NCBI RefSeq assembly: GCF_004363655.1
Contig: NZ_SNZH01000017.1
Location: 62,001 to 126,000, forward strand
Source: Tahibacter aquaticus
GTDB lineage: Bacteria; Pseudomonadota; Gammaproteobacteria; Xanthomonadales; Rhodanobacteraceae
Direction of reading: 5' to 3'
Length of the DNA: 64,000 nt
Shown: positions 1-64,000 of the stretch, one piece after another
Layout: every line of letters begins with the position of its first letter
How positions within the stretch are numbered: position 1 is the first letter of the stretch
Notes under the pieces: model-generated
Seen by the model: the letters and a program-made list of their open reading frames with translations, nothing else
Told to the model about the DNA's origin: nothing
Databases searched by the model: none
Program-made: the position numbers and the translations under genes

Positions 1-2
1 AA

Positions 3-335
3 CTGCCGATCCGCTTCACCCAGGCTGTGCTCGGCGCCGAGCTAAAGGTGCCGACGCTGGAAGGCGAAGCGACCATCACGCTGCCGCAGGAAACCCAGAC
101 CGGCAAGCTGTTCCGTCTGCGCGGCAAGGGTGTGAAGAACGTACGCTCCGGCCGGCTTGGCGACCTGCATTGCCGCGTCGTGATCGAGACACCGGTCAAG
201 CTGACCAAGCGCCAGCGCGAGCTGATGGAAGAACTCGAAGGCACCTTCGAAGGCGCCGAACCGGGCGCACATACGCCGCGCGCGAATTCCTGGTTCGACG
301 GCGTCAAGCAGTTCTGGGAACGCATGACTTCGTAA
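3..335 (+). CDS. dnaJ: DnaJ chaperone, C-terminal part (truncated by window edge)
   Basis: This is the last 110 residues of the Hsp40 co-chaperone that delivers clients to DnaK and stimulates its ATPase. The visible reading frame opens in the second substrate-binding beta-domain: [18 protein letters not shown] and the [12 protein letters not shown] stretch are typical of DnaJ C-terminal domain II. It ends in a short helix with FWERMTS and a TAA stop. The J domain, Gly/Phe linker and zinc fingers lie upstream of the window. A GC-rich hairpin follows the stop by seven bases. Identity is firm; the start cannot be seen. Confidence 0.93.
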
Positions 336-342
336 CACAGCG

Positions 343-371
343 GCGAACCGGTGCTGCTGGCGCCGGTTCGC
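343..371 (+). terminator. Hairpin downstream of dnaJ
   Basis: Nine-bp perfect arms (GCGAACCGG / CCGGTTCGC) enclose an 11-nt loop just after the dnaJ stop codon. There is no T-tract behind it, so it may be a processing or RNA-stabilising structure rather than a strong intrinsic terminator. Confidence 0.45.
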
Positions 372-434
372 ACAGCCTGCGTGCACTGTGCTGCGGCCGT
401 CTCGCCGCAATCGGTGTACTGCACTGGCGCGCAT

Positions 435-497
435 AAAAAAGCCCATCAATCTGGCGCCGGGGGGAGGGTTCCCGAGGCCGTTGTCGATTGACGGGCT
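435..497 (-). terminator. Phasin terminator with C-rich loop
   Basis: Read on the minus strand, an 11-bp stem (AGCCCGTCAAT with ATTGATGGGCT, one G-U pair) closes a 36-nt loop and is followed by six Ts, so it is a good intrinsic terminator for the phasin gene. The loop is unusually large and contains AACCCTCCCCCC, which is complementary to Shine-Dalgarno sequences. Such C-rich loops are known from regulatory RNAs such as Xanthomonas sX13, so a 3'-UTR-derived small RNA is possible (inference). Confidence 0.7.
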
Positions 498-543
498 GGA
501 AAGCGGACGATCGCCTGCGCGACCGTCGTTACAACGTTGAAAC

Positions 544-1074
544 TTATTCTGCGGCGGACGGTTTGGCCTTGGGCTGGCGCTTTGCCTTGGGTGCGGCGGC
601 CGATTTGGCGGCGGTCGGCTTGGCGCTATCGGCGGCGGCAGCGGCGCGGGCCGGCTTGAGCTTGCGGACTTCGCGCGACAGTTCTTCCACGCGCTCGGCG
701 ATTTCGTTCAGTTCCTTGCGGCCCGGTACGCCGAGCTTGCCCATGGCGCGGGACACGCGGTCTTCGAATACTTTTTCCAGTTTGTCCCAGGTTTCCTGGG
801 TGCGTTCCTTGACCTGGCTGACGCCGGTCTCGACGGCATCGCGCACCGAGTCGGCCTTGCCGAGGGCGAGCTTGCGCGTTTTCTGTTCCAGGCTGACACC
901 TTCGCGCACCAGCGTATCGAACAGCTTGGTGCCTTCTTCCTGCGCCTTGGCGAAAGCGCCGAGGCCGGCCAGCCAGATCTGCTGGGCGGAATCCATGATC
1001 GACTTGCCCAGGTTGTCCGCCGACTTCGGCGCCGACTGGGCCTTACCCTTGCTCTTCAACTTCGGTTTGCTCAT
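544..1074 (-). CDS. Phasin, polyhydroxyalkanoate granule-associated protein
   Basis: A 176-residue protein of the PhaI/PhaF-type phasin family, which coats intracellular polyester granules. The start MSKPKLKSK is chosen because GAGGAG lies just upstream; reading further upstream gives a basic, unrelated sequence. The body (about residues 20-130) is a long amphipathic helix with the family segment SAQQIWLAGLGAFAKAQEEG near the front and a heptad-like region around EIAERVEELSREVRKL. The C terminus is a Lys/Ala/Pro-rich, histone-like tail (KAKRQPKAKP) that in PhaF relatives contacts DNA. It ends before a strong terminator. The patatin-like and PHA-system genes next to it, on the same strand, support a PHA role. 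Confidence 0.88.
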   Translation of the reverse strand: MSKPKLKSKGKAQSAPKSADNLGKSIMDSAQQIWLAGLGAFAKAQEEGTKLFDTLVREGVSLEQKTRKLALGKADSVRDAVETGVSQVKERTQETWDKLEKVFEDRVSRAMGKLGVPGRKELNEIAERVEELSREVRKLKPARAAAAADSAKPTAAKSAAAPKAKRQPKAKPSAAE

Positions 1075-1212
1075 ACGACGCTCCTCGTGGGGGACTCCCG
1101 GTACGCGAACGCGCCCAAGATTGAGCGGCAGTCTCGGCGTGGGGGCTAGAATATTCACACTATGCAAGCGCTTTGTCGTTCTGCGCTGCGCCAATGCCAG
1201 TCGCTGCGGGTC

Positions 1213-1243
1213 ATGATAATTGTTTCTTTTTAATTAAAGTAAA
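1213..1243 (-). promoter_or_regulatory. Possible phasin promoter in AT-rich island
   Basis: On the minus strand TTTACT and TATCAT are separated by 19 bp within an AT-rich stretch (about 1212-1250) that stands out from the GC-rich surroundings. It lies about 140 bp before the phasin start. The spacing is long for sigma-70, so this is a weak call. Confidence 0.35.
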
Positions 1244-1287
1244 CTTTATTCGCCTGGCGCAGTTGCCGCTTTTTGATGCACGCCGGA

Positions 1288-2550
1288 TCAGGGGCGTGCG
1301 GCACGCGGCGCGGGGCTGTGTCGCGGCAGGCGTTCGGCCACGGTTTCTTCCAACTCCGCCACGGCACGGCGCAGTCGCGCAGTCGTCGCGGTAGTGCGCG
1401 CCGGTGCCGGCTGCAGGCCGGCGATCAGGCTGCGTGGCTGCTGCAGTTCGGCCTCGTCCAGTGCCAGGCCGTGCCGCGCCAGCAGCGGCTGCAGCGCTTC
1501 GCGGCGGGCGTAGAGATCACTACGGGTGGTGCGGTAGGCGTGTTCGGCCACTTCGACACGGTTGTCGTAGGAGAACACGTTGCTGAAGAACATCTGGGCA
1601 TCATCGGCATTGGGTTCGAACAAGACGATGTCGGCTGCCGCGTACTTGTGTGCATATTTGGACAAACCTGCCTGCATGCGCGACTGCAGCAAGGCACGGA
1701 AGGTCTGCGACAGCACCGCCGGCAAGCCGCCTTCGGCCAGGCTGGCGCGCCGGCCCTGGCCCTCGGCGACGGCCGTGTCGAACGGCACCAGCGGATTGAT
1801 GCCGATGACCAGGTCGGCGCCTTCGTCCAGCGCGGCCGACGCATGCAAGGTGCGCTGCAGTGCACCGTCGACGTAGAGTTTGTCGCCGATGCGGACTGGC
1901 GGATACAGGCCGGGCAGGGCGGCGCTGGCCTGGATTGCACGGGAAATCGGCACGGCGTCATGACCGGCACCGCCGAAGCGCACGGCCTTGCCGCTGTCCA
2001 GCTCTACCGCGATCACATAGAGCTTGCGTGTCAGCGTACGAAAATCGTTGCTGCGGCCCTCGCGGCTGAAAATGTCGCGCAGGAAGGCCTCGATGTTCTG
2101 GTTGTCGAACAGGCCGGTCGGCAGCAGGCGGCCGAGGCGGCCGAGGTTGTCGCTCAGCGATACGTGCAGCGGGCGGCGTGCAAACTCGGCGGCACCTTCC
2201 AGCAGCACGCCGGGAATGCGCCAGAGCCGGCGCAGGTATTCGCTCAGCGCCGGCTGTACGAATAGATCGGGACGAAATTGCGCCTGGTGCGATTCGCCGG
2301 TGAGAAAGATGCGGCACATCTCGGCCATGCTGAGCTGGTTGGCCAGCCCCGCCGCGATGAACGCGCCGGAACTGACCCCGACATATACATGCAGCCGGGT
2401 CGGCGCCAGGCCAACGACGGCTTCTTCCAGAGCGCGCAGTGCACCCAGCTCGTACATGCCGCCGAGGGGGCCGCCGCCGGCCACGGCCAGGCCGATGCGG
2501 GTAGGGCGGGCGTTGTGCTGCGGCGCCGAGGCGGCCTGGATGGCGAGCAT
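1288..2550 (-). CDS. Patatin-like phospholipase/esterase
   Basis: A 420-residue hydrolase of the patatin family, which cleaves acyl esters with a Ser-Asp dyad. The oxyanion-hole glycines are at about residues 25-30 (GGGPLGG), the nucleophile in GVSSG (Ser60), and the catalytic Asp in VDGAL (Asp228). No signal peptide or membrane segment is seen, so it is probably cytosolic or on a granule surface. The region after about 330 contains helices and an Arg/Ala-rich end. Lying between a phasin and a PHA-system gene on the same strand, it could act on PHA granules or on lipids; the sequence alone does not decide this. No strong ribosome site precedes the ATG. Confidence 0.85.
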   Translation of the reverse strand: MLAIQAASAPQHNARPTRIGLAVAGGGPLGGMYELGALRALEEAVVGLAPTRLHVYVGVSSGAFIAAGLANQLSMAEMCRIFLTGESHQAQFRPDLFVQPALSEYLRRLWRIPGVLLEGAAEFARRPLHVSLSDNLGRLGRLLPTGLFDNQNIEAFLRDIFSREGRSNDFRTLTRKLYVIAVELDSGKAVRFGGAGHDAVPISRAIQASAALPGLYPPVRIGDKLYVDGALQRTLHASAALDEGADLVIGINPLVPFDTAVAEGQGRRASLAEGGLPAVLSQTFRALLQSRMQAGLSKYAHKYAAADIVLFEPNADDAQMFFSNVFSYDNRVEVAEHAYRTTRSDLYARREALQPLLARHGLALDEAELQQPRSLIAGLQPAPARTTATTARLRRAVAELEETVAERLPRHSPAPRAARP

Positions 2551-2637
2551 GGGAGTCCGGTGTAGGCGGTTATCCGGCTGATTGTGCGTGCAGCCGGCCT
2601 CGCCGCAAAGCTGTCGCTTGGTCGAAGATGCTTTTGT

Positions 2638-2919
2638 TCACGCGGTGCCGAAATGCTGGACCAGGCGTTTCTGGATTTCCTGCTCCACCGCGGGCTTGAG
2701 CAGCGACAGAAGAAAGCCGAGTTCCGCCGTCACATGCACCAGGCCTTTCTCCAGCGCGATCTGGCCGTTGACGCCGGAGCGCTGGAAATGCAGCACGTTG
2801 CCCTTCCAGTCGTAGGTCAGGTCGAATTTCTTGGATATCTCGGCAGCCACTTCGGTGACGGCGACCTTGGCTTCCTTGACGGGTTTGGCGTGCTTGTGAC
2901 GTATATCGATCGAGGGCAT
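2638..2919 (-). CDS. Polyhydroxyalkanoic acid system family protein
   Basis: A 93-residue protein matching the small family named for PHA systems: MPSIDIRHKHAK, then AKVAVTEVAAEISKKFDL, a YDWKGNVLHFQRSGVNGQI core and a C-terminal amphipathic segment ending in QKRLVQHFGTA. The family occurs beside phasins and PHA synthases; its molecular activity is not established. The ATG chosen removes an unlikely upstream extension and has AGGA about nine bases before it. It is the first gene of the phasin/patatin group as transcribed on the minus strand. Confidence 0.8.
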   Translation of the reverse strand: MPSIDIRHKHAKPVKEAKVAVTEVAAEISKKFDLTYDWKGNVLHFQRSGVNGQIALEKGLVHVTAELGFLLSLLKPAVEQEIQKRLVQHFGTA

Positions 2920-2947
2920 TGCAGGCGTCCTGGCTGGTCTGGCGGGC

Positions 2948-2975
2948 TTGTGGCGATGGGGCTTTGCACTATGAT
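2948..2975 (+). promoter_or_regulatory. Candidate sigma-70 promoter toward the cupredoxin/kinase cluster
   Basis: TTGTGG and TATGAT are separated by 16 bp. The site faces the cupredoxin gene and would give a 5' UTR of about 200 nt. The gap between the divergent PHA-system and cupredoxin genes is the natural place for the cluster promoter. Confidence 0.4.
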
Positions 2976-3183
2976 GCCCCAGGCGACGAATGCGGCGTGA
3001 TGCGCTGCCGCACGAGGCCGTGGATGGCGGCTGCGGCGCACAATTCAAGTTGCGCCGCGGCGCGGTATGACCACGGCGTGTACGCAGGGGCATCTCTGTA
3101 ACGTTCGGTTAGGCTGGCGCTGACGGGTTTGCGGCAGCAGCCATCGGCGGATGCGCCGGGCAACGGGTGGAGGAGACGGATAC

Positions 3184-3843
3184 GTGAGATCGCTGCTGTG
3201 GGCAGGCTTGCTGCTGGCCGGAAGTGCCGGCGCCGCCACGATCGAAGGCCAGGTCACGCTGTATCTGGACGGCAAGCCGCTGCGGCCGGAAGAGGCGGCC
3301 GAAGCCGTCGTGTATTTTCGTCCCGCTGCCGCCGTGACGGTGCCGGCGGCACCGCCGCCGGTCGAGATGGTCACCCTGCGCAAGCAGTTCTCGCCGCGCA
3401 TCCTGCCGGTCACGGTCGGCACCGAAGTGCGTTTTCCGAACCAGGACCCGATCCTGCACAACGCTTTCTCGACCTCGAAAGACAATGGCTTCGACATCGG
3501 TCTGTACGGCCAGGGCGAAGGCAAGGCGCAGCGCTTCGATCATCCAGGCTACGTGCGGGTCTACTGCAATGTGCACCATTCCATGGTCGGCCATATCCTG
3601 GTGCTCGATACGCCGTATTTCGTGCGGCCTGACGCGCAAGGCAGGTTCCGCCTGAAGGATCTGCCGGCCGGCAAGGGCGACCTGGTGGTATGGCTGGACC
3701 GTGCCACACCCTGGCACGCGCAGCTGGTCGCGGGCAAGGCCGAGGCGCAGGCGGTAAAGCTGGAACTGGCACAAAAAAAGATTCCTCCGCATATGAACAA
3801 ATTCGGCAAGCCCTACGGCAGGAGCGGCGATGGCGGCTATTGA
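3184..3843 (+). CDS. Exported cupredoxin (methylamine utilization protein-like)
   Basis: A 219-residue protein with an N-terminal signal peptide (RSLLWAGLLLAGSAGAA) and a plastocyanin-like copper domain. Expected type-1 copper ligands are His92 (in ILHN) and Cys128, His131 and Met134 in YCNVHHSM. It belongs to the group often labelled methylamine utilization protein, but no methylamine genes are near. The start is GTG with GGAGGAG eight bases upstream. The end overlaps the kinase gene by 14 bp, so the two are translationally linked. A periplasmic copper or redox protein feeding a membrane kinase is an inference from this linkage. Confidence 0.8.
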   Translation: MRSLLWAGLLLAGSAGAATIEGQVTLYLDGKPLRPEEAAEAVVYFRPAAAVTVPAAPPPVEMVTLRKQFSPRILPVTVGTEVRFPNQDPILHNAFSTSKDNGFDIGLYGQGEGKAQRFDHPGYVRVYCNVHHSMVGHILVLDTPYFVRPDAQGRFRLKDLPAGKGDLVVWLDRATPWHAQLVAGKAEAQAVKLELAQKKIPPHMNKFGKPYGRSGDGGY

Positions 3844-6523
3844 GGGCTACCGGCGCCAGCGCGGCTTCGCCCTGCCGCTGGCGATCCGCTTCTTTCTCGC
3901 CACGGCCCTGCTGATCCTGCTGGCGGTCAGTGCCGCCATCGTCGTCACCTATGTTCAAGGCCAGCGCGTCGCGGCGCGGGCGATCGGCAAGACCTTGTCC
4001 ACCAGCGTCGCCGCACAGCGCGAATTCGAGCAGCACCGGTTGGAACAGCTGGAGCTGAGCTTGCGCCTGGTCGCCTCCGACGCCAGCTTCGTCAAGTACA
4101 TCGCCGACGCCAACAGCTCGAGCAACCTGCCTGGCCTCGGCGGCGATGCGGCGCCGGACACCATGTCCATGCGCGACCTGCTCGGTGACCGGCAGAAAGA
4201 TATCGGCTTCAGCCTGGGCATCCTGCTCGACGGCAAGGGCGAAGTGCTGGCGCGCACCGACCAGGCCGATGCGTTTACCGAATCGCTGGCGGCCGATCCG
4301 CTGGTGGCCCCGGCCCTGGCCGAGGCACGGCCGCTGAGCGGCTACTGGCGCCAGAACGACAAACTGTTCCAGGCCGCCATCGTGCCGCTGGCGCAGGACC
4401 AGAACGTGGTCGGCTTCCTGCTGCTGGCCCAGACCGTGGACGACGAGCTGGCGCGCAAGGTCGCCCAGGTCAGCGGCGCGGAAATCGCCTTCTGGATGCC
4501 GCTGGCGGGGAAGCCGGCGCTGATCGCCAGTTCCTTCGATTCGGCGGCGGCGAGTCAATTGCGCGAAACGGTGAAGAGCTCGCCCGGCCTGCCGTCTGCC
4601 GCGTCTGCGGCGGACGGCACGCATATCGACCTGGGCGGACAGGACTGGGTGGCGCGCATGGCGCCGACCGCCGCTGCCGATGCAGCCGAGCTGGGCCAGC
4701 TGATGGTGCTGGCCTCGTCCGACCAGGTGGTTGCGAGCTACCGTGCCATTCTCAACAGCGTGGTACTCGGTGGCCTGGTCACCTTGCTGCTGGCCCTGCC
4801 GCTGTCGTACCTCATATCCAAGGGCATCCTGCGCCCGGTCAGTGCCATGGCCAGCGCGGCCGAGCAGGCTGCGGCGGGCAATTTCCAGACCCGCCTGGGC
4901 ACCGCCGGTCAGGACGAACTGGCGCGGCTGGCGCGCGCTTTCGATTCGCTGCTGTCCGATCTGCGCGAAAAAAGCGACATGGAAGGCTATGTCGGCAATC
5001 TCGCGCGCTTCCTGCCCGAGCCCGGCCAGGAAGGCTCGGGCGTCGTCGTACATACCCAGCCGCTCAAGCAGTCGACGCCGCCGCGGCGCGATGCACTGGT
5101 CTTGCTGGGACTGGAGTACCGGCAGCTGCTCAGCCTGCCCGCGCATACCCCGCCCGAGCAGGTGCTGGAGGAAAAGGCCCGCATACAGACGCGTCTTGCC
5201 GCGGCAGCGGCCGCAGCGGACGGCGTGCTGCTGGCGGCGCCGGGCGGACGCTGGACGCTGGCGTTCCCAGGGCCGCAACGCCTGCTGCATGCCCTGCAGC
5301 TATTGCGCGACGAATTTGCCCAGGCAGCGCCGCCGGCGGCGGCGCTGGCCGACGGTGACTTGGTGCTGTCCGAGGCGGGCGAGGGCAGCCAGCTGGTCGG
5401 TGCGGCCCAGGTGCAGATCGATCGCCTGCTCTGCGATGCGGCACCGGGCCAGGTACTGGCCGGGCGCAGCACCGGCGAAAGCCTGCGCAGCGAATACGGT
5501 AGCGACTCGGTCGCGGTTGCCACCGGTGGCTTCAGCAGCAAGCAGTTCTATGCACCCAGCGCGGCGCTGCTGCAGCGCCTGCCGCACGCGGAAGCGCCGG
5601 AGCGGCTCGCGCAGGACAACGACACCGTGCCGCGCGGCAGTGCCGCGATCACGCCGCGCAGCGCCGCCGCCGCGCGCAGCCTGCGCGACAGTGGCGAACT
5701 GGCGCCGGGTTCCACACTGGGTGGGCGCTACCGCGTGCTGTCGGTGCTCGGCGCCGGCGGCATGGGCGTGGTGTACAAGGCGCACGATCTCGAACTCGAC
5801 GACGTCGTCGCGCTGAAGATGCTCAAGCCCGGCGCACTGCTCGACGCGGAACAGCTGGACCGGCTCAAGAGCGAAATCAAGCTGGCCCGCCGCATCACCC
5901 ATCCGAACGTGCTGCGTACGTTCGATTTCGGCGAGGTTAACGGCCTGCCGTATATCTCGATGGAATACGTGCGCGGCATGACCCTGCGCTACCTGCTGCG
6001 CGAGGCCAAGCGCGTGCCGTATTCGGCCGGACTGCGTATTGCGCGGCAACTGGCGGCTGGCCTGGCAGCGGCGCACGAAGTCGGTGTGCTGCACCGGGAC
6101 ATCAAGCCGGAAAACCTCATCCTCGAAGCCAATGGCAACGCCAAGCTGATGGACTTCGGCATTGCCCGGCCGGCCCGTCGCGCGACACCGGGGCATACCC
6201 AGCCCGGCACCTTCCTCGGCACGCCGAATTACTGCGCGCCGGAACAACTGGCCGGCGAAGAAGTGGACGAAGGTGCGGATATCTATGCCTGCGGCGTTCT
6301 CATGACTGAGATGTTCTGCGGCGCACTGCCGTACAGCGGGTCCAATACCATGGAGATCTATATGGCCCAGATGCAGCAGGAACCCGCGCGGCCGTCGGTT
6401 TTATGGCCGGAAATCCGGCCAGAGCTGGAAACGCTGATCCTGAGCTGCCTCAAGCGCAATCGCGCCGAGCGACCGGCCAGTGCGGCCGAACTGGCTGCGT
6501 CGCTGACGCAGCTGAGGGCGTGA
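3830..6523 (+). CDS. Transmembrane sensor Ser/Thr protein kinase with HAMP and degenerate cyclase-like domain
   Basis: An 897-residue kinase. Order: TM1 (about 12-42), periplasmic Cache-like sensor (about 45-300), TM2 (about 305-330), HAMP (about 331-385), a 180-residue region resembling a class III nucleotide cyclase without catalytic residues (about 415-600), then a Hanks-type kinase domain (about 630-897). Kinase motifs are complete: Gly-rich loop GAGGMG (from 641), Lys663, HRDIKPEN with Asp757, DFG with Asp775, and GTPNYCAPEQ. The kinase is cytoplasmic and C-terminal, unlike PknB-type kinases with C-terminal extracellular sensors. It overlaps the upstream cupredoxin gene and is two bases from the downstream barrel gene. 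The FHA protein is the obvious phosphothreonine reader. Confidence 0.88.
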   Translation: MAAIEGYRRQRGFALPLAIRFFLATALLILLAVSAAIVVTYVQGQRVAARAIGKTLSTSVAAQREFEQHRLEQLELSLRLVASDASFVKYIADANSSSNLPGLGGDAAPDTMSMRDLLGDRQKDIGFSLGILLDGKGEVLARTDQADAFTESLAADPLVAPALAEARPLSGYWRQNDKLFQAAIVPLAQDQNVVGFLLLAQTVDDELARKVAQVSGAEIAFWMPLAGKPALIASSFDSAAASQLRETVKSSPGLPSAASAADGTHIDLGGQDWVARMAPTAAADAAELGQLMVLASSDQVVASYRAILNSVVLGGLVTLLLALPLSYLISKGILRPVSAMASAAEQAAAGNFQTRLGTAGQDELARLARAFDSLLSDLREKSDMEGYVGNLARFLPEPGQEGSGVVVHTQPLKQSTPPRRDALVLLGLEYRQLLSLPAHTPPEQVLEEKARIQTRLAAAAAAADGVLLAAPGGRWTLAFPGPQRLLHALQLLRDEFAQAAPPAAALADGDLVLSEAGEGSQLVGAAQVQIDRLLCDAAPGQVLAGRSTGESLRSEYGSDSVAVATGGFSSKQFYAPSAALLQRLPHAEAPERLAQDNDTVPRGSAAITPRSAAAARSLRDSGELAPGSTLGGRYRVLSVLGAGGMGVVYKAHDLELDDVVALKMLKPGALLDAEQLDRLKSEIKLARRITHPNVLRTFDFGEVNGLPYISMEYVRGMTLRYLLREAKRVPYSAGLRIARQLAAGLAAAHEVGVLHRDIKPENLILEANGNAKLMDFGIARPARRATPGHTQPGTFLGTPNYCAPEQLAGEEVDEGADIYACGVLMTEMFCGALPYSGSNTMEIYMAQMQQEPARPSVLWPEIRPELETLILSCLKRNRAERPASAAELAASLTQLRA

Positions 6524-6525
6524 GC

Positions 6526-7653
6526 ATGCGCGAACCGAGGCGATGGGGGCGGGTGGCAAGTGCGGGCGTGCTGCTGCTGGCTGCGGCCCTGGCTGGCGAG
6601 GCGCTGGCCCAGGACAGCATTCTGGCGGGCAGCGCCGAGGAAACGGCGGCGGAAGATCACGCTGCTGGCGGCTGGAGCTGGTTCGGCGATGCACTGCTGC
6701 GCTACGACCATGTCGAAGGCCTGCCCGGCGATCGCACAGTCAGCCGCTGGCGCAGCCGCGGCCGGCTCGGCGGCGAATACGCCGCCATGCCGACCTTGAG
6801 TTTCGGTGCGGCGATCGAACTGGCCCAGGGCAGCGACGACAACGCCACCAACCGCATCAACAACGACAACGAACGCAGCGACGGCGCCAATCTCGACCAG
6901 TTCTGGCTGCGCTGGCAGCCGCGCGAACAGACCCGCGTACTGCTGGGCAAGGCACCGTTTCCGCTGGAACTGTCGCCGCTGACCTGGGATGCGGACCTGC
7001 GTCCGGCCGGCATCAGCCTGGACCAGTCCTTCGCCCTGGGCGACTACAGCCGGCTGCAACTGACTGTCGGCGGCTTCGCCGCGCAGCACCTGTACGACGA
7101 CGACACGCGCATTGCCGCCGCCCAGCTGGCCTGGCGCTGGCGCGAAGGCGCGCCGTCGAATGCGGCAGTGCTGCTGAGCTATCTGGATTTTTCCGACCTC
7201 GGCCAGCTCACCCGGCAGGGCCTGACCCGTACCAACCGGCGCCTGCCGGCCAACGGGCCGTTACTCAGCGACTACCGCCTGCTCGATCTGCAACTGGTTG
7301 GCCGCACCCAGTTCGGCGAATGGCCGCTGGAGGCGCGTCTGGATCTGGTACGCAACCTCGGTGCCGACGACCAGCGCGACGGCGCACGCTTCAGCCTGGT
7401 ACTGGGCAGCCGCCTGCGCGCCGGCGGCTGGGAGTTCGGCTATTCCAACCAGCGTATACAGCGTGACGCCGTGCTGGCCGCATTCAACGAAGACGATTGG
7501 TGGTTCCACTCTTTCACGCATGGCTACATGCCGTGGATAGGCTATGGCCTGGACGAAACCTGGAATCTTCGCCTCGCCGCGTTCCACGAGCTGCGCAACG
7601 GTCTGCCCCAGCATACCGACCGCATCCTGCTGGACCTGGGCGCACGCTGGTAA
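6526..7653 (+). CDS. Putative outer-membrane beta-barrel (porin-like) protein
   Basis: A 375-residue protein with a signal peptide (VASAGVLLLAAALAGEALAQ) followed by alternating polar and aromatic strands such as FWLRWQPREQTRVLLGKAPF and AAQLAWRWREG, and a final LLDLGARW ending in an aromatic residue as barrel proteins do. It resembles porins of the alginate-export/DUF type. The substrate is unknown. The ATG lies two bases after the kinase stop, so it is in the same operon. The partner role is unclear: it could admit or export the signal sensed by the kinase. Confidence 0.68.
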   Translation: MREPRRWGRVASAGVLLLAAALAGEALAQDSILAGSAEETAAEDHAAGGWSWFGDALLRYDHVEGLPGDRTVSRWRSRGRLGGEYAAMPTLSFGAAIELAQGSDDNATNRINNDNERSDGANLDQFWLRWQPREQTRVLLGKAPFPLELSPLTWDADLRPAGISLDQSFALGDYSRLQLTVGGFAAQHLYDDDTRIAAAQLAWRWREGAPSNAAVLLSYLDFSDLGQLTRQGLTRTNRRLPANGPLLSDYRLLDLQLVGRTQFGEWPLEARLDLVRNLGADDQRDGARFSLVLGSRLRAGGWEFGYSNQRIQRDAVLAAFNEDDWWFHSFTHGYMPWIGYGLDETWNLRLAAFHELRNGLPQHTDRILLDLGARW

Positions 7654-7728
7654 TCCTTGCTGGTAATCCCCGGGGGCGCTCATGCTAAATTGCCATCGCG
7701 TTAATCTACGGAGTGGGCCGGTCAGCTG

Positions 7729-8610
7729 ATGGAAATTCGCGCGCGCATGAGCTTTCCCAACGGCGAGCACGCCGATTTCGTGCTGACGCCTGGCGTTTGT
7801 GGAATAGGCTCCGATAGGGACAATCAGATTGTTCTGTCCAGCCCGGGCATCGCGCCGCACCATGCGCGCATCGAAGTCGACGGGCGCGGGCTTACCTTGA
7901 ACGTTCTCGACGCCAAGGCCCACACGCATCTGAATGCACGGCCCGTGCGCGAGAAGGGCATAGTCCGGCTCGGCGACGTGCTCAGCATCGATGCGGTGCA
8001 GATCATGATCAAACCCGAGCGCGACGAGGTTATCCGCACGGCCGTTCCCGACAGCGGCGCCAGCGCCGACACGGCGGAGACGCGCGCGCGCGCAGTGCCC
8101 CCCAAGGTCGTATTGCGCGGCGTATCGGGCAGCCAGTTCGGCCGCATCGTGCCGGTGCGCGGCCGCCTCACCATAGGCCGCGGCAACGAATGCGACCTGA
8201 GCCTGGACGAGCCGGAAATGTCGCGCAAGCACGCGATGATCGAAAACAACGGTGACGGCATCTACCTGCGCGACCTGGGTTCGTCCAACGGCACTTTCGT
8301 CAACGGCGTGCAGGTGCGCGACGCGGTACTGCATCCTGGCGACCAGATCGCGTTCGACCGCAACCGCTTCCTGCTCGAAGCACCGGGCCTGCCGCTGCGG
8401 GGCGAACTGGTGGAAGAGCGCAGCCCGGGCTTTGCCCCGGCCATCACCCAGACCATGCAGGCAGTCAACCTGCCCGATCTCAAGCCGGCGCGGCCTGCTG
8501 CTGCGCCGCCGGTGGAGTCCAGCGCAAACCGCAACGAGATCTGGTGGCTGATCGCTGCGGCCGGCCTGATCGGCGGGGCGATTGCACTGCTGCTGCTGTA
8601 CGGCTTCTGA
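7729..8610 (+). CDS. Tail-anchored double FHA-domain protein
   Basis: A 293-residue protein with two forkhead-associated folds and a C-terminal membrane anchor. The first FHA (about 8-85) is degenerate. The second (about 115-215) is canonical, with TIGRGNECDL, SRKHAMI and LGSSNGTFVNG, the residues that bind phosphothreonine. A single hydrophobic segment (IWWLIAAAGLIGGAIALLLL) ends the protein, so the FHA domains face the cytoplasm. It sits 75 bp after the barrel gene; TAAAT with an upstream TG in the gap could give it its own promoter. It is the likely phosphothreonine-dependent partner of the nearby kinase. Confidence 0.87.
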   Translation: MEIRARMSFPNGEHADFVLTPGVCGIGSDRDNQIVLSSPGIAPHHARIEVDGRGLTLNVLDAKAHTHLNARPVREKGIVRLGDVLSIDAVQIMIKPERDEVIRTAVPDSGASADTAETRARAVPPKVVLRGVSGSQFGRIVPVRGRLTIGRGNECDLSLDEPEMSRKHAMIENNGDGIYLRDLGSSNGTFVNGVQVRDAVLHPGDQIAFDRNRFLLEAPGLPLRGELVEERSPGFAPAITQTMQAVNLPDLKPARPAAAPPVESSANRNEIWWLIAAAGLIGGAIALLLLYGF

Positions 8611-8664
8611 CATCGAACAGCGGGCCTGGCTGGTCCAGTCCGAAGCGTTTCTGCCCGGCGCGGC

Positions 8665-9315
8665 TTACTCTGCCTTGCGCAATGTCGGCGGGTTGGCCGC
8701 TGCGCGTTGCGGCAGCCAGCGTTGCCAGGGCAGCCGCGCTGCCATCAGGGCCAGGTAGATGCCGAGATAGATCAGCGGTTCGCGCACCGCGATCTTCTGG
8801 CCCGATTTCACCAGCCATAAATAGTGCAAGACTGCACAAATGCCAACCAGGTAGACCAGTTTATGCAGACGGCCCCAGTTCCGGCCGAGCCGCCGCATCA
8901 TGCCCCGGGTCGAGGTGATCGCCAGCGGCAGCATCAGCAGCCAGGCGGAAAAACCCACGGTGATGTACGGCCGCTTGAGGATTTCCTCGAACAGCTGGCG
9001 CCAGAAAGCGCCCAGGTCGATCACCAGATAAATGCCCAGATGCACGCTGGCATAGAAGAACGCGAACAGGCCCAGCATGCGGCGCAAGCGCAACACTACG
9101 GCCTGGCCGCTGAGCTGGCGCAGCGGCGTCACGGCCAGGGTCAGCAGCAGCAGGCGCAGCGCCCAGTCGCCGCTACGGTGTTCCAATTGGGCGACCGGGT
9201 CGGCTCCCAGCTGATCGTGCAGGGTGTCCCAGAGCAACAGCACCAGCGGCAGCAGGCACAGACTGAAGACGATGGCCTTGGCGGCAGCGATGCGGCGATC
9301 GAAAGGTTTCGTCAT
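8665..9315 (-). CDS. msrQ: MsrQ, heme membrane subunit of periplasmic methionine sulfoxide reductase
   Basis: A 216-residue integral membrane protein of the YedZ/MsrQ family that passes electrons from the quinone pool or flavin to MsrP. Several TM helices are visible (AIVFSLCLLPLVLLL, LLLLTLAVTPL, MLGLFAFFYASVHLGIYL, YLVGICAVLHYLWLV), with heme-ligand His residues in the SVHLG, LHKLVY and VLHYLW helices. Its ATG overlaps the msrP stop (ATGA), so the two are co-translated. It converges with the FHA gene with a 54-bp gap. Confidence 0.93.
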   Translation of the reverse strand: MTKPFDRRIAAAKAIVFSLCLLPLVLLLWDTLHDQLGADPVAQLEHRSGDWALRLLLLTLAVTPLRQLSGQAVVLRLRRMLGLFAFFYASVHLGIYLVIDLGAFWRQLFEEILKRPYITVGFSAWLLMLPLAITSTRGMMRRLGRNWGRLHKLVYLVGICAVLHYLWLVKSGQKIAVREPLIYLGIYLALMAARLPWQRWLPQRAAANPPTLRKAE

Positions 9316-10298
9316 CAGTAGTTCGCGCGCAGGTTCATGCCGGCGTAGAGCGAAGCCACCTCGTCGGCATAGCCGTTGAAGGGCAGGGTGGCAATGCGCT
9401 TGGCGAACAGGCTGCCGCCGCTGCCGGCAATGCGCCGTTCGCTGGACTGGGTCCAGCGCGGATGATCCACCGCAGGGTTCACATTGGAATAAAATCCATA
9501 TTCGCTGGGCCCGGCGATATTCCACGACGTTGACGGCTGGTTTTCCCAGAACTCGATTCGCACGATGGACTTGGCACCCTTGAAGCCGTATTTCCACGGC
9601 ACCACCAGGCGCAGCGGTGCGCCGTTCTGGTTGGGCAGCGCACGGCCGTACAGGCCGACCGCGAGCATGGCCAGCGGATGCATGGCCTCGTCGATGCGCA
9701 GGGCTTCGCGGTACGGCCAGTCGAGCACGTCGTAGGCCAGCCCGGGCATTTCCTGCGGCCGGTTGACGGTGGTAAAGGCGACATATTTCGCGCGCGAGGT
9801 TGGCTTGAAGCGCTTCAGGCATTCGCCCAGCGGAATACCGATCCAGGGAATCACCATCGACCAGGCTTCGACACAGCGGTGACGGTAGATACGTTCCTCC
9901 AGCGTGTGCGGCTTGAGCAGGTCCTCCAGGCTGAACCGGCCGATGACTTCGGCGTGGCCGGCGACTTCCACGGTCCACGGCTGCGGCTGGAAGCGGCCGG
10001 CATGACGTGCGGGATCGCCCTTGCCGGTACCGAATTCGTAGTAGTTGTTGTAGCTGGTCGCATCGCGCCAGCTGGTGAGTTCTTCCTTGCTGTCCCAGCG
10101 CGAATTCCGGGTAGCAGGAAGAACCGCGCCGCTGGGGCCGCTATCGGCTGGCGCACCGGCATCGCCGCCGCTGCTGCAGCCGCTGGCCAGCAACGGTGCC
10201 AGCAGGCCCAGGCCACGCAGGAACCCGCGCCGCTGCAAGTAGACAGACTCCGGCGTGATGTCGGAGCCGGCAATCGGGGCAACTCGGTATGGCTTCAT
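9315..10298 (-). CDS. msrP: MsrP, periplasmic molybdopterin methionine sulfoxide reductase
   Basis: A 327-residue molybdoenzyme that repairs oxidised methionines in envelope proteins. It carries a twin-arginine signal (QRRGFLRG, residues 22-29, then a hydrophobic stretch ending LLASGC). The molybdenum-ligating Cys is Cys142 in YRHRCVEAW. The start MKPYRV is preferred to a GTG seven codons upstream, because it leaves a normal-length leader and has GAGA just upstream. It pairs with msrQ. The molybdopterin genes mobA, moeA and moeB are also in this window. Confidence 0.93.
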   Translation of the reverse strand: MKPYRVAPIAGSDITPESVYLQRRGFLRGLGLLAPLLASGCSSGGDAGAPADSGPSGAVLPATRNSRWDSKEELTSWRDATSYNNYYEFGTGKGDPARHAGRFQPQPWTVEVAGHAEVIGRFSLEDLLKPHTLEERIYRHRCVEAWSMVIPWIGIPLGECLKRFKPTSRAKYVAFTTVNRPQEMPGLAYDVLDWPYREALRIDEAMHPLAMLAVGLYGRALPNQNGAPLRLVVPWKYGFKGAKSIVRIEFWENQPSTSWNIAGPSEYGFYSNVNPAVDHPRWTQSSERRIAGSGGSLFAKRIATLPFNGYADEVASLYAGMNLRANY

Positions 10299-10407
10299 GG
10301 CAAGGTCTCGTTTTTCCACCAGACCGGTATCAGTGCAGCGATCTTTCAGGCGGGGCTGGCGATGCGTACAGCCGCAGATATACTCGGGTCAAATCAGTCG
10401 ATGCCGA

Positions 10408-13400
10408 GTGACGGTGCACGGGGAACCTCACATTGCCGCGGCTTTCCGTTACTCGCCCAGCCTGGTCATGCTGCTGGCGGCGGGCGACGGGCATATCGTC
10501 GATCTGAACCTGGCCGCGGAAACCGCCCTCGGGTATACGCGTGCCGAACTGCTGGGTCGGCGCCCGCTGGACCTTGGCTTGTGGCGCCATCCGGACGCGC
10601 GCGGACTGCTCTGGACACGCCTGCGCAGCGAAGGCCGCCTGTTCGAGCAGTCGCTGGAATTCGTCACCAAGGACGGTACTGCGCTGCGCGTGGTACTGAA
10701 TGCCGAGTTGCTCGATACGCACGGCAGCGCGCATATCCTCTGCCTGGCGCGCCTCAGCGGCCCCGATGGCGTGGTGCTGGCGCCCAATCTCGACCTGACC
10801 AGCTTCCGTTCGCTGTTCATGGCGGCGGCCGAGGGCATCTACCGCAGCTTGCCAGAGGGCGGACTGATCGACGTCAATCCGGCTCTGGTACGCATCTTCG
10901 GCTACGACTCCATCGACCAGATGCTGCGGGAATTTCCTCGCCCTTCGCATGCGGTCTACGTGGACGAGGGCGTGGCGGAACAATTGTTTGCGGATCTGCA
11001 TCGCGACGGCCAGATCGAAAACCGCCGTACCCGCGTACGCCGCCGCGACGGCAGCACCATCTGGATCAACGAGAACCTGCGTAGCGTGCGCGACCAGAGC
11101 GGCCAGCTGCTGTTCGTCGAAGGCTCGGTCGTCGACATCACGCGCCAGGAGGCCGCCGAAACGGCGCTGCGCCAGTCCGAAGAGCTGTACCGCATCCTGG
11201 TGGACAACTGCCGCGACGGCGTTTTCCTGATCCAGCGCGGCAAGGTGGAGTTCACCAACGGCGCCATGGCCGACATGCTCGGCTACAGCGTCGGCGAGCT
11301 GCTGGGCAGCGAATACATGGAGCTGGTCGCGCCGGAGTCGCGTGCGGCGCAGATGGAGCGGCGCGTCCTGCGCGAAAGCGGTTCGCGCGAAGTGCAGGGC
11401 TACGAGATCAACATGCTGTGCAAGGACGGCAGCCGACGCCTGGTGCAGGTGCGTGCCGATCCGGTGGTATTCGACGGCGATATCGCCAGCACCGGCACGG
11501 CGCGCGACATTACCGAAGAGCGCGCCCAGCAGCGCGCCCTGGCCGAGGCCGAGCGCAAATACCGCCAGCTGTTCCGCCATTCCGTGATCGGCCTGTTCCA
11601 GGCCCATCCGGATGGCCGCGTGCTGGAAGCCAATGCCGCGCTGGGGCATCTGTTCGGCTATGCCTCGCGCAGCGACCTGCTGCAGCACATGGCGCATATC
11701 GACGATATCGACATGCCACCCGAAGACCGCCACGAACTGCTCGAGCTGCTGCGCCGGAACGGCCAGGTCACCGACCAGGAAGTACGCATCCGCCGCTACG
11801 ACGGCCGGCCGATCTGGGTTTCGCTGAATGTGCATGCGGTGCGCGATGCAGAAGGCCGTGTGCTCAGCCTGGAGGGAGCGGTACAGGACGTTACCGCACG
11901 GCGCGACGCGGAACGCGCGCTGCTCAGTTCCGAAGAGCGCTACCGCACTCTGGTCGAGCATGCTCAGATCGCCGTGTACGTGATGCGTGACGAGCGCTAC
12001 ATCTACGTCAACCAGCGTTTCGCCAACCTGACCGGCTACGACGAGCGCGAACTGATCGGCATGCACTGGAACGAGCTGGCCAGTGCCGAGGGCCGCCGCA
12101 TCATCGCCGCGCGCGTTGCCGCGCGCGGGCGTGGCGAAGTACTGCCGGCCGAATACGAAACCTTCCTGCGGCGCAAGGGCGGCCGCGAGTTGCGCGTCAG
12201 CGTCAGCGCCGGTCCGATCCGCCTGGATGACGGCGACTATTTCAGCGGCACCGTGCGCGACGTGACCGAACGCCACCGCTTTGAAAGCGAGCTGGAGCAC
12301 AACGCCACCCACGACGCCCTGACCGGCCTGCCCAACCGCGTGCTGTTCGAGCGCCATCTCACCGGGCGTCTGGGCGAGGCGCAGGAGCAGGGTGCATACG
12401 GCTATGCCGTGCTGTTTCTCGATCTGGACGGTTTCAAGCTGGTCAACGACAGCCTGGGCCATGCCACCGGCGACCGCCTGCTGGTCGAGATCGTCGCGCG
12501 CCTGCGTGGCGTACTGCCCGAAGGCTGCATTCTGGCGCGCTATGGCGGCGACGAATTCACCATGCTGCCGCGCGGCCAATGGACGACGCACTCGGCTGAG
12601 GCGCTGGCGCACCAGGTGCTGCAGGCGCTGGGCGAACCGTTCGTGTTCGACGGCCATCGCATCTACTCCGGTGCCAGCCTGGGCATCGTGCTGGGCCGGG
12701 CCGGCTACGACACGCCCGAACAGGTACTGCGCGATGCGGACACGGCCATGTACCGTGCCAAGGCGCGCGGCAAATCGGCCTACATGATGTTCGACGAGGC
12801 CATGCACCGCGCCGCGCGCGAACGGCTGCGCCTGGAAACCGATCTGCGCGAAGCGGTGGAACGGCAGGAATTCCGCGTGCATTTCCAGCCTCTGGTCGAT
12901 CTGCGCAGCGGCGCGGTGGTGGGCTGCGAGGCGCTGCTGCGCTGGCTGCACCCTGAGCGCGGTCTGTTGCAACCGCCGCAATTCCTCGACGTGGCCGAGG
13001 AAACCGGCCTAATCGTCGCGATCGACTGGTGGGTGCTGGAACAGACCTGCGCCCAGCTCAAGCAATGGCAGCAGCGCTATCCCGCGTTCCACGACCTGCG
13101 CGCCAACGTCAACGTGGACGACCGCCAGTTCGCTGAGCGCGATGTCGCCGCCGGCATAGGCCGGGTGCTGCAGCGTACCGGGTTGGCCGCTGCTTCGCTG
13201 GCGATCGAGGTGACTGAAACCGTATTCCGCTCGGGCCGGGTCCAGGCCGAGGCGATATTGCGCGAGGTCAAGCAACTGGGCGTCAGCCTGGTGGTTGACG
13301 ATTTCGGCACCGGCTATTCCTCGCTCGATTCGTTTGCCTCGTCGCCGTTCGATGCGCTGAAGATCGACCGCAGCTTCGTGCGCGACATGGAAACCAACCG

Positions 13401-13614
13401 CCGTCATCGCGCCATCGTGCGCACCGTGTCGGGTTTCGCCGAAGACCTGGGGCTGTCGCTGACCGCCGAAGGCGTGGAAACCGCGGCGCAGGCGGAGCTG
13501 CTGCTGGCCATGGGCTGCAGCACCGCACAAGGCTATCTGTATGCGCCGGCGCTGCCTGCCGCGGAAATGGAACAGCTGCTGGCCGCGGGTTCGGTTTTGA
13601 AACGCCGCGCCTGA
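10408..13614 (+). CDS. Multi-PAS GGDEF-EAL cyclic-di-GMP protein
   Basis: A soluble protein of about 1068 residues with five consecutive PAS-type sensor domains (roughly 5-120, 130-250, 255-380, 385-500, 510-625), then GGDEF and EAL domains. The GGDEF motif (713-717, in RYGGDEF) is intact, so it could make c-di-GMP; no RxxD inhibitory site is seen just before it. The EAL domain has EALLRW (Glu841), DDFGTGYSSL, and AEGVET, so it could also hydrolyse c-di-GMP. No TM segment is seen. The start is uncertain: GTG at 10408 or 10414, both directly before the first PAS. It is divergent from msrP. Confidence 0.88.
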   Translation: MTVHGEPHIAAAFRYSPSLVMLLAAGDGHIVDLNLAAETALGYTRAELLGRRPLDLGLWRHPDARGLLWTRLRSEGRLFEQSLEFVTKDGTALRVVLNAELLDTHGSAHILCLARLSGPDGVVLAPNLDLTSFRSLFMAAAEGIYRSLPEGGLIDVNPALVRIFGYDSIDQMLREFPRPSHAVYVDEGVAEQLFADLHRDGQIENRRTRVRRRDGSTIWINENLRSVRDQSGQLLFVEGSVVDITRQEAAETALRQSEELYRILVDNCRDGVFLIQRGKVEFTNGAMADMLGYSVGELLGSEYMELVAPESRAAQMERRVLRESGSREVQGYEINMLCKDGSRRLVQVRADPVVFDGDIASTGTARDITEERAQQRALAEAERKYRQLFRHSVIGLFQAHPDGRVLEANAALGHLFGYASRSDLLQHMAHIDDIDMPPEDRHELLELLRRNGQVTDQEVRIRRYDGRPIWVSLNVHAVRDAEGRVLSLEGAVQDVTARRDAERALLSSEERYRTLVEHAQIAVYVMRDERYIYVNQRFANLTGYDERELIGMHWNELASAEGRRIIAARVAARGRGEVLPAEYETFLRRKGGRELRVSVSAGPIRLDDGDYFSGTVRDVTERHRFESELEHNATHDALTGLPNRVLFERHLTGRLGEAQEQGAYGYAVLFLDLDGFKLVNDSLGHATGDRLLVEIVARLRGVLPEGCILARYGGDEFTMLPRGQWTTHSAEALAHQVLQALGEPFVFDGHRIYSGASLGIVLGRAGYDTPEQVLRDADTAMYRAKARGKSAYMMFDEAMHRAARERLRLETDLREAVERQEFRVHFQPLVDLRSGAVVGCEALLRWLHPERGLLQPPQFLDVAEETGLIVAIDWWVLEQTCAQLKQWQQRYPAFHDLRANVNVDDRQFAERDVAAGIGRVLQRTGLAAASLAIEVTETVFRSGRVQAEAILREVKQLGVSLVVDDFGTGYSSLDSFASSPFDALKIDRSFVRDMETNRRHRAIVRTVSGFAEDLGLSLTAEGVETAAQAELLLAMGCSTAQGYLYAPALPAAEMEQLLAAGSVLKRRA

Positions 13615-13666
13615 GCGGCAGTGCGGCTTATCGCCAGGCCGTCCGCGCACGGGCGCTGCGCAACGG

Positions 13667-13672
13667 CATAAT
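13667..13672 (+). promoter_or_regulatory. Possible -10 box of serC
   Basis: CATAAT ends ten bases before the first ATG of serC. Transcription would start close to 13679. No clear -35 element is visible. Confidence 0.3.
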
Positions 13673-13702
13673 CGCGCTTCAATGTCGATGGAGTGCCTGC
13701 CT

Positions 13703-14785
13703 TTGAGCCGTGGTCATAATTTCAGCGCCGGTCCCGCCGCGCTGCCGGAAGCCGTACTGCGTCGTGCCCAGGCGGAGCTGCTGGAATGGGGTACGTCCGG
13801 CGCCTCGGTCATGGAAGTGAGTCATCGCGGCAAGGAATTCATGGCCATGGCCGAACAGGCCGAGGCTGACCTGCGCGGCCTGCTGGCCATTCCCGCGAAC
13901 TACAAGGTCCTGTTCCTACAGGGCGGTGCGACCCAGCAATTCGCCCAGATCCCGATGAACCTGGCCAGGCCGGAGCAGCGCGCCGACTACATCGTCACCG
14001 GCGACTGGGGCGAAAAAGCCGTGCGCGAGGCCGGCTCGCTGGTACGCGCACAGGTATCGGCCACGTCGGCGGCGAACAACTATACGGCGCTTCCGCCGCG
14101 TGCTGACTGGGATCTCGACCCCGCCTCCGCGTACGTGCACTACACGCCGAACGAAACCATCCGTGGCGTGGAATTCCACGAGGTTCCCGACGTCGGCGGC
14201 GTGCCGCTGATCGCCGACATGTCCTCGACCATCCTGTCGCGGCGCATCGATGTGTCGCGCTTTGGCCTGATCTATGCGGGGGCGCAGAAAAATATTGGGC
14301 CGTCCGGACTGGTCGTGCTGATCGTGCGTGAAGACCTGCTCGAGCGCTGCCCCAGTACCCTGCCGAAGATTTTCAGCTTCGCCGAGCACGCGGCGCAGAA
14401 TTCGCTGCTCAACACGCCCAACACCTTCGGCTGGTATCTGGCCGGGCTTGTGTTCCAGTGGCTCAAGGCCGAAGGCGGCCTCGCCGTAATAGAGCAGCGC
14501 AACCGGCGCAAGGCGGAAACGCTCTACGACTTTATCGACACGTCGGATTTTTACGCCAACCCGGTCGATCGTGCGGCGCGGTCGTGGATGAACGTGCCTT
14601 TTACCCTGGCAGACAGCGCGCTCGATGCGGCATTCCTGCAGCAATCCCGGGATGCCGGCCTGCTGGCACTGAAAGGCCACAAGCTTGTCGGCGGCATGCG
14701 CGCGTCGCTATACAACGCCGTGGAGCAGGCCAGCGTCGATGCGCTGGTCGATTTCATGCGCGATTTCGCCCGGCGTAACGGGTAA
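13703..14785 (+). CDS. serC: Phosphoserine aminotransferase
   Basis: A PLP enzyme that makes 3-phosphoserine from 3-phosphohydroxypyruvate and glutamate, and also acts in pyridoxine synthesis. HNFSAGPAALP opens the protein, and the PLP lysine is in GAQKNIGPSG. The start is debatable. TTG at 13703 has GGAG nine bases upstream, gives 360 residues and puts the PLP Lys at 196, near E. coli Lys198. ATG at 13682 gives 367 residues without a ribosome site but lies just behind a possible -10 box and could be leaderless. Unlike in Pseudomonas, serC is not adjacent to pheA; an ABC-F gene, serA and an FAD enzyme lie between them. Confidence 0.94.
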   Translation: MSRGHNFSAGPAALPEAVLRRAQAELLEWGTSGASVMEVSHRGKEFMAMAEQAEADLRGLLAIPANYKVLFLQGGATQQFAQIPMNLARPEQRADYIVTGDWGEKAVREAGSLVRAQVSATSAANNYTALPPRADWDLDPASAYVHYTPNETIRGVEFHEVPDVGGVPLIADMSSTILSRRIDVSRFGLIYAGAQKNIGPSGLVVLIVREDLLERCPSTLPKIFSFAEHAAQNSLLNTPNTFGWYLAGLVFQWLKAEGGLAVIEQRNRRKAETLYDFIDTSDFYANPVDRAARSWMNVPFTLADSALDAAFLQQSRDAGLLALKGHKLVGGMRASLYNAVEQASVDALVDFMRDFARRNG

Positions 14786-14832
14786 GAGTATACTAAAGTA
14801 CAAAATATACACGAATGTAAAATACGCCGAAC

Positions 14833-14870
14833 GTAGTTTGGGGTGCGCCTGACAGCTTGCCCCAAGCTAC
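14833..14870. repeat. Single GTAG-type REP element
   Basis: A 38-bp imperfect palindrome beginning GTAG and ending CTAC (GTAGTTTGGGG ... CCCCAAGCTAC). Its interior TGCGCCTGACAGCTTG closely matches the arms of the larger element at 59011-59178, about 26 of 31 bases. The GTAG tip is characteristic of REPs mobilised by RAYT transposases, such as the SMAG repeats of Stenotrophomonas. It lies in the 3' gap between convergent serC and the ABC-F gene. Confidence 0.7.
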
Positions 14871-14878
14871 TTTATTTG

Positions 14879-16486
14879 TTACGCAGCCTGCGCATTCGGC
14901 GCCCGCGCCTGGCGGGTGCCGCGGGAACGCAGCCAGGCCGCATATTCGTCGAGGTCGCCGTCGAAGGCTTCGACTTTGCCGTCGGCGACACGCCAGAAGG
15001 TGTCGCAGACCAGGCCGGTCAGGTGGCGGTCGTGCGAGACCAGCACGATGGCGCCGTCGAAATCGCTGAGCGCTTCGGCCAAGGCTTCGCGCATCTCCAG
15101 GTCGAGATGGTTGGTCGGCTCGTCCAGCAGCAATACATTGGGGCGGCGCCAGGCGATCAGGGCCAGTGCCAGGCGCGCGCGCTCGCCGCCGGAGAAATTG
15201 TCGATGACCTCGAACGCGCGGTTGCCGGAGAAATTCCAGCGCGCGAGGAAGTCGCGGAATTCCTGCGTGGCCACGCCGGGCGCGATGTCCTTCAGATGGT
15301 CGATCGGGCTTTGTCCTTCGTGCAGCGACTCCACGGTGTGCTGGGCGAAGTAGCCCAGCTGCATGTCCTTGTGCGCCATGCGATCGCCCTGCAGCAGCGC
15401 CAGTTCGCCGACCAGGGTCTTGACCAGTGTCGACTTGCCCGCGCCGTTCGGGCCGAGCAGGCCGATGCGGTCGCCGGCTTCCAGGCCGAATCCTACGTTG
15501 TGGAGAATGCAAGTTTGTGCATAACCGGCATCGGTGTCGTTCAGGCGCAGCAGCGAATGCGGCAGCTTCAGAGGAGCGTCGAAGTTGATGCGGATCTGGC
15601 GCTCGGCGCGCACCGCCTCGGTGCCGCTGAGCTTGGCCAGGCGCTTGACCCGCGACTGAGCCTGGCGCGCCTTGCTGGCCTTGGCCTTGAAGCGATCGAT
15701 GAAGGACTGCAGATGGGCACGTTCGGCCTGTTCCTTCTCGAACGCGATCTGCTGCTGGCGCAGCTGTTCGGCTCGCTGGCGTTCGAAGCTGGTGTAGTCG
15801 CCGGTATACAGCTTGGCGCGGCCTTCGTGCAGGTGCAGGGTATGCGTGCTGACGCCGTCGAGGAATTCGCGGTCGTGCGAAATCATCAGCAGCATGCCCG
15901 GGTATTTCAGCAGCCATTGCTCCAGCCAGAGCACGGCGTCGAGATCCAGATGGTTGGTCGGTTCGTCCAGCAGCAAAACGTCGCTGGGCATCATCAGGGC
16001 CCGCGCCAGGTTCAGGCGTACGCGCCAGCCGCCGGAGAAGTCCGACACCGGCATCTGGTGCGTATCCGGATGAAAGCCGAGGCCGTGCAGCAGGCGGCCG
16101 GCGCGGGCGCTGGCATCGTAGCCGTTGATCGCGGCGAGTTTCTGGTGGGCCAGGGCTACGGCGTCCCAGTCTTCGCGTTCCATCGCCTGCGCTTCGGCGC
16201 GCAGGATCGAATGCACTTCCTCGTCGCCCGACAGCACGAATTCGATGGCCGGGTCGGGCAGGGACGGCGTTTCCTGGGCCACGCTGGCGATGCGCAGCTT
16301 GCTCGGCAGATCCAGGTCGCCACGGTCTGGCTCGACTTCGCCCTGGATGGCCGCGAACAGGCTGGACTTGCCGCAGCCGTTGCGTCCGACCACGCCGACG
16401 CGGGCGCCCGCGTGCAGGGTGAGGTCTACATCGGACAGCAGAAGGCGTTCGCCGCGACGCAGGGCGAAGTTACGCAAGGCAATCAT
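14879..16486 (-). CDS. ABC-F family ATPase, YheS-like, lacking the C-terminal coiled coil
   Basis: A 535-residue ribosome-associated ATPase with two ABC domains and no membrane part. Walker A is GRNGCGKSS in the first domain and GPNGAGKST in the second. Signatures are DFSGGW and NFSGGE, and LLLDEPTNHLDLD occurs in both halves. The linker between the halves (about 245-300) is the long charged P-site tRNA-interaction arm. The sequence tracks E. coli YheS (637 residues) but stops about 100 residues early, after LDEYAAWL, so the YheS coiled-coil tail is absent. ATG at MIALRNF is chosen by family alignment; no good Shine-Dalgarno is visible. Confidence 0.88.
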   Translation of the reverse strand: MIALRNFALRRGERLLLSDVDLTLHAGARVGVVGRNGCGKSSLFAAIQGEVEPDRGDLDLPSKLRIASVAQETPSLPDPAIEFVLSGDEEVHSILRAEAQAMEREDWDAVALAHQKLAAINGYDASARAGRLLHGLGFHPDTHQMPVSDFSGGWRVRLNLARALMMPSDVLLLDEPTNHLDLDAVLWLEQWLLKYPGMLLMISHDREFLDGVSTHTLHLHEGRAKLYTGDYTSFERQRAEQLRQQQIAFEKEQAERAHLQSFIDRFKAKASKARQAQSRVKRLAKLSGTEAVRAERQIRINFDAPLKLPHSLLRLNDTDAGYAQTCILHNVGFGLEAGDRIGLLGPNGAGKSTLVKTLVGELALLQGDRMAHKDMQLGYFAQHTVESLHEGQSPIDHLKDIAPGVATQEFRDFLARWNFSGNRAFEVIDNFSGGERARLALALIAWRRPNVLLLDEPTNHLDLEMREALAEALSDFDGAIVLVSHDRHLTGLVCDTFWRVADGKVEAFDGDLDEYAAWLRSRGTRQARAPNAQAA

Positions 16487-16598
16487 GGGGTGGCCAGGCA
16501 GGCGAAACCGGCGATTGTAGCGCACCTGAGCGCCGATGCCATGACAGCGTCCATCCGCATTGTCGCGGCCGCCAGGCGGCCGCGACGGCCTTCAGCGG

Positions 16599-17834
16599 CT
16601 AATACAGCACGCGGGCGCGCAGGGTGCCGGGTATCGTCGCCAGTGCGTCCTTCAGTTCCGCTGCGCGTTCTTCCGGCATGGACACGTCGATCACCACGTA
16701 GCCGACATGCGGGTCGGTCTGCAGGTATTGGCCGTCGATATTCACGTTCTCGCGCGAGAACAGGTCGTTGATGCGCGACAGCATGCCCGGCACGTTCTTG
16801 TGGATATGCAGCAGGCGCCGGCTGTGCGGATGTTCGGGCAGGGAGGCCTCGGGGAAATTCACCGCCGACAGGGTGGAGCCGTTGTCGCTGTAGCGCACCA
16901 GTTTGGAGGCCACTTCGATGCCGATGTTGTCCTGTGCCTCCAGCGTGCTGCCACCGACGTGCGGGGTGAGGATGACGTTGTCCATGCCGATCAGCGGCGA
17001 GACGAAGGCATCGTCGTTGCCCTTGGGTTCCAGCGGGAAGACGTCGACCGCAGCGCCGGAGATATGGCCGCTGCGCAGGTTGGCGGCGAGTGCGTCGATA
17101 TCGACGACAGTGCCGCGCGAAGCGTTGATCAGCACGCTGCCCGGACGCATGCGGCTGAGCTGTTCGGCGCCGATCATCAGCTGGGTCGCCGGCGTTTCGG
17201 GCACGTGCAGGGTGACGACATCGGCGCGGCCGAGCAGGTCGTTCAGGCTCAGCGCCGGGCGTGCATTGCCCAGGGCCAGCTTGGTTTCGATGTCGTGGTA
17301 GATCACGCGCATGCCCAGTGCCTCGGCCAGCAGGCCTACCTGGGTGCCGATATGGCCGTAGCCAACGATGCCGAACACCTTGTCGCGCACTTCATAGCTG
17401 CCGGCGGCAGACTTGGACCAGCCGCCGCGATGGCATTCGGCGTTCTTTTGTGGAATACGCCGCATCAGCAGGATGGTTTCGGCGAGCACCAGTTCGGCCA
17501 CGCTGCGGGTGTTCGAATACGGTGCATTGAATACCGGCACGCCGGCGGATTTGGCTGCGGCCAGGTCGACCTGGTTGGTGCCGATGCAGAAGCAGCCCAC
17601 GGCGATCAGGCGCTTGGCCTGTTCCAGTACCTCCGCGGTGAGCTGGGTGCGCGAACGGATGCCGACCAGGTGGGCGTCGGCAATGCGCTGTTTCAGCTCG
17701 GCTTCGGGCAGCGATTTCTCATGAAAGTCGATCTGCGAATAGCCGGCGTTCTGGAAGACCTCTACCGCGCTGCGGCTGACGCCTTCGAGCAACAACACGC
17801 GGATGTCTTGTTTCGGGTACGACGTCTTCTTCAT
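16599..17834 (-). CDS. serA: D-3-phosphoglycerate dehydrogenase
   Basis: A 411-residue NAD enzyme starting serine synthesis. The Rossmann motif is GIVGYGHIGTQVG. The catalytic triad lies in INASRG (Arg), the PLEP segment (Glu) and TPHVGGST (His). The C-terminal ACT domain (about 335-411, VPGMLSRINDLFSRENVNI) is the serine-binding regulatory module, as in the E. coli-type enzyme of 410 residues. This type also reduces 2-ketoglutarate to D-2-hydroxyglutarate. The gene is divergent from a D-2-hydroxyglutarate dehydrogenase-like gene, which fits removal of that product. Confidence 0.95.
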   Translation of the reverse strand: MKKTSYPKQDIRVLLLEGVSRSAVEVFQNAGYSQIDFHEKSLPEAELKQRIADAHLVGIRSRTQLTAEVLEQAKRLIAVGCFCIGTNQVDLAAAKSAGVPVFNAPYSNTRSVAELVLAETILLMRRIPQKNAECHRGGWSKSAAGSYEVRDKVFGIVGYGHIGTQVGLLAEALGMRVIYHDIETKLALGNARPALSLNDLLGRADVVTLHVPETPATQLMIGAEQLSRMRPGSVLINASRGTVVDIDALAANLRSGHISGAAVDVFPLEPKGNDDAFVSPLIGMDNVILTPHVGGSTLEAQDNIGIEVASKLVRYSDNGSTLSAVNFPEASLPEHPHSRRLLHIHKNVPGMLSRINDLFSRENVNIDGQYLQTDPHVGYVVIDVSMPEERAAELKDALATIPGTLRARVLY

Positions 17835-17989
17835 TGTTTGATCGCGTCACAAAATTAGGGTAGGCGGCGCGGCGGCAACAGCCGGGCGAGAGACGCAACT
17901 ATGCCAATTTGGCTCAGTGTGCCGCAATGCAACACTGGACGGCTAATGACATCGCTGGCAGGCTGACCCGGTCTCAAGCCGGAGCCCGC

Positions 17990-19372
<1,383 letters not shown>

Positions 19373-19460
19373 GTCCGCCGGCTGCGCATATCGCGCAATC
19401 ACATATCAATCTGCGCGGCAATGTCGCGTATAAGCTCAGGTGTTGAATCTCGGAATGGCA

Positions 19461-20567
19461 ATGAACGCAGACGAACCAAACGGTGCGCCGCTGGACCTGG
19501 CGCAGACGCGCCAGCGCATCGACGCGATCGATCGCGAAATCCAGCAGCTGATCGGCGAACGCGCGCAGTGGGCGCAGTTGGTGGGCAAGGCCAAGGGCGA
19601 ACTCAAGGCCGCGGTGGATTACTACCGGCCCGAACGCGAGGCGCAGGTATTGCGCATGGTGGTCGACCGCAACAGCGGCGGCCTCCTCAGCAACGAGGAA
19701 ATGGTGCGCCTGTTCCGCGAGATCATGTCGGCCTGCCTGGCCCAACAGGAGCCGCTGAAAATCGGCTTCCTCGGTCCCGAAGGCACCTTCAGCCAGCAGG
19801 CGGTGCTCAAGCACTTCGGCCATTCGATCAAGGGCCTGCCGCTGGCGACCATCGACGAGGTGTTCCAGGAAGTCGCCGCCGGCAATGCCGATTTCGGCGT
19901 GGTGCCCATCGAGAACTCCAGCGAAGGCACGGTCAATTCCTCGCTCGACCTGTTCGTCACCTCGCCGCTGAAGATCTGCGGCGAAATCGAATTGCGCGTG
20001 CACCAGCACCTGCTTTCGCGCAGCACGCGGCTGGAAGACATCGAGCGGGTGTATTCGCACCCGCAGTCGCTGGGCCAGTGCAAGGCCTGGCTGCGGGCCA
20101 ACCTGCCCAAGGCCGAGCGCATACCCGTTTCCAGCAATGCCGAAGCGGCGCGGCGTGCACGCAATGCGGACGACGCAGCGGCCATCGCCGGCGAGACCGC
20201 GGCGCATATCTACGGCCTGAAGGTGCTGGGCCGGCAGATCGAGGACCGGCCCGACAACACCACGCGCTTCTTCGTCATCGGGCGCGAGCTGTTTCCGCCG
20301 TCGGGACACGACAAGACTTCCCTGCTGATGTCGGTCAAGGACAAGCCGGGCGCCCTGTACGAACTGCTGACGCCGTTTGCCGACCAGAACCTGTCCATGA
20401 CCAAGATCGAATCGCGTCCGGCCCGCACCGGCAAATGGGAATATGTGTTTTTTGTCGAAGTGGAAGGCCATGTCGACGATGCGCGCGTGAGCGCAGCGGT
20501 TGCCGCCGCCAGCGCACGCGCGGCGGAAGTGAAGGTGCTGGGATCGTACCCGGTGGCGCTGCTGTGA
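19461..20567 (+). CDS. pheA: Bifunctional chorismate mutase / prephenate dehydratase
   Basis: About 368 residues. An N-terminal chorismate mutase helix bundle (about 10-95: RQRIDAIDREIQQLIGER ... YYRPEREAQVL) is joined to a prephenate dehydratase domain (about 100-280: GPEGTFSQQA, VPIENSSEGTV, DNTTRFFVIG). A C-terminal ACT domain (SVKDKPGALYELL, KIESRP) binds phenylalanine for feedback control. It makes phenylpyruvate from chorismate. MNADEPNG is chosen because GGA lies six bases before it; an ATG two codons upstream is also possible. The stop overlaps the hisC start, the first of three tightly packed aromatic genes. Confidence 0.95.
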   Translation: MNADEPNGAPLDLAQTRQRIDAIDREIQQLIGERAQWAQLVGKAKGELKAAVDYYRPEREAQVLRMVVDRNSGGLLSNEEMVRLFREIMSACLAQQEPLKIGFLGPEGTFSQQAVLKHFGHSIKGLPLATIDEVFQEVAAGNADFGVVPIENSSEGTVNSSLDLFVTSPLKICGEIELRVHQHLLSRSTRLEDIERVYSHPQSLGQCKAWLRANLPKAERIPVSSNAEAARRARNADDAAAIAGETAAHIYGLKVLGRQIEDRPDNTTRFFVIGRELFPPSGHDKTSLLMSVKDKPGALYELLTPFADQNLSMTKIESRPARTGKWEYVFFVEVEGHVDDARVSAAVAAASARAAEVKVLGSYPVALL

Positions 20568-21676
20568 GCGGCGCCGTTCTGCAGCTGGCCAATGCGGCCA
20601 CGCGCGCTCTGCGCGCCTACGATCCGGGCCACGATCTGCCTGCGCTGCGGCAGGAATACGGCGAACGCCTGATCGAACTGGGCTCGAACGAGACCTCGCT
20701 GGGCGCCAGCCCGGCTGTGGCCGCGGCCATTGCCGCGACGCTCGGCGATATTTACCGCTATCCCGATCCCAAGGGCGGCGCGCTCAAGCGCGCGCTGGCC
20801 GCGCACCTGGGCGTGGCCAGCGAGCAGATCGTGCTGGGCAACGGTTCGCACGAATTGCTCATGCTGATAGCGCAGTGCTTTGTCGATGCGTCGACCTCGG
20901 TGGTGTATTCGCAATTTGGCTTTGCGGTATTCGCGATCGGCACCGCTGCCGCCGGTGCCCAGGCGATCTGCGTGCCGGCACTGCCAGCCGATCATGCAAC
21001 CGCGCCGCTGGGGCACGATCTCGCCGCCATGGCCGCTGCAGTGCGAGCCGATACGCGCCTGGTCTACCTGGCCAACCCGAACAACCCGACCGGCACTTGG
21101 TTCGACGACGCGGCGCTGGACGCCTTCCTGGCGCAGCTGCCGGCGCATGTCGTGGTGGTGGTTGACGAGGCCTATGCGGAATACATGACGGCGCCCGGCG
21201 CGAATTCGGCCGTGCGCCTGCTGCGCGATTCACGTCATCCGAACCTGATCGTCACGCGCACGTTTTCCAAGGCCTACGCGCTGGCGGGATTGCGCGTCGG
21301 CTACGCGATTGGCTCGGCCGAGGCGATGGCTGTGCTGGAGCGTCTGCGCGAATCGTTCAATGTGAACAGCCTGGCCCTGGTCGGTGCACAGGCCGCGCTG
21401 GCTGATGCTGCTCATGCGGCGCATATCCGCGAGCACACGGCGCAGGAACGCGAATGGCTCACTGCCCGCTTGCGCGAACGCGGCCTGCGCGTGTTTCCTT
21501 CGCAGACGAATTTCGTGCTGGTCGATTTCCGGCGCGATGCAAAAGACGTCGAGGCACAGCTGTTCCGCCACGCCGTCGTCGTACGGCCCATGGCGGGCTA
21601 CGGCCTGCCGACCTGCCTGCGCATCAGCATCGGCACGCGCGCGGAAAGCGAGCGCCTGCTGGAGGCACTGGCATGA
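20564..21676 (+). CDS. hisC: Histidinol-phosphate / aromatic aminotransferase
   Basis: A 370-residue class I PLP aminotransferase. Key motifs are SNETSLGASP, NPNNPTGTW, VVVDEAYAEYM and the PLP lysine in TFSKAYALAGLRVGYAIG. The GTG start overlaps the pheA TGA (GTGA). Placed between pheA and aroA it is likely a HisC2-type enzyme serving phenylalanine and tyrosine synthesis, as in Pseudomonas, rather than the histidine-operon copy. Substrate preference cannot be read from the sequence. Confidence 0.92.
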   Translation: MSGAVLQLANAATRALRAYDPGHDLPALRQEYGERLIELGSNETSLGASPAVAAAIAATLGDIYRYPDPKGGALKRALAAHLGVASEQIVLGNGSHELLMLIAQCFVDASTSVVYSQFGFAVFAIGTAAAGAQAICVPALPADHATAPLGHDLAAMAAAVRADTRLVYLANPNNPTGTWFDDAALDAFLAQLPAHVVVVVDEAYAEYMTAPGANSAVRLLRDSRHPNLIVTRTFSKAYALAGLRVGYAIGSAEAMAVLERLRESFNVNSLALVGAQAALADAAHAAHIREHTAQEREWLTARLRERGLRVFPSQTNFVLVDFRRDAKDVEAQLFRHAVVVRPMAGYGLPTCLRISIGTRAESERLLEALA

Positions 21677-22986
21677 GCAGTAGCGGCGAATGCTGGAGCA
21701 GCAGCCGCGCCACTGCCTTGCAGGGCGAAGTGCGCGTACCCGGCGACAAATCGATTTCGCACCGCGCGGTGATGTTTGCCTCGCTGGCCGAAGGCACCTC
21801 GCGGGTCAGCGGTTTCCTCGAAGGCGAAGACACGCGCGCGACCGCGCGCGCATTCGCGGCCATGGGTGTGACGATGCAGCAGCCCAGTGCGAGCGAGCGC
21901 ATCGTGCATGGCGCGGGCTTGCACGGCCTGCATGCCGCGGCCGATGCGATCGACTGCGGCAACGCAGGCACGGGCATGCGCCTGCTGACCGGTATCCTGG
22001 CCGGGCAAGCCTTCGATTCCACGCTGATCGGCGATGAATCGCTGTCGCACCGGCCGATGCGCCGCGTGATCGATCCGCTCGCGCGCATGGGGGCGCAGAT
22101 CGATGCGCAGCAAGGCGGCCTGCCGCCCTTGCGCGTGCACGGCGGGCGTCCCTTGCGCGGCATCGACTACGCGTTGCCGGTCGCCAGCGCCCAGGTCAAA
22201 TCGGCCATCCTGCTGGCCGGGCTTTACGCGGACGGCGAAACCAGGATCAGCGAACCGCATCCGACGCGCGACTATACCGAGCGCATGCTGGCCGCATTCG
22301 GCTGGCCGATTGCGTTCGGCGAGGGCAGGGCCAGCCTCAGCGGCGGCCACCGTCTGCGCGCGACCGACGTAGTAGTGCCGGCAGATTTTTCCTCGGCGGC
22401 CTTTTTCCTGGTTGCGGCCAGCATCGTGCCGGGTTCGGACCTGCTGCTGCGGGAAGTCGGCATCAATCCGCGCCGCACCGGCCTGTTGCAGGCGTTGCGC
22501 CTGATGGGCGCGGATATTGTACTGGAACGCGAACGCGAGCTCGGCGGCGAAGCCGTGGCCGACCTGCGCGTGCGGCATGCCCGCCTGCACGGTATTGCCG
22601 TGCCCGAAACGCTGGTGCCAGACATGATCGACGAGTTTCCCATTCTGTTTGTCGCCGCGGCCGCGGCGCAGGGTACGACGCGCGTTACCGGCGCAGCCGA
22701 GTTGCGTGTAAAGGAGTCTGACCGCATCGCGGTGATGGCGCAGGGCCTGCGCAAACTGGGCGTGGCCATCGAAGAAACGCCCGATGGCGCGTTGATCGAA
22801 GGCGGCCGTCTCGGCGGCGGCGAAGTCGACAGTGTCGGCGATCATCGCTGTGCCATGAGTTTTGCCGTAGCCGGGTTGCTGGCGGCCACGCCGGTGCAGA
22901 TTCTCGATTGCGAGAATGTGGCGACCTCGTTCCCGGGTTTTGTCGCACTGGCCAACGGCTGTGGCTTCGTCCTGGTAACCTGGTAA
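21673..22986 (+). CDS. aroA: 5-enolpyruvylshikimate-3-phosphate synthase
   Basis: A 437-residue shikimate-pathway enzyme joining PEP and shikimate-3-phosphate. Motifs include PGDKSISHRAVMFASLAEG, DCGNAGTGMRLL (the PEP/glyphosate site), SAQVKSAILLAGLYADG, PADFSSAAFFLVAA and RVKESDRIAVMAQGL. The ATG overlaps the hisC stop by four bases and GGAGG lies seven bases upstream. In Pseudomonas tyrA is fused to aroA; here it is not. In many gammaproteobacteria cmk follows directly, but here 1.9 kb with an mcrC remnant and lpxO intervene. Confidence 0.96.
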   Translation: MSSSGECWSSSRATALQGEVRVPGDKSISHRAVMFASLAEGTSRVSGFLEGEDTRATARAFAAMGVTMQQPSASERIVHGAGLHGLHAAADAIDCGNAGTGMRLLTGILAGQAFDSTLIGDESLSHRPMRRVIDPLARMGAQIDAQQGGLPPLRVHGGRPLRGIDYALPVASAQVKSAILLAGLYADGETRISEPHPTRDYTERMLAAFGWPIAFGEGRASLSGGHRLRATDVVVPADFSSAAFFLVAASIVPGSDLLLREVGINPRRTGLLQALRLMGADIVLERERELGGEAVADLRVRHARLHGIAVPETLVPDMIDEFPILFVAAAAAQGTTRVTGAAELRVKESDRIAVMAQGLRKLGVAIEETPDGALIEGGRLGGGEVDSVGDHRCAMSFAVAGLLAATPVQILDCENVATSFPGFVALANGCGFVLVTW

Positions 22987-22989
22987 CGG

Positions 22990-23460
22990 CTGCGACTTTT
23001 CGTTGCCAGGCATTTGTCGCGACAGCTGGTGCCACTGTCCCGGCTGCTGCTTCAAGCACGAGACCAGCATCTGGTGGAGCATGAACAGCAACGCTGGATC
23101 CGCCTCAAGCCTGATCTTCTGATCTGCCATGGCGAGCAGCGCCTTGTCGTACTGGATACGAAATGGAGCTGCTCGATGCGGACAGGAACAACGGCAGCGA
23201 CAAGTACGGTCTTGCACAGAGCGATTTCTATCAGTTGCATGCCTACGGGCAGACCTATCTGCAAGGTCGCGGCGACGTAGCACGGGTCTATCCCCTGGCT
23301 GCGCGATTCCCCCAGCCGCTGCCCGCGTTCAGATTTCCGCACAGCGCTGCGTCTGTGGGCCTTGCCGTTTTGCCTGGATTCCAAAACGCTGCTGCTGCCC
23401 GATGACGCGGGTATCGCAGCCCGTTTTCGCCCAGGGCATCAGCCGTCGCCGCTTGCTTGA
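22990..23460 (+). pseudogene. mcrC: mcrC remnant (5-methylcytosine restriction system), two frameshifts
   Basis: The C-terminal half of a McrC-type protein can be followed across three frames. Frame 1 (about 22990-23167) reads FVARHLSRQL ... HEQQRWIRLKPDLLI ... VVLDTKW. A one-base loss near 23167 moves to frame 2 with ELLDADRNNGSDKYGLAQSD and FYQLHAYGQTYLQGRGDV to about 23335. Another shift leads to frame 3, ALRLWALPFCLDSKTLLLPD, ending at a TGA at 23458-23460. DTKW and the SDFYQL/YGQ pattern are the nuclease and family signature of McrC. No N-terminal half or mcrB is present, and it begins immediately after the aroA stop. It is non-functional. Confidence 0.8.
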
Positions 23461-23819
23461 GGTAAGGCCCGGCAGGCTGCTTCACTGTATTGCGGCCTCG
23501 GCTCGGCCCGCAGCAGTGCTTCCCGGTACTGCGGCGACAAGCGGGGAGTGGACGCAACGGTTGATCGCAGCAATGGGCCAGGCTGTTGCGGTACCTGAAC
23601 AAGTGGCCGGCATTTCTTCCGCTGCCGGCCGTCGCGCCGGCCGTCGCATGCACGATCCGTCGATCGTCAAGCCTTGAATTCATTTTCGACTCCCCATATT
23701 GAGTCGCCTGTTCGGCTGTGTCCGGCATCGCTGCAGGCTCTTTCAGGAGCGGCTGGATCAGGTTGACCGTCGACGCAGGTGCAGTCGGCCCGTCACCGAT
23801 ATTACGTGCCGTGGTTCCC
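23461..23819. other. Unassigned region between mcrC remnant and lpxO
   Basis: About 360 bp with no recognisable gene. It contains a tandem pair of GCCGGCCGTCGC near 23630-23650 and a small hairpin GACTC/GAGTC near 23690-23705. It is probably further debris of the element that carried mcrC. Confidence 0.4.
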
Positions 23820-23837
23820 GGGGGCGGGCGGGAGGGG
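23820..23837 (+). promoter_or_regulatory. G-quadruplex motif upstream of lpxO
   Basis: GGGGGCGGGCGGGAGGGG has four runs of at least three guanines separated by single bases, the pattern of a very stable parallel quadruplex. It lies on the coding strand about 40 bases before the lpxO start, so it could fold in the mRNA leader or in DNA. Function is inferred only. Confidence 0.5.
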
Positions 23838-23876
23838 CGGTGGCTTTTTGGGTTGTTTTGTTTGGGTATCCCGACC

Positions 23877-24779
23877 GTGAAATGGATTTTCGTCCTGTTG
23901 TTTCTTGCCTGCGCGGCCTACGTACATCTGCGCGGGCGCGTGCGCCATGGCTTCGGTCGTCAGCTGCTCGATCACTCCACCTTCATGGCGCCGGTGAATG
24001 TGTTGATGTACCTGTGTTCGCGCGTGCCGACCAAGCCATTCATCGTGCCGGAGCAGCACTTTCCCGAGCTGGAGCCGCTGCGCCAGCGCTGGCGCGACAT
24101 TCGCGAAGAGGCGCTGCATCTGCGTGAATTGCAGCAGATAAAGGCTGCCGACGGCTACAGCGACGTCGGCTTCAATTCGTTCTTCCGCCGCGGCTGGAAG
24201 CGCTTCTATCTGAAGTGGTACGACGAGGCGCATCCGTCCGCTGCCGAGCTGTGCCCGCGCACGACAGCGCTGTTGCGCGAGATTCCTGGCGTCAAGGCAG
24301 CGATGTTCGCCGAGCTGCCGCCCGGCGGCGAGCTGCGTCCGCATCGCGATCCGTTTGCGGGCTCGCTGCGCCTGCATCTGGGCCTGGACACACCCAACGA
24401 CGATGCCTGCTTCATCGATGTGGACAGCCAGCGCTACAGCTGGCGGGACGGCGAATGGACCATGTTCGACGAAACCTATATCCACTGGGCGCGCAACGAC
24501 TCGGCCGGCAACCGCATCATTCTGTTCTGCGATATCGAGCGGCCACTGCGCTTTGCCTGGGCACGCGGACTCAACCGTTTTGTCGCGCGCCATTTCATTG
24601 CGGCCGGGGCCTCGCCGAACCGCGAAGGGGACAGGACCGGCGGCATCAACCGCGCCTTCAAGTATTTCTATGCCGTGCGGCTCAGGGCCAAGGCTTTGCG
24701 CGAGCGCAACAAGCGCCTGTACTACGCGCTCAAGTACTTGCTGGTTCTGGGAATGGTCGGGTTCATCTGGTGGCTTTGA
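23877..24779 (+). CDS. lpxO: LpxO-like lipid A 2-hydroxylase (Fe(II)/2-oxoglutarate dioxygenase)
   Basis: A 300-residue inner-membrane protein (Salmonella LpxO is 302) of the aspartyl/asparaginyl beta-hydroxylase fold that adds a 2-OH to a lipid A acyl chain. It starts with a TM anchor ([20 protein letters not shown]), then [14 protein letters not shown], typical of LpxO. Metal ligands are His156 and Asp158 in RPHRDPF and His203 in YIHWARN. A second hydrophobic helix ([19 protein letters not shown]) closes the protein. The start is GTG; no good ribosome site is seen, but the alignment fixes it. It lies between aroA and cmk, apparently inserted with the mcrC remnant. Confidence 0.88.
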
Positions 24780-24873
24780 GGCGGTTCTGCGCTTGCCGCC
24801 GTGCGCTATGCATGACGCCGGATGGCGGCGAACTGCTAGACTCGCAAAGTTTGCTCCGCCTGCCAGAGTGCCC

Positions 24874-25560
24874 ATGAGCCGATCCGACAAGCCGATACCC
24901 GTATTGACCATCGACGGGCCGTCCGGCTCGGGCAAGGGCACTGTCGCCCGCATCGTCGCGGAACGGCTGGGCTGGCATCTGCTGGATTCGGGCGCGCTGT
25001 ACCGCGCAGTCGGCTACGCCGCCTCGATGGCCGGGCTGGACTTGTCCGACTCGGAAGCGATGACGCGCTGTGCCGAGACCACCAAGATCACCTTTCGCGA
25101 TCCGAAAGATGGCCGCGAAACAAGGGTTTACGTCAACTCCCACGATTCCACCGACGATCTGCGTACAGAGACCGTCGGTGCGGTTGCGTCCGCTATCGCG
25201 GCGATCCCTTCCGTGCGTACGGCCCTGGTCGACAAGCAGCTGAGTTTCCGCCGCACGCCCGGCCTTGTCGCCGACGGGCGCGACATGGGCACGGTGATTT
25301 TTCCGGATGCCGGGGTCAAGGTTTTCCTGACCGCCAGCGCCGAAGAGCGTGCAAAGCGGCGCTATAAGCAGTTGAAAGACAAAGGCCTGAACGTTACACT
25401 CGCATCCCTTTTGCGCGAGATCGAAGCGCGCGATGCCCGCGATGCGGCGCGTCCCGTAGCTCCGCTGAAGCCGGCACTGGATGCCGTCTTGATCGACTCG
25501 ACCGGGATGCCCGTGGATGCCGTGGTGGACAAGGTGCTCAGCCTTATCCAACCCGCCTGA
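24874..25560 (+). CDS. cmk: Cytidylate kinase
   Basis: A 228-residue kinase that phosphorylates CMP and dCMP. The P-loop is GPSGSGKGT (residues 15-23), followed by [26 protein letters not shown] and the NMP-binding and lid segments [10 protein letters not shown] and [15 protein letters not shown]. It directly precedes the rpsA leader, the usual cmk-rpsA order. Confidence 0.95.
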
Positions 25561-25705
25561 CGCCGCCTTCTTCGTTTTTGCACAAAGGGAATAGGTCCCG
25601 CACCGCGGGGAACTCCATGGTGTCTGCGAAGGCACCCCAACAGGCAAGCGGCGGCATTCGGGCCACATTGTCCGGGCTGCGGCTTTTTTCCATTCTGGAA
25701 TCAAC
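25561..25705 (+). promoter_or_regulatory. rpsA leader region
   Basis: The 145-bp gap between cmk and rpsA. It contains a compact hairpin CCCGC-ACC-GCGGG at 25597-25609 and a T6 tract at 25685-25690, just before a weak ribosome site (GGAATC). S1 is known to repress its own translation through a structured, SD-poor leader in enterobacteria. The weak SD here is consistent with that; the mechanism in this organism is inferred. Confidence 0.45.
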
Positions 25706-27370
25706 ATGACTGAAAGTTTTGCCGAACTGTTTGAACAGAGCGAAGCCCTGATCAAATTCAAGCCGGGTACCATCGTTACCGGCGTCGTAGTCGACATCAA
25801 GTCGGACGTCGTCGTCGTCAACGCCGGCCTCAAGTCCGAGGGCATCGTGCCCATCGAGCAATTCCGCAACGAACGCGGCGAACTCGAAGTGGCCATCGGC
25901 GACGAGGTGAAGGTTGCCCTCGATTCGCTCGAGAACGGATTCGGCGAGACCATGCTCTCGCGCGAGAAGGCCAAGCGGTCGCTCGTGTGGGACGAACTCG
26001 AAGAGGCGCAGAAGGCCAACGCCACCGTCACCGGCCGCATCAGCGGCAAGGTCAAGGGCGGTTTCACGGTCGACATCAAGGACGTCCGTGCATTCCTGCC
26101 GGGTTCCCTGGTCGACGTGCGCCCGGTGCGCGATCCGGTCTACCTCGAAGGCAAGGAACTCGAGTTCAAGATCATCAAGCTCGACCGCAAGCGCAACAAC
26201 GTGGTGGTTTCGCGTCGTGCCGTGGTCGAAAGCGAATTCAGCGCCGAGCGCGAATCGCTGCTGGAAAAGCTGCAGGAAGGCGCAGTCATCAAGGGTGTGG
26301 TCAAGAACCTCACCGACTACGGCGCGTTCGTCGACCTCGGCGGCATCGATGGTCTGCTGCACATCACCGACATGGCGTGGAAGCGCGTACGTCATCCGTC
26401 CGAAGTGGTCAACGTCGGCGATGAGCTGGACGTCCGCGTGCTGAAGTTCGACCGCGAGCGCAACCGCGTTTCGCTCGGCCTCAAGCAGATGGGCGAAGAC
26501 CCCTGGGTCAACATCGCCCGCCGCTACCCGACCAATACCCGCCTGTTCGGCAAGGTCTCCAACGTCACCGACTACGGCTGCTTCGTCGAGCTGGAACCGG
26601 GCGTGGAAGGTCTGGTGCACGTCTCCGAAATGGACTGGACCAACAAGAACGTCAACCCGGGCAAGCTGGTCCAGGTCGGCGACGAAGTGCAGGTCATGGT
26701 CCTCGACGTGGACGAAGAGCGCCGCCGCATCTCGCTGGGTATCAAGCAGACCCAGTCGAATCCGTGGGAAACCTTCGCGGCCATCCACAAGAAGAACGAC
26801 AAGGTGCGCGGCCAGATCAAGTCGATCACCGACTTCGGCATCTTCGTCGGCCTGGACGGCGGCATCGATGGCCTGGTCCACCTGTCCGACATCTCCTGGC
26901 AGGCTACCGGTGAAGATCTTGTCCGCCAGTTCAAGAAGGGCGACGAAGTCGAAGCCGTGGTGCTGGCAGTAGACCCGGAGCGCGAGCGCATCTCGCTCGG
27001 CATCAAGCAGCTGGAACAGGACCCGTTCGGCCAGTTCATGGCCGGCTCGCCCAAGGGCAGCATCGTCAACGGCGTCGTCAAGGAAGTGGACGCGCGCGGC
27101 GCGACCATCGACCTGGGCGAAGGCGTCGAGGGCTACCTGCGTGCCAACGACATCGCCAAGGAACGCATCGAAGATGCGACCCAGCACCTCAAGGTGGGCG
27201 ACAAGGTCGAAGCCAAGTTCATCGGCATGGACCGCAAGGGCCGCACGCTGCAGCTGTCGATCCGCGCCAAGGACGAGGAAGAGCTCGCTACGGCTCTGGA
27301 AGAGTACCAGTCCAGCACCCTGGGCACCGCCAAGCTCGGCGCGCTGCTCAAGGAACAGCTGAAGAAGTAA
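25706..27370 (+). CDS. rpsA: 30S ribosomal protein S1
   Basis: A 554-residue protein (E. coli 557) with six S1 OB-fold repeats. The two N-terminal repeats are divergent (ribosome docking) and four are regular, marked by repeated G.V....[10 protein letters not shown]-type strands and HITD/HVSE/HLSD segments. It binds mRNA and helps initiation on weak Shine-Dalgarno messages. It is followed by a strong terminator and then ihfB, the standard order. Lys- and Glu-rich composition and biased codons suit high expression. Confidence 0.98.
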
Positions 27371-27423
27371 GGCTCCAGGCCGGCCGGGCAGGGTATTCCT
27401 GCCTCGGCTGGCATGCGTTATCT

Positions 27424-27453
27424 GAATGGCGGCCCGGTGCCGCCATTCTTTTT
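27424..27453 (+). terminator. Intrinsic terminator of rpsA
   Basis: Ten-bp perfect arms (GAATGGCGGC / GCCGCCATTC) with a five-base loop CCGGT, followed by TTTTT. A textbook intrinsic terminator 54 bases after the rpsA stop. Confidence 0.93.
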
Positions 27454-27550
27454 GTCTGAAATAACTCGCTGCAAGTGCGTGAATGGATTCGCGGAATGCG
27501 CTAAGCTCGCGTTCCGTAACGGAACTCTACCCGGCGGAGCCGAAATACCC

Positions 27551-27847
27551 ATGACCAAGTCCGAGCTGATCGAGGCCCTGGCCGACCGGCAGAAGCATCT
27601 TGCGTTCAACGATGTCGAGCTGGCCGTAAAGAATCTGCTGGAACAGATGAGTCAGGCGCTGTCCGGTGGCGAACGCATAGAGATTCGCGGCTTCGGCAGT
27701 TTCTCGCTGCATTTCCGTCCGCCGCGCATGGGCCGCAATCCCAAGACCGGTGCCGCTGTTGCGTTGCCGGGCAAGCATGTACCGCATTTCAAGCCGGGCA
27801 AGGAACTGCGTGAACGGGTGAACCAGTCCGAGGATCCCATCCGCTGA
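27551..27847 (+). CDS. ihfB: Integration host factor beta subunit
   Basis: A 98-residue DNA-bending protein of the HU/IHF family that pairs with IhfA. The start [10 protein letters not shown] is typical, and the beta-arm [22 protein letters not shown] carries the intercalating Pro loop. GGAG lies 11 bases before the ATG. It sits behind the rpsA terminator and so needs its own promoter in 27454-27535. Confidence 0.96.
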
Positions 27848-27897
27848 GCCCTTGTCGCTTGCGTACCGGCGCGACCGCGCCCTGAATCGGATCGGCC

Positions 27898-28167
27898 ATG
27901 CGTGTTGTCTGGACTATCGTTGCGCTGTTGTTCGTCATTGCGGGTGCGCTGTTCGGCGCGCTCAACAGCGAACAGCTCTCGCTGGATTTCTATGCCGTCC
28001 AGCTGAGCCTGCCCAAGGGGGCTGCGCTGCTGGCCGCCGTATTGTTTGGCTGGCTGGTCGGCGGACTGGTTCTTTGGCTCGCCGTCGTCGTTCCGTTGAA
28101 ACGTCGCTTTGCGCAACAGCGCCGCGACCATGCCCGGCGCGAGCCGGTGCCTGTGGTGGTGGACTGA
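27898..28167 (+). CDS. lapA: LapA (DUF1049) inner-membrane protein
   Basis: An 89-residue protein with two TM helices (VVWTIVALLFVIAGALFGAL and AALLAAVLFGWLVGGLVLWLAVVV), the NSEQLSLDFY loop typical of LapA, and a basic cytoplasmic tail. It is the partner of LapB in lipopolysaccharide assembly and LpxC control. It is ten bases from lapB. Confidence 0.9.
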   Translation: MRVVWTIVALLFVIAGALFGALNSEQLSLDFYAVQLSLPKGAALLAAVLFGWLVGGLVLWLAVVVPLKRRFAQQRRDHARREPVPVVVD

Positions 28168-28177
28168 ACCGCACTCC

Positions 28178-29350
28178 ATGAATCCGCTCTACCTGTTGTT
28201 CCTGCTGCTTCCGGTTGCCGCGTTCTCGGGCTGGTGGATCGCTCGTCGCGCCAGCGCACGCAGCTCCGGCGAACGCGTCAATGCCTTGTCGACCAGCTAT
28301 TTCCGCGGTCTGAACTACCTGCTCAACGAGCAGCAGGACAAGGCCATCGAAGTGTTCGTCAAGCTGGCCGAGATCAATCGCGACACGGTCGAAACGCACC
28401 TCGCCCTGGGCAATCTGTTTCGCCGCCGCGGCGAAGTGGACCGTGCCATCCGCGTACACCAGAACCTGATCGCGCGCGAAGACCTGAGCGATGCGATGAA
28501 GACCGTCGCCCTGCTGGAACTGGGCGAGGACTACATGCGCGCCGGCCTGCTCGATCGCGCCGAGACCCTGTTTTCCGACCTCGTCGCGATGCGCGCGCAT
28601 GCGCCCTCGGCGCTCAAACACCTGATCGCGATCTACCAGCACGAGCGCGACTGGGACAAGGCGATTGCGCATGCGCGCCGGTTGGAAGAGATGACCGGCG
28701 AATCGCAATGCGCGGTAATTGCCCAGTTCCATTGCGAACTGGCCAGCGAGTCGCGAACGCAGAAACGCTTTGCCGATGCCAGCGAACATATCCAGGCCGC
28801 GTTCGACTGCGCCCCGCGCAATGTGCGCGCGAGCATGCTGCAGGGGCAGGTACTGGCCGACCAGGAGCGTTACGCGGAAGCCGTCAGCGCGTTCGAGCAG
28901 GTGGCCGAACACGATGTCGATTTCGTGCCCGAAATCCTGCCGCTGCTGCTGGACGCCTATGCCAAAAGCCAGCAGATGCAGCGCGCCGAGGAATTCCTCG
29001 GCCGCATCATCGAGCGCTACCACGGTATTTCGCCGGTACTGGCGCTGACCAAACTGTTCTCCCGCACGCAGGGCGAGGCGGCGGCGATCGAATTCCTCAC
29101 GCGCCAGCTGCGCCAGCGTCCGTCGGTACGCGGCTTGATGGCATTGATCAATGCGACCCTGCACAGCGCCACTGGCGACGCGCGGGAAAACCTGCTGATC
29201 CTGCAGGATCTGGCCCGCAAACTGGTCGAAGGCCAGGCCATGTACCGCTGCAATCGCTGCGGCTTCGGCGCCAAGGCACATCATTGGCAATGTCCCAGCT
29301 GCAAAAGCTGGGGGTCGGTGCGGCCTATCCACGGCGTGGCCAACGAATAG
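28178..29350 (+). CDS. lapB: LapB (YciM), lipopolysaccharide assembly regulator
   Basis: A 390-residue protein with an N-terminal TM anchor (YLLFLLLPVAAFSGWWI), a TPR superhelix (about 45-340) and a C-terminal rubredoxin-like metal site, CNRC (Cys358, Cys361) and CPSC (Cys372, Cys375). LapB delivers LpxC to FtsH and so sets lipid A output. lapA-lapB lies directly before a glycan operon. Confidence 0.93.
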   Translation: MNPLYLLFLLLPVAAFSGWWIARRASARSSGERVNALSTSYFRGLNYLLNEQQDKAIEVFVKLAEINRDTVETHLALGNLFRRRGEVDRAIRVHQNLIAREDLSDAMKTVALLELGEDYMRAGLLDRAETLFSDLVAMRAHAPSALKHLIAIYQHERDWDKAIAHARRLEEMTGESQCAVIAQFHCELASESRTQKRFADASEHIQAAFDCAPRNVRASMLQGQVLADQERYAEAVSAFEQVAEHDVDFVPEILPLLLDAYAKSQQMQRAEEFLGRIIERYHGISPVLALTKLFSRTQGEAAAIEFLTRQLRQRPSVRGLMALINATLHSATGDARENLLILQDLARKLVEGQAMYRCNRCGFGAKAHHWQCPSCKSWGSVRPIHGVANE

Positions 29351-29353
29351 CGC

Positions 29354-30373
29354 GTGGATACCGAATTCGCCCTGCGCTGTGCCGCGGCACTGCTGACGGC
29401 TGCGGCGGCGACGGAGCTGTCGATCCGCTACGCCCTGCGCCGGCAGTTGCTGGATCTGCCGGGACAACGCCGTTCGCATCGCCTGCCGACCCCGCGCGGC
29501 GGCGGCATTGCCATTGTCATTGCCGTGCTCGGCTGTGCGCTGCCGCTGTTGCCGCTTTCCTTGCCATTTCGCTGGCTGCTCGGTGTGGCCGTGGGCGCGG
29601 TGGCGGCGGTCGGCTGGTGGGACGACCACCGTCCACTGAGCGCACGCGCGCGTCTGGCGATACAGGCGCCGGCAGCACTGCTGCTGGCGTATCTGTTGTT
29701 GCAGCTGCAAATGCCGGCTGGCCTGCTCGTTGTCGCGGCGCTGATGGTGCTGGTGCTGCTGAGCACGATGTGGTCGATCAACCTGCACAATTTCATGGAC
29801 GGCATCAACGGGCTGCTGACCTTGCAGGCGAGCTGGATGTTCGCCTTGATCGCTGTGCTGGGCGAGTGCGGTCTGCCGCACGGACTGGGTCTGGCGCCCG
29901 CGGCAATGGCAGCGGCCTGCCTGGGCTTTCTGCCGTTCAACTTCCCGCGCGCCCGCGTCTTCATGGGCGACGTGGGCAGCGGTGCGCTAGGCATGCTGAT
30001 CGCCGCAGTGCTGTGGCTGGCGGCCTGGCGGGAACCTCGCTGGATTGCCGTGGGTCTGCTGCTGGGTTCCAGTTTCTTCATCGACGCGACCGCTACCTTG
30101 CTGTCGCGCTATTGGCGCGGACGCCGCTGGTATAGTGCGCATCGCGAACATCTTTATCAGTGGCTGGTGCGTGGCGGCCGCTCGCATGCACGGGTCGTGG
30201 GCTATTACATGGCATGGAATGGTTTGCTGATCGCGCCGCTGAGCCTGGTGGCGGCGCGCAATGAGAGCCTCTGGCCCGGCCTGGCTGCCGTGGTCGTGGC
30301 CTATGTCGCCGGCAGCGTGCTGTGGTGGCGGGCGCGCCTTGCCGTACTTGCTGGAGCGCGCCATCGTGCCTGA
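29354..30373 (+). CDS. WecA/MraY-like undecaprenyl-phosphate glycosyl-1-phosphate transferase
   Basis: A 339-residue polytopic protein of glycosyltransferase family 4 that transfers a sugar-1-phosphate (often GlcNAc or QuiNAc) to undecaprenyl phosphate, starting a surface glycan. Motifs: HRLPTPRGGGIAIV, WWDDHRPLSARARL, NLHNFMDGINGL and FMGDVGSGALG, whose Asp residues bind Mg. About ten TM segments are visible. The start is GTG, three bases after the lapB stop. Its end overlaps the CapD-like gene by 8 bp. Confidence 0.87.
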   Translation: MDTEFALRCAAALLTAAAATELSIRYALRRQLLDLPGQRRSHRLPTPRGGGIAIVIAVLGCALPLLPLSLPFRWLLGVAVGAVAAVGWWDDHRPLSARARLAIQAPAALLLAYLLLQLQMPAGLLVVAALMVLVLLSTMWSINLHNFMDGINGLLTLQASWMFALIAVLGECGLPHGLGLAPAAMAAACLGFLPFNFPRARVFMGDVGSGALGMLIAAVLWLAAWREPRWIAVGLLLGSSFFIDATATLLSRYWRGRRWYSAHREHLYQWLVRGGRSHARVVGYYMAWNGLLIAPLSLVAARNESLWPGLAAVVVAYVAGSVLWWRARLAVLAGARHRA

Positions 30374-32255
30374 TCTGCTGCGCCGTTCCATCGGCCTGAT
30401 CCATCCGCGTCTGGCGGTGGTCGTACATGACCTGGGCATGGTCTGGCTGGCCTGGATCGCCACCTATGCCGTGCGCAACAGCCTGCTGCCCGAGCCCCAG
30501 CCAGTGATCTGGTGGGGGCCGGAAGTGGCCGTGCTGCTGGCGGTGCAGGCGGCGGTGTTCTGGTGGACCGGGCTGTATCGCGGCCTCTGGCGCTTCGCCA
30601 GCCTTCCGGATTTGTGGAATATTGTACGGGCCGGTGCGACCGGCGCGCTGCTGGTGGCGATCACGCTGTTCGCCTACAACCGCCTGAGCACTGTGCCGCG
30701 CAGCGTGCTGCTGCTGTATCCGGCGGCGCTGGTGGTATTCCTGGGCGCGCCGCGGCTGGGCTATCGCTTCTGGAAGGATTCGCGCCTGGACCTGTTCAAC
30801 GACAGTCCCAGCCAGCGCGTGCTGATTCTCGGCGCCGGCCGCGCCGGTGAGGCGCTGGCACGCGATCTGAAGCGCGAGAACCGCTATCGCGTCGTCGGCT
30901 TTGTCGACGACAACGCCCAGCTGCGCGGCGCCAAGCTGCATGGCGTGCCGGTGCTGGGCACGCTGGAAAAGCTGCCGCAGATCGCCGCCGAAGTGGCCGT
31001 GCAGATGCTGCTGATCGCCATGCCGTCGTCGAGCAATGCGCAGATGCGCCGCGTAGTGGAATTGTGCGAATCCACTGGCCTGGCTTTCCGCACCGTGCCG
31101 CGCCTGGACGACGTGGTTTCCGGCCGCTCGCAGTTCAATGAGCTGAAGGAAGTGGCCATCGAAGACCTGCTCGGACGCGATCCGGTACAGCTGGACTGGA
31201 CGGCGATCCGCAGCGGCCTTACCGGCAAGCGGGTTCTGGTCACCGGCGGCGGCGGTTCCATCGGTTCCGAGCTGTGCCGCCAGGTCGCGCGCCTGGGCGC
31301 TACCTCGCTGACCATCCTGGAACTCTCGGAATACAACCTGTATCGCATCGAACAGGAATTGCGCGCAGCCTGGCCCGACCTGATCCTCGACGCGCGTATC
31401 GGCAATGCCGGCGATGCCGCAACCTGCGAACACGTCTTCGTACAGGCGCGGCCGCAGGTGGTGTTCCATGCCGCAGCCTACAAGCACGTTCCGCTGCTGC
31501 AGGACCAGTTGCGCGAAGCCGTACGCAACAATTCGCTGGCCACGCGCTGCGTCGCCGACACCTGCGACCGCCACGGCGTGGAATGCATGGTGCTGATTTC
31601 CACCGACAAGGCGGTGAATCCGACCAGCGTGATGGGCGCGTCCAAGCGCATCGCCGAAATCTATTGCCAGAACCTGGCCAGCCGTTCGCGCACGCGCTTC
31701 ATGACCGTGCGTTTCGGCAACGTGCTGGATTCGGCCGGCTCGGTAGTGCCGCTGTTCCGCGAACAGATCCGCGCTGGCGGCCCGGTGACGGTGACGCATC
31801 CGGAGATCACACGCTATTTCATGACCATTCCCGAAGCCTGCCAGCTGATCCTGCAGGCCGAGGTGCTGGGGCAGGGCGGCGAGATCTTCGCACTGGACAT
31901 GGGCGAACCTATCCGTATCCGCGACCTGGCCGAGCAGATGATCCGCCTGACCGGCAAGGTGCCGGGCCGCGACGTGCAGATCGCCTATACCGGCCTGCGC
32001 CCGGGCGAGAAGCTGTTCGAGGAACTGTTCCACCCGCTGGAAAACTACCGCAACACCGCCCACGCCAAGATCTTCCTGGCGCAGCCGCGCAGCATGAGCT
32101 GGGAGCTGCTCAATGCCCAGCTCGCCCGCGCCACGCAGGCGGTACAGGATTTCGACGAAGACCAGCTGCGCCGCTGCCTGGCGACGCTGTTGCCCGACTT
32201 TGCCTGGCGCGAGAAAGAGCCCGCCGCCGTCGTCGCCTTCCGCAGCCACTCATAA
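30366..32255 (+). CDS. CapD/WbpM-like nucleoside-diphosphate sugar 4,6-dehydratase
   Basis: A 629-residue membrane enzyme. Four N-terminal TM helices (about 10-130) are followed by a CoA-binding-like Rossmann domain (VLILGAGRAGEALARDL) and a C-terminal SDR dehydratase (VLVTGGGGSIGSELCRQV) with ISTDKAVNPTSVMGASKR. The usual SDR Tyr is replaced by Met in SVMGASK, as in the WbpM/PglF group. It makes a UDP-4-keto-6-deoxy-HexNAc. The GTG start overlaps the transferase gene and has GGAG about ten bases upstream. Confidence 0.88.
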   Translation: MPDLLRRSIGLIHPRLAVVVHDLGMVWLAWIATYAVRNSLLPEPQPVIWWGPEVAVLLAVQAAVFWWTGLYRGLWRFASLPDLWNIVRAGATGALLVAITLFAYNRLSTVPRSVLLLYPAALVVFLGAPRLGYRFWKDSRLDLFNDSPSQRVLILGAGRAGEALARDLKRENRYRVVGFVDDNAQLRGAKLHGVPVLGTLEKLPQIAAEVAVQMLLIAMPSSSNAQMRRVVELCESTGLAFRTVPRLDDVVSGRSQFNELKEVAIEDLLGRDPVQLDWTAIRSGLTGKRVLVTGGGGSIGSELCRQVARLGATSLTILELSEYNLYRIEQELRAAWPDLILDARIGNAGDAATCEHVFVQARPQVVFHAAAYKHVPLLQDQLREAVRNNSLATRCVADTCDRHGVECMVLISTDKAVNPTSVMGASKRIAEIYCQNLASRSRTRFMTVRFGNVLDSAGSVVPLFREQIRAGGPVTVTHPEITRYFMTIPEACQLILQAEVLGQGGEIFALDMGEPIRIRDLAEQMIRLTGKVPGRDVQIAYTGLRPGEKLFEELFHPLENYRNTAHAKIFLAQPRSMSWELLNAQLARATQAVQDFDEDQLRRCLATLLPDFAWREKEPAAVVAFRSHS

Positions 32256-32268
32256 GCAAGGAGCACGC

Positions 32269-33141
32269 ATGTCGCAACGTCTACGCAAGGTGGTATTTCC
32301 GGTCGCCGGCCTGGGTACGCGCTTCCTGCCGGCAACCAAGGTCGTGGCCAAGGAAATGCTGCCGGTACTCGACCGGCCGCTGATCCAGTATGCCGTCGAC
32401 GAAGCCGTCGATGCCGGTGCGGATACGCTGATCTTCGTCACCAATCGCTACAAGCACGCCATTGCCGACTATTTCGACAAGGCCTACGAGCTGGAGACCA
32501 AGCTGGAGCAGGCCGGCAAGAAGGAATTGCTGGCCATGGTGCAGAACGTGCTGCCCAAGCACGTGCGCTGCGTGTTCGTGACCCAGCCCGAAGCACTGGG
32601 CCTGGGCCACGCGGTGCTGTGCGCCAAGCCCGTGGTCGGCAACGAGCCGTTCGGCGTAATCCTGCCGGACGACCTGATCTGGAACCAGGGCCCCGGCGCG
32701 CTGCGGCAGATGGCTGAGCTGGCCGCGTTCGAGAACTCCGGCGTGATCGCGGTGGAAGAAGTGCCGCGCGAGCAGACCAACAAATACGGCATCGTCGATG
32801 CCACGCCGGTGAGCGAGCGAGCGGCGCTGATCAAGCTGATGGTGGAAAAGCCCAAGCCCGAGGAAGCACCATCGAACCTCGCCGTGGTCGGCCGCTATGT
32901 GCTGCCCGGACGCATCTTCTCGCTGCTGGAATCGACCAAGCCCGGCGCCGGTGGCGAAATCCAGCTGACCGATGCGATCGACGCGCTGCTCAAGCAGGAA
33001 CGCGTACTGGCCTATCGCTTCCAGGGCGAGCGCTTCGACTGCGGCAATAAGCTGGGTCTGGTCAAGGCGACGCTGCATTTCGCCCTGCAGGACGAAAGCC
33101 TGGCCGCGGCGACGCGGCAATTCATGGCGGCGTCGCAATAA
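32269..33141 (+). CDS. galU: UTP-glucose-1-phosphate uridylyltransferase
   Basis: A 290-residue nucleotidyltransferase making UDP-glucose. The signature AGLGTRFLPATKVVAKEMLPV, then EALGLGHAVLCAK, ILPDDLIWN, TNKYGIVD and GGEIQLTDAI are all present. AAGGAG is placed well before the ATG and the gene is 13 bases after the CapD-like gene, completing a small glycan-precursor operon. Confidence 0.96.
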   Translation: MSQRLRKVVFPVAGLGTRFLPATKVVAKEMLPVLDRPLIQYAVDEAVDAGADTLIFVTNRYKHAIADYFDKAYELETKLEQAGKKELLAMVQNVLPKHVRCVFVTQPEALGLGHAVLCAKPVVGNEPFGVILPDDLIWNQGPGALRQMAELAAFENSGVIAVEEVPREQTNKYGIVDATPVSERAALIKLMVEKPKPEEAPSNLAVVGRYVLPGRIFSLLESTKPGAGGEIQLTDAIDALLKQERVLAYRFQGERFDCGNKLGLVKATLHFALQDESLAAATRQFMAASQ

Positions 33142-33166
33142 GCGCAGGCGCGCAGGAGCGGTAGGC

Positions 33167-34351
33167 GTGCAGGAACACGATCTCAGCTACATCCTCAACC
33201 AGCTGGGCGAGGAGGATCGCGAGCGCCACCGTGGCGCCGTCGCGCCGCCCATCTACCAGAGTTCCATTTTTGCCTTTGCTACAGTGGAGAAAATGCGCGC
33301 GGCGTTCGGCGACGAGCTGGACAACACGCTGTATACGCGCGGCAACAATCCCACGGTGGAAATTCTGCGCAGGAAGCTGGCGGCGCTGGAAGGGGCCGAG
33401 GACGCGCTGCTGTTCGGCTCCGGCGCGGCGGCGATCGCTGCAGGTGTGGTCGCCGGTCTGCGCGCCGGCGACCACGTGGTCTGCGTGCAGAAGCCGTATT
33501 CCTGGACGCGCACGCTGCTGCGCGATTTCCTCGCGCGTTTCGGTGTCAGCCACAGCTTTGTCGATGCGCGCGAGGTGGCCGGGATAGAAGCCGCGCTGAC
33601 CGCGCAGACGCGCCTGATCGTGCTGGAAAGCCCGAATACCATGACCTACGAGCAGCAGGATCTGGCTGCCGTAGCCACGCTGGCACGTGCGCGCGGCATC
33701 CGCACCCTGGTCGACAACAGCTATGCGACGCCGCTGAACCAGCGCCCGCTCGCCCTGGGCATAGACCTGGTCGCGCATTCGGCGACCAAATACCTCAACG
33801 GTCATAGCGACGTGGTTGCGGGCGTTTTGTGCGGCAGCAAGGCGCTGATCCGCGAAGTGTTCTCTGGCCCCTACATGACGCTGGGCGCGATGCTGTCGCC
33901 GCACGATGCCTGGCTGATGATCCGCGGCCTGCGCACCTTGCCCTTGCGCATGCGCCAGGTTGCTGCGAGTACGGCCCAGGTGGTCGAGTTCCTGCAGAAC
34001 CACGCCAAAGTGGAACAGGTCTGGTATCCGCACGCGGCAGACGATCCGCAGGCTGCCCTGACCCGGCGCCAGATTTCCGGTGCCAGCGGCCTGCTGTCGT
34101 TCACCCTGCGCTGCGAGACCACGGCGGCCGTCGAGCGCTTTTGCGATGCGCTGCAGCGTTTTCTCATGACGGTGTCCTGGGGTGGCTACGAGTCGCTGCT
34201 GTTTCCGGTCGCCGCGGTCTATCCGCCGGATACGCGCGTCGGCGCGCACAAGCCGGGGCAGGTGCCGGTCAATCTGCTGCGCTTGTCCATCGGCCTGGAA
34301 GAGCCCGACGTACTGCTGGCCGACCTCGCCCAGGCACTGGATCGCGTGTAG
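33167..34351 (+). CDS. Cystathionine beta-lyase-like PLP enzyme
   Basis: A 394-residue Cys/Met-metabolism PLP enzyme. The PLP lysine is in HSATKYLNGHSD, with LYTRGNNPTVEILRRKLAALEG at the phosphate site. The C-terminal SWGGYESL is the wording found in MetC-type cystathionine beta-lyases rather than gamma-lyases. The GTG start has AGGAG nine bases upstream and is 25 bases after galU, so read-through is possible. Exact substrate is not certain. Confidence 0.82.
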   Translation: MQEHDLSYILNQLGEEDRERHRGAVAPPIYQSSIFAFATVEKMRAAFGDELDNTLYTRGNNPTVEILRRKLAALEGAEDALLFGSGAAAIAAGVVAGLRAGDHVVCVQKPYSWTRTLLRDFLARFGVSHSFVDAREVAGIEAALTAQTRLIVLESPNTMTYEQQDLAAVATLARARGIRTLVDNSYATPLNQRPLALGIDLVAHSATKYLNGHSDVVAGVLCGSKALIREVFSGPYMTLGAMLSPHDAWLMIRGLRTLPLRMRQVAASTAQVVEFLQNHAKVEQVWYPHAADDPQAALTRRQISGASGLLSFTLRCETTAAVERFCDALQRFLMTVSWGGYESLLFPVAAVYPPDTRVGAHKPGQVPVNLLRLSIGLEEPDVLLADLAQALDRV

Positions 34352-34378
34352 GGTTCGCACACTGGTTTCGGAGGATTC

Positions 34379-35341
34379 ATGCGCCACTGGATGAGCTTGA
34401 TCACGGTGTCCACCTTGCTGCTCAGCGCCTGCAGCACAATGGCCGCGCGTCCCGCGCGCGACGCTGCCACCACCCTGCCGGACCTGGCCGGCGAATACGA
34501 CAACCACGCCGAGCGCTGGAGCGCGTCCGCCGGGGGCAAGCAGGCGCCGTCGACGAACGCCGCACCGGCGATCCACCATTGGCTGGTACATCCCGGCGGC
34601 GATACGCGTCAATTGCTGTGGCGCGTGGTGCTGCCCGATACCACGCCGGTACAGGAAGCGCGCTGGCTGCTGGTCAGCGAAAATAATGGATTTGTTCCTT
34701 ATCGGCCACTGACGGCGGAAGCCGAGGCGGTATTCCAGAACCCGGCCAAGAACGTGCGCCTGGACGACAAGTCCTGGGTCGCGCTGAGTTCGTGCACCTA
34801 CAAGGCGGCGGCGACGCGCAACGGTCTGGCCTTTGCCGCCGATCCCGCCGCCTGCAGCACCTTGCTGCCGGGCATCGGCGCCACCGCGGCACTGCTGCCG
34901 CTGCGTTTCGAACTGATCGACCAGCGCCTGCGCGTAGTCACCGTGGCCGATCAGGCGCGCGGCGTGGACGCCGCGACGATATCCCAGCGCGTGCGCTGGT
35001 TCACCGGCTGGGATGCGATCAACGGCGGCGGCGCCAAGGCCGCCGCGGAGAACAACGACTGGCATCTGCGCCGCGACCTGCGCCTGCACAGCGAAGGTGG
35101 CCGCGTGGCGCTGAAATTCCGCGACGGCGCCGCTTCGGGCTATTCGCTGGAGCTGGCGCGGCTGACCTATCGCGAGAGCAATACCGAAGTACTGCGCCTG
35201 TCGGTGATCGAAGACGTCAGCGGCAAGATGATCTCCTACGTCTGGGGCGATCCGGAGTCGCGCCGCATCGGCCTCAGCCTGGGCTGGCTGCAGGTCGGCC
35301 TCGAAGTGGAAAACGAAACAAAGGATAGTCGCGCGCGATGA
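34379..35341 (+). CDS. Lipoprotein, CpeT-like fold possible
   Basis: A 320-residue predicted lipoprotein: signal peptide with lipobox LLSAC (Cys18). The body contains LAGEYDNHAERW, HHWLVHPGGDTRQLLWRVVL and SCTYKAAATRNGLAFAADPA, which recall the CpcT/CpeT beta-barrel superfamily; this is a weak resemblance. GGAGG precedes the ATG. Its stop overlaps the ATG of the downstream FAD enzyme (ATGA), so the two are co-translated. Function unknown. Confidence 0.62.
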   Translation: MRHWMSLITVSTLLLSACSTMAARPARDAATTLPDLAGEYDNHAERWSASAGGKQAPSTNAAPAIHHWLVHPGGDTRQLLWRVVLPDTTPVQEARWLLVSENNGFVPYRPLTAEAEAVFQNPAKNVRLDDKSWVALSSCTYKAAATRNGLAFAADPAACSTLLPGIGATAALLPLRFELIDQRLRVVTVADQARGVDAATISQRVRWFTGWDAINGGGAKAAAENNDWHLRRDLRLHSEGGRVALKFRDGAASGYSLELARLTYRESNTEVLRLSVIEDVSGKMISYVWGDPESRRIGLSLGWLQVGLEVENETKDSRAR

Positions 35342-36624
35342 CCGAACTGCCGGCCAGCTACTACCGCGCGACATCCACGGCCTACGGCGGCTTCGCCCCG
35401 CTGACCGGCCGCTGTGCCAAGCGCGTAGTCGTGGTCGGCGGCGGCTATGCCGGCTTGAATACGGCGCTGGGCCTGGCCGAGCGCGGCGTCGGCGAGGTGC
35501 TGCTGCTGGAGCAGGACAGCATCGGCTTCGGCGCATCGGGGCGCAACGGCGGTTTCGTCTTTGCCGGCTATTCCCGCGGCGAGGAAGCGCTGGTCGCCCG
35601 GCTCGGGCTGGAACACGCCAAGGCGCTGTACCTGAGCACGCTCGGCGGCGTGCAGCTGATCCGCGCGCGCGTGGGCAAGTACCGCATTCCCTGCGCCATG
35701 GTCGACGACGGCGTGATCTGGGCGAACTGGCTGCGCAATCCGCGCGTATTGCGCCAGCGCCAGCAATTCCTGGCCGAGAAATTCGGCGTGCACTGGGACT
35801 GGGTGCCGAAGGCGACCCTGGCCGAGCTGCTGCGCACCGACCGCTACGGTGACGGCCTGTGGGAGCGTAACGCCGTACATCTGCATCCGCTCAATTACGC
35901 CATCGGTCTGGCCCAGGCGGCGGCGGCCAAGGGCGTAGGCGTGCACGAACACTCGCCGGTGCGCTCGCTGCGCCGCGACGGCAAGGGCTGGCGCCTGCGC
36001 ACCGACGAGGCCGAGATCGAAGCCGAACATGTGGTGCTTGCCTGCGGCGGCTATCTGGCCGGCCTGGACGCGGCCGTGGACCGCGGCGTGCTGCCGATAG
36101 CGACCTATGTGATGGTGACCGAGCCGCTGGGGCAGCGACTGCGCGACTGCATCAATACACGGGCGGCGGTCTACGACACGCGCTTTGCCTTCGACTACTA
36201 CCGGCCGCTGCCGGATTCGCGCCTGCTCTGGGGCGGCCGCATCTCGGTACGCGACCGATCGCCGCAGCGCGTGCGCGAACTGCTTTATCGCGACCTGCTC
36301 AAGGTCTATCCCAGGCTGGCCGGAATCCACGTGGATTTTGCCTGGTCTGGCCTGATGAGCTATGCGCGCCACCAGATGCCGCAGATCGGCCGCCGCGCCG
36401 ACGGACTCTGGTTTGCGCAGGCCTTCGGCGGCCATGGCGTCGCACCGACCACGGTCGCGGGCGAACTGCTCGCCGCCGCGATCGCCCAGGACGACGAAGC
36501 CTGGCAGCGCTTCGCTCCGTTCGGCCTGGTTTCCGCCATGCGTCCTTTCGGTTTCATGGGGGCGCAGGCGAGTTACTGGTGGTATCAGGCCAAGGACTGG
36601 CTGGCCGATCTGCGCGATGCCTGA
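35338..36624 (+). CDS. FAD-dependent amine oxidase, PuuB/DAO family
   Basis: A 428-residue flavoprotein of the D-amino-acid-oxidase superfamily. The dinucleotide site is VVVGGGYAGLNTALGLAERG, followed by GFGASGRNGGFV and, near the end, FAQAFGGHGVAPTTVAGELLA, which contacts FAD. It resembles gamma-glutamylputrescine oxidase, but no putrescine genes are adjacent. No signal peptide. The substrate is unknown. It overlaps the lipoprotein gene by four bases. Confidence 0.8.
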   Translation: MTELPASYYRATSTAYGGFAPLTGRCAKRVVVVGGGYAGLNTALGLAERGVGEVLLLEQDSIGFGASGRNGGFVFAGYSRGEEALVARLGLEHAKALYLSTLGGVQLIRARVGKYRIPCAMVDDGVIWANWLRNPRVLRQRQQFLAEKFGVHWDWVPKATLAELLRTDRYGDGLWERNAVHLHPLNYAIGLAQAAAAKGVGVHEHSPVRSLRRDGKGWRLRTDEAEIEAEHVVLACGGYLAGLDAAVDRGVLPIATYVMVTEPLGQRLRDCINTRAAVYDTRFAFDYYRPLPDSRLLWGGRISVRDRSPQRVRELLYRDLLKVYPRLAGIHVDFAWSGLMSYARHQMPQIGRRADGLWFAQAFGGHGVAPTTVAGELLAAAIAQDDEAWQRFAPFGLVSAMRPFGFMGAQASYWWYQAKDWLADLRDA

Positions 36625-36707
36625 AGTCGCGGGCCGCAGGCAGCAATCCGGTTCAATACAGGCTTGCTGCGCCTGACTAGACTGCGTGTTTTCGCCGGGG
36701 AAGCCGC

Positions 36708-37043
36708 ATGAGCGACACCATCAGCTGGAACGATTTCGAGAAAGTGCTGCTCGTGGCCGGCACGGTCGTGCGCGCCGAGGTCAACGAACAGGCACGCAAG
36801 CCGGCGCTGAAAGTGTGGGTGGATTTCGGGCCCTACGGCGAGAAGAAGACCAGCGCGCAGATCGCATCGCTGTATGCGCCGCAGGAGCTGGTCGGCCGCC
36901 AGGTCGTTGGTGTGATCAATTTCCCGCCCAAGCAGATTGGACCGTTCATGTCCGAATTCCTGCTGACCGGCTTTCCCAGCGACGAAGGCATCGTATTGAC
37001 CGCGATAGAGCGGCCTGTTCCGAACGGTGCGCGGCTGGCCTGA
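36708..37043 (+). CDS. CsaA/YgjH-like tRNA-binding protein
   Basis: A 111-residue OB-fold protein of the CsaA / C-terminal MetRS type: SWNDFEKVLLVAGTVVRAEV, KPALKVWVDFGPYGEKKTSAQI, and VGRQVVGVINFPPKQIGPFMSE. These proteins bind tRNA and, in Bacillus, have chaperone-like activity. GGGGAAG precedes the ATG. It is followed by a repeat-rich gap. Confidence 0.88.
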   Translation: MSDTISWNDFEKVLLVAGTVVRAEVNEQARKPALKVWVDFGPYGEKKTSAQIASLYAPQELVGRQVVGVINFPPKQIGPFMSEFLLTGFPSDEGIVLTAIERPVPNGARLA

Positions 37044-37059
37044 TGCGCTGGCGAACGGA

Positions 37060-37256
37060 TGACGCCATTCGCTGCGCTCATTGGCGCCTTGCGATTGTGC
37101 CGGGTCCCGCTGGAACCCGGTTGGCGTAATGTAGCGATCGTAGGGTGCCGATGAGCCGAAGGCGAATTCCGCCACAAGGTCTTCCCGACGGCATGCCATT
37201 GGGAAGAGCCTTTCGGCGCCATTCGCTGCGCTCATCGGCGCCCTGGGTGGGGCGTA
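37060..37256. repeat. Palindromic repeat cluster with GTAGGGTG end
   Basis: CGCCATTCGCTGCGCTCAT is present at 37063-37081 and again at 37218-37236. A diverged inverted copy (GGGTGCCGATGAGCCGAAGG) begins at 37143. Together 37140-37256 form an imperfect palindrome of about 117 bp centred near 37192. The core differs from the 59011-59178 family. The left unit also contains CCGGGT ... ACCCGG. The gap is otherwise empty. Confidence 0.65.
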
Positions 37257-37259
37257 CGA

Positions 37260-38456
37260 TTACAGCGCTTCGAAAATACCAGCGGCGCCCATGCCGGTGC
37301 CGATGCACATGGTCACCATGCCGTACTTCTGCTGGCGCCGGCGCAGGCCGTGGACCAGGGTAGCCGCGCGGATCGCACCGGTGGCACCCAGCGGATGGCC
37401 CAGCGCAATCGCGCCGCCGAGTGGATTGACCTTGGCTGGGTCCAGGCCGACGTCGCGAATCACCGCCAGCGCCTGGGCGGCAAAGGCTTCGTTGAGTTCG
37501 ATCCAGTCGAGCTGGTCCTTGCTCAGTCCAGCCTGCTTGAGCGCCTTCGGAATCGCGGCGATCGGGCCTATGCCCATGATTTCCGGCGGCACGCCGGCCA
37601 CGGCGAAGGAGACGAAGCGGGCCAGTGGCGTCAGGCCGTAGTCCTTGATCGCCTGTTCGCTGGCCAGCAGTACCGCGCCGGCGCCGTCGGACATCTGCGA
37701 GGAATTGCCTGCGGTGACCGAGCCGCCCATGCGGAACACCGGGCGCAGCTTGGCCAGGCCGTCGGCGCTGGTGTCCTTGCGCGGGCCTTCGTCGGTATCG
37801 ATGCTGCGCGTGTCGGCGACGATGCCGCGGGTGGCCAGGTTGGGGTAGTGGTCGGCGAGCACGTACGGTGAAATTTCGCCCTTGAATTCACCCGCGGCAA
37901 TGGCGGCCAGGGCTTTCTGGTGCGAGGCCAGGGCGAAGGCGTCCTGGTCTTCGCGGCTGACTTTCCACTGTTCGGCGACTTTCTCCGCCGTGATGCCCAT
38001 GCCGTAGGCGATGGCGATGTTCTCGTTGTCGAACACGGCCGGGTTCATGGCGATCTTGTGGCCCATCATCGGCACCATCGACATCGATTCGGTGCCACCG
38101 GCCAGCATCAGGTCGGCTTCGCCGGTGCGGATGCGGTCGGCTGCCATGGCGATGGCCTGCACGCCGGAAGAACAGAAGCGGTTGATCGTGACCGCAGCCA
38201 CCGTATGTGGCAGTCCGGCCAGCAGGGTGGCGATGCGCGCCACGTTCATGCCTTGCTCGGCCTCGGGCATGGCGCAACCGATCACGGCGTCGTCGATGCG
38301 GCTGACGTCGATGCCCGGCGCCTGCGCCACGGCGGCCCGGATCACATGGGCGAGCAGGTCGTCCGGCCGGGTATTGCGGAACACGCCGCGCGGCGCCTTG
38401 CCCACGGCGGTGCGGGTGGCGGCGACGATGTAGACATCCTGGATTTGCTTGGTCAT
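37260..38456 (-). CDS. Acetyl-CoA C-acyltransferase (FadA-like thiolase)
   Basis: A 398-residue thiolase that performs the last step of beta-oxidation. The nucleophilic Cys95 is in INRFCSSGVQA. The His is in GHPLGATGA and the second Cys in CIGTGMGAAG. It lies 17 bases after the FadB-like gene on the minus strand with GAGGA before the ATG, so the two form a fadBA-type operon. Confidence 0.93.
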   Translation of the reverse strand: MTKQIQDVYIVAATRTAVGKAPRGVFRNTRPDDLLAHVIRAAVAQAPGIDVSRIDDAVIGCAMPEAEQGMNVARIATLLAGLPHTVAAVTINRFCSSGVQAIAMAADRIRTGEADLMLAGGTESMSMVPMMGHKIAMNPAVFDNENIAIAYGMGITAEKVAEQWKVSREDQDAFALASHQKALAAIAAGEFKGEISPYVLADHYPNLATRGIVADTRSIDTDEGPRKDTSADGLAKLRPVFRMGGSVTAGNSSQMSDGAGAVLLASEQAIKDYGLTPLARFVSFAVAGVPPEIMGIGPIAAIPKALKQAGLSKDQLDWIELNEAFAAQALAVIRDVGLDPAKVNPLGGAIALGHPLGATGAIRAATLVHGLRRRQQKYGMVTMCIGTGMGAAGIFEAL

Positions 38457-38473
38457 TGCAGTGTCCTCGTCGC

Positions 38474-40840
38474 TCAGTTGCGCAGCGGCTTGCCGGTGGT
38501 CAGGGTGTGAACGATGCGGGCCTGGGTCTTGGGCATTTGCGCCAGTTCGACGAAATGCTTGCGCTCCAGCGCCAGCAGCCATTCCTCGTCGACCAGCGAG
38601 CCGCGCTCGATCACGCCGCCGCACAGCGTGTCGGCGATGCGCGAACCGATCTCGTAGTCGTGTTCGGAAATGAAGCGGCCTTCGAGCATGTTGACCAGCA
38701 TCATCTTCAGGCTGGCTGTGCCGACGTCGCCGCAGACCGGAATCTGAGCTGGCAGTGCCGGGCGATAGCCCGCATCGGCCAGGGCCGCGGCTTCGCGCTG
38801 GGCTACCCAGAGCACTTCATGCGTGTTGAAAACGATGGTGTCGGTGGCGCGCAGCAGGCCCATTTCCTTGGCTTCCAGCGCGCTGGCCGAGACCTTGGCC
38901 ATGGCCACGGTCTCGAAGAAGGCCTTGACCGCGTTGAATGGATCGGCCGGATTGGCCTTGGCGCAGCGCAGGGCGATTTCCTTCAGGCCGCCGCCGGCCG
39001 GCAGCAGGCCTACGCCGGCTTCGACCAGGCCGATATAGCTTTCCAGCGCCGCCACCGTCTTTGTGCAGTGCATCTGGAATTCGCAGCCGCCGCCGAAGGC
39101 CATGCCGCGAATTGCCGCCACGGTCGGCACCAGCGAGCGCTTCAGGCGCATGCTGGTGGCCTGGAAGTTGGCAATCATGGCCTCGAATTCGGCCACCTTG
39201 CCGGCCTGCAGCAAGCCCATCGCGCCCTTCAGGTCGGCACCGGCCGAGAACGGTTCTTTGGCCTGCCACAGCACCAGGCCCTTGAAGCGCTGCTCGGCTT
39301 CGTCGACTGCGCGCTGGATGCCGTCGAGGACGAAGTCGTTGACCGTGTTCATCTTGGTCTTGAACGAGACGATGCCGATGTCGTCGCCCAGGTGCCACAG
39401 GCGCAGGCCGTCGTTCTCGTACACCGTCGTGCCCTGGTCGAACTTCTCGCCCAGGATAGGATCGGGGAAATGCTGGCGCTGATAAACAGGATGAGAAGAA
39501 CGCGGCAATGCCTTGTTCTGACTGGCGGAATACGAGCCATCCTTGCCATGCACGCCGGTCCGTCCGTCGCTGACCCAGGCCGGCAGCGGCGCGCTGCTCA
39601 TGGCCTTGCCGGCGGCGATGTCCTCGGCGATCCAGCCCGCTACCTGCTGCCAGCCGGCGGCCTGCCAGGTCTCGAACGGACCCAACTGCCAGCCGTAGCC
39701 CCAGCGGATGGCGAAATCGACGTCGCGCGCAGTTTCGGCAATATCCGCCAGGTGGAAGGCGCTGTAGTGGAACAGATCGCGGAAGGTCGCCCAGAGGAAC
39801 TGGGCCTGCGGATCGACGCTGGCGCGCAGCTTGGCGAACTTCTCGCTCGGATCCTTGATCGCGAGGATCGCGCTGACCTCATCGCTGGGCTTCTGGTCGG
39901 CGGCGCGGTAGTCCTGCTTGGCCAGGTCCAGCACGACGATGTCCTTGCCCACCTTGCGGAACACGCCGGCCCCGGTCTTCTGGCCCAGCGCGCCCTTGTC
40001 GATCAAGGCCTTGAGCCAGAGCGGCGCCTGGAAATAGGCATGCCAGGGATCGTCCGGCAAGGTGTCGGCCATGGTCTTGATGACATGGGCCATGGTGTCC
40101 AGGCCGACCACGTCGGCGGTGCGGTAGGTCGCACTCTTGGGACGGCCGACGGCCGGGCCGGTCAGCGCGTCGACGGCGTCGAAGCCCAGGCCGAATTTCT
40201 CGGTGTGGTACATGGTGGCCAGCATCGAGAACACGCCGATGCGGTTGCCGATGAAGTTCGGCGTGTCCTTGGCATATACCACGCCCTTGCCGACCGTCGT
40301 GGTGAGGAAGGCTTCCAGTCCGGCCAGGATGTCGGCATCGGTGAACTTGTTCGGGATCAGTTCGACCAGGTGCATGTAGCGCGGCGGATTGAAGAAGTGC
40401 ACGCCGCAGAAACGATGGCGCAGGTTTTCCGGCAGCGCCTCGGCTAGGGTATTGATGGACAGGCCGGATGTATTGCTGGCAATAACTGCAGAATCAGGAA
40501 GATATGGAGCAATCTTCTTGTAAAGGTCGAGCTTCCAGTCGGTACGTTCGGCAATCGCCTCGATGACCAGGTCGCAGCCGCGCAGCAGTTCCAGGTGCTC
40601 GTCGTAGTTCGCCGGCACGATGGCGGCCTGGCGCGACTTGTCGGCGAGCGGAGCCGGCGAGAGCTTGGACAGGTTCTGGATCGCCTTGATCGCGATGCCG
40701 CTCTTGTCACCTTCCTTGGCGGGCAGGTCGAACAGCACGGTCTCGACATCGGCATTGGTGAGATGAGCGGCGATCTGCGCGCCCATGACACCGGCGCCGA
40801 GTACCGCAGCCTTGCGGATACGTAGCGGTTTGAAGCTCAT
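38474..40840 (-). CDS. 3-hydroxyacyl-CoA dehydrogenase / enoyl-CoA hydratase, FadN-like domain order
   Basis: A 788-residue bifunctional beta-oxidation enzyme. The dehydrogenase part comes first (AAVLGAGVMGAQIAAHL, SNTSGLSI, CGVHFFNPPRYMHLVEL), and the crotonase-type hydratase part follows (about 475-700: ADLKGAMGLLQ, RGMAFGGGCEFQMH, EAGVGLLPAGGG). E. coli FadB has the reverse order; Bacillus FadN has this one. GAGGT precedes the ATG. It is transcribed with the thiolase and probably controlled by the PsrA-like regulator upstream. Confidence 0.92.
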   Translation of the reverse strand: MSFKPLRIRKAAVLGAGVMGAQIAAHLTNADVETVLFDLPAKEGDKSGIAIKAIQNLSKLSPAPLADKSRQAAIVPANYDEHLELLRGCDLVIEAIAERTDWKLDLYKKIAPYLPDSAVIASNTSGLSINTLAEALPENLRHRFCGVHFFNPPRYMHLVELIPNKFTDADILAGLEAFLTTTVGKGVVYAKDTPNFIGNRIGVFSMLATMYHTEKFGLGFDAVDALTGPAVGRPKSATYRTADVVGLDTMAHVIKTMADTLPDDPWHAYFQAPLWLKALIDKGALGQKTGAGVFRKVGKDIVVLDLAKQDYRAADQKPSDEVSAILAIKDPSEKFAKLRASVDPQAQFLWATFRDLFHYSAFHLADIAETARDVDFAIRWGYGWQLGPFETWQAAGWQQVAGWIAEDIAAGKAMSSAPLPAWVSDGRTGVHGKDGSYSASQNKALPRSSHPVYQRQHFPDPILGEKFDQGTTVYENDGLRLWHLGDDIGIVSFKTKMNTVNDFVLDGIQRAVDEAEQRFKGLVLWQAKEPFSAGADLKGAMGLLQAGKVAEFEAMIANFQATSMRLKRSLVPTVAAIRGMAFGGGCEFQMHCTKTVAALESYIGLVEAGVGLLPAGGGLKEIALRCAKANPADPFNAVKAFFETVAMAKVSASALEAKEMGLLRATDTIVFNTHEVLWVAQREAAALADAGYRPALPAQIPVCGDVGTASLKMMLVNMLEGRFISEHDYEIGSRIADTLCGGVIERGSLVDEEWLLALERKHFVELAQMPKTQARIVHTLTTGKPLRN

Positions 40841-41238
40841 GGTGACCTCGTTGTGGCGGGAAGCGGAGGGGAAGCCCGGCGACTGTGCACCGATGCATTG
40901 GAGTTGTTGCTCGCGTTGCGGTGCAGCATCCGGCGCCCGAACGACGATGGTGGGACGGGCCGGCCTGCGGCCAGAGCCGGGTCCGCCAGGGGTGAGGGCG
41001 CAAGCACGGAATTGGCGGTATTGCCTGCGTCTGCATCGATACCGCGGTGGGCGGCAGCAGGCGCGGTCATGCGCAACAAGCCCACTCGGGTCGAGCCCTG
41101 CAGAGACTGGACATGAAGTGCAGGATGCCCGGCGCGCGGCAGTGGGCGGCGACGCAATCGATCTGTTCGTTCGATGGTTTTCGTGGCGGAGATACCTCGG
41201 CGTCGGGGCAGGCCAGGCGGCTGGCCCCGGCCGCGTTT
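40841..41238. other. 398-bp gap between the beta-oxidation operon and its likely regulator
   Basis: No gene recognised. It must contain the fadBA-type promoter near its left end on the minus strand, but no clear -10/-35 and no AAAC...GTTT operator are visible there. Several open frames cross it, all with ordinary GC-rich drift and no family motif. Confidence 0.5.
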
Positions 41239-41859
41239 CTACGGTGCGCGCAGGCCGGCGGCGGCGAAGCGGATCAGATGCTCGGCGGCGCGTTCCCGAT
41301 GCTGCTGTTCGGTGACGCCGGTCTTGCGCTTGATCACGCCGAAATCGGCCATGGCATAGGTCAGGGCACCGGCGACAATATCCAGCCGCCAGTACAGCTC
41401 TTCCTTGTCCAGATCGGGCAGGCGCTGGGCAAAGGCGGCATGGAAGCGCTTCATCACGTGGCCGTAGTTATCGGACAGGAATTTGCGCAGCGCGTCGTTG
41501 TGTTCGGCATAGGCGCGCGCCAGTACGCGTACGAAGGCACCGCCACCACCGCGGTCCTGCGACAGGTCCAGGGCCGGCTGGATAAAGGCGCCGAGCAGAT
41601 GTTCCAGGCCCGACTCCGGTTTTTTCAGTGCTTCGTCCAGGGCTTGCAGGCGGTGCGCGTTGAGTTCGTCCAGGCGGCGGCGGAATACCTCGTTGATGAG
41701 ATTTTCCTTGGAGCCGAAGTGGTAGTTGACTGCCGCCAGGTTCACATTTGCTGCCGCAGTCACCTGGCGCAGCGAGGCGCCGGCAAAGCCGAGCCGGGCA
41801 AACAGCTGTTCGGCGGCGCCGAGGATGCGTTCCTTGGTGGAGAAGTGCTGCGAGTTCAT
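41239..41859 (-). CDS. PsrA-like TetR family regulator
   Basis: A 206-residue repressor. The N-terminal HTH (about 8-55: TKERILGAAEQLFARLGFAG, VNLAAVNYHFGSKENLINEV) closely resembles Pseudomonas PsrA, a fatty-acid-responsive repressor of fadBA. The C-terminal helical domain would bind acyl-CoA or fatty acid. It lies upstream of the fadBA-type operon on the same strand. An AAAAC-GAGC-GTTTG site about 80 bp before its start suggests autoregulation. Confidence 0.83.
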   Translation of the reverse strand: MNSQHFSTKERILGAAEQLFARLGFAGASLRQVTAAANVNLAAVNYHFGSKENLINEVFRRRLDELNAHRLQALDEALKKPESGLEHLLGAFIQPALDLSQDRGGGGAFVRVLARAYAEHNDALRKFLSDNYGHVMKRFHAAFAQRLPDLDKEELYWRLDIVAGALTYAMADFGVIKRKTGVTEQQHRERAAEHLIRFAAAGLRAP

Positions 41860-41916
41860 GAAGTCCTTACACTGTCCGGTCTCGGGCTCAGGCCGGGTTC
41901 TGTTCTGGCGGGGCAG

Positions 41917-41935
41917 CCCAGGATCGGATCCTAGG
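41917..41935. promoter_or_regulatory. 19-bp palindrome upstream of the TetR gene
   Basis: CCCAGGATC-G-GATCCTAGG, with 8 of 9 arm positions matching. It lies 58 bp before the regulator start and could be an operator. Confidence 0.4.
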
Positions 41936-41936
41936 T

Positions 41937-41950
41937 AAAACGAGCGTTTG
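41937..41950. promoter_or_regulatory. PsrA-type operator candidate
   Basis: AAAACGAGCGTTTG fits the known PsrA consensus (C/G)AAAC-N2-4-GTTT(C/G) at all but the first base. It lies directly after the 19-bp palindrome upstream of the PsrA-like gene. Confidence 0.5.
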
Positions 41951-42246
41951 AATGCTACGAGAGCGCTTCGATCCGGTCAAACTTGACTGATCGCGGCGCA
42001 GCGAATGATCCAGCCTGAGTCGTTTTGCCGGCGTGACTCAATCAATAATGTCCTCTTGTCCGGCGGCCGCGACGCCCCCAATCAGGGGCGCCCGCGACGG
42101 TATTGGCCGGGACGGCTGCATACGTCGCGTGAATCAGCTAGAATTCAGAAGGATTTTGTCTGCTAACCCCGCATTCCTACGCGTGTTTGGTGATACCATC
42201 GCGCGCGGTGGCGGGATTCTTTTTTCTACAATCTGGAGCATTCGAC
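41951..42246. other. Regulatory gap upstream of ndk
   Basis: About 300 bp without a gene. It contains a hairpin CGCCCC-CAATCA-GGGGCG near 42074-42090, TAGAAT at 42139-42144 and TACAAT at 42227-42232, both possible -10 boxes for ndk. No matching -35 is convincing. Confidence 0.4.
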
Positions 42247-42672
42247 ATGGCGCTGGAGCGCACCTTGTCCATCATCAAACCCGATGCCGTCGCCAAGAAC
42301 GTGATCGGTGAAATTTATACCCGTTTCGAAAAGGCCGGCCTGAAGATCGTCGCGTCGAAGATGAAGCATCTCTCGCGCAAGGAAGCCGAAGGCTTCTACG
42401 CCGTGCATCGCGAGCGTCCGTTCTTCAATGCGCTGGTCGAGTTCATGATTTCCGGTCCGGTCGTGATCCAGGCGCTGGAAGGCGAAAATGCGGTGCTGAC
42501 GCATCGCGATCTGATGGGCGCCACCGATCCGAAGAAGGCCGAGAAGGGTACGATCCGTGCCGACTTCGCCGATTCCATCGACGCCAACGCGGTACACGGT
42601 TCCGATTCGCTCGATAATGCCGCTGTGGAAATTGCATATTTCTTTGCATCCACCGAGCTCTGCCCGCGCTGA
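42247..42672 (+). CDS. ndk: Nucleoside diphosphate kinase
   Basis: A 141-residue enzyme transferring the gamma-phosphate between nucleotides. [15 protein letters not shown] starts the protein and the phospho-histidine is His117 in NAVHGSDS, identical in position to E. coli. GGAG precedes the ATG. It heads the ndk-rlmN-pilW-rodZ series. Confidence 0.97.
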
Positions 42673-42683
42673 GGAATGATCTG

Positions 42684-43796
42684 GTGACAGTGGTGAAACC
42701 CAACCTGTTCGATTACGACCGCCAGGGATTGCGCGATCTGTTTGCATCCATTGGCGAGAAGCCCTACCGGGCCGATCAGGTGATGAAGTGGATGTATCAC
42801 CGCCATGTCACCGATTTTGGCCAGATGACCGATGTCGGCAAGGCGCTGCGCGAGAAGCTCAGCGCCCATGTCGACATCGTTCCGCCCAAGACCGTATTCG
42901 AGAAACAGTCTGCCGACGGCACGCACAAGTGGCTGCTCGGCATGGACGGCAGCAATGCCATCGAGACCGTGTTCATTCCGGAAACCTCGCGCGGCACGCT
43001 GTGCGTCTCCTCGCAGGTGGGCTGTGGCCTCAACTGCCAGTTTTGCTCCACCGCCACCCAGGGCTTCAACCGCAACCTGTCTGCTGCCGAGATCATCGGC
43101 CAGGTCTGGGTCGCAGCGCGCCACTTGGGCAATGTGCCGCACCACCAGCGCAAGCTCACCAACGTGGTGATGATGGGCATGGGCGAGCCGCTGCTGAATT
43201 TCGACAACGTCGTGCGCGCGATGAGCGTGATGCGTGACGATCTCGGTTTCGGGCTGGCGAACAAGCGCGTCACCCTGTCCACTGCCGGACTGGTGCCAAT
43301 GATCGACAAACTCAGCGAAGCCAGCGACGTATCCCTCGCGGTCAGCCTGCATGCGCCGAACGACGAACTGCGCACCGAACTGGTGCCGCTGAACAAGAAG
43401 TATCCCATTGCGGAACTGCTGGGCGCCTGCCAGCGTTATGTGGCCAAGCGTCCGCGTGCCTCGATCACCTTCGAATACACCATGATGAAGGGGATCAACG
43501 ACAAGCCGGAGCTGGCGCGACAACTGGTCAAGCTGATGCGCAAGGTGCCGTCCAAGGTCAACCTGATTCCGTTCAACCCCTTCACCGGCACGCGCTTCGA
43601 GCGCTCCGAGGAAGAGGACATCCGCAACTTCCAGAAGATTCTGCTCGACGCGAACGTACTGACCACCGTACGGCGTACCCGCGGCGACGACATTGATGCA
43701 GCCTGCGGCCAGCTCAAGGGCCAGGTCGTCGACCGTACCCGGCGCCAGGCCGAGTTCCGCCGTACGCTGGACGAAGGCCAAGTCGATGCGGCGTAA
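42684..43796 (+). CDS. rlmN: Dual-specificity 23S rRNA/tRNA m2A methyltransferase
   Basis: A 370-residue radical-SAM enzyme methylating A2503 of 23S rRNA and A37 of some tRNAs. The iron-sulfur site is CGLNCQFC (Cys114, Cys118, Cys121). [10 protein letters not shown] and the catalytic C-terminal Cys in [10 protein letters not shown] are present. The GTG start has GAGG nine bases upstream. Its end overlaps pilW by 11 bp. Confidence 0.96.
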
Positions 43797-44547
43797 GCTG
43801 ATACTGGCTCTTTTGATCCTGACGCTGGGCCTGAACGCCTGCGGCGCCTCTTCGCCGCGGCTCAAGGCCAGCGACAAGGCGCGCAGCGCAGCCGAAGTGC
43901 ATGTCGCGCTGGGCCAGCGCTACATGCAGCAGGGCAAGCTCGAAATCGCGCTGGAAAAGCTCGAGAAGGCGTTGAAGTACGATGCGTCCTACGTCGACGC
44001 GCATACGGTCATCGCGGTGCTGTACGAGCGCATCAACGACCAGCGCAAGGCGGCCGAGCACTACAAGCGCGCGGCCGACCTGGCGCCGCGCAACGGTGCG
44101 GTGAACAACAACTACGGTGCCTTCCTCTGCCGCAACGGCAAGCTCGAAGAAGCCGAGCAGCGCTTCAGCGCGGCCATCGCCGATCCGTTCTACAAGACGC
44201 CGGACGTTGCCTATACCAATGCCGGCACCTGCCTGCTGAAGACCCAGAACATCGACCGCGCGGAACACTATTTCCGCAAGGCGCTGGATACCAATCCGAA
44301 TAACAGCGAGGCGCTGTTTCACCTGGCCGGCCTGTTGTTCCAGAAGAGCGATTTCCTGCGCGCGCGTGCTTTCCTGCAGCGTTTCGATGCGCTCGGTGTT
44401 GCCAATCCCGATGCGTTGCTGCTGGGCCACAGCATAGAAACCGGCTTGGGCAACACGCGCGAAGCCAACGAGTACGCGCGGCGCCTGCGCACCGAATTTC
44501 CCGACTCGCCCCAGCGGCAGAAGCTGGAACCGAGCACTCCGTCATGA
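43786..44547 (+). CDS. pilW: PilW/PilF, type IV pilus secretin pilotin
   Basis: A 253-residue TPR lipoprotein with lipobox LGLNAC. Repeats such as [21 protein letters not shown] and [20 protein letters not shown] build the pilotin that assembles the PilQ secretin. ATG at 43786 has GAAGG eight bases upstream. The stop overlaps the rodZ start. Confidence 0.93.
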
Positions 44548-45704
44548 AACATCGACAAAAACGTTCGCACTCTGGCGCCGGTGTTGCGGCGGCGCCTGCA
44601 GCGACATCACCAGCCATCCCACCCAATGACGATCAGATCACTCTCGATCTCGCCTCGCAGCCGATGACCAGCCCCCACGACGAAACCTACTCTGCTGCGG
44701 CCACGGACAGTGCCGTGCTTGCGAACACGGACGATACATCCTCCCGCGAACTGGCCGCCGAAGACGGTAGCCGGGAGCTCTTCAATCTGCCCGCCGAGGC
44801 GCAGGACGCACCCCGCCTGGGCGAGCGACTGCGCCACGCACGCAACGAGAAGGGTCTGAGCCTGGATGAAGTCTGCGCCCGCCTGCGCTTGCCGCAGCGC
44901 GTCGTGGCGAAGCTGGAAGGCAACGACTACGGCGCGATCGAGCACGACGTCTATCTGCGCGGCTATCTGGCCAGTTATGCGCGTCTGCTGGAAATTCCGC
45001 TGCAGGCCGTCGACAGCCAGCTGCGCGAGCGCGCGCCGGTCGTACCGACCCTGGTTGCTACCGGCCGCATCTCGCATTCGCGCTATCTGTTCCAGCGCTA
45101 TTCGGTGCCGACGGTCTACGTGATCCTGACCGGCCTGATCGTGGCCCCGGCGGTGTGGCTGGCCACTCATGGCGGCCTTGACCAGAATCTGGCGCGGCTG
45201 GCGCCATTGGAGCAGTCGATGCCGGGCGAGACGCCGGCTCCGGCCAGTACGTCGCTCGCCCTGCCGTTGGATTCGGGCGCTGGCGGTGCAGCTTCGCCAC
45301 CGGCCACGGTCGCCAGCGTTCCGGCAGAGCCGCCGCATGCGACAGCAGAGCAGCCGCTGATGGCGTCGATGATGCCGGCCATCAAGCACGAATCCCAGCC
45401 TGAACCGGCGCCGGCCTTGCCGGCGGGCCGCTACGAACTCAGCCTGCGCCTGAAGGAAGCAAGCTGGGTGGAAATGATCGGTGGCGATGGTCAGCGCGTC
45501 GAGTTCGGCCTGTTGCCGGCCGGCAGCAGCAAAACCTATACGGTAGGTCAGGCGCTCAGCGTGCGCCTGGGCAATTCGGCCAATGCGGAATTGCTCGTCA
45601 ACGGCAAGCCGGTCGATCTGGCACCGTTCCGCCGCGCCAATGTCGCGCACCTGAAACTGGTCGACGGTGCTGCGGCGAATCCGGCCACAGCCAGCGATAA
45701 CTGA
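44544..45704 (+). CDS. rodZ: RodZ, cell-shape protein
   Basis: A 386-residue bitopic protein. A low-complexity N terminus is followed by an XRE-type HTH (about 90-155: LGERLRHARNEKGLSLDEVC) that binds MreB, a TM helix (about 187-210, VPTVYVILTGLIVAPAVWLA), a Pro/Ala-rich periplasmic linker and a C-terminal beta domain (DUF4115, about 293-375: YELSLRLKEASWVEMIGGDG). The N-terminal extension of about 85 residues before the HTH is longer than in E. coli. Confidence 0.92.
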   Translation: MKHRQKRSHSGAGVAAAPAATSPAIPPNDDQITLDLASQPMTSPHDETYSAAATDSAVLANTDDTSSRELAAEDGSRELFNLPAEAQDAPRLGERLRHARNEKGLSLDEVCARLRLPQRVVAKLEGNDYGAIEHDVYLRGYLASYARLLEIPLQAVDSQLRERAPVVPTLVATGRISHSRYLFQRYSVPTVYVILTGLIVAPAVWLATHGGLDQNLARLAPLEQSMPGETPAPASTSLALPLDSGAGGAASPPATVASVPAEPPHATAEQPLMASMMPAIKHESQPEPAPALPAGRYELSLRLKEASWVEMIGGDGQRVEFGLLPAGSSKTYTVGQALSVRLGNSANAELLVNGKPVDLAPFRRANVAHLKLVDGAAANPATASDN

Positions 45705-45939
45705 ATCGAAGCGAATCGTCCGCGCTTTGCCGCGGCGGTTGGGAGTGCGCTGCGCACGCTTCCTGTTACTCTACGGCGCCCCCGGGCTGGCCGGTTGTTC
45801 CGGCCGCCCTGGGGCGTTTCTCGCGACGGTCGCCATCGCTCGATGGCGGCTCTGCGGTCGACCGGCAGCCGGGCCTTCCTGCGGCTGCACTCATTAGAAG
45901 AATGGCCGCCCCCGGGCAGGCGCAACCTGGATGTTGAAC
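45705..45939 (+). other. Structured gap where ispG-hisS lie in many gammaproteobacteria
   Basis: No gene. It holds a long GC-rich hairpin at 45777-45816 (CGCCCCCGGGCTGGCCGG with CCGGCCGCCCTGGGGCG, one mismatch and one bulge) without a T-run, and a second hairpin built on CGCCATCG/CGATGGCG near 45830-45847. Confidence 0.5.
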
Positions 45940-46617
45940 ATGGCTTTCGATCAACTCGACGAACACGAACAAAGCGAAGTCGTACGCAAATGGGTGCGCG
46001 ACAACGCAGCCTCCATCCTTGCCGGCGTGGTCCTGGGCCTGCTGGCCATCTTCGGTTATTTCCAGTGGAAGTCGCACCAGTTGCGCCAGCAAGTGGTCGC
46101 GGCTGGCGAGTTCCAGAATTTCGGCGCTGCCGTCGGTGCCAAGAACGACGAGCGCTCCAAGGCAGCACTCGAGTTGATGCAGAAAGAGCATGCCGGCAGC
46201 GCCTATGCCGTCATTGCAAGCATGCGCTGGGCCGAAGCGGCGGTAGCCAGGAAAGACCTGGCCGCGGCCGAACAGTCGCTGCAGTGGGCCTATGACCACG
46301 CCGGCGATAAAGCCCTGAAAAGTCTGGCCGGTCAGAACCTGGCCCGGGTCAAGCTGGGCGCCGACAAGGCCGCCGAAGCGCTGGCCCTGCTCGACAGCCT
46401 GCCCACCGAAGCCTACGCGGCCAGCATTGCCGAGCTGCGTGGCGACATCCTGCTTGTCCAGGGCAAGCGCGACGAAGCGCGTACGGCTTATCAGGCCTCG
46501 ATCGACGCCCTCGAACCGACCGCGCCGAATCGCCAGACCGTGGAAATGAAGCGTGACGATGCAGCTGGTGCAATCGCCGCTCCGGCCGTCGCCGCTGCAG
46601 AGAAGCAGAGCTCATGA
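45940..46617 (+). CDS. YfgM-like ancillary SecYEG translocon subunit
   Basis: A 225-residue membrane-anchored TPR protein (N-terminal MAFDQLDEHEQSEVVRKW, TM ASILAGVVLGLLAIFGYF), the YfgM family that links SecYEG to periplasmic chaperones. ATG at 45940 is preferred to one three codons upstream, because GGAT is then seven bases away. The stop overlaps bamB. Confidence 0.9.
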   Translation: MAFDQLDEHEQSEVVRKWVRDNAASILAGVVLGLLAIFGYFQWKSHQLRQQVVAAGEFQNFGAAVGAKNDERSKAALELMQKEHAGSAYAVIASMRWAEAAVARKDLAAAEQSLQWAYDHAGDKALKSLAGQNLARVKLGADKAAEALALLDSLPTEAYAASIAELRGDILLVQGKRDEARTAYQASIDALEPTAPNRQTVEMKRDDAAGAIAAPAVAAAEKQSS

Positions 46618-47783
46618 AGAAGTCGGCCTATATCCTCGGCGGCCTGATGGCGGCAACGTTGCTGGGCGGCTGCAACTGGTTCAAGAGCAACAGTTCCAAG
46701 CGCGAGAACATCGCCAATCCCACACCGCTGACCGAGCTGTCGCCGACGCTTGCGGTCAAGGAAGTGTGGAACCGCGGCCTGGGCAAGGGCAGCGGCAAGT
46801 CCGGCATCCACCAGAGCCCGGCCGTGCTCGACGGCAAGCTGTACAGCGCGAATATCGATGGCGAAGTCATGGCCATCGAGGCCGCCAGCGGCAGAGTGCT
46901 GTGGAAGCAGGATTTCAAGAAAATGCGTTTTGCCGGCGCGGGCGTAGGCTCGGGCCTGGTCGTCGTCGGTGGTCTGGATGGCGACGTGATCGCAATGGAT
47001 GCGGGCAACGGCGGCGAACGCTGGCGTGCGCGCGTCTCGGCCGAAGTCGTGGCCCAGCCCACGATCGGCGGCGATACCGTATTCGTGCGCTGCAACGACG
47101 GCCGCGTCTACGCGCTGGATGTCGCCGACGGCAAGCAGCGCTGGGTCAATGACCGTGCCACCGTGCCCTTGCTCTCGCTGCGCGGCAATGCCACGCCGCG
47201 GCTGGCCGGCGACCTGCTGCTCAATGCCACCGACGCGGGCAAGGTCAGTGCGCTGCGTTCCAGCGACGGCGCCTCGGCCTGGGAACAGAATGTCGGCAGC
47301 GGCGAAGGCCGCACCGAAGTCGAGCGCCTGGGCGATGTCGACGGCGACCTGAAGATCGACGGCGATGTGATCTACGCCGCGGCCTATCACGGCCAGGTGG
47401 TGGCGCTCAGCCTCAACACTGGCCGGCCGATCTGGAATCGCGCATTGTCCAGCTATGCCAATGTGGATGTTTCCGCAAGCCAGGTCTACGCGGTCGACGA
47501 GCAGGGCAATGTCTGGGCGCTGGATCGCACCAGCGGCGCATCGATGTGGAAACAGGATGCCTTCCTCAATCGCTGGCTCAGCGGGCCGGCGGTACAGGGC
47601 GACTACGTCGTGGTCGGCGATATCGAAGGCTACGTGCACTGGCTGGCGATTGCCGACGGCAAGGAAGCGGGGCGTGCGCGCCTGTCCAAGCAGGCAATCC
47701 GTGCCACGCCGGTGGTGATCGGCGATACCGTTTATGTCGTCGACGTGAAGGGCGAGCTCGGCGCGTTTCGCGCCCAGCTGTAA
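46614..47783 (+). CDS. bamB: BamB, outer-membrane protein assembly lipoprotein
   Basis: A 389-residue lipoprotein (lipobox LLGGC) with an eight-bladed beta-propeller built from PQQ-like repeats (GEVMAIEAASGRVLWKQDF, GRVYALDVADGKQRW, GQVVALSLNTGRPIWN). It is the BamA-binding partner in the Bam complex. Co-translated with yfgM (ATGA) and followed by der, the normal order. Confidence 0.96.
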   Translation: MKKSAYILGGLMAATLLGGCNWFKSNSSKRENIANPTPLTELSPTLAVKEVWNRGLGKGSGKSGIHQSPAVLDGKLYSANIDGEVMAIEAASGRVLWKQDFKKMRFAGAGVGSGLVVVGGLDGDVIAMDAGNGGERWRARVSAEVVAQPTIGGDTVFVRCNDGRVYALDVADGKQRWVNDRATVPLLSLRGNATPRLAGDLLLNATDAGKVSALRSSDGASAWEQNVGSGEGRTEVERLGDVDGDLKIDGDVIYAAAYHGQVVALSLNTGRPIWNRALSSYANVDVSASQVYAVDEQGNVWALDRTSGASMWKQDAFLNRWLSGPAVQGDYVVVGDIEGYVHWLAIADGKEAGRARLSKQAIRATPVVIGDTVYVVDVKGELGAFRAQL

Positions 47784-47794
47784 ATGAATTCGGG

Positions 47795-47816
47795 CGGCGC
47801 GGCTGCGGCCGCGCCG
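47795..47816 (+). terminator. GC-rich hairpin after bamB
   Basis: Nine-bp perfect arms CGGCGCGGC / GCCGCGCCG with a TGCG loop, 11 bases after the bamB stop. There is no T-tract, so it may be a processing or Rho-associated site. Confidence 0.5.
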
Positions 47817-47970
47817 TCGTGTAGTAGCAGGACGGGCGGCCAGGTCTTGTGGCGTGCGTCCAGGGTTGCAGGTCCGGCTGACAGCGGCGTGTTCCCGCGT
47901 TCGGGCAATGCACGCTGTTCTTTATCCACCAGGTGCGGCCACGGCCCTGCCTGATTCAGCAGGTTCCATC

Positions 47971-49365
47971 ATGTTGCCCGTCGTAGCCCTGGTCGGCCGT
48001 CCCAATGTCGGTAAATCGACCTTATTCAATGTATTGACCCGTACCCGCGATGCGCTGGTCCACGACCAGCCCGGCCTTACCCGCGATCGCCACTACGGCA
48101 TCTGTCACCTGGGCAAGCGCCCGTTCCTCGTGGTCGATACCGGCGGCCTTTCCGGCGACGGCGAAGGAATAGACGGACTCACCGCCAAGCAGGTGCAGCT
48201 GGCGGTGGACGAAGCGGCTGTCGTCGTCTTCGTCACTGATGCCCGCGCTGGCCTGATGGCGCTGGACCGCGAGATCCTGGCCGAGCTGCGCAAGCGCGGC
48301 AAGCCGCTGATCGTCGGCGTGAACAAGACCGACGGGCTGGACGAAATGAACAGCCTGGCCGAGTTTGCCGCGCTGGGCATCGGTACCCTGGTGCCGCTGG
48401 CTGCCGCACACGGCCGTGGCGTCGACGGCCTGCTCGACGAAGTCGAACCGCTGCTGCCCTCGGACGACAGCGACGAGGCGGACGCAACGCCGGATCAGGG
48501 TATCCGCGTGGCCATCGTTGGCCGTCCCAATGTCGGCAAGTCGACGCTGGTCAACCGCTTGCTCGGCGAAGATCGCGTCGTCGTGTCTGACATTGCCGGC
48601 ACTACGCGCGATTCCATCCGCGTACCGATCGAGCGCGATGGCAAGCGCTATACCCTGATCGACACGGCCGGCGTGCGCCGCCGCGCCCGCGTCGAAGAGG
48701 CGGTGGAGAAATTCAGCGTCATCAAGACCCTGCAATCCATCGCCGCGGCCCAGGTCGTGGTCGTGATGCTGGATGCAGGCGAGGGCGTGTCCGAGCAGGA
48801 CGCGACCTTGATCGGCCATGTGCTGAACGAGGCCCGCGCCCTGGTCGTGGTAGCCAACAAATGGGACAACCAGACCCAGTACCAGCGCGAACAATGCGAA
48901 ACCTCGCTGGAGCGTCGGCTCGACTTCGTCGCCTGGGCCGAGCGTGTGTTCATTTCCGCCAAGCACGGTTCCGGTCTGCGCGAGCTGATGAAAGCCATCG
49001 ACCGCGCCCATGCCTCGGCCACCTACCAGTTCAGCTCGTCCGAACTGAACAAGGCGGTCGAAGCCGCTTATACCGGCTACCAGCCGCCGCTGGTGCGCGG
49101 CCATGCGCCCAAGCTGCGCTACGCCCATCCGGGTGGCAGCAACCCGCCGACCATCGTCATCCACGGCTCGCGCACCAAGCATCTGGCGGAAAGCTACCGG
49201 CGTTATCTGGAAAACTTCTTCCGCAAGCGCTTCAAGCTGGTCGGCACGCCGCTGCGGCTGGAATTCCGCGACGGCGAAAACCCGTTCGCCGGCCGCAAGA
49301 ACGAGCTGACCGAAGGCCAGCAGCGCAAACGCCAGCGCCTGATCCGCAACGCCAAGAAGCGCTGA
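47971..49365 (+). CDS. der: Ribosome-assembly GTPase Der (EngA)
   Basis: A 464-residue GTPase with two G domains. GRPNVGKST occurs at about 9-17 and again at about 185. NKTD and NKWD are the respective G4 motifs, with DTGG and DTAG at G3. The C-terminal KH-like domain ([17 protein letters not shown]) binds the 50S precursor. ATG at 47971 follows GCAGG. Confidence 0.97.
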
Positions 49366-49372
49366 CGGTGCG

Positions 49373-49954
49373 GTGAACGCGGTCGCACGCGAAGCTTCCG
49401 TCGCCGCCGCCATCCTGGCCGGCGGCGCGGCGCGGCGGCTGGGTGGCATCGACAAGGGACTGGCACTGTTTCGTGGCCGCCCGCTGATCGCTCACGTCAT
49501 CGCCGCCATAGCGCCCCAGGTTGATGCAGTGTTGATCGTGGCCAATCGGCACAGGGCCGAATACCAGGCCTATGCAGCCGTCGAAAGCGATCGCCAAGCC
49601 GGTTTCCGCGGTCCGCTGGAAGGCATAGCGACGGCGCTGCAACGCTGTCGCCAGGACTGGCTGCTGACTGTGCCGGTCGACTGCCCCGCGCCCGGCAGCG
49701 ATTTGCTGCAGCAGCTATGGCAGGCCCGTGCCGGCGTGGACCTGGTCGTCGCCCATGACGGCGAACGCCGCCAGCCGCTGTTCGCCTTGTATTGCCGTGC
49801 CCGCGTAACCATACCGGACAGCGCTGCCGATCCGCACCGGCCGGTCTGGGCCTGGCAGGACACGCACGCCCTGCGCGAGGTCGATTTCCAGCGCAGCGCC
49901 GGGCGTTTCGTCAATTTGAATACTGTCGAGGATTTTCAAGATGCCGCCGACTGA
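49373..49954 (+). CDS. mobA: Molybdenum cofactor guanylyltransferase
   Basis: A 193-residue nucleotidyltransferase that attaches GMP to molybdopterin. The motif is AAILAGGAARRLGGIDKGLALFRG; the DCPAPGSDL stretch binds metal. The GTG start is seven bases after the der stop. It overlaps moeA by 14 bp. Confidence 0.93.
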   Translation: MNAVAREASVAAAILAGGAARRLGGIDKGLALFRGRPLIAHVIAAIAPQVDAVLIVANRHRAEYQAYAAVESDRQAGFRGPLEGIATALQRCRQDWLLTVPVDCPAPGSDLLQQLWQARAGVDLVVAHDGERRQPLFALYCRARVTIPDSAADPHRPVWAWQDTHALREVDFQRSAGRFVNLNTVEDFQDAAD

Positions 49955-51182
49955 TGCATCCCCGCCGCCCCTGTCGCTGATCAGTGTGGACGAGGCGCGC
50001 GAACGGGTGATGTGGCGTGCACGCGAACGTCCGCTGGGGCTGGAAACGCTCGATCTCGCCGCCGCCCTGCAGCGCAGCCTCGGCGAAGACGTGTTCGTGC
50101 CGCTGGACGTGCCGGCCTTCGCCAATTCCGCGATGGACGGCTTCGCCCTGCGCGGCGAGGATCTGCCGGCCGACGGCGAACGCCGCTTTGCCTTGGTCGG
50201 CACACGCCTGGCCGGCGACGGCCGCGAGGCAGCCGTCGGTCCCGGACAGTGCCTGCGCATCACCACCGGTGCGCCGTTGCCGCAGGGCGCCGATACCGTG
50301 GTGATCAAGGAAAACGTGCGGGTCGACGGCGCTGAAGTGATCGTCGCCGCGGGCGAAATGCCAGGCGGGAATACGCGCGCGGCCGGCGAAGACTATCGCC
50401 GCGGCGAACTCGCCTTTGCCGCCGGCACCTGCCTGACGCCGGCGCGGCTGGGCGCGCTGGCCTCGTTCGGTCTGAGCCGCATCGCCGTGGCGCGGTCACC
50501 GCGCGCGGTGCTGCTGACTACCGGCGACGAGATCGTCGCTCCTGGCGAAGCGCTGCAGCACGGCGAAATCTACAATTCCAACCGTTACAGCCTGGGCGCG
50601 CTGCTGCGCCGCGAAGGCGTGGAACTGCTGCGCAGCGAGCATGTGCGCGACGATCCGGCGGCCCTGCGCGATGCCCTGCAGCGCGCGGCGGCCGAGGCCG
50701 ACCTGGTGCTCAGCTCCGGCGGCGTCTCTGCCGGCGAAGCCGACTTCCTGCCGCAGCTGCTGGCCCAGGTCGGCAGTGTGGATTTCTGGAAAGTGCGCAT
50801 GAAGCCCGGCATGCCGCTGCTGTTCGGCCGTTGCGGCGCAGCGCTAGTGTTCTGCTTGCCGGGCAATCCCGTGTCCGGCATGGCGACGTTTCTTGCCCTG
50901 GTGCGTCCGGCACTGGAGGTCTGGGCCGGCCGCGATCCGCTGGCTGCCGGCCGCTGGTATGCGCGCTTGGCCCAGCCGCTGCAGAAGAACCACCGCCGCG
51001 CCGAATTCCAGCGCGCCACGCGCGAATGCCGCAGCGACGGCACGCTGTGGGTCACGCCGCGGCCGCAGCAAGGATCGGGCGTGCTGCGCAGCGTGGCCGA
51101 AGCCGACTGCCTGATCTTTTTGGCGGAAGCGCCACAATCGTTACAGGCCGGCGACTGTGTCGAAATCCTGCCCTTGTCCTGA
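49941..51182 (+). CDS. moeA: Molybdopterin molybdotransferase
   Basis: A 413-residue enzyme inserting molybdate into adenylylated molybdopterin. NSAMDGFALRGEDLP, RITTGAPLPQGADTVV, TTGDEIVAPGE, LSSGGVSAGEADFL and CLPGNPVSG are all MoeA motifs. It lies between mobA and moeB and probably serves MsrP among others. Confidence 0.95.
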   Translation: MPPTDASPPPLSLISVDEARERVMWRARERPLGLETLDLAAALQRSLGEDVFVPLDVPAFANSAMDGFALRGEDLPADGERRFALVGTRLAGDGREAAVGPGQCLRITTGAPLPQGADTVVIKENVRVDGAEVIVAAGEMPGGNTRAAGEDYRRGELAFAAGTCLTPARLGALASFGLSRIAVARSPRAVLLTTGDEIVAPGEALQHGEIYNSNRYSLGALLRREGVELLRSEHVRDDPAALRDALQRAAAEADLVLSSGGVSAGEADFLPQLLAQVGSVDFWKVRMKPGMPLLFGRCGAALVFCLPGNPVSGMATFLALVRPALEVWAGRDPLAAGRWYARLAQPLQKNHRRAEFQRATRECRSDGTLWVTPRPQQGSGVLRSVAEADCLIFLAEAPQSLQAGDCVEILPLS

Positions 51183-51193
51183 GAACTCTTCGC

Positions 51194-52360
51194 ATGGCTG
51201 TTGCCAACACGCGTGATCAATTGCTGGCCGGACTGCGCCAGCACATTGCCGAAGTGACCGTCGCTGCTGCGGCACAGGAGCTGGCCCAGGGCGCCGTACT
51301 GATCGACGTGCGCGACGATGCGGAACGCGCGCCCGGTACGCCGGCTGGTGCATTGGGTATTTCGCGCGGTTTTCTCGAATTGCGCATCGCCGAACAGGTG
51401 CCGGATCGCAACTGCCGCGTGCTCGCGCTGTGCGGCAGCGGCCAGCGCTCGCTGTTTGCCGCCGAAACCCTGCAGCGCCTGGGCTATGCCGACGTCGCTT
51501 CGGTGGCCGGCGGCTATGCCGCCTGGCTCGCCGCCGGCCTGCCGGTGCAGCGCGGCGGCCTGGATGCGGACAGTAGCGAACGCTATTCGCGCCATCTGCT
51601 GCTGCCCGAAGTCGGCGTCGAAGGCCAGAGCAAGCTGGCGGCGGCGCGTGTCGTACTGATCGGTGCCGGTGGCCTGGGTTCGCCCGCAGCCCTGTACCTG
51701 GCTGCGGCGGGAGTCGGGCGGTTGCGCCTGGTCGACGACGATCGGGTGGAGCGGTCCAACCTGCAGCGCCAGGTCTTGCATGCGGACGCCCGCGTCGGCA
51801 TGCGCAAGACCGAGTCGGCGCGCATTGCGCTGCTGGCCCTGAACCCGCGCATCGAACTCGAACTGGTCAACCAGCGCCTGCTTGCCGGTTCGGTCGAAGA
51901 GTGCCTGGCCGGTGCCGACGTGGTGATCGACGGTGCCGACAATTTTCCCACGCGCTATCTGCTCGATGCCGCCTGCCGCCAGCTGCGCCTGCCGCTGGTC
52001 TATGGCGCGATTCATCGCTTTACCGGCCAGGTCAGCGTATTCGATGCACGCCAGCCCGAGTCGCCGTGCTATCGCTGCCTGTTCCCCGAACCGCCCAGTG
52101 CAGCCGAAGCCCCCAACTGCGCCGAAGCCGGCGTGCTCGGCGTATTGCCGGGCACGATAGGTCTGCTGCAGGCTACCGAAGCGATCAAGCTGATACTCGG
52201 CCTGGGCAGCCCGCTGACTGGCCGCCTGCTCTGCTACGACGCGCTTGCGGCCAGCTTCCGCGAGCTGCGCCTGCGGCGCGATCCGGCCTGCCCCGGCTGC
52301 GGCGCGGATGCGCTGTTCACGGGTTACGAGGACATTGCGCAGATTTGTGCCAATGCCTAG
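51194..52360 (+). CDS. moeB: MoeB/ThiF-type adenylyltransferase with N-terminal rhodanese domain
   Basis: A 388-residue protein. The rhodanese domain (about 15-120) has its active Cys80 in ALCGSGQRS. The E1-like adenylation domain follows (LIGAGGLGSPAALYLA from about 156; PNCAEAGVLGVLPG). Two CxxC zinc pairs are seen (CYRC, CPGC). Family members usually carry the rhodanese at the C terminus or not at all. It activates MoaD or ThiS; the rhodanese may supply sulfur (inference). It is 11 bases after moeA. Confidence 0.9.
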   Translation: MAVANTRDQLLAGLRQHIAEVTVAAAAQELAQGAVLIDVRDDAERAPGTPAGALGISRGFLELRIAEQVPDRNCRVLALCGSGQRSLFAAETLQRLGYADVASVAGGYAAWLAAGLPVQRGGLDADSSERYSRHLLLPEVGVEGQSKLAAARVVLIGAGGLGSPAALYLAAAGVGRLRLVDDDRVERSNLQRQVLHADARVGMRKTESARIALLALNPRIELELVNQRLLAGSVEECLAGADVVIDGADNFPTRYLLDAACRQLRLPLVYGAIHRFTGQVSVFDARQPESPCYRCLFPEPPSAAEAPNCAEAGVLGVLPGTIGLLQATEAIKLILGLGSPLTGRLLCYDALAASFRELRLRRDPACPGCGADALFTGYEDIAQICANA

Positions 52361-52422
52361 ATTTTGCCAGGCCCGTATTTGTTGATAAGTATTCCAAGTG
52401 GCGCCGGTCGGCGAAGCGGCAT

Positions 52423-55400
52423 CTATTGGAAATCGCGCGAATGAATGCCGAACTGCGGCAATAGCCCGCTGAGGTTTTCCAGCCGCTGTGCAATCACGTG
52501 GCGTACCTCGTCCTGCAGTTGCAGCTTGCCGTCGACCCGCAGCAGTACCGATTCCAGCAGCGCACGGCGATAGCGCAAGGCGATGTTTTCCCAGACCACC
52601 AGATTGATCTGGCCGAACTCGTCTTCGAGGGTCAGGAAGGTCACTCCACCTGCGGCCGGCGGGCGTTGCCGCACCGTGACCAGGCCGGCGATGCGCACGC
52701 TGTCGCCGTTCCTGTACTGCAGCAGGCTGCGTGAATCGGCCAGGCGATCGCGTTTGAGCCGCGGCCGCACCAGCGCGACAGGGTGGCTTTCCAGCGAATA
52801 GCCTTGCGTCGCATAGTCTGCCTCGACGTTTTCCGCCAGGCTGGGCGCGCGCAGATCCACTTCGAGTTCCGCGCTCTGCGCCGCGGCCAGCAGCGGCGGC
52901 AGGCGTTCTGCGCCGGCGCTGTACCAGCGCGCGCGATGGCGGTGTCCGGCCAGCGGCTGCAGCGCGCCGGCTTCGGCCAGGCGTTCGCGTTCGAAGCGGT
53001 CCAGCGCGGCGCGCTGTACCAGGTCGGCGACGCTGGCAAACGCGGCCTGCGCCCGCGCCTGCACGATGCGCGTCGCCATGGCTTGCGCCGCGCCCTTGAC
53101 CAGGCGAAAGCCCAGCCGCAATGCCAAGGTGTTGCCGGCACGTTCCAGCGTGCAATCCCATTCGCTGTGCACGATATCGACCGGACGCACCTCGACGCCG
53201 TGGCGCCGTGCGTCCTGGATCAGCTGTGCCGGTGCATAGAAACCCATAGGCAGCGAATTGAGCAGGGCACAGGTGAACACCGCCGGGTGGTGGCATTTGA
53301 TGTACGACGAGGCATAGGCGAGCAGGGCGAAACTGGCCGAATGCGATTCGGGAAAGCCATAGCTGCCGAAACCCTTGATCTGCTTGAACAGGCCATCGGC
53401 ATATTCGAGATAACCTTCTTTTTCCATTCCTGCATAAATTTCCTGCTGGAACTTTGCCACCGTGCCGTCGTTGCGCCACGAGCCCATGGCGCGGCGCAGC
53501 TGGTCGGCGCGGCCGGCCGTGAAGCCGGCAACGACCTGCACCAGCTTCATCACCTGTTCCTGGAAGATCGGCACGCCGCAGGTGCGCTTGAGGATTTCCT
53601 CGATGCGCTGCCGATTGTCCTTGTTCTGCGCCGCGCTCTGCCTGGTCGAAGCCGGATACTCGATCGGCTCCAGCCCCTTGCGGCGGCGCAGGTAGGGATG
53701 GACCATGCCGCCTTCGATCGGGCCGGGCCGCACGATGGCGATCTGGACCACGAGATCGTAGAACTCCCTGGGCCTGAGCCGCGGCAGCATCGACATCTGC
53801 GCACGCGATTCGATCTGGAATACACCAATCGTGTCGGCTTTCTGGATCATTGCGTAAGTGGCCTCGTTGTCTGCCGGCACATCGGCCAGCTCCCAGTCCA
53901 GCTTTTCGTACACACGCAGCAGATCGAAGCATTTTCGCAGGCAGGTGAGCATGCCCAGGGCGAGGCAGTCCACTTTGAGCAATTTCATGGATTCCAGATC
54001 GTCCTTGTCCCACTGGATCACGGTGCGGTCGGCCATGCTGGCGTTTTCCACCGGCACCAGGGTATGCAGCGGGTGTTCGGAGATGACGAAGCCACCTACA
54101 TGCTGCGACAGATGGCGCGGCGAGCCACGCAGTTCTTCCACCAGCACGATCAGCTGGCGCATCAGCCGGCTGGTGGGGTCGAAGCCGCATTCGACCAGCC
54201 GCTGCGCCAGCGGAATATCGCCATGGGCGTGGGAATACGCCTCGCTGAGCTGGTTGAGCTGGTCATCGCCCAGGCCCAGCGCGCGGCCCACGTCGCGGGC
54301 GGCGCTCTTGCGCCGGTACATGATCACGGTCGCCGCCAGTGCGGCGCGATCGCGGCCGTATTTGTCGAATACGTACTGGATCACTTCTTCGCGCCGCTCA
54401 TGCTCGAAATCCACGTCGATGTCGGGTGGTTCGTCCCGCTCTTCGGAAATGAAGCGTTCGAACAGCAGCCTGCTCTTGACCGGATCGATCGAGGTGATAC
54501 CCAGGCAGTAGCACACGGCCGAATTCGCCGCCGAGCCACGGCCCTGGCAGAGGATGGGAGGCTCTTGAGCGCGCGCCCACTGCACGATGTCGTGCACGGT
54601 CAGGAAGAAGTGTTCGTACTTGAGCTGGGCGATCAGCGCGAGTTCGCTTTCCAGCTGTTTGCCATTCGCTGCTTCGATGCCACCGGGCCAGCGCCATTGC
54701 GCGCCGGCCCAGGTCAGCGCGCGCAGATGATCGATGGCGCGCATACCCACCGGCACGACTTCGCTGGGGTATTCGTAATGCAGCGAATCCAGGCTGAAGC
54801 GGCAGCGCCGGGCGATGCGCAGGCTTTCCGCCAAGGTCTCGGCCGGATAGATGCGCTGCAAGGCCGGCCAGGGGCGCAAATGTCGCTCGCCGTTGGGAAA
54901 CAGCCCGTGGCCGGCCTGGTCTACCGTGATGTTCAGGCGGATTGCCGTCATCACGTCCTGCAGGGCGCGGCGGCGGCGCTGGTGCATGTGCACGTCGCCG
55001 GCAGCCACCAGCGGCAGTTGTTGCTGCTGCGCCAGCTGTTGCAGAAAATCCAGGCGCTGCGCATCGCTGCCGTCGCGGTGCAGTTCCAGCGCAATCCAGC
55101 AGCGTTGTGGAAAATGCTGCTTCAGCCATGCGGCCTGGGCTGTGGCCTGTGCTGCGCTTGCCTGCGCGGCTGGCGGCAGCCACAGGGCGAGCAGGCCAGC
55201 CGTCAGGTTTTCCAGGTCGCAGCGGCTCAGCGCGTAGTCGCCCTTGGCGCTGCGCCGGCGCCCGGTGGTGATCAGGCAGCAAAGGTTGGAATAGCCTTGC
55301 TGGTCTTCCACCAGCAGCACCAGCCGCAAGCCGGCGTCGAGCTGGAATTCGCTGCCGACGATCAGCGCCAGGCCGTGTTCGCGCGAGGCATTGCGCGCAC

Positions 55401-55686
55401 GCACGATGCCGGCCAGCGAGCATTCGTCGGTAATGGCCAGCGCGGCATAGCCGAGTTTTGCGGCGCGCCCGAACAGTTCGTCGGCGCTGGATGCGCCGCG
55501 CTGGAAGCTGAAGTCGGACAGGCAATGCAGTTCGGCGTAGTGCGGCTCGTCCTCGGTGCCGACGCTAGCCGTGACGCTTGCCACGTCGGCGGGAACAGGC
55601 GGCGCGGGCGCGCCTTCCTGTTCGCGCGCCTTGGCGGCCTCGCGCTGGCGCCGCCGGGCGGCCAGGTCGATGGGTTGCTCGCTCAT
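52423..55686 (-). CDS. dnaE2: DnaE2 (ImuC), error-prone DNA polymerase III alpha
   Basis: A 1087-residue family-C polymerase, the catalytic partner of ImuB in translesion mutagenesis. It has an N-terminal PHP domain (ELHCLSDFSFQRGASS, ITDECSLAG), palm motifs CQGRGSAANS and PDIDVDFEHERREEV with the catalytic Asp pair, the beta/helix-hairpin region, and a C-terminal OB fold (GLVTVRQRPPAAGGVTFLTL). It is shorter than replicative DnaE (about 1160). The start MSEQPIDLAARRRQ overlaps the imuB stop. Last gene of the lexA cassette. Confidence 0.95.
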   Translation of the reverse strand: MSEQPIDLAARRRQREAAKAREQEGAPAPPVPADVASVTASVGTEDEPHYAELHCLSDFSFQRGASSADELFGRAAKLGYAALAITDECSLAGIVRARNASREHGLALIVGSEFQLDAGLRLVLLVEDQQGYSNLCCLITTGRRRSAKGDYALSRCDLENLTAGLLALWLPPAAQASAAQATAQAAWLKQHFPQRCWIALELHRDGSDAQRLDFLQQLAQQQQLPLVAAGDVHMHQRRRRALQDVMTAIRLNITVDQAGHGLFPNGERHLRPWPALQRIYPAETLAESLRIARRCRFSLDSLHYEYPSEVVPVGMRAIDHLRALTWAGAQWRWPGGIEAANGKQLESELALIAQLKYEHFFLTVHDIVQWARAQEPPILCQGRGSAANSAVCYCLGITSIDPVKSRLLFERFISEERDEPPDIDVDFEHERREEVIQYVFDKYGRDRAALAATVIMYRRKSAARDVGRALGLGDDQLNQLSEAYSHAHGDIPLAQRLVECGFDPTSRLMRQLIVLVEELRGSPRHLSQHVGGFVISEHPLHTLVPVENASMADRTVIQWDKDDLESMKLLKVDCLALGMLTCLRKCFDLLRVYEKLDWELADVPADNEATYAMIQKADTIGVFQIESRAQMSMLPRLRPREFYDLVVQIAIVRPGPIEGGMVHPYLRRRKGLEPIEYPASTRQSAAQNKDNRQRIEEILKRTCGVPIFQEQVMKLVQVVAGFTAGRADQLRRAMGSWRNDGTVAKFQQEIYAGMEKEGYLEYADGLFKQIKGFGSYGFPESHSASFALLAYASSYIKCHHPAVFTCALLNSLPMGFYAPAQLIQDARRHGVEVRPVDIVHSEWDCTLERAGNTLALRLGFRLVKGAAQAMATRIVQARAQAAFASVADLVQRAALDRFERERLAEAGALQPLAGHRHRARWYSAGAERLPPLLAAAQSAELEVDLRAPSLAENVEADYATQGYSLESHPVALVRPRLKRDRLADSRSLLQYRNGDSVRIAGLVTVRQRPPAAGGVTFLTLEDEFGQINLVVWENIALRYRRALLESVLLRVDGKLQLQDEVRHVIAQRLENLSGLLPQFGIHSRDFQ

Positions 55687-57170
55687 GCAAACCAGCCATG
55701 CAGCATCCAGCCGCTGTGCTCGTCGACAGGCACGAAGGCCCAGGCGCGCTGGCCGTTGGCGCAGCGCACGATGTAGTAGTCGCGCCGCGCATCGCCGCCG
55801 TCCCACCAGCCGCTTTCGATGCGCTCCGGACCAGCCAGGATCTGTGCCAGCGGCTGGCGCAGCGGAATCGGTTGTGCCAGCAGCCATAATGGCCGCGTCG
55901 GCGAAGGCGCGTTGTCTGTGATGGCCGCGGCGGGCGGCCGCGTCGACGGGTTTGCCGAGACTCGCGTCTTTTTACTTGTAGCGTTATCAGCAAAGTTTGT
56001 TTCGGTAAAACGCCAGGCGCGTTCGGGCCGGTGGTCGGCAACGCAGGCAAGGCCGCGCAAGGCGTCGTCGCCGAGGCGGCTGCGCAGGCGTTCGGTCAGG
56101 GCCGGCCAGTCCAGACCTTCGCTGCGTACCGGTTCGAACAGATCGCGGTGGCCCGGGCGGAACGGCGGCAGGTCTTCCGCCACCAGGGCAAACGCGCTGA
56201 CTTCGGCCGGAATTTCCGCGCGCTCCAGGCGGCCGCGGCAGAATTCGTACAGCGCGTCGGCTTCGCGCTGCACGCTGGCCAGGCCGACTGGCAGCCGGGT
56301 CAGCGCGCGGTCTTCGTGTTCCAGGTGTAGTTCGAAGCGCTGCACGCCGCTGTCGCGCACGTGCAGATACAAGGCCAGTTCGCGCACCAGCCGGCGCAGG
56401 GGAAACAGCAGCGGCTGCCAGTTTTCAACCAGCCCGTCCAGTTCGATGCGCCGGGAAAACCGGTCCGGCGGCTGGTACAGGGGCAGCGTTTCCACCGCAT
56501 CGCCGCGCAGTACGTCCAGCCAGTGCACCTGTTGCGGCCCTATGCGCCGGCTCAGTTCCACCCGCGGCAGAACGAAGATGTCGCGCAGCTGGCGAAAGCC
56601 CATGCCGTGCAATTGCGCGATCGCGGCTGCAGGCAGTCCGCTCAGTGCCAGCGGTGCTTGCTCCAGCGCCTGCAGCATGGCACTGCGCTGGCGCAGGGCA
56701 ATCTGGTCATGGCTGAGGGCGAGTACCCGCGCTGCTGCCGCGACGGGTGCCACGCCCAGGCGATACGCCCCGAAACCCAGCGCCTGCAATTCCTGCTGCA
56801 ATTGCCGTAGCAGGGCTGGCCAGCCTTTGAACAAGGTCAGGCTGGCACCGACTTCCAGCCAGACGGTGTCGGGTTCGGCACGGCTGACCTGGCCACTGAA
56901 GCGATAGGCCCAGGTAGCCAGCAGTTGCAGGCTGTGTTGTTCCGCATCGCGCTCGCGCCGGCGGAAATCGGCCTGGTTGCACAGTGCCCGCGCCGCCGCC
57001 AGGACCAGGCCGGGATGAATGCCGCGTGCTTGCGCCGCTGCATTCGCATAGACGATCAGCGGCCGTTGCCGCGGCCCCTCATACAGCGCGCAGGGGTGCG
57101 CCGAGGTGGCCAGTTCGGCAAACACCGCACATAGCGGAAGCGCAGGAAAATGGATACAGGCCCAGAGCAC
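55683..57170 (-). CDS. imuB: ImuB, inactive Y-family polymerase
   Basis: A 495-residue protein with the Y-polymerase fold but without the catalytic carboxylates: LWACIHFPALPLCAVF lies where active enzymes have DxDxFF, and TVWLEVGASLTLF replaces the SIDE segment. It acts as the clamp-binding hub for ImuA and DnaE2. A Pro/Ala/Thr-rich insertion (about 408-435) precedes a C-terminal segment ending WMLHGWFA. GTG start, no strong ribosome site. It is separated from imuA by 521 bp. Confidence 0.92.
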   Translation of the reverse strand: MLWACIHFPALPLCAVFAELATSAHPCALYEGPRQRPLIVYANAAAQARGIHPGLVLAAARALCNQADFRRRERDAEQHSLQLLATWAYRFSGQVSRAEPDTVWLEVGASLTLFKGWPALLRQLQQELQALGFGAYRLGVAPVAAAARVLALSHDQIALRQRSAMLQALEQAPLALSGLPAAAIAQLHGMGFRQLRDIFVLPRVELSRRIGPQQVHWLDVLRGDAVETLPLYQPPDRFSRRIELDGLVENWQPLLFPLRRLVRELALYLHVRDSGVQRFELHLEHEDRALTRLPVGLASVQREADALYEFCRGRLERAEIPAEVSAFALVAEDLPPFRPGHRDLFEPVRSEGLDWPALTERLRSRLGDDALRGLACVADHRPERAWRFTETNFADNATSKKTRVSANPSTRPPAAAITDNAPSPTRPLWLLAQPIPLRQPLAQILAGPERIESGWWDGGDARRDYYIVRCANGQRAWAFVPVDEHSGWMLHGWFA

Positions 57171-57691
57171 GACGGAGACTCGAAACGCGCTGCCGCGGTG
57201 GTTGAAGGAAATCGGTTCCGCTGCACAGGACTGGCGGCGGGTATGGCGAATCCGTTGTTCAGTGAACTACCGCATCGCCGTGAGGAAAGGCTTGTACAGG
57301 GCGTGAAAACTTCGGCGGGCGGCGTTGATGCATGCAGCGGACCGTCATGGAGGGTTGGCCTGGCCGGCGTGGCCTGTGCCGTCTGGTCGCGCCTGCGGTG
57401 CAATTCGTCGTGCTCATTGCATCCTACACACGTTGCTGCAGTGCAATTCGTTGCGGTTGCATCACTACAAGCCGTTGCGGTGCGATACCAAGCCAGGGAC
57501 TGGAGCGGCACAATTCCAGGCCGCTGCAGCGCAGCGGCGGCAGGCATGGAGAAGGACATCGGGTCGCACATCCCTGTGCGCGTGTCTTCCTTGAAAACCC
57601 GGTGTACTGATTTACAGACCCCCGCGCGCGCCGCGCCAGGACGCCGACTGCCGGCGGCGTCACCGTCGCGCGCGGAGGACTGCAAAAAAAA
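57171..57691. other. 521-bp gap between imuA and imuB
   Basis: No gene family recognised in any frame. The stretch is less GC-rich in the middle and contains a decayed tandem repeat at 57394-57489. A T8 run (minus strand) directly follows the imuA stop. Cassette genes are normally abutting, so this looks like inserted or degraded DNA. Confidence 0.6.
57394..57489. repeat. Decayed tandem repeat, unit about 40 bp
   Basis: Units begin TGCGGTGCAATTCG (57394), TGCAGTGCAATTCG (57437) and TGCGGTGCGAT (57476). The first two share an internal TTGCATC and a CGTTGC end. About two and a third copies, not precise enough for CRISPR. Confidence 0.6.
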
Positions 57692-58315
57692 TCAACCGTT
57701 CCAGCGCAAACGCGTATCGCGCCGGGTATCCAGACCACCGCGACACTTCACTACTTCGATGCGCGTGTCCTCGCCGACGCTGTCGACCAGCAGGCGCAGG
57801 CCAGATGGGCTGGGGTTATGCGCCATCGCCGCCGGACGAAACACAAAGCCGAGCGAACCGCCGGTTTCTGCCGCCAGCTGCAAGCGTCGCAACTGGGCGT
57901 AGTCGGATTTGTGCAGCCAGGTCAGCACGGCACCACAGCCGCCGGAACGCAGGCATTGCTCGGTACTCCAGGCGTTGTCGCTGCCGTCGGCCTCGATATG
58001 CGTTACCTGGCTCAGATCGACGCCGTGGGCGCGCAAGGCCGGTGCATACGGGATATACGGCGGGGCGACGAACACCACGCGGCGGCGGCGGCGGGTCAGG
58101 TCGGCCAGTGCCGGCATCAGCAGGCTCAGTTCGCCCAGGCCGTCCTGGCTGAACAGGATTTCCGACAGGGCACCGACTGGCCAGCCGCCGCCGGGCAGGA
58201 TGGCATCGAGCTCTGCGCAGCCGGTGGCCTGGGTACGCAGCAGCGGGCCGGCGCTGGAGGAGCGGCGCCAGACGCCGGGATGACGCAAGACTTCGTGCAA
58301 ACCTGCAGCAGACAT
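57692..58315 (-). CDS. imuA: ImuA, cell-division inhibitor SulA/RecA-like
   Basis: A 207-residue RecA-fold protein of the mutagenesis cassette. TGCAELDAILPGGGWPVGALSEIL is the Walker-A-like entry; VVFVAPPYIPYAPALRAHGVDL and GGSLGFVFRP follow. It lacks a clean GxxxxGK[ST] motif, as is common for ImuA. It starts four bases after the lexA stop with GGGG just upstream. The stop codon is directly followed by TTTTTTTT. Confidence 0.9.
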   Translation of the reverse strand: MSAAGLHEVLRHPGVWRRSSSAGPLLRTQATGCAELDAILPGGGWPVGALSEILFSQDGLGELSLLMPALADLTRRRRRVVFVAPPYIPYAPALRAHGVDLSQVTHIEADGSDNAWSTEQCLRSGGCGAVLTWLHKSDYAQLRRLQLAAETGGSLGFVFRPAAMAHNPSPSGLRLLVDSVGEDTRIEVVKCRGGLDTRRDTRLRWNG

Positions 58316-58319
58316 GGGC

Positions 58320-58955
58320 TTACCCCTGGCGAATCACGCCGACATACAGACCTTCGATGGCGAAGGCGTTGGTGCGCCGCGGATCGACTTCGATCGGCGC
58401 GAAATCCGGATTTTCCGACAGCAGCAATAGGCGGTCGTGCCGGCGCTGCAGGCGCTTGACCGTGATTTCGTCGTCCAGCCGGGCCACGACAATGCGGCCG
58501 TCGTCGGCATCCGGCGTGCGGTGCACGGCGATCAGGTCGCCGTCGAGAATGCCGGCGTCGCGCATGGACAGGCCGACGACACGCAGCAGGAAATCGGCAC
58601 GCGGCCGGAACAGCGCGGCATCGATGGCATAGCTGGTTTCGATATTGCTGTCGGCGAGGATGGGCGTGCCGGCAGCGACACGGCCGACCAGCGGTAGTTC
58701 GCGCAAGGCGGGCCGCGCGTTGGCGCGCTGGCGCGCCTGGCCAGCTCCGGCCAGGCGCAGGCCCCGATGCTGCGGCAGGCGCTCCAGCGCGCCCTTGCGC
58801 ACCAACGCCTCGACATAGTCCTGGGCGGAGCTGTGGCTGCGCAGGCTCAGTGCCTCGGCGATTTCGCGCAGACTGGGCGCCTGGCTGTGCTCGGCCACGT
58901 ACCCGGCGATATAGTCGAGTACCCGCTGCTGGTTCTGGGTGAGGTCGGAGTGCAT
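58320..58955 (-). CDS. lexA: LexA repressor (LexA2 type) of the mutagenesis cassette
   Basis: A 211-residue SOS repressor. The N-terminal winged HTH is about 8-65 (PSLREIAEALSLRSHSSAQD). The autocleavage site is Ala95-Gly96 in GRVAAGTP; the catalytic dyad is Ser130 (GLSMRDAG) and Lys167 (ITVKRLQ). ATG at 58955 is chosen by family length; no Shine-Dalgarno exists before it. A perfect palindrome overlaps the start. Linkage to imuA-imuB-dnaE2 matches the lexA2 cassette of Pseudomonas putida. Confidence 0.93.
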   Translation of the reverse strand: MHSDLTQNQQRVLDYIAGYVAEHSQAPSLREIAEALSLRSHSSAQDYVEALVRKGALERLPQHRGLRLAGAGQARQRANARPALRELPLVGRVAAGTPILADSNIETSYAIDAALFRPRADFLLRVVGLSMRDAGILDGDLIAVHRTPDADDGRIVVARLDDEITVKRLQRRHDRLLLLSENPDFAPIEVDPRRTNAFAIEGLYVGVIRQG

Positions 58956-58973
58956 ACGTACGAATGTACGTAT
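58954..58973 (-). promoter_or_regulatory. LexA2-type operator overlapping the lexA start
   Basis: ATACGTACGAATGTACGTAT is a perfect palindrome with 8-bp arms and a 4-bp spacer. Its core GTAC-N4-GTAC resembles the GTAC-N4-GTGC box reported for P. putida LexA2. It covers the predicted -10 box through the first two bases of the start codon. Confidence 0.8.
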
Positions 58974-58991
58974 ATCGGCACAGGTGCGCAA
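58963..58991 (-). promoter_or_regulatory. lexA cassette promoter, probably leaderless
   Basis: TTGCGC (-35) and TACATT (-10) are separated by 17 bp on the minus strand. The start of transcription would fall at or one base before the A of the lexA ATG, which fits the absence of a ribosome site. Confidence 0.55.
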
Positions 58992-59010
58992 GTGTCCCTG
59001 CGAAGCCGGC

Positions 59011-59178
59011 CTAGGCTGGGGTAAGCCGCCAGGCGCACCCCGGCATCGAGGTATTTCCGCAACAAAAAATGCCGAAGAAATTTCTCACCGCGTGACGGTG
59101 GAGATTTCTTCGGCATGGGCTTTTGCCGGGTGGGACACCTCGATGTCGGGGTGCGCCTGGCGGCTTACCCCAGCCTAC
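59011..59178. repeat. 168-bp bipartite inverted repeat (BIME-like pair of GTAG REPs)
   Basis: Arms of 41 bp at 59012-59052 and 59137-59177 differ at a single base. Nested inside is a second hairpin, 59069-59090 with 59096-59116 (ATGCCGAAGAAAT ... ATTTCTTCGGCAT). The outer right end reads GTAG on the minus strand. The arm sequence recurs in single copy at 14833-14870. It fills the gap between lexA and the YaiI-type gene and also ends the latter's transcription unit. Confidence 0.85.
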
Positions 59179-59182
59179 GTTT

Positions 59183-59641
59183 CTAAGGTTGGCTTTTCTT
59201 GTACCGCGCCAACCAGCTGTCGAGCTGGTTGGCGAAGGCCTGGCGGTCGCGCGCGTGGAAGGCGGCGGGGCCGCCAGTGTCGACGCCGGCGCCACGCAGC
59301 TCGTCCATGAAATTGCGCAGGCTCAGGCGCTGGGCGATGCTGTCGGCTGTATACAATTCGCCTCGTGGATTAAGCGCCAGGGCGCCCTTGTCGATCGCGG
59401 CGGAAGCCAGCGGAATATCGGCAGTGACGACCAGGTCGCCCGGTTCCACGCGTTCGACAATGGCCGTATCGGCTGCGTCGAAGCCGCCGGGAACCTGCAT
59501 GGAACGGATATGCGCCGAGGGCGGTGTGCGGATGTACTGGTTGGCGACCAGGATGGTTTCCACGCCGACCCGGTCGGCGGCGCGGAAGATGATGTCCTTG
59601 ATCACGTTGGGGCAGGCGTCGGCATCGACCCAGAGGCGCAT
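59183..59641 (-). CDS. YaiI/YqxD family (UPF0178) protein
   Basis: A 152-residue PIN-like-fold protein: [57 protein letters not shown], and [21 protein letters not shown]. Asp residues of the N-terminal DADACP cluster suggest a metal site. Molecular function unknown. It ends immediately before the 168-bp inverted repeat. Confidence 0.9.
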
Positions 59642-59710
59642 TTCTATCCTTGCTGTGCGATGGCGTTCGCAGCGGCGCAGGCGGCACCGGGCCGCCTGCG
59701 CCGCACACGA

Positions 59711-62086
<2,376 letters not shown>

Positions 62087-62411
62087 GGTCAATCTCCGGA
62101 TTGCGGTAAGGATGCGACACCGGGCCCTGCGCAACCTGCCGGCGGCGCGACCATTGCCGCTGGCCGCGGCGAGCGGCAAGGGCAGGGCGGTAGCGCGGTG
62201 GTGCAGATCCGCCGACGGGCGTCGGCGTCAGAAAAGACGGTCAATTTTCCGGGTTCGCGCGCGATGAAACAAGTTGTGCGCTGCGACATCGCAGATACAT
62301 CGCCTACACTTCCACGCCTCGCGCCGTTTTCCGGCCTGCCCAGACGCTTCGCCTGCCGGGCCCGGCTGGACAAGGCCGCCGTTTTGTTCCGTTGCCGTTG
62401 CCAGGACGCCC
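62087..62411. other. Divergent ppsA/ppsR control region
   Basis: 325 bp without a gene. It contains a hairpin CGCCGAC-GGGC-GTCGGCG at 62210-62227 and a less GC-rich stretch around 62235-62300 that probably holds the two promoters. TTGTGC and TACATC with a 16-bp gap near 62274-62301 are a weak candidate for ppsR. Confidence 0.45.
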
Positions 62412-63227
62412 ATGCGCAGAACGATCTACTTCATTTCCGACGGTACCGGCATCACCGCCGAAACCATAGGCCATTCGGTGCTGACCCAGTTCGACGGCAT
62501 CGAATTCGACACTTTCCGCATTCCCTTCGTCGACGACGAGATCAAGGCCGCCGCTGCGGCGATCCGCATCAAGACCTGCCATGCCCAGACCGGGCAACGG
62601 CCCATCGTCATCAATACCGTCATCGATCCGGCCCTGACCGAAGTGCTTACCACCAGCGGTGCGCTGATGGTGGACGTGTTCGCGCCGTTCATCGGCCCGC
62701 TCGAAGCCGAGCTGGGCACGATGCGTTCGCGGCATGTGAACAAGGCCCATGGCCTGGTCAACTTCGCCGAGTACGAGGCGCGCATCAACGCGACCAATTA
62801 CGCCCTGTCGCATGACGATGGCGTGTCGACCAACTATGCCGATGCAGAGATGATCCTGGTCGGCGTGTCGCGCTCGGGCAAGACGCCGACCTGCCTGTAC
62901 ATGGCGTTGCACTACGGCGTAAAGGCGGCGAACTATCCGCTGACCGACGACGATCTGGAAAAGATGGAACTGCCGGCGCAGCTGCGGCCGTACCGCCATC
63001 GCCTGTACGGCCTGTCCATCGACGCGGTGCGCCTGGCCCAGGTGCGCGAGAACCGCCGTCCCAACAGCCGCTACGCCACGCTGGAACAATGCCGCTGGGA
63101 ACTGGCCCAGGCCGACAAGCTGTTCAAGCGCGAAAGCATTCCGGTGCAGAACACCACGCATACCTCGATCGAGGAAATTGCCAGCAAGATCCTCTCGGCG
63201 CTGGGCATAGAGCGGCACATGTTCTGA
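62412..63227 (+). CDS. ppsR: PEP synthase regulatory protein (kinase/pyrophosphorylase)
   Basis: A 271-residue DUF299 protein that phosphorylates and dephosphorylates PpsA using ADP and Pi. IYFISDGTGITAETIGHSVL opens the protein; the P-loop is GVSRSGKT (residues 151-158). AGGA precedes the ATG. The divergent arrangement with ppsA is standard. Confidence 0.95.
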   Translation: MRRTIYFISDGTGITAETIGHSVLTQFDGIEFDTFRIPFVDDEIKAAAAAIRIKTCHAQTGQRPIVINTVIDPALTEVLTTSGALMVDVFAPFIGPLEAELGTMRSRHVNKAHGLVNFAEYEARINATNYALSHDDGVSTNYADAEMILVGVSRSGKTPTCLYMALHYGVKAANYPLTDDDLEKMELPAQLRPYRHRLYGLSIDAVRLAQVRENRRPNSRYATLEQCRWELAQADKLFKRESIPVQNTTHTSIEEIASKILSALGIERHMF

Positions 63228-63386
63228 GCGCGCCGTGCGGCGCAACAGCGTGCGGCAAGGGCCGGGGCACTCGGGAAGGCGCCGGCACCGGGGCGGAAAA
63301 TCCGTCGCGCCGGCTGCGGGCAGTGGAGCCCCATCCTAACAGCGCCGGCCGATTCTGGGCAGTCTGGTCGTGTCACGGCCCGCTGC

Positions 63387-63392
63387 TATGAT
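63387..63392 (+). promoter_or_regulatory. -10 box adjacent to the DUF1249 gene
   Basis: TATGAT ends seven bases before the ATG at 63400, placing the transcription start at or next to the start codon. This suggests a leaderless message; the -35 is weak. Confidence 0.4.
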
Positions 63393-63399
63393 TCTGCGC

Positions 63400-63897
63400 A
63401 TGACGACAGTTGCCGACAAACGCTTGAATCTGTTCCCGGGCCGCTTTGCCTACCTGATGGGCCTGTACGCGGAAAATCATCGGCGCCTGGTGCGGCTGTT
63501 CGCGCCGCAGCGCCTGTCCGCCGGGACGTATCTGTCCAGCATCGACGATGGCCTGGACGTGCGCCTCGATCTGATCGAACAGCACCGCTATACGGTGGAA
63601 CTGCGCCTCAACTATTGCCTGCGCGACAGTGCCAGCGGCGAACTTTCCCCCTCAGCCTGGCTGCGCCTGTACCAGGATGCACGCCTTGCTGAGGCCACCC
63701 ACTGCCATCCGGGCCGTCATCTGATCGATGTGCTGGGGCCGTATCCGCCGGCGCAGACGGTATTCCAGCATCGCCTGCGCATGAACCAGTTCCTCACGCG
63801 CTGGCTGGAATACCTTGGCGAGCAGGGGCATTCCGTCGGTACGCTCAGACCCATGCCGCCGGACAGCCAGCAGCCGTTGCAGCGCCGCCAGGGCTGA
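63400..63897 (+). CDS. YqiB-like DUF1249 protein
   Basis: A 165-residue protein of the YqiB family: RFAYLMGLYAENHRRLVRLF, then RYTVELRLNYCLRD, LRLYQDARLAEATHCHP and RLRMNQFLTRWLEYLGEQGH near the end. Function unknown; in other gammaproteobacteria it is found near nudF and cpdA. No ribosome site is seen before the ATG. Confidence 0.85.
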   Translation: MTTVADKRLNLFPGRFAYLMGLYAENHRRLVRLFAPQRLSAGTYLSSIDDGLDVRLDLIEQHRYTVELRLNYCLRDSASGELSPSAWLRLYQDARLAEATHCHPGRHLIDVLGPYPPAQTVFQHRLRMNQFLTRWLEYLGEQGHSVGTLRPMPPDSQQPLQRRQG

Positions 63898-63981
63898 TCC
63901 GCCGGCGTTGAAATTTCCGCTGTTGTTTCATCGCAGGAGCCGTCTGCATCTTCAGCCGCGAGGCGGCAAAACGCAGACAAC

Positions 63982-64000
63982 AAAAAACCCGCCGTAGGCG
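63982..64000 (-). terminator. Terminator of the next minus-strand gene (cut by window edge)
   Basis: On the minus strand CGCC-TAC-GGCGGG runs into TTTTTT, the right half of an intrinsic terminator whose stem continues outside the window. It implies a gene on the minus strand just beyond the edge. Confidence 0.6.

Follow-up and report, generated by a model that had tools for sequence, protein, structure and literature searches.

A cupredoxin, a receptor kinase and an outer-membrane barrel form a conserved cassette in Tahibacter aquaticus, one branch of a family with varying signal output

In a 64,000-nucleotide stretch of the Tahibacter aquaticus genome (hereafter the window), three adjacent genes encoding a cupredoxin, a transmembrane receptor kinase and an outer-membrane barrel are a real, conserved cassette, and the set belongs as one branch to a family in which the cupredoxin, the dCache_3 sensor half and the barrel recur and the output of the receptor is exchanged or lost. 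The original prediction had described a signalling unit of four genes over several compartments, with a copper protein at one end and an FHA protein at the other. On re-reading the window, the four genes, their coordinates and their spacings (Table 1) were all borne out; the unit itself holds for the cupredoxin, the kinase and the barrel, which are conserved together, but not for membership of the FHA gene. The grouping goes beyond chance for the first three genes, and for the fourth such an excess was not established. The source genome (7.27 Mb) carries 49 Pkinase matches at 1e-3. A promoter scan of the locus returned 0 promoter-like sites, and a terminator scan returned 8 terminator-like sites against 3.2 expected, all lying within coding sequence and none usable.

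Table 1. Genes and protein domains of the locus, in positions of the window
Feature	Position	Strand	Remarks
PHA-granule gene	2638-3093		The cassette sits between this gene and the FHA gene (7729)
Type-1 cupredoxin gene	3184..3843	+	GTG at 3184, eight bases 3' of AGGAG; signal peptide; tail HMNKFGKPYG
Receptor Ser/Thr kinase gene	3830..6523	+	897 aa; 14-bp overlap with the cupredoxin gene
dCache_3, periplasmic	4031..4720	+	Receptor residues 68-297; E 5.1e-7
HAMP	4814..4969	+	Receptor residues 329-380; E 8.1e-11
Putative pseudocyclase	5075..5578	+	About residues 416-583; class III nucleotidyl cyclase fold lacking the second metal Asp
Hanks-type kinase domain	5729..6481	+	Residues 634-884; Pkinase 1.5e-52; catalytic residues intact
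Barrel gene, porin-like (Porin_5)	6526..7653	+	ATG at 6526, two bases past the kinase stop (2-bp gap); 16 strands, C-terminal Trp; Porin_5 4.4e-8, above cut-off
FHA gene	7729..8610	+	Double-FHA, tail-anchored protein; 75-bp gap after the barrel gene
MsrP and MsrQ	within 8665-10319	opposite	Domain matches

The first gene encodes an exported periplasmic protein which is a type-1 cupredoxin by a ligand test in its plastocyanin-like sequence, with copper binding predicted. The putative ligands H103, C139, H142 and M145 (numbered from position 3151) are invariant in 25 divergent homologues, and the set of His, Cys, His and Met is kept in 112 of 112 homologues, of which 104 were recognised by pattern and 8 were read individually. 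A single-sequence search of Pfam, NCBIfam and PHROGs gave no match at 1e-3; at a looser threshold, Copper-bind was found in 16/16 cupredoxin orthologues, the window protein scoring 19.8 bits against a cut-off of 21.2. The cupredoxin profile matched the C-terminal domain of a copper nitrite reductase at 5.6e-5; its matches to plastocyanins (0.0019) and amicyanins (0.04) were weaker.

The receptor encoded by the second gene is built of a periplasmic sensor, a HAMP domain, a middle domain and a kinase. A single-sequence search with its periplasmic part found no sequence relative in the PDB, and the dCache_3 matches in the window (30.0 and 33.5 bits) lie above the curated Pfam cut-off of 25.7. The middle domain, which had been overlooked in the original prediction, is read as a pseudocyclase preceding the kinase. 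When modelled with 26 orthologous segments it reached a mean pLDDT of 85.0, mostly 90-98 in the core, and all 50 PDB matches listed for the model are cyclases, the cyclase domain of GC-A among them; the best match has Z 18.0 with an rmsd of 2.7 over 162 residues. At the same place, two Acidobacteriota orthologues match Guanylate_cyc above its cut-off. Catalysis by class III cyclases depends on two metal-binding Asp residues; the first Asp is Glu in the window, and the second position lacks Asp in 24 of 24 sequences aside from L109 and L117. The cyclase fold together with the absent second metal Asp therefore suggests the pseudocyclase reading. The kinase domain is apparently a Hanks-type Ser/Thr kinase with predicted activity, as the VAIK Lys, HRD Asp and DFG Asp are kept in 29 of 29 aligned sequences, and Thr-Val motifs in the kinase linker are candidate phosphosites. 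Its identity as a PASTA kinase (PknB/Stk1) was rejected, since the model NF033483 scored 293.9 bits against a cut-off of 450, with the kinase part alone (627-894) being aligned.

The third protein is an outer-membrane porin by its predicted signal peptide, antiparallel barrel and aromatic C-terminus. The signal peptide was recognised by eye, and the predicted structure (mean pLDDT 85.7, pTM 0.85) shows 16 strands and resembles porins such as OmpM1, OmpT and OprB.

Conservation of the cassette was surveyed in 117 genomes of the bacterial family. A cupredoxin match at E 1e-3 was obtained in 69 of them, and in 16 it is close (at least 60% identity). In all of the close loci the cupredoxin and kinase genes are adjacent, and the barrel gene follows in all but two that are cut by contig ends; the three genes lie side by side in Tahibacter, Dokdonella, Rudaea, Chiayiivirga and others. 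The family set comprises 41 loci, one locus plus 40 regions picked mainly, not strictly, by rank from the list of these cupredoxin matches. A further named set of 38 loci was retrieved by means of two short motifs, the NKFGKP tail being one, and 14 of the 38 were taken as the same records as loci of the family set. In the named set the kinase gene stands directly downstream of the cupredoxin gene in 30 of 38 loci; of the remaining eight, two have truncated receptors (L083, L106), one ends after the cupredoxin gene (L107), and in five (L111, L113-L116) none was found. The cupredoxin-kinase pair also occurs on contigs of metagenome-assembled genomes (MAGs) labelled Deltaproteobacteria (L105; also Myxococcota), Gemmatimonadetes (L108) and Acidobacteria (L109, L110, L112, L117), and misbinning is possible for the loci outside Lysobacterales because nearly all of them are single MAG contigs.

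The window's own genome has a second cupredoxin cassette (L039, C16, 6483-9880), whose kinase lacks the HRD Asp and is hence a pseudokinase. Behind this cassette come DUF3034 and a truncated hemoglobin in which a signal peptide was recognised by eye. Another genome (G059) has four cupredoxin loci, each arranged differently (L050, L056, L072, L079): with a kinase receptor, with a receptor lacking an output, with no receptor found, and with a GGDEF-EAL receptor.

For the wider family, a profile of 25 cupredoxins was searched against 398 Pseudomonadota genomes and matched 87 of them at 1e-8, with scores grading from full-length family members down to ordinary small cupredoxins. The sample analysed consists of the 54 places of at least 134 bits among 60 better-scoring regions, the six below 134 bits (L174-L179) being left out, and 20 weaker, ordinary cupredoxin matches of the same search served as controls to which the same seeds were applied. 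A receptor gene lies directly downstream of the cupredoxin gene in 44/54 loci of the sample versus 1/20 of the ordinary cupredoxins. A barrel of the seed families occurs within the stretch in 45/54 versus 0/20, where the barrel and histidine-kinase seeds came from loci of the cupredoxin family and one of each, barrel seed L131 and histidine-kinase seed L169, from the sample itself (42/54 without the L131 seed). A receptor, a barrel or both are found in 51 of the 54 loci and both in 38, with no barrel detected in 9; over all 60 regions, the counts are 45 with a downstream receptor and 47 with a barrel. In ten sample loci no receptor was detected directly downstream. Of these, L144 is truncated by the end of its contig, neither a receptor nor a barrel accompanies L148 and L157, and L169 does have a hybrid histidine kinase, separated from the cupredoxin gene by a gene for a CCP_MauG di-haem peroxidase; L130, L134, L136, L139, L156 and L160 have a barrel but no receptor by the cupredoxin. 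Two slightly weaker full-length homologues among the regions left out (L174, L179) carry DUF3034 and a globin with no receptor.

DUF3034 together with a globin gene accompanies 30 of the 54 sample loci. The truncated hemoglobins beside these cassettes (L039, L055-L061, L119-L173 and others) look exported: the N-termini read by eye, 38 out of 43, appear to bear a signal peptide or a Cys motif of the lipoprotein type. Globin and peroxidase are absent from the window's own branch. As a separate observation, L191 and L178 have smaller or weaker-scoring cupredoxins directly upstream of GGDEF-EAL and histidine kinase genes.

What these loci share in the receptor is the sensor half. A dCache_3 match at E 1e-3 within the first 320 residues, obtained for 39/44 downstream receptors (40/45 with the window), is the main evidence for it, and the sensor half of the window with its HAMP domain, used as a single-sequence query, was found in 19 of the 44. 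The dCache_3 profile gave no match in the other 5/44; the two histidine-kinase receptors had no dCache_3 match on a full-length scan, and the L055 receptor, which lacks an output domain, had no Pfam match. In L108, L112 and L039 the dCache_3 match stays below the curated cut-off. The dCache_3-HAMP half precedes a cyclase in L131 and L147 and a GGDEF-EAL output in L068 and L128. As to the outputs of the 44 receptors, 41 are GGDEF/EAL, 2 are cyclases and 1 is a hybrid histidine kinase. In GGDEF-EAL receptors the EAL motif is mostly intact (EAL-RW in 53/58) and the exact GGDEF motif is often missing (present in 19/58), so that the output is probably mainly c-di-GMP hydrolysis, as judged from these motifs.

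A tree of the family was calculated from 112 rows, after dropping near-duplicates, contig-cut loci and rows below 130 bits, by a quick method with a midpoint root and many weak forks. In this tree a kinase branch of 42 rows stands apart from the GGDEF-EAL branch, and parsimony counts six changes of output and ten changes of barrel type. The variants of the output are GGDEF-EAL, cyclase, Ser/Thr kinase, hybrid histidine kinase, pseudokinase and none. Receptors without an output domain make up 9 of the 112 rows, and the L039 pseudokinase groups with them inside the kinase branch; from these receptors and the pseudokinase paralogue in the window's genome it follows that the transmembrane protein may do more than signal. 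The kinase branch is also typified by the cupredoxin tail HxNKFGKPY: the tail motif NKFGKPY occurs in 29/31 kinase-type cupredoxins versus 0/54 of the GGDEF-EAL type, the frequency in the motif-fetched set being biased because that set was fetched partly with the NKFGKP motif itself. The tail is present also in five rows without a receptor downstream (L111, L113-L116), and its distribution might fit a docking element.

Taking these data together, we propose that the first three genes constitute an envelope signalling cassette over three compartments, in which the cupredoxin would serve as a periplasmic co-receptor for the envelope redox state; judged from sequence, we give this reading an even chance. 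The cupredoxin would be a dedicated co-receptor in the periplasm, and its copper redox state or occupancy would be set by envelope redox chemistry involving an oxidant, NO or O2. The dCache domain would read the state of the cupredoxin, and the HAMP domain and the pseudocyclase would pass the signal on to the kinase, while the barrel would let a small reactant in or anchor the complex as its contact in the outer membrane. No role as a kinase substrate is assumed for the FHA protein. Either a redox or a copper signal is plausible for the cassette, and we favour redox, given that other parts of the family repeatedly have globins and a peroxidase as partners.

The place of the FHA gene bears on an alternative, in which all four genes form a phosphosignalling unit: a target would be phosphorylated by the kinase and then read by the tail-anchored FHA protein. 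The pThr pocket of FHA domains is marked by Arg, Ser, His and Asn-Gly motifs. The window protein matches the FHA domain at 1.2e-33 in two stretches, of which FHA2 carries the pocket motifs and FHA1 lacks the Arg; its linker contains a conserved ITQTMQA stretch, a candidate phosphosite. That FHA2 retains these motifs in most of 11 aligned orthologues, that an FHA orthologue exists in 16/16 cassette-bearing family genomes, and that the gene lies next to the cassette in the same orientation both in the window and in 10/22 named loci with a Porin_5-type barrel found (one other being contig-cut) would all suit such a unit; yet FHA2 is degenerate in L104 despite an intact kinase there, and the linkage argues otherwise. 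Of the 117 family genomes, 31 have a close FHA orthologue (at least 42% identity along most of the length), 16 with the cassette and 15 without, and 101 have any FHA homologue at 1e-20, many of these just 30-40% identical. Among the 16 cassette-bearing genomes the gene is adjacent to the cassette in 7 and elsewhere in 7 (once on the same contig, at a distance of about 31 kb), and in 2 the contigs end too early for its position to be read. The 7 genomes with the gene elsewhere belong to other genera, and there it lies directly by a PHA-granule gene and serC, with msrQP too in 3/7; in genomes without a close cupredoxin, the PHA-granule/FHA pair is uninterrupted by a cassette in 14/14 regions (the 15 cassette-free genomes minus one fragment, G103); msr genes occur in 10 of these stretches and serC in 9. 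In 21/21 regions inspected the FHA gene is thus next to the PHA-granule gene and none of the other three genes is there, and the cassette therefore fills a site that is empty in those 21 genomes. The original prediction depended on the four genes being kept together in related genomes, which does not hold for the FHA gene, and its membership in the cassette was rejected on linkage, with the orthologue still kept in all cassette genomes. The FHA gene probably belongs, as a syntenic neighbour, to a PHA-granule / FHA / msrQP / serC block outside the cassette, and we regard the four-gene unit as distinctly improbable; a functional link between the FHA protein and the cassette is possible, because of the adjacency in several genera and the orthologue in 16/16 cassette genomes. 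The same block accounts for msrPQ, whose proposed position beside the cluster was right; as a functional partner it was rejected, since it travels with the FHA block and not with the cassette. Two genomes belonging to the window's genus also have a more distant paralogue of the FHA protein, whose gene follows closely on that of another Ser/Thr kinase (L207, 5637-6434; L208, about 5224-5886).

Two other explanations concern the signal and the chemistry. The cupredoxin could report periplasmic copper availability or excess instead of the redox state, which would agree with a type-1 copper site complete in every homologue examined and with L046, where an FTR1-like permease gene and two small copper-protein-like genes were recognised by eye about 4-6 kb upstream of the cassette (1550-3365). 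However, apart from L046, the neighbourhoods inspected by eye showed no recognisable genes for copper efflux, oxidases or chaperones, and the recurrent partners are haem proteins, so a copper sensor seems rather unlikely. It is also conceivable, if unlikely, that the cupredoxin and the barrel, elsewhere with globin or peroxidase, carry out envelope chemistry as an electron-transfer or detoxification unit, which the receptor regulates or by which it is regulated. The six sample loci that have a barrel but no receptor by the cupredoxin point in this direction, as do L174 and L179, the globin genes in 30/54 loci and the existence of receptors without an output; on the other side, the receptor still lies directly downstream in 44/54 loci, and the kinase catalytic residues are kept throughout the 29 aligned sequences.

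If the cupredoxin acts as a co-receptor, the cassette would have relatives in function among receptors that work with a binding protein of the periplasm, LuxP/LuxQ and TorT/TorS being examples. As in those systems, an exported soluble protein is encoded next to a membrane receptor whose sensor domain lies in the periplasm; unlike them, the soluble protein here is a type-1 copper protein by its ligands, a barrel is encoded too, and the output varies by branch and includes a Ser/Thr kinase. The closest annotated arrangement is in plasmid records where a 'methylamine utilization protein' stands with an EAL-domain gene, one of the two records having also DUF3034 and a group 1 truncated hemoglobin. 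The cupredoxin is homologous, the receptor gene follows directly, and 39/44 comparable sensor halves match dCache_3, but these loci have a GGDEF-EAL output and another outer-membrane partner, and no signalling role is named for them, whereas the window belongs to the kinase branch. In receptor guanylyl cyclases such as GC-A, a pseudokinase precedes an active cyclase. The window receptor likewise combines a kinase fold and a cyclase fold in one chain and would be the mirror image of GC-A, with a putative pseudocyclase before an apparently active kinase. The kinase domain aligns with those of PknB-type transmembrane Ser/Thr kinases (NF033483), from which the receptor differs by its dCache_3-HAMP-pseudocyclase part. 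The component families are known, and the large family of this arrangement is apparently undescribed: the original prediction did not recognise it as a described system, and the part of the open-licence literature that was searched yielded no description either, which is weak evidence of absence.

How bacteria read the redox state of the periplasm is poorly known. We tentatively suggest, as somewhat less than an even chance, that these loci represent a new class of envelope receptor over several phyla, in which a blue-copper protein and a barrel, often with an exported hemoglobin, would sense for a dCache_3-HAMP receptor whose output has been changed repeatedly. If this is true, the redox state of a periplasmic metalloprotein would be converted into the host's own second-messenger or phosphorylation system. 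With one conserved sensing half on several outputs, the same input is testable by c-di-GMP, cyclase and Ser/Thr kinase read-outs. It is also worth caution that the annotation 'methylamine utilization protein' can mask a signalling partner, and the family may give a role to DUF3034 and the apparently exported truncated hemoglobins, which are its recurrent neighbours.
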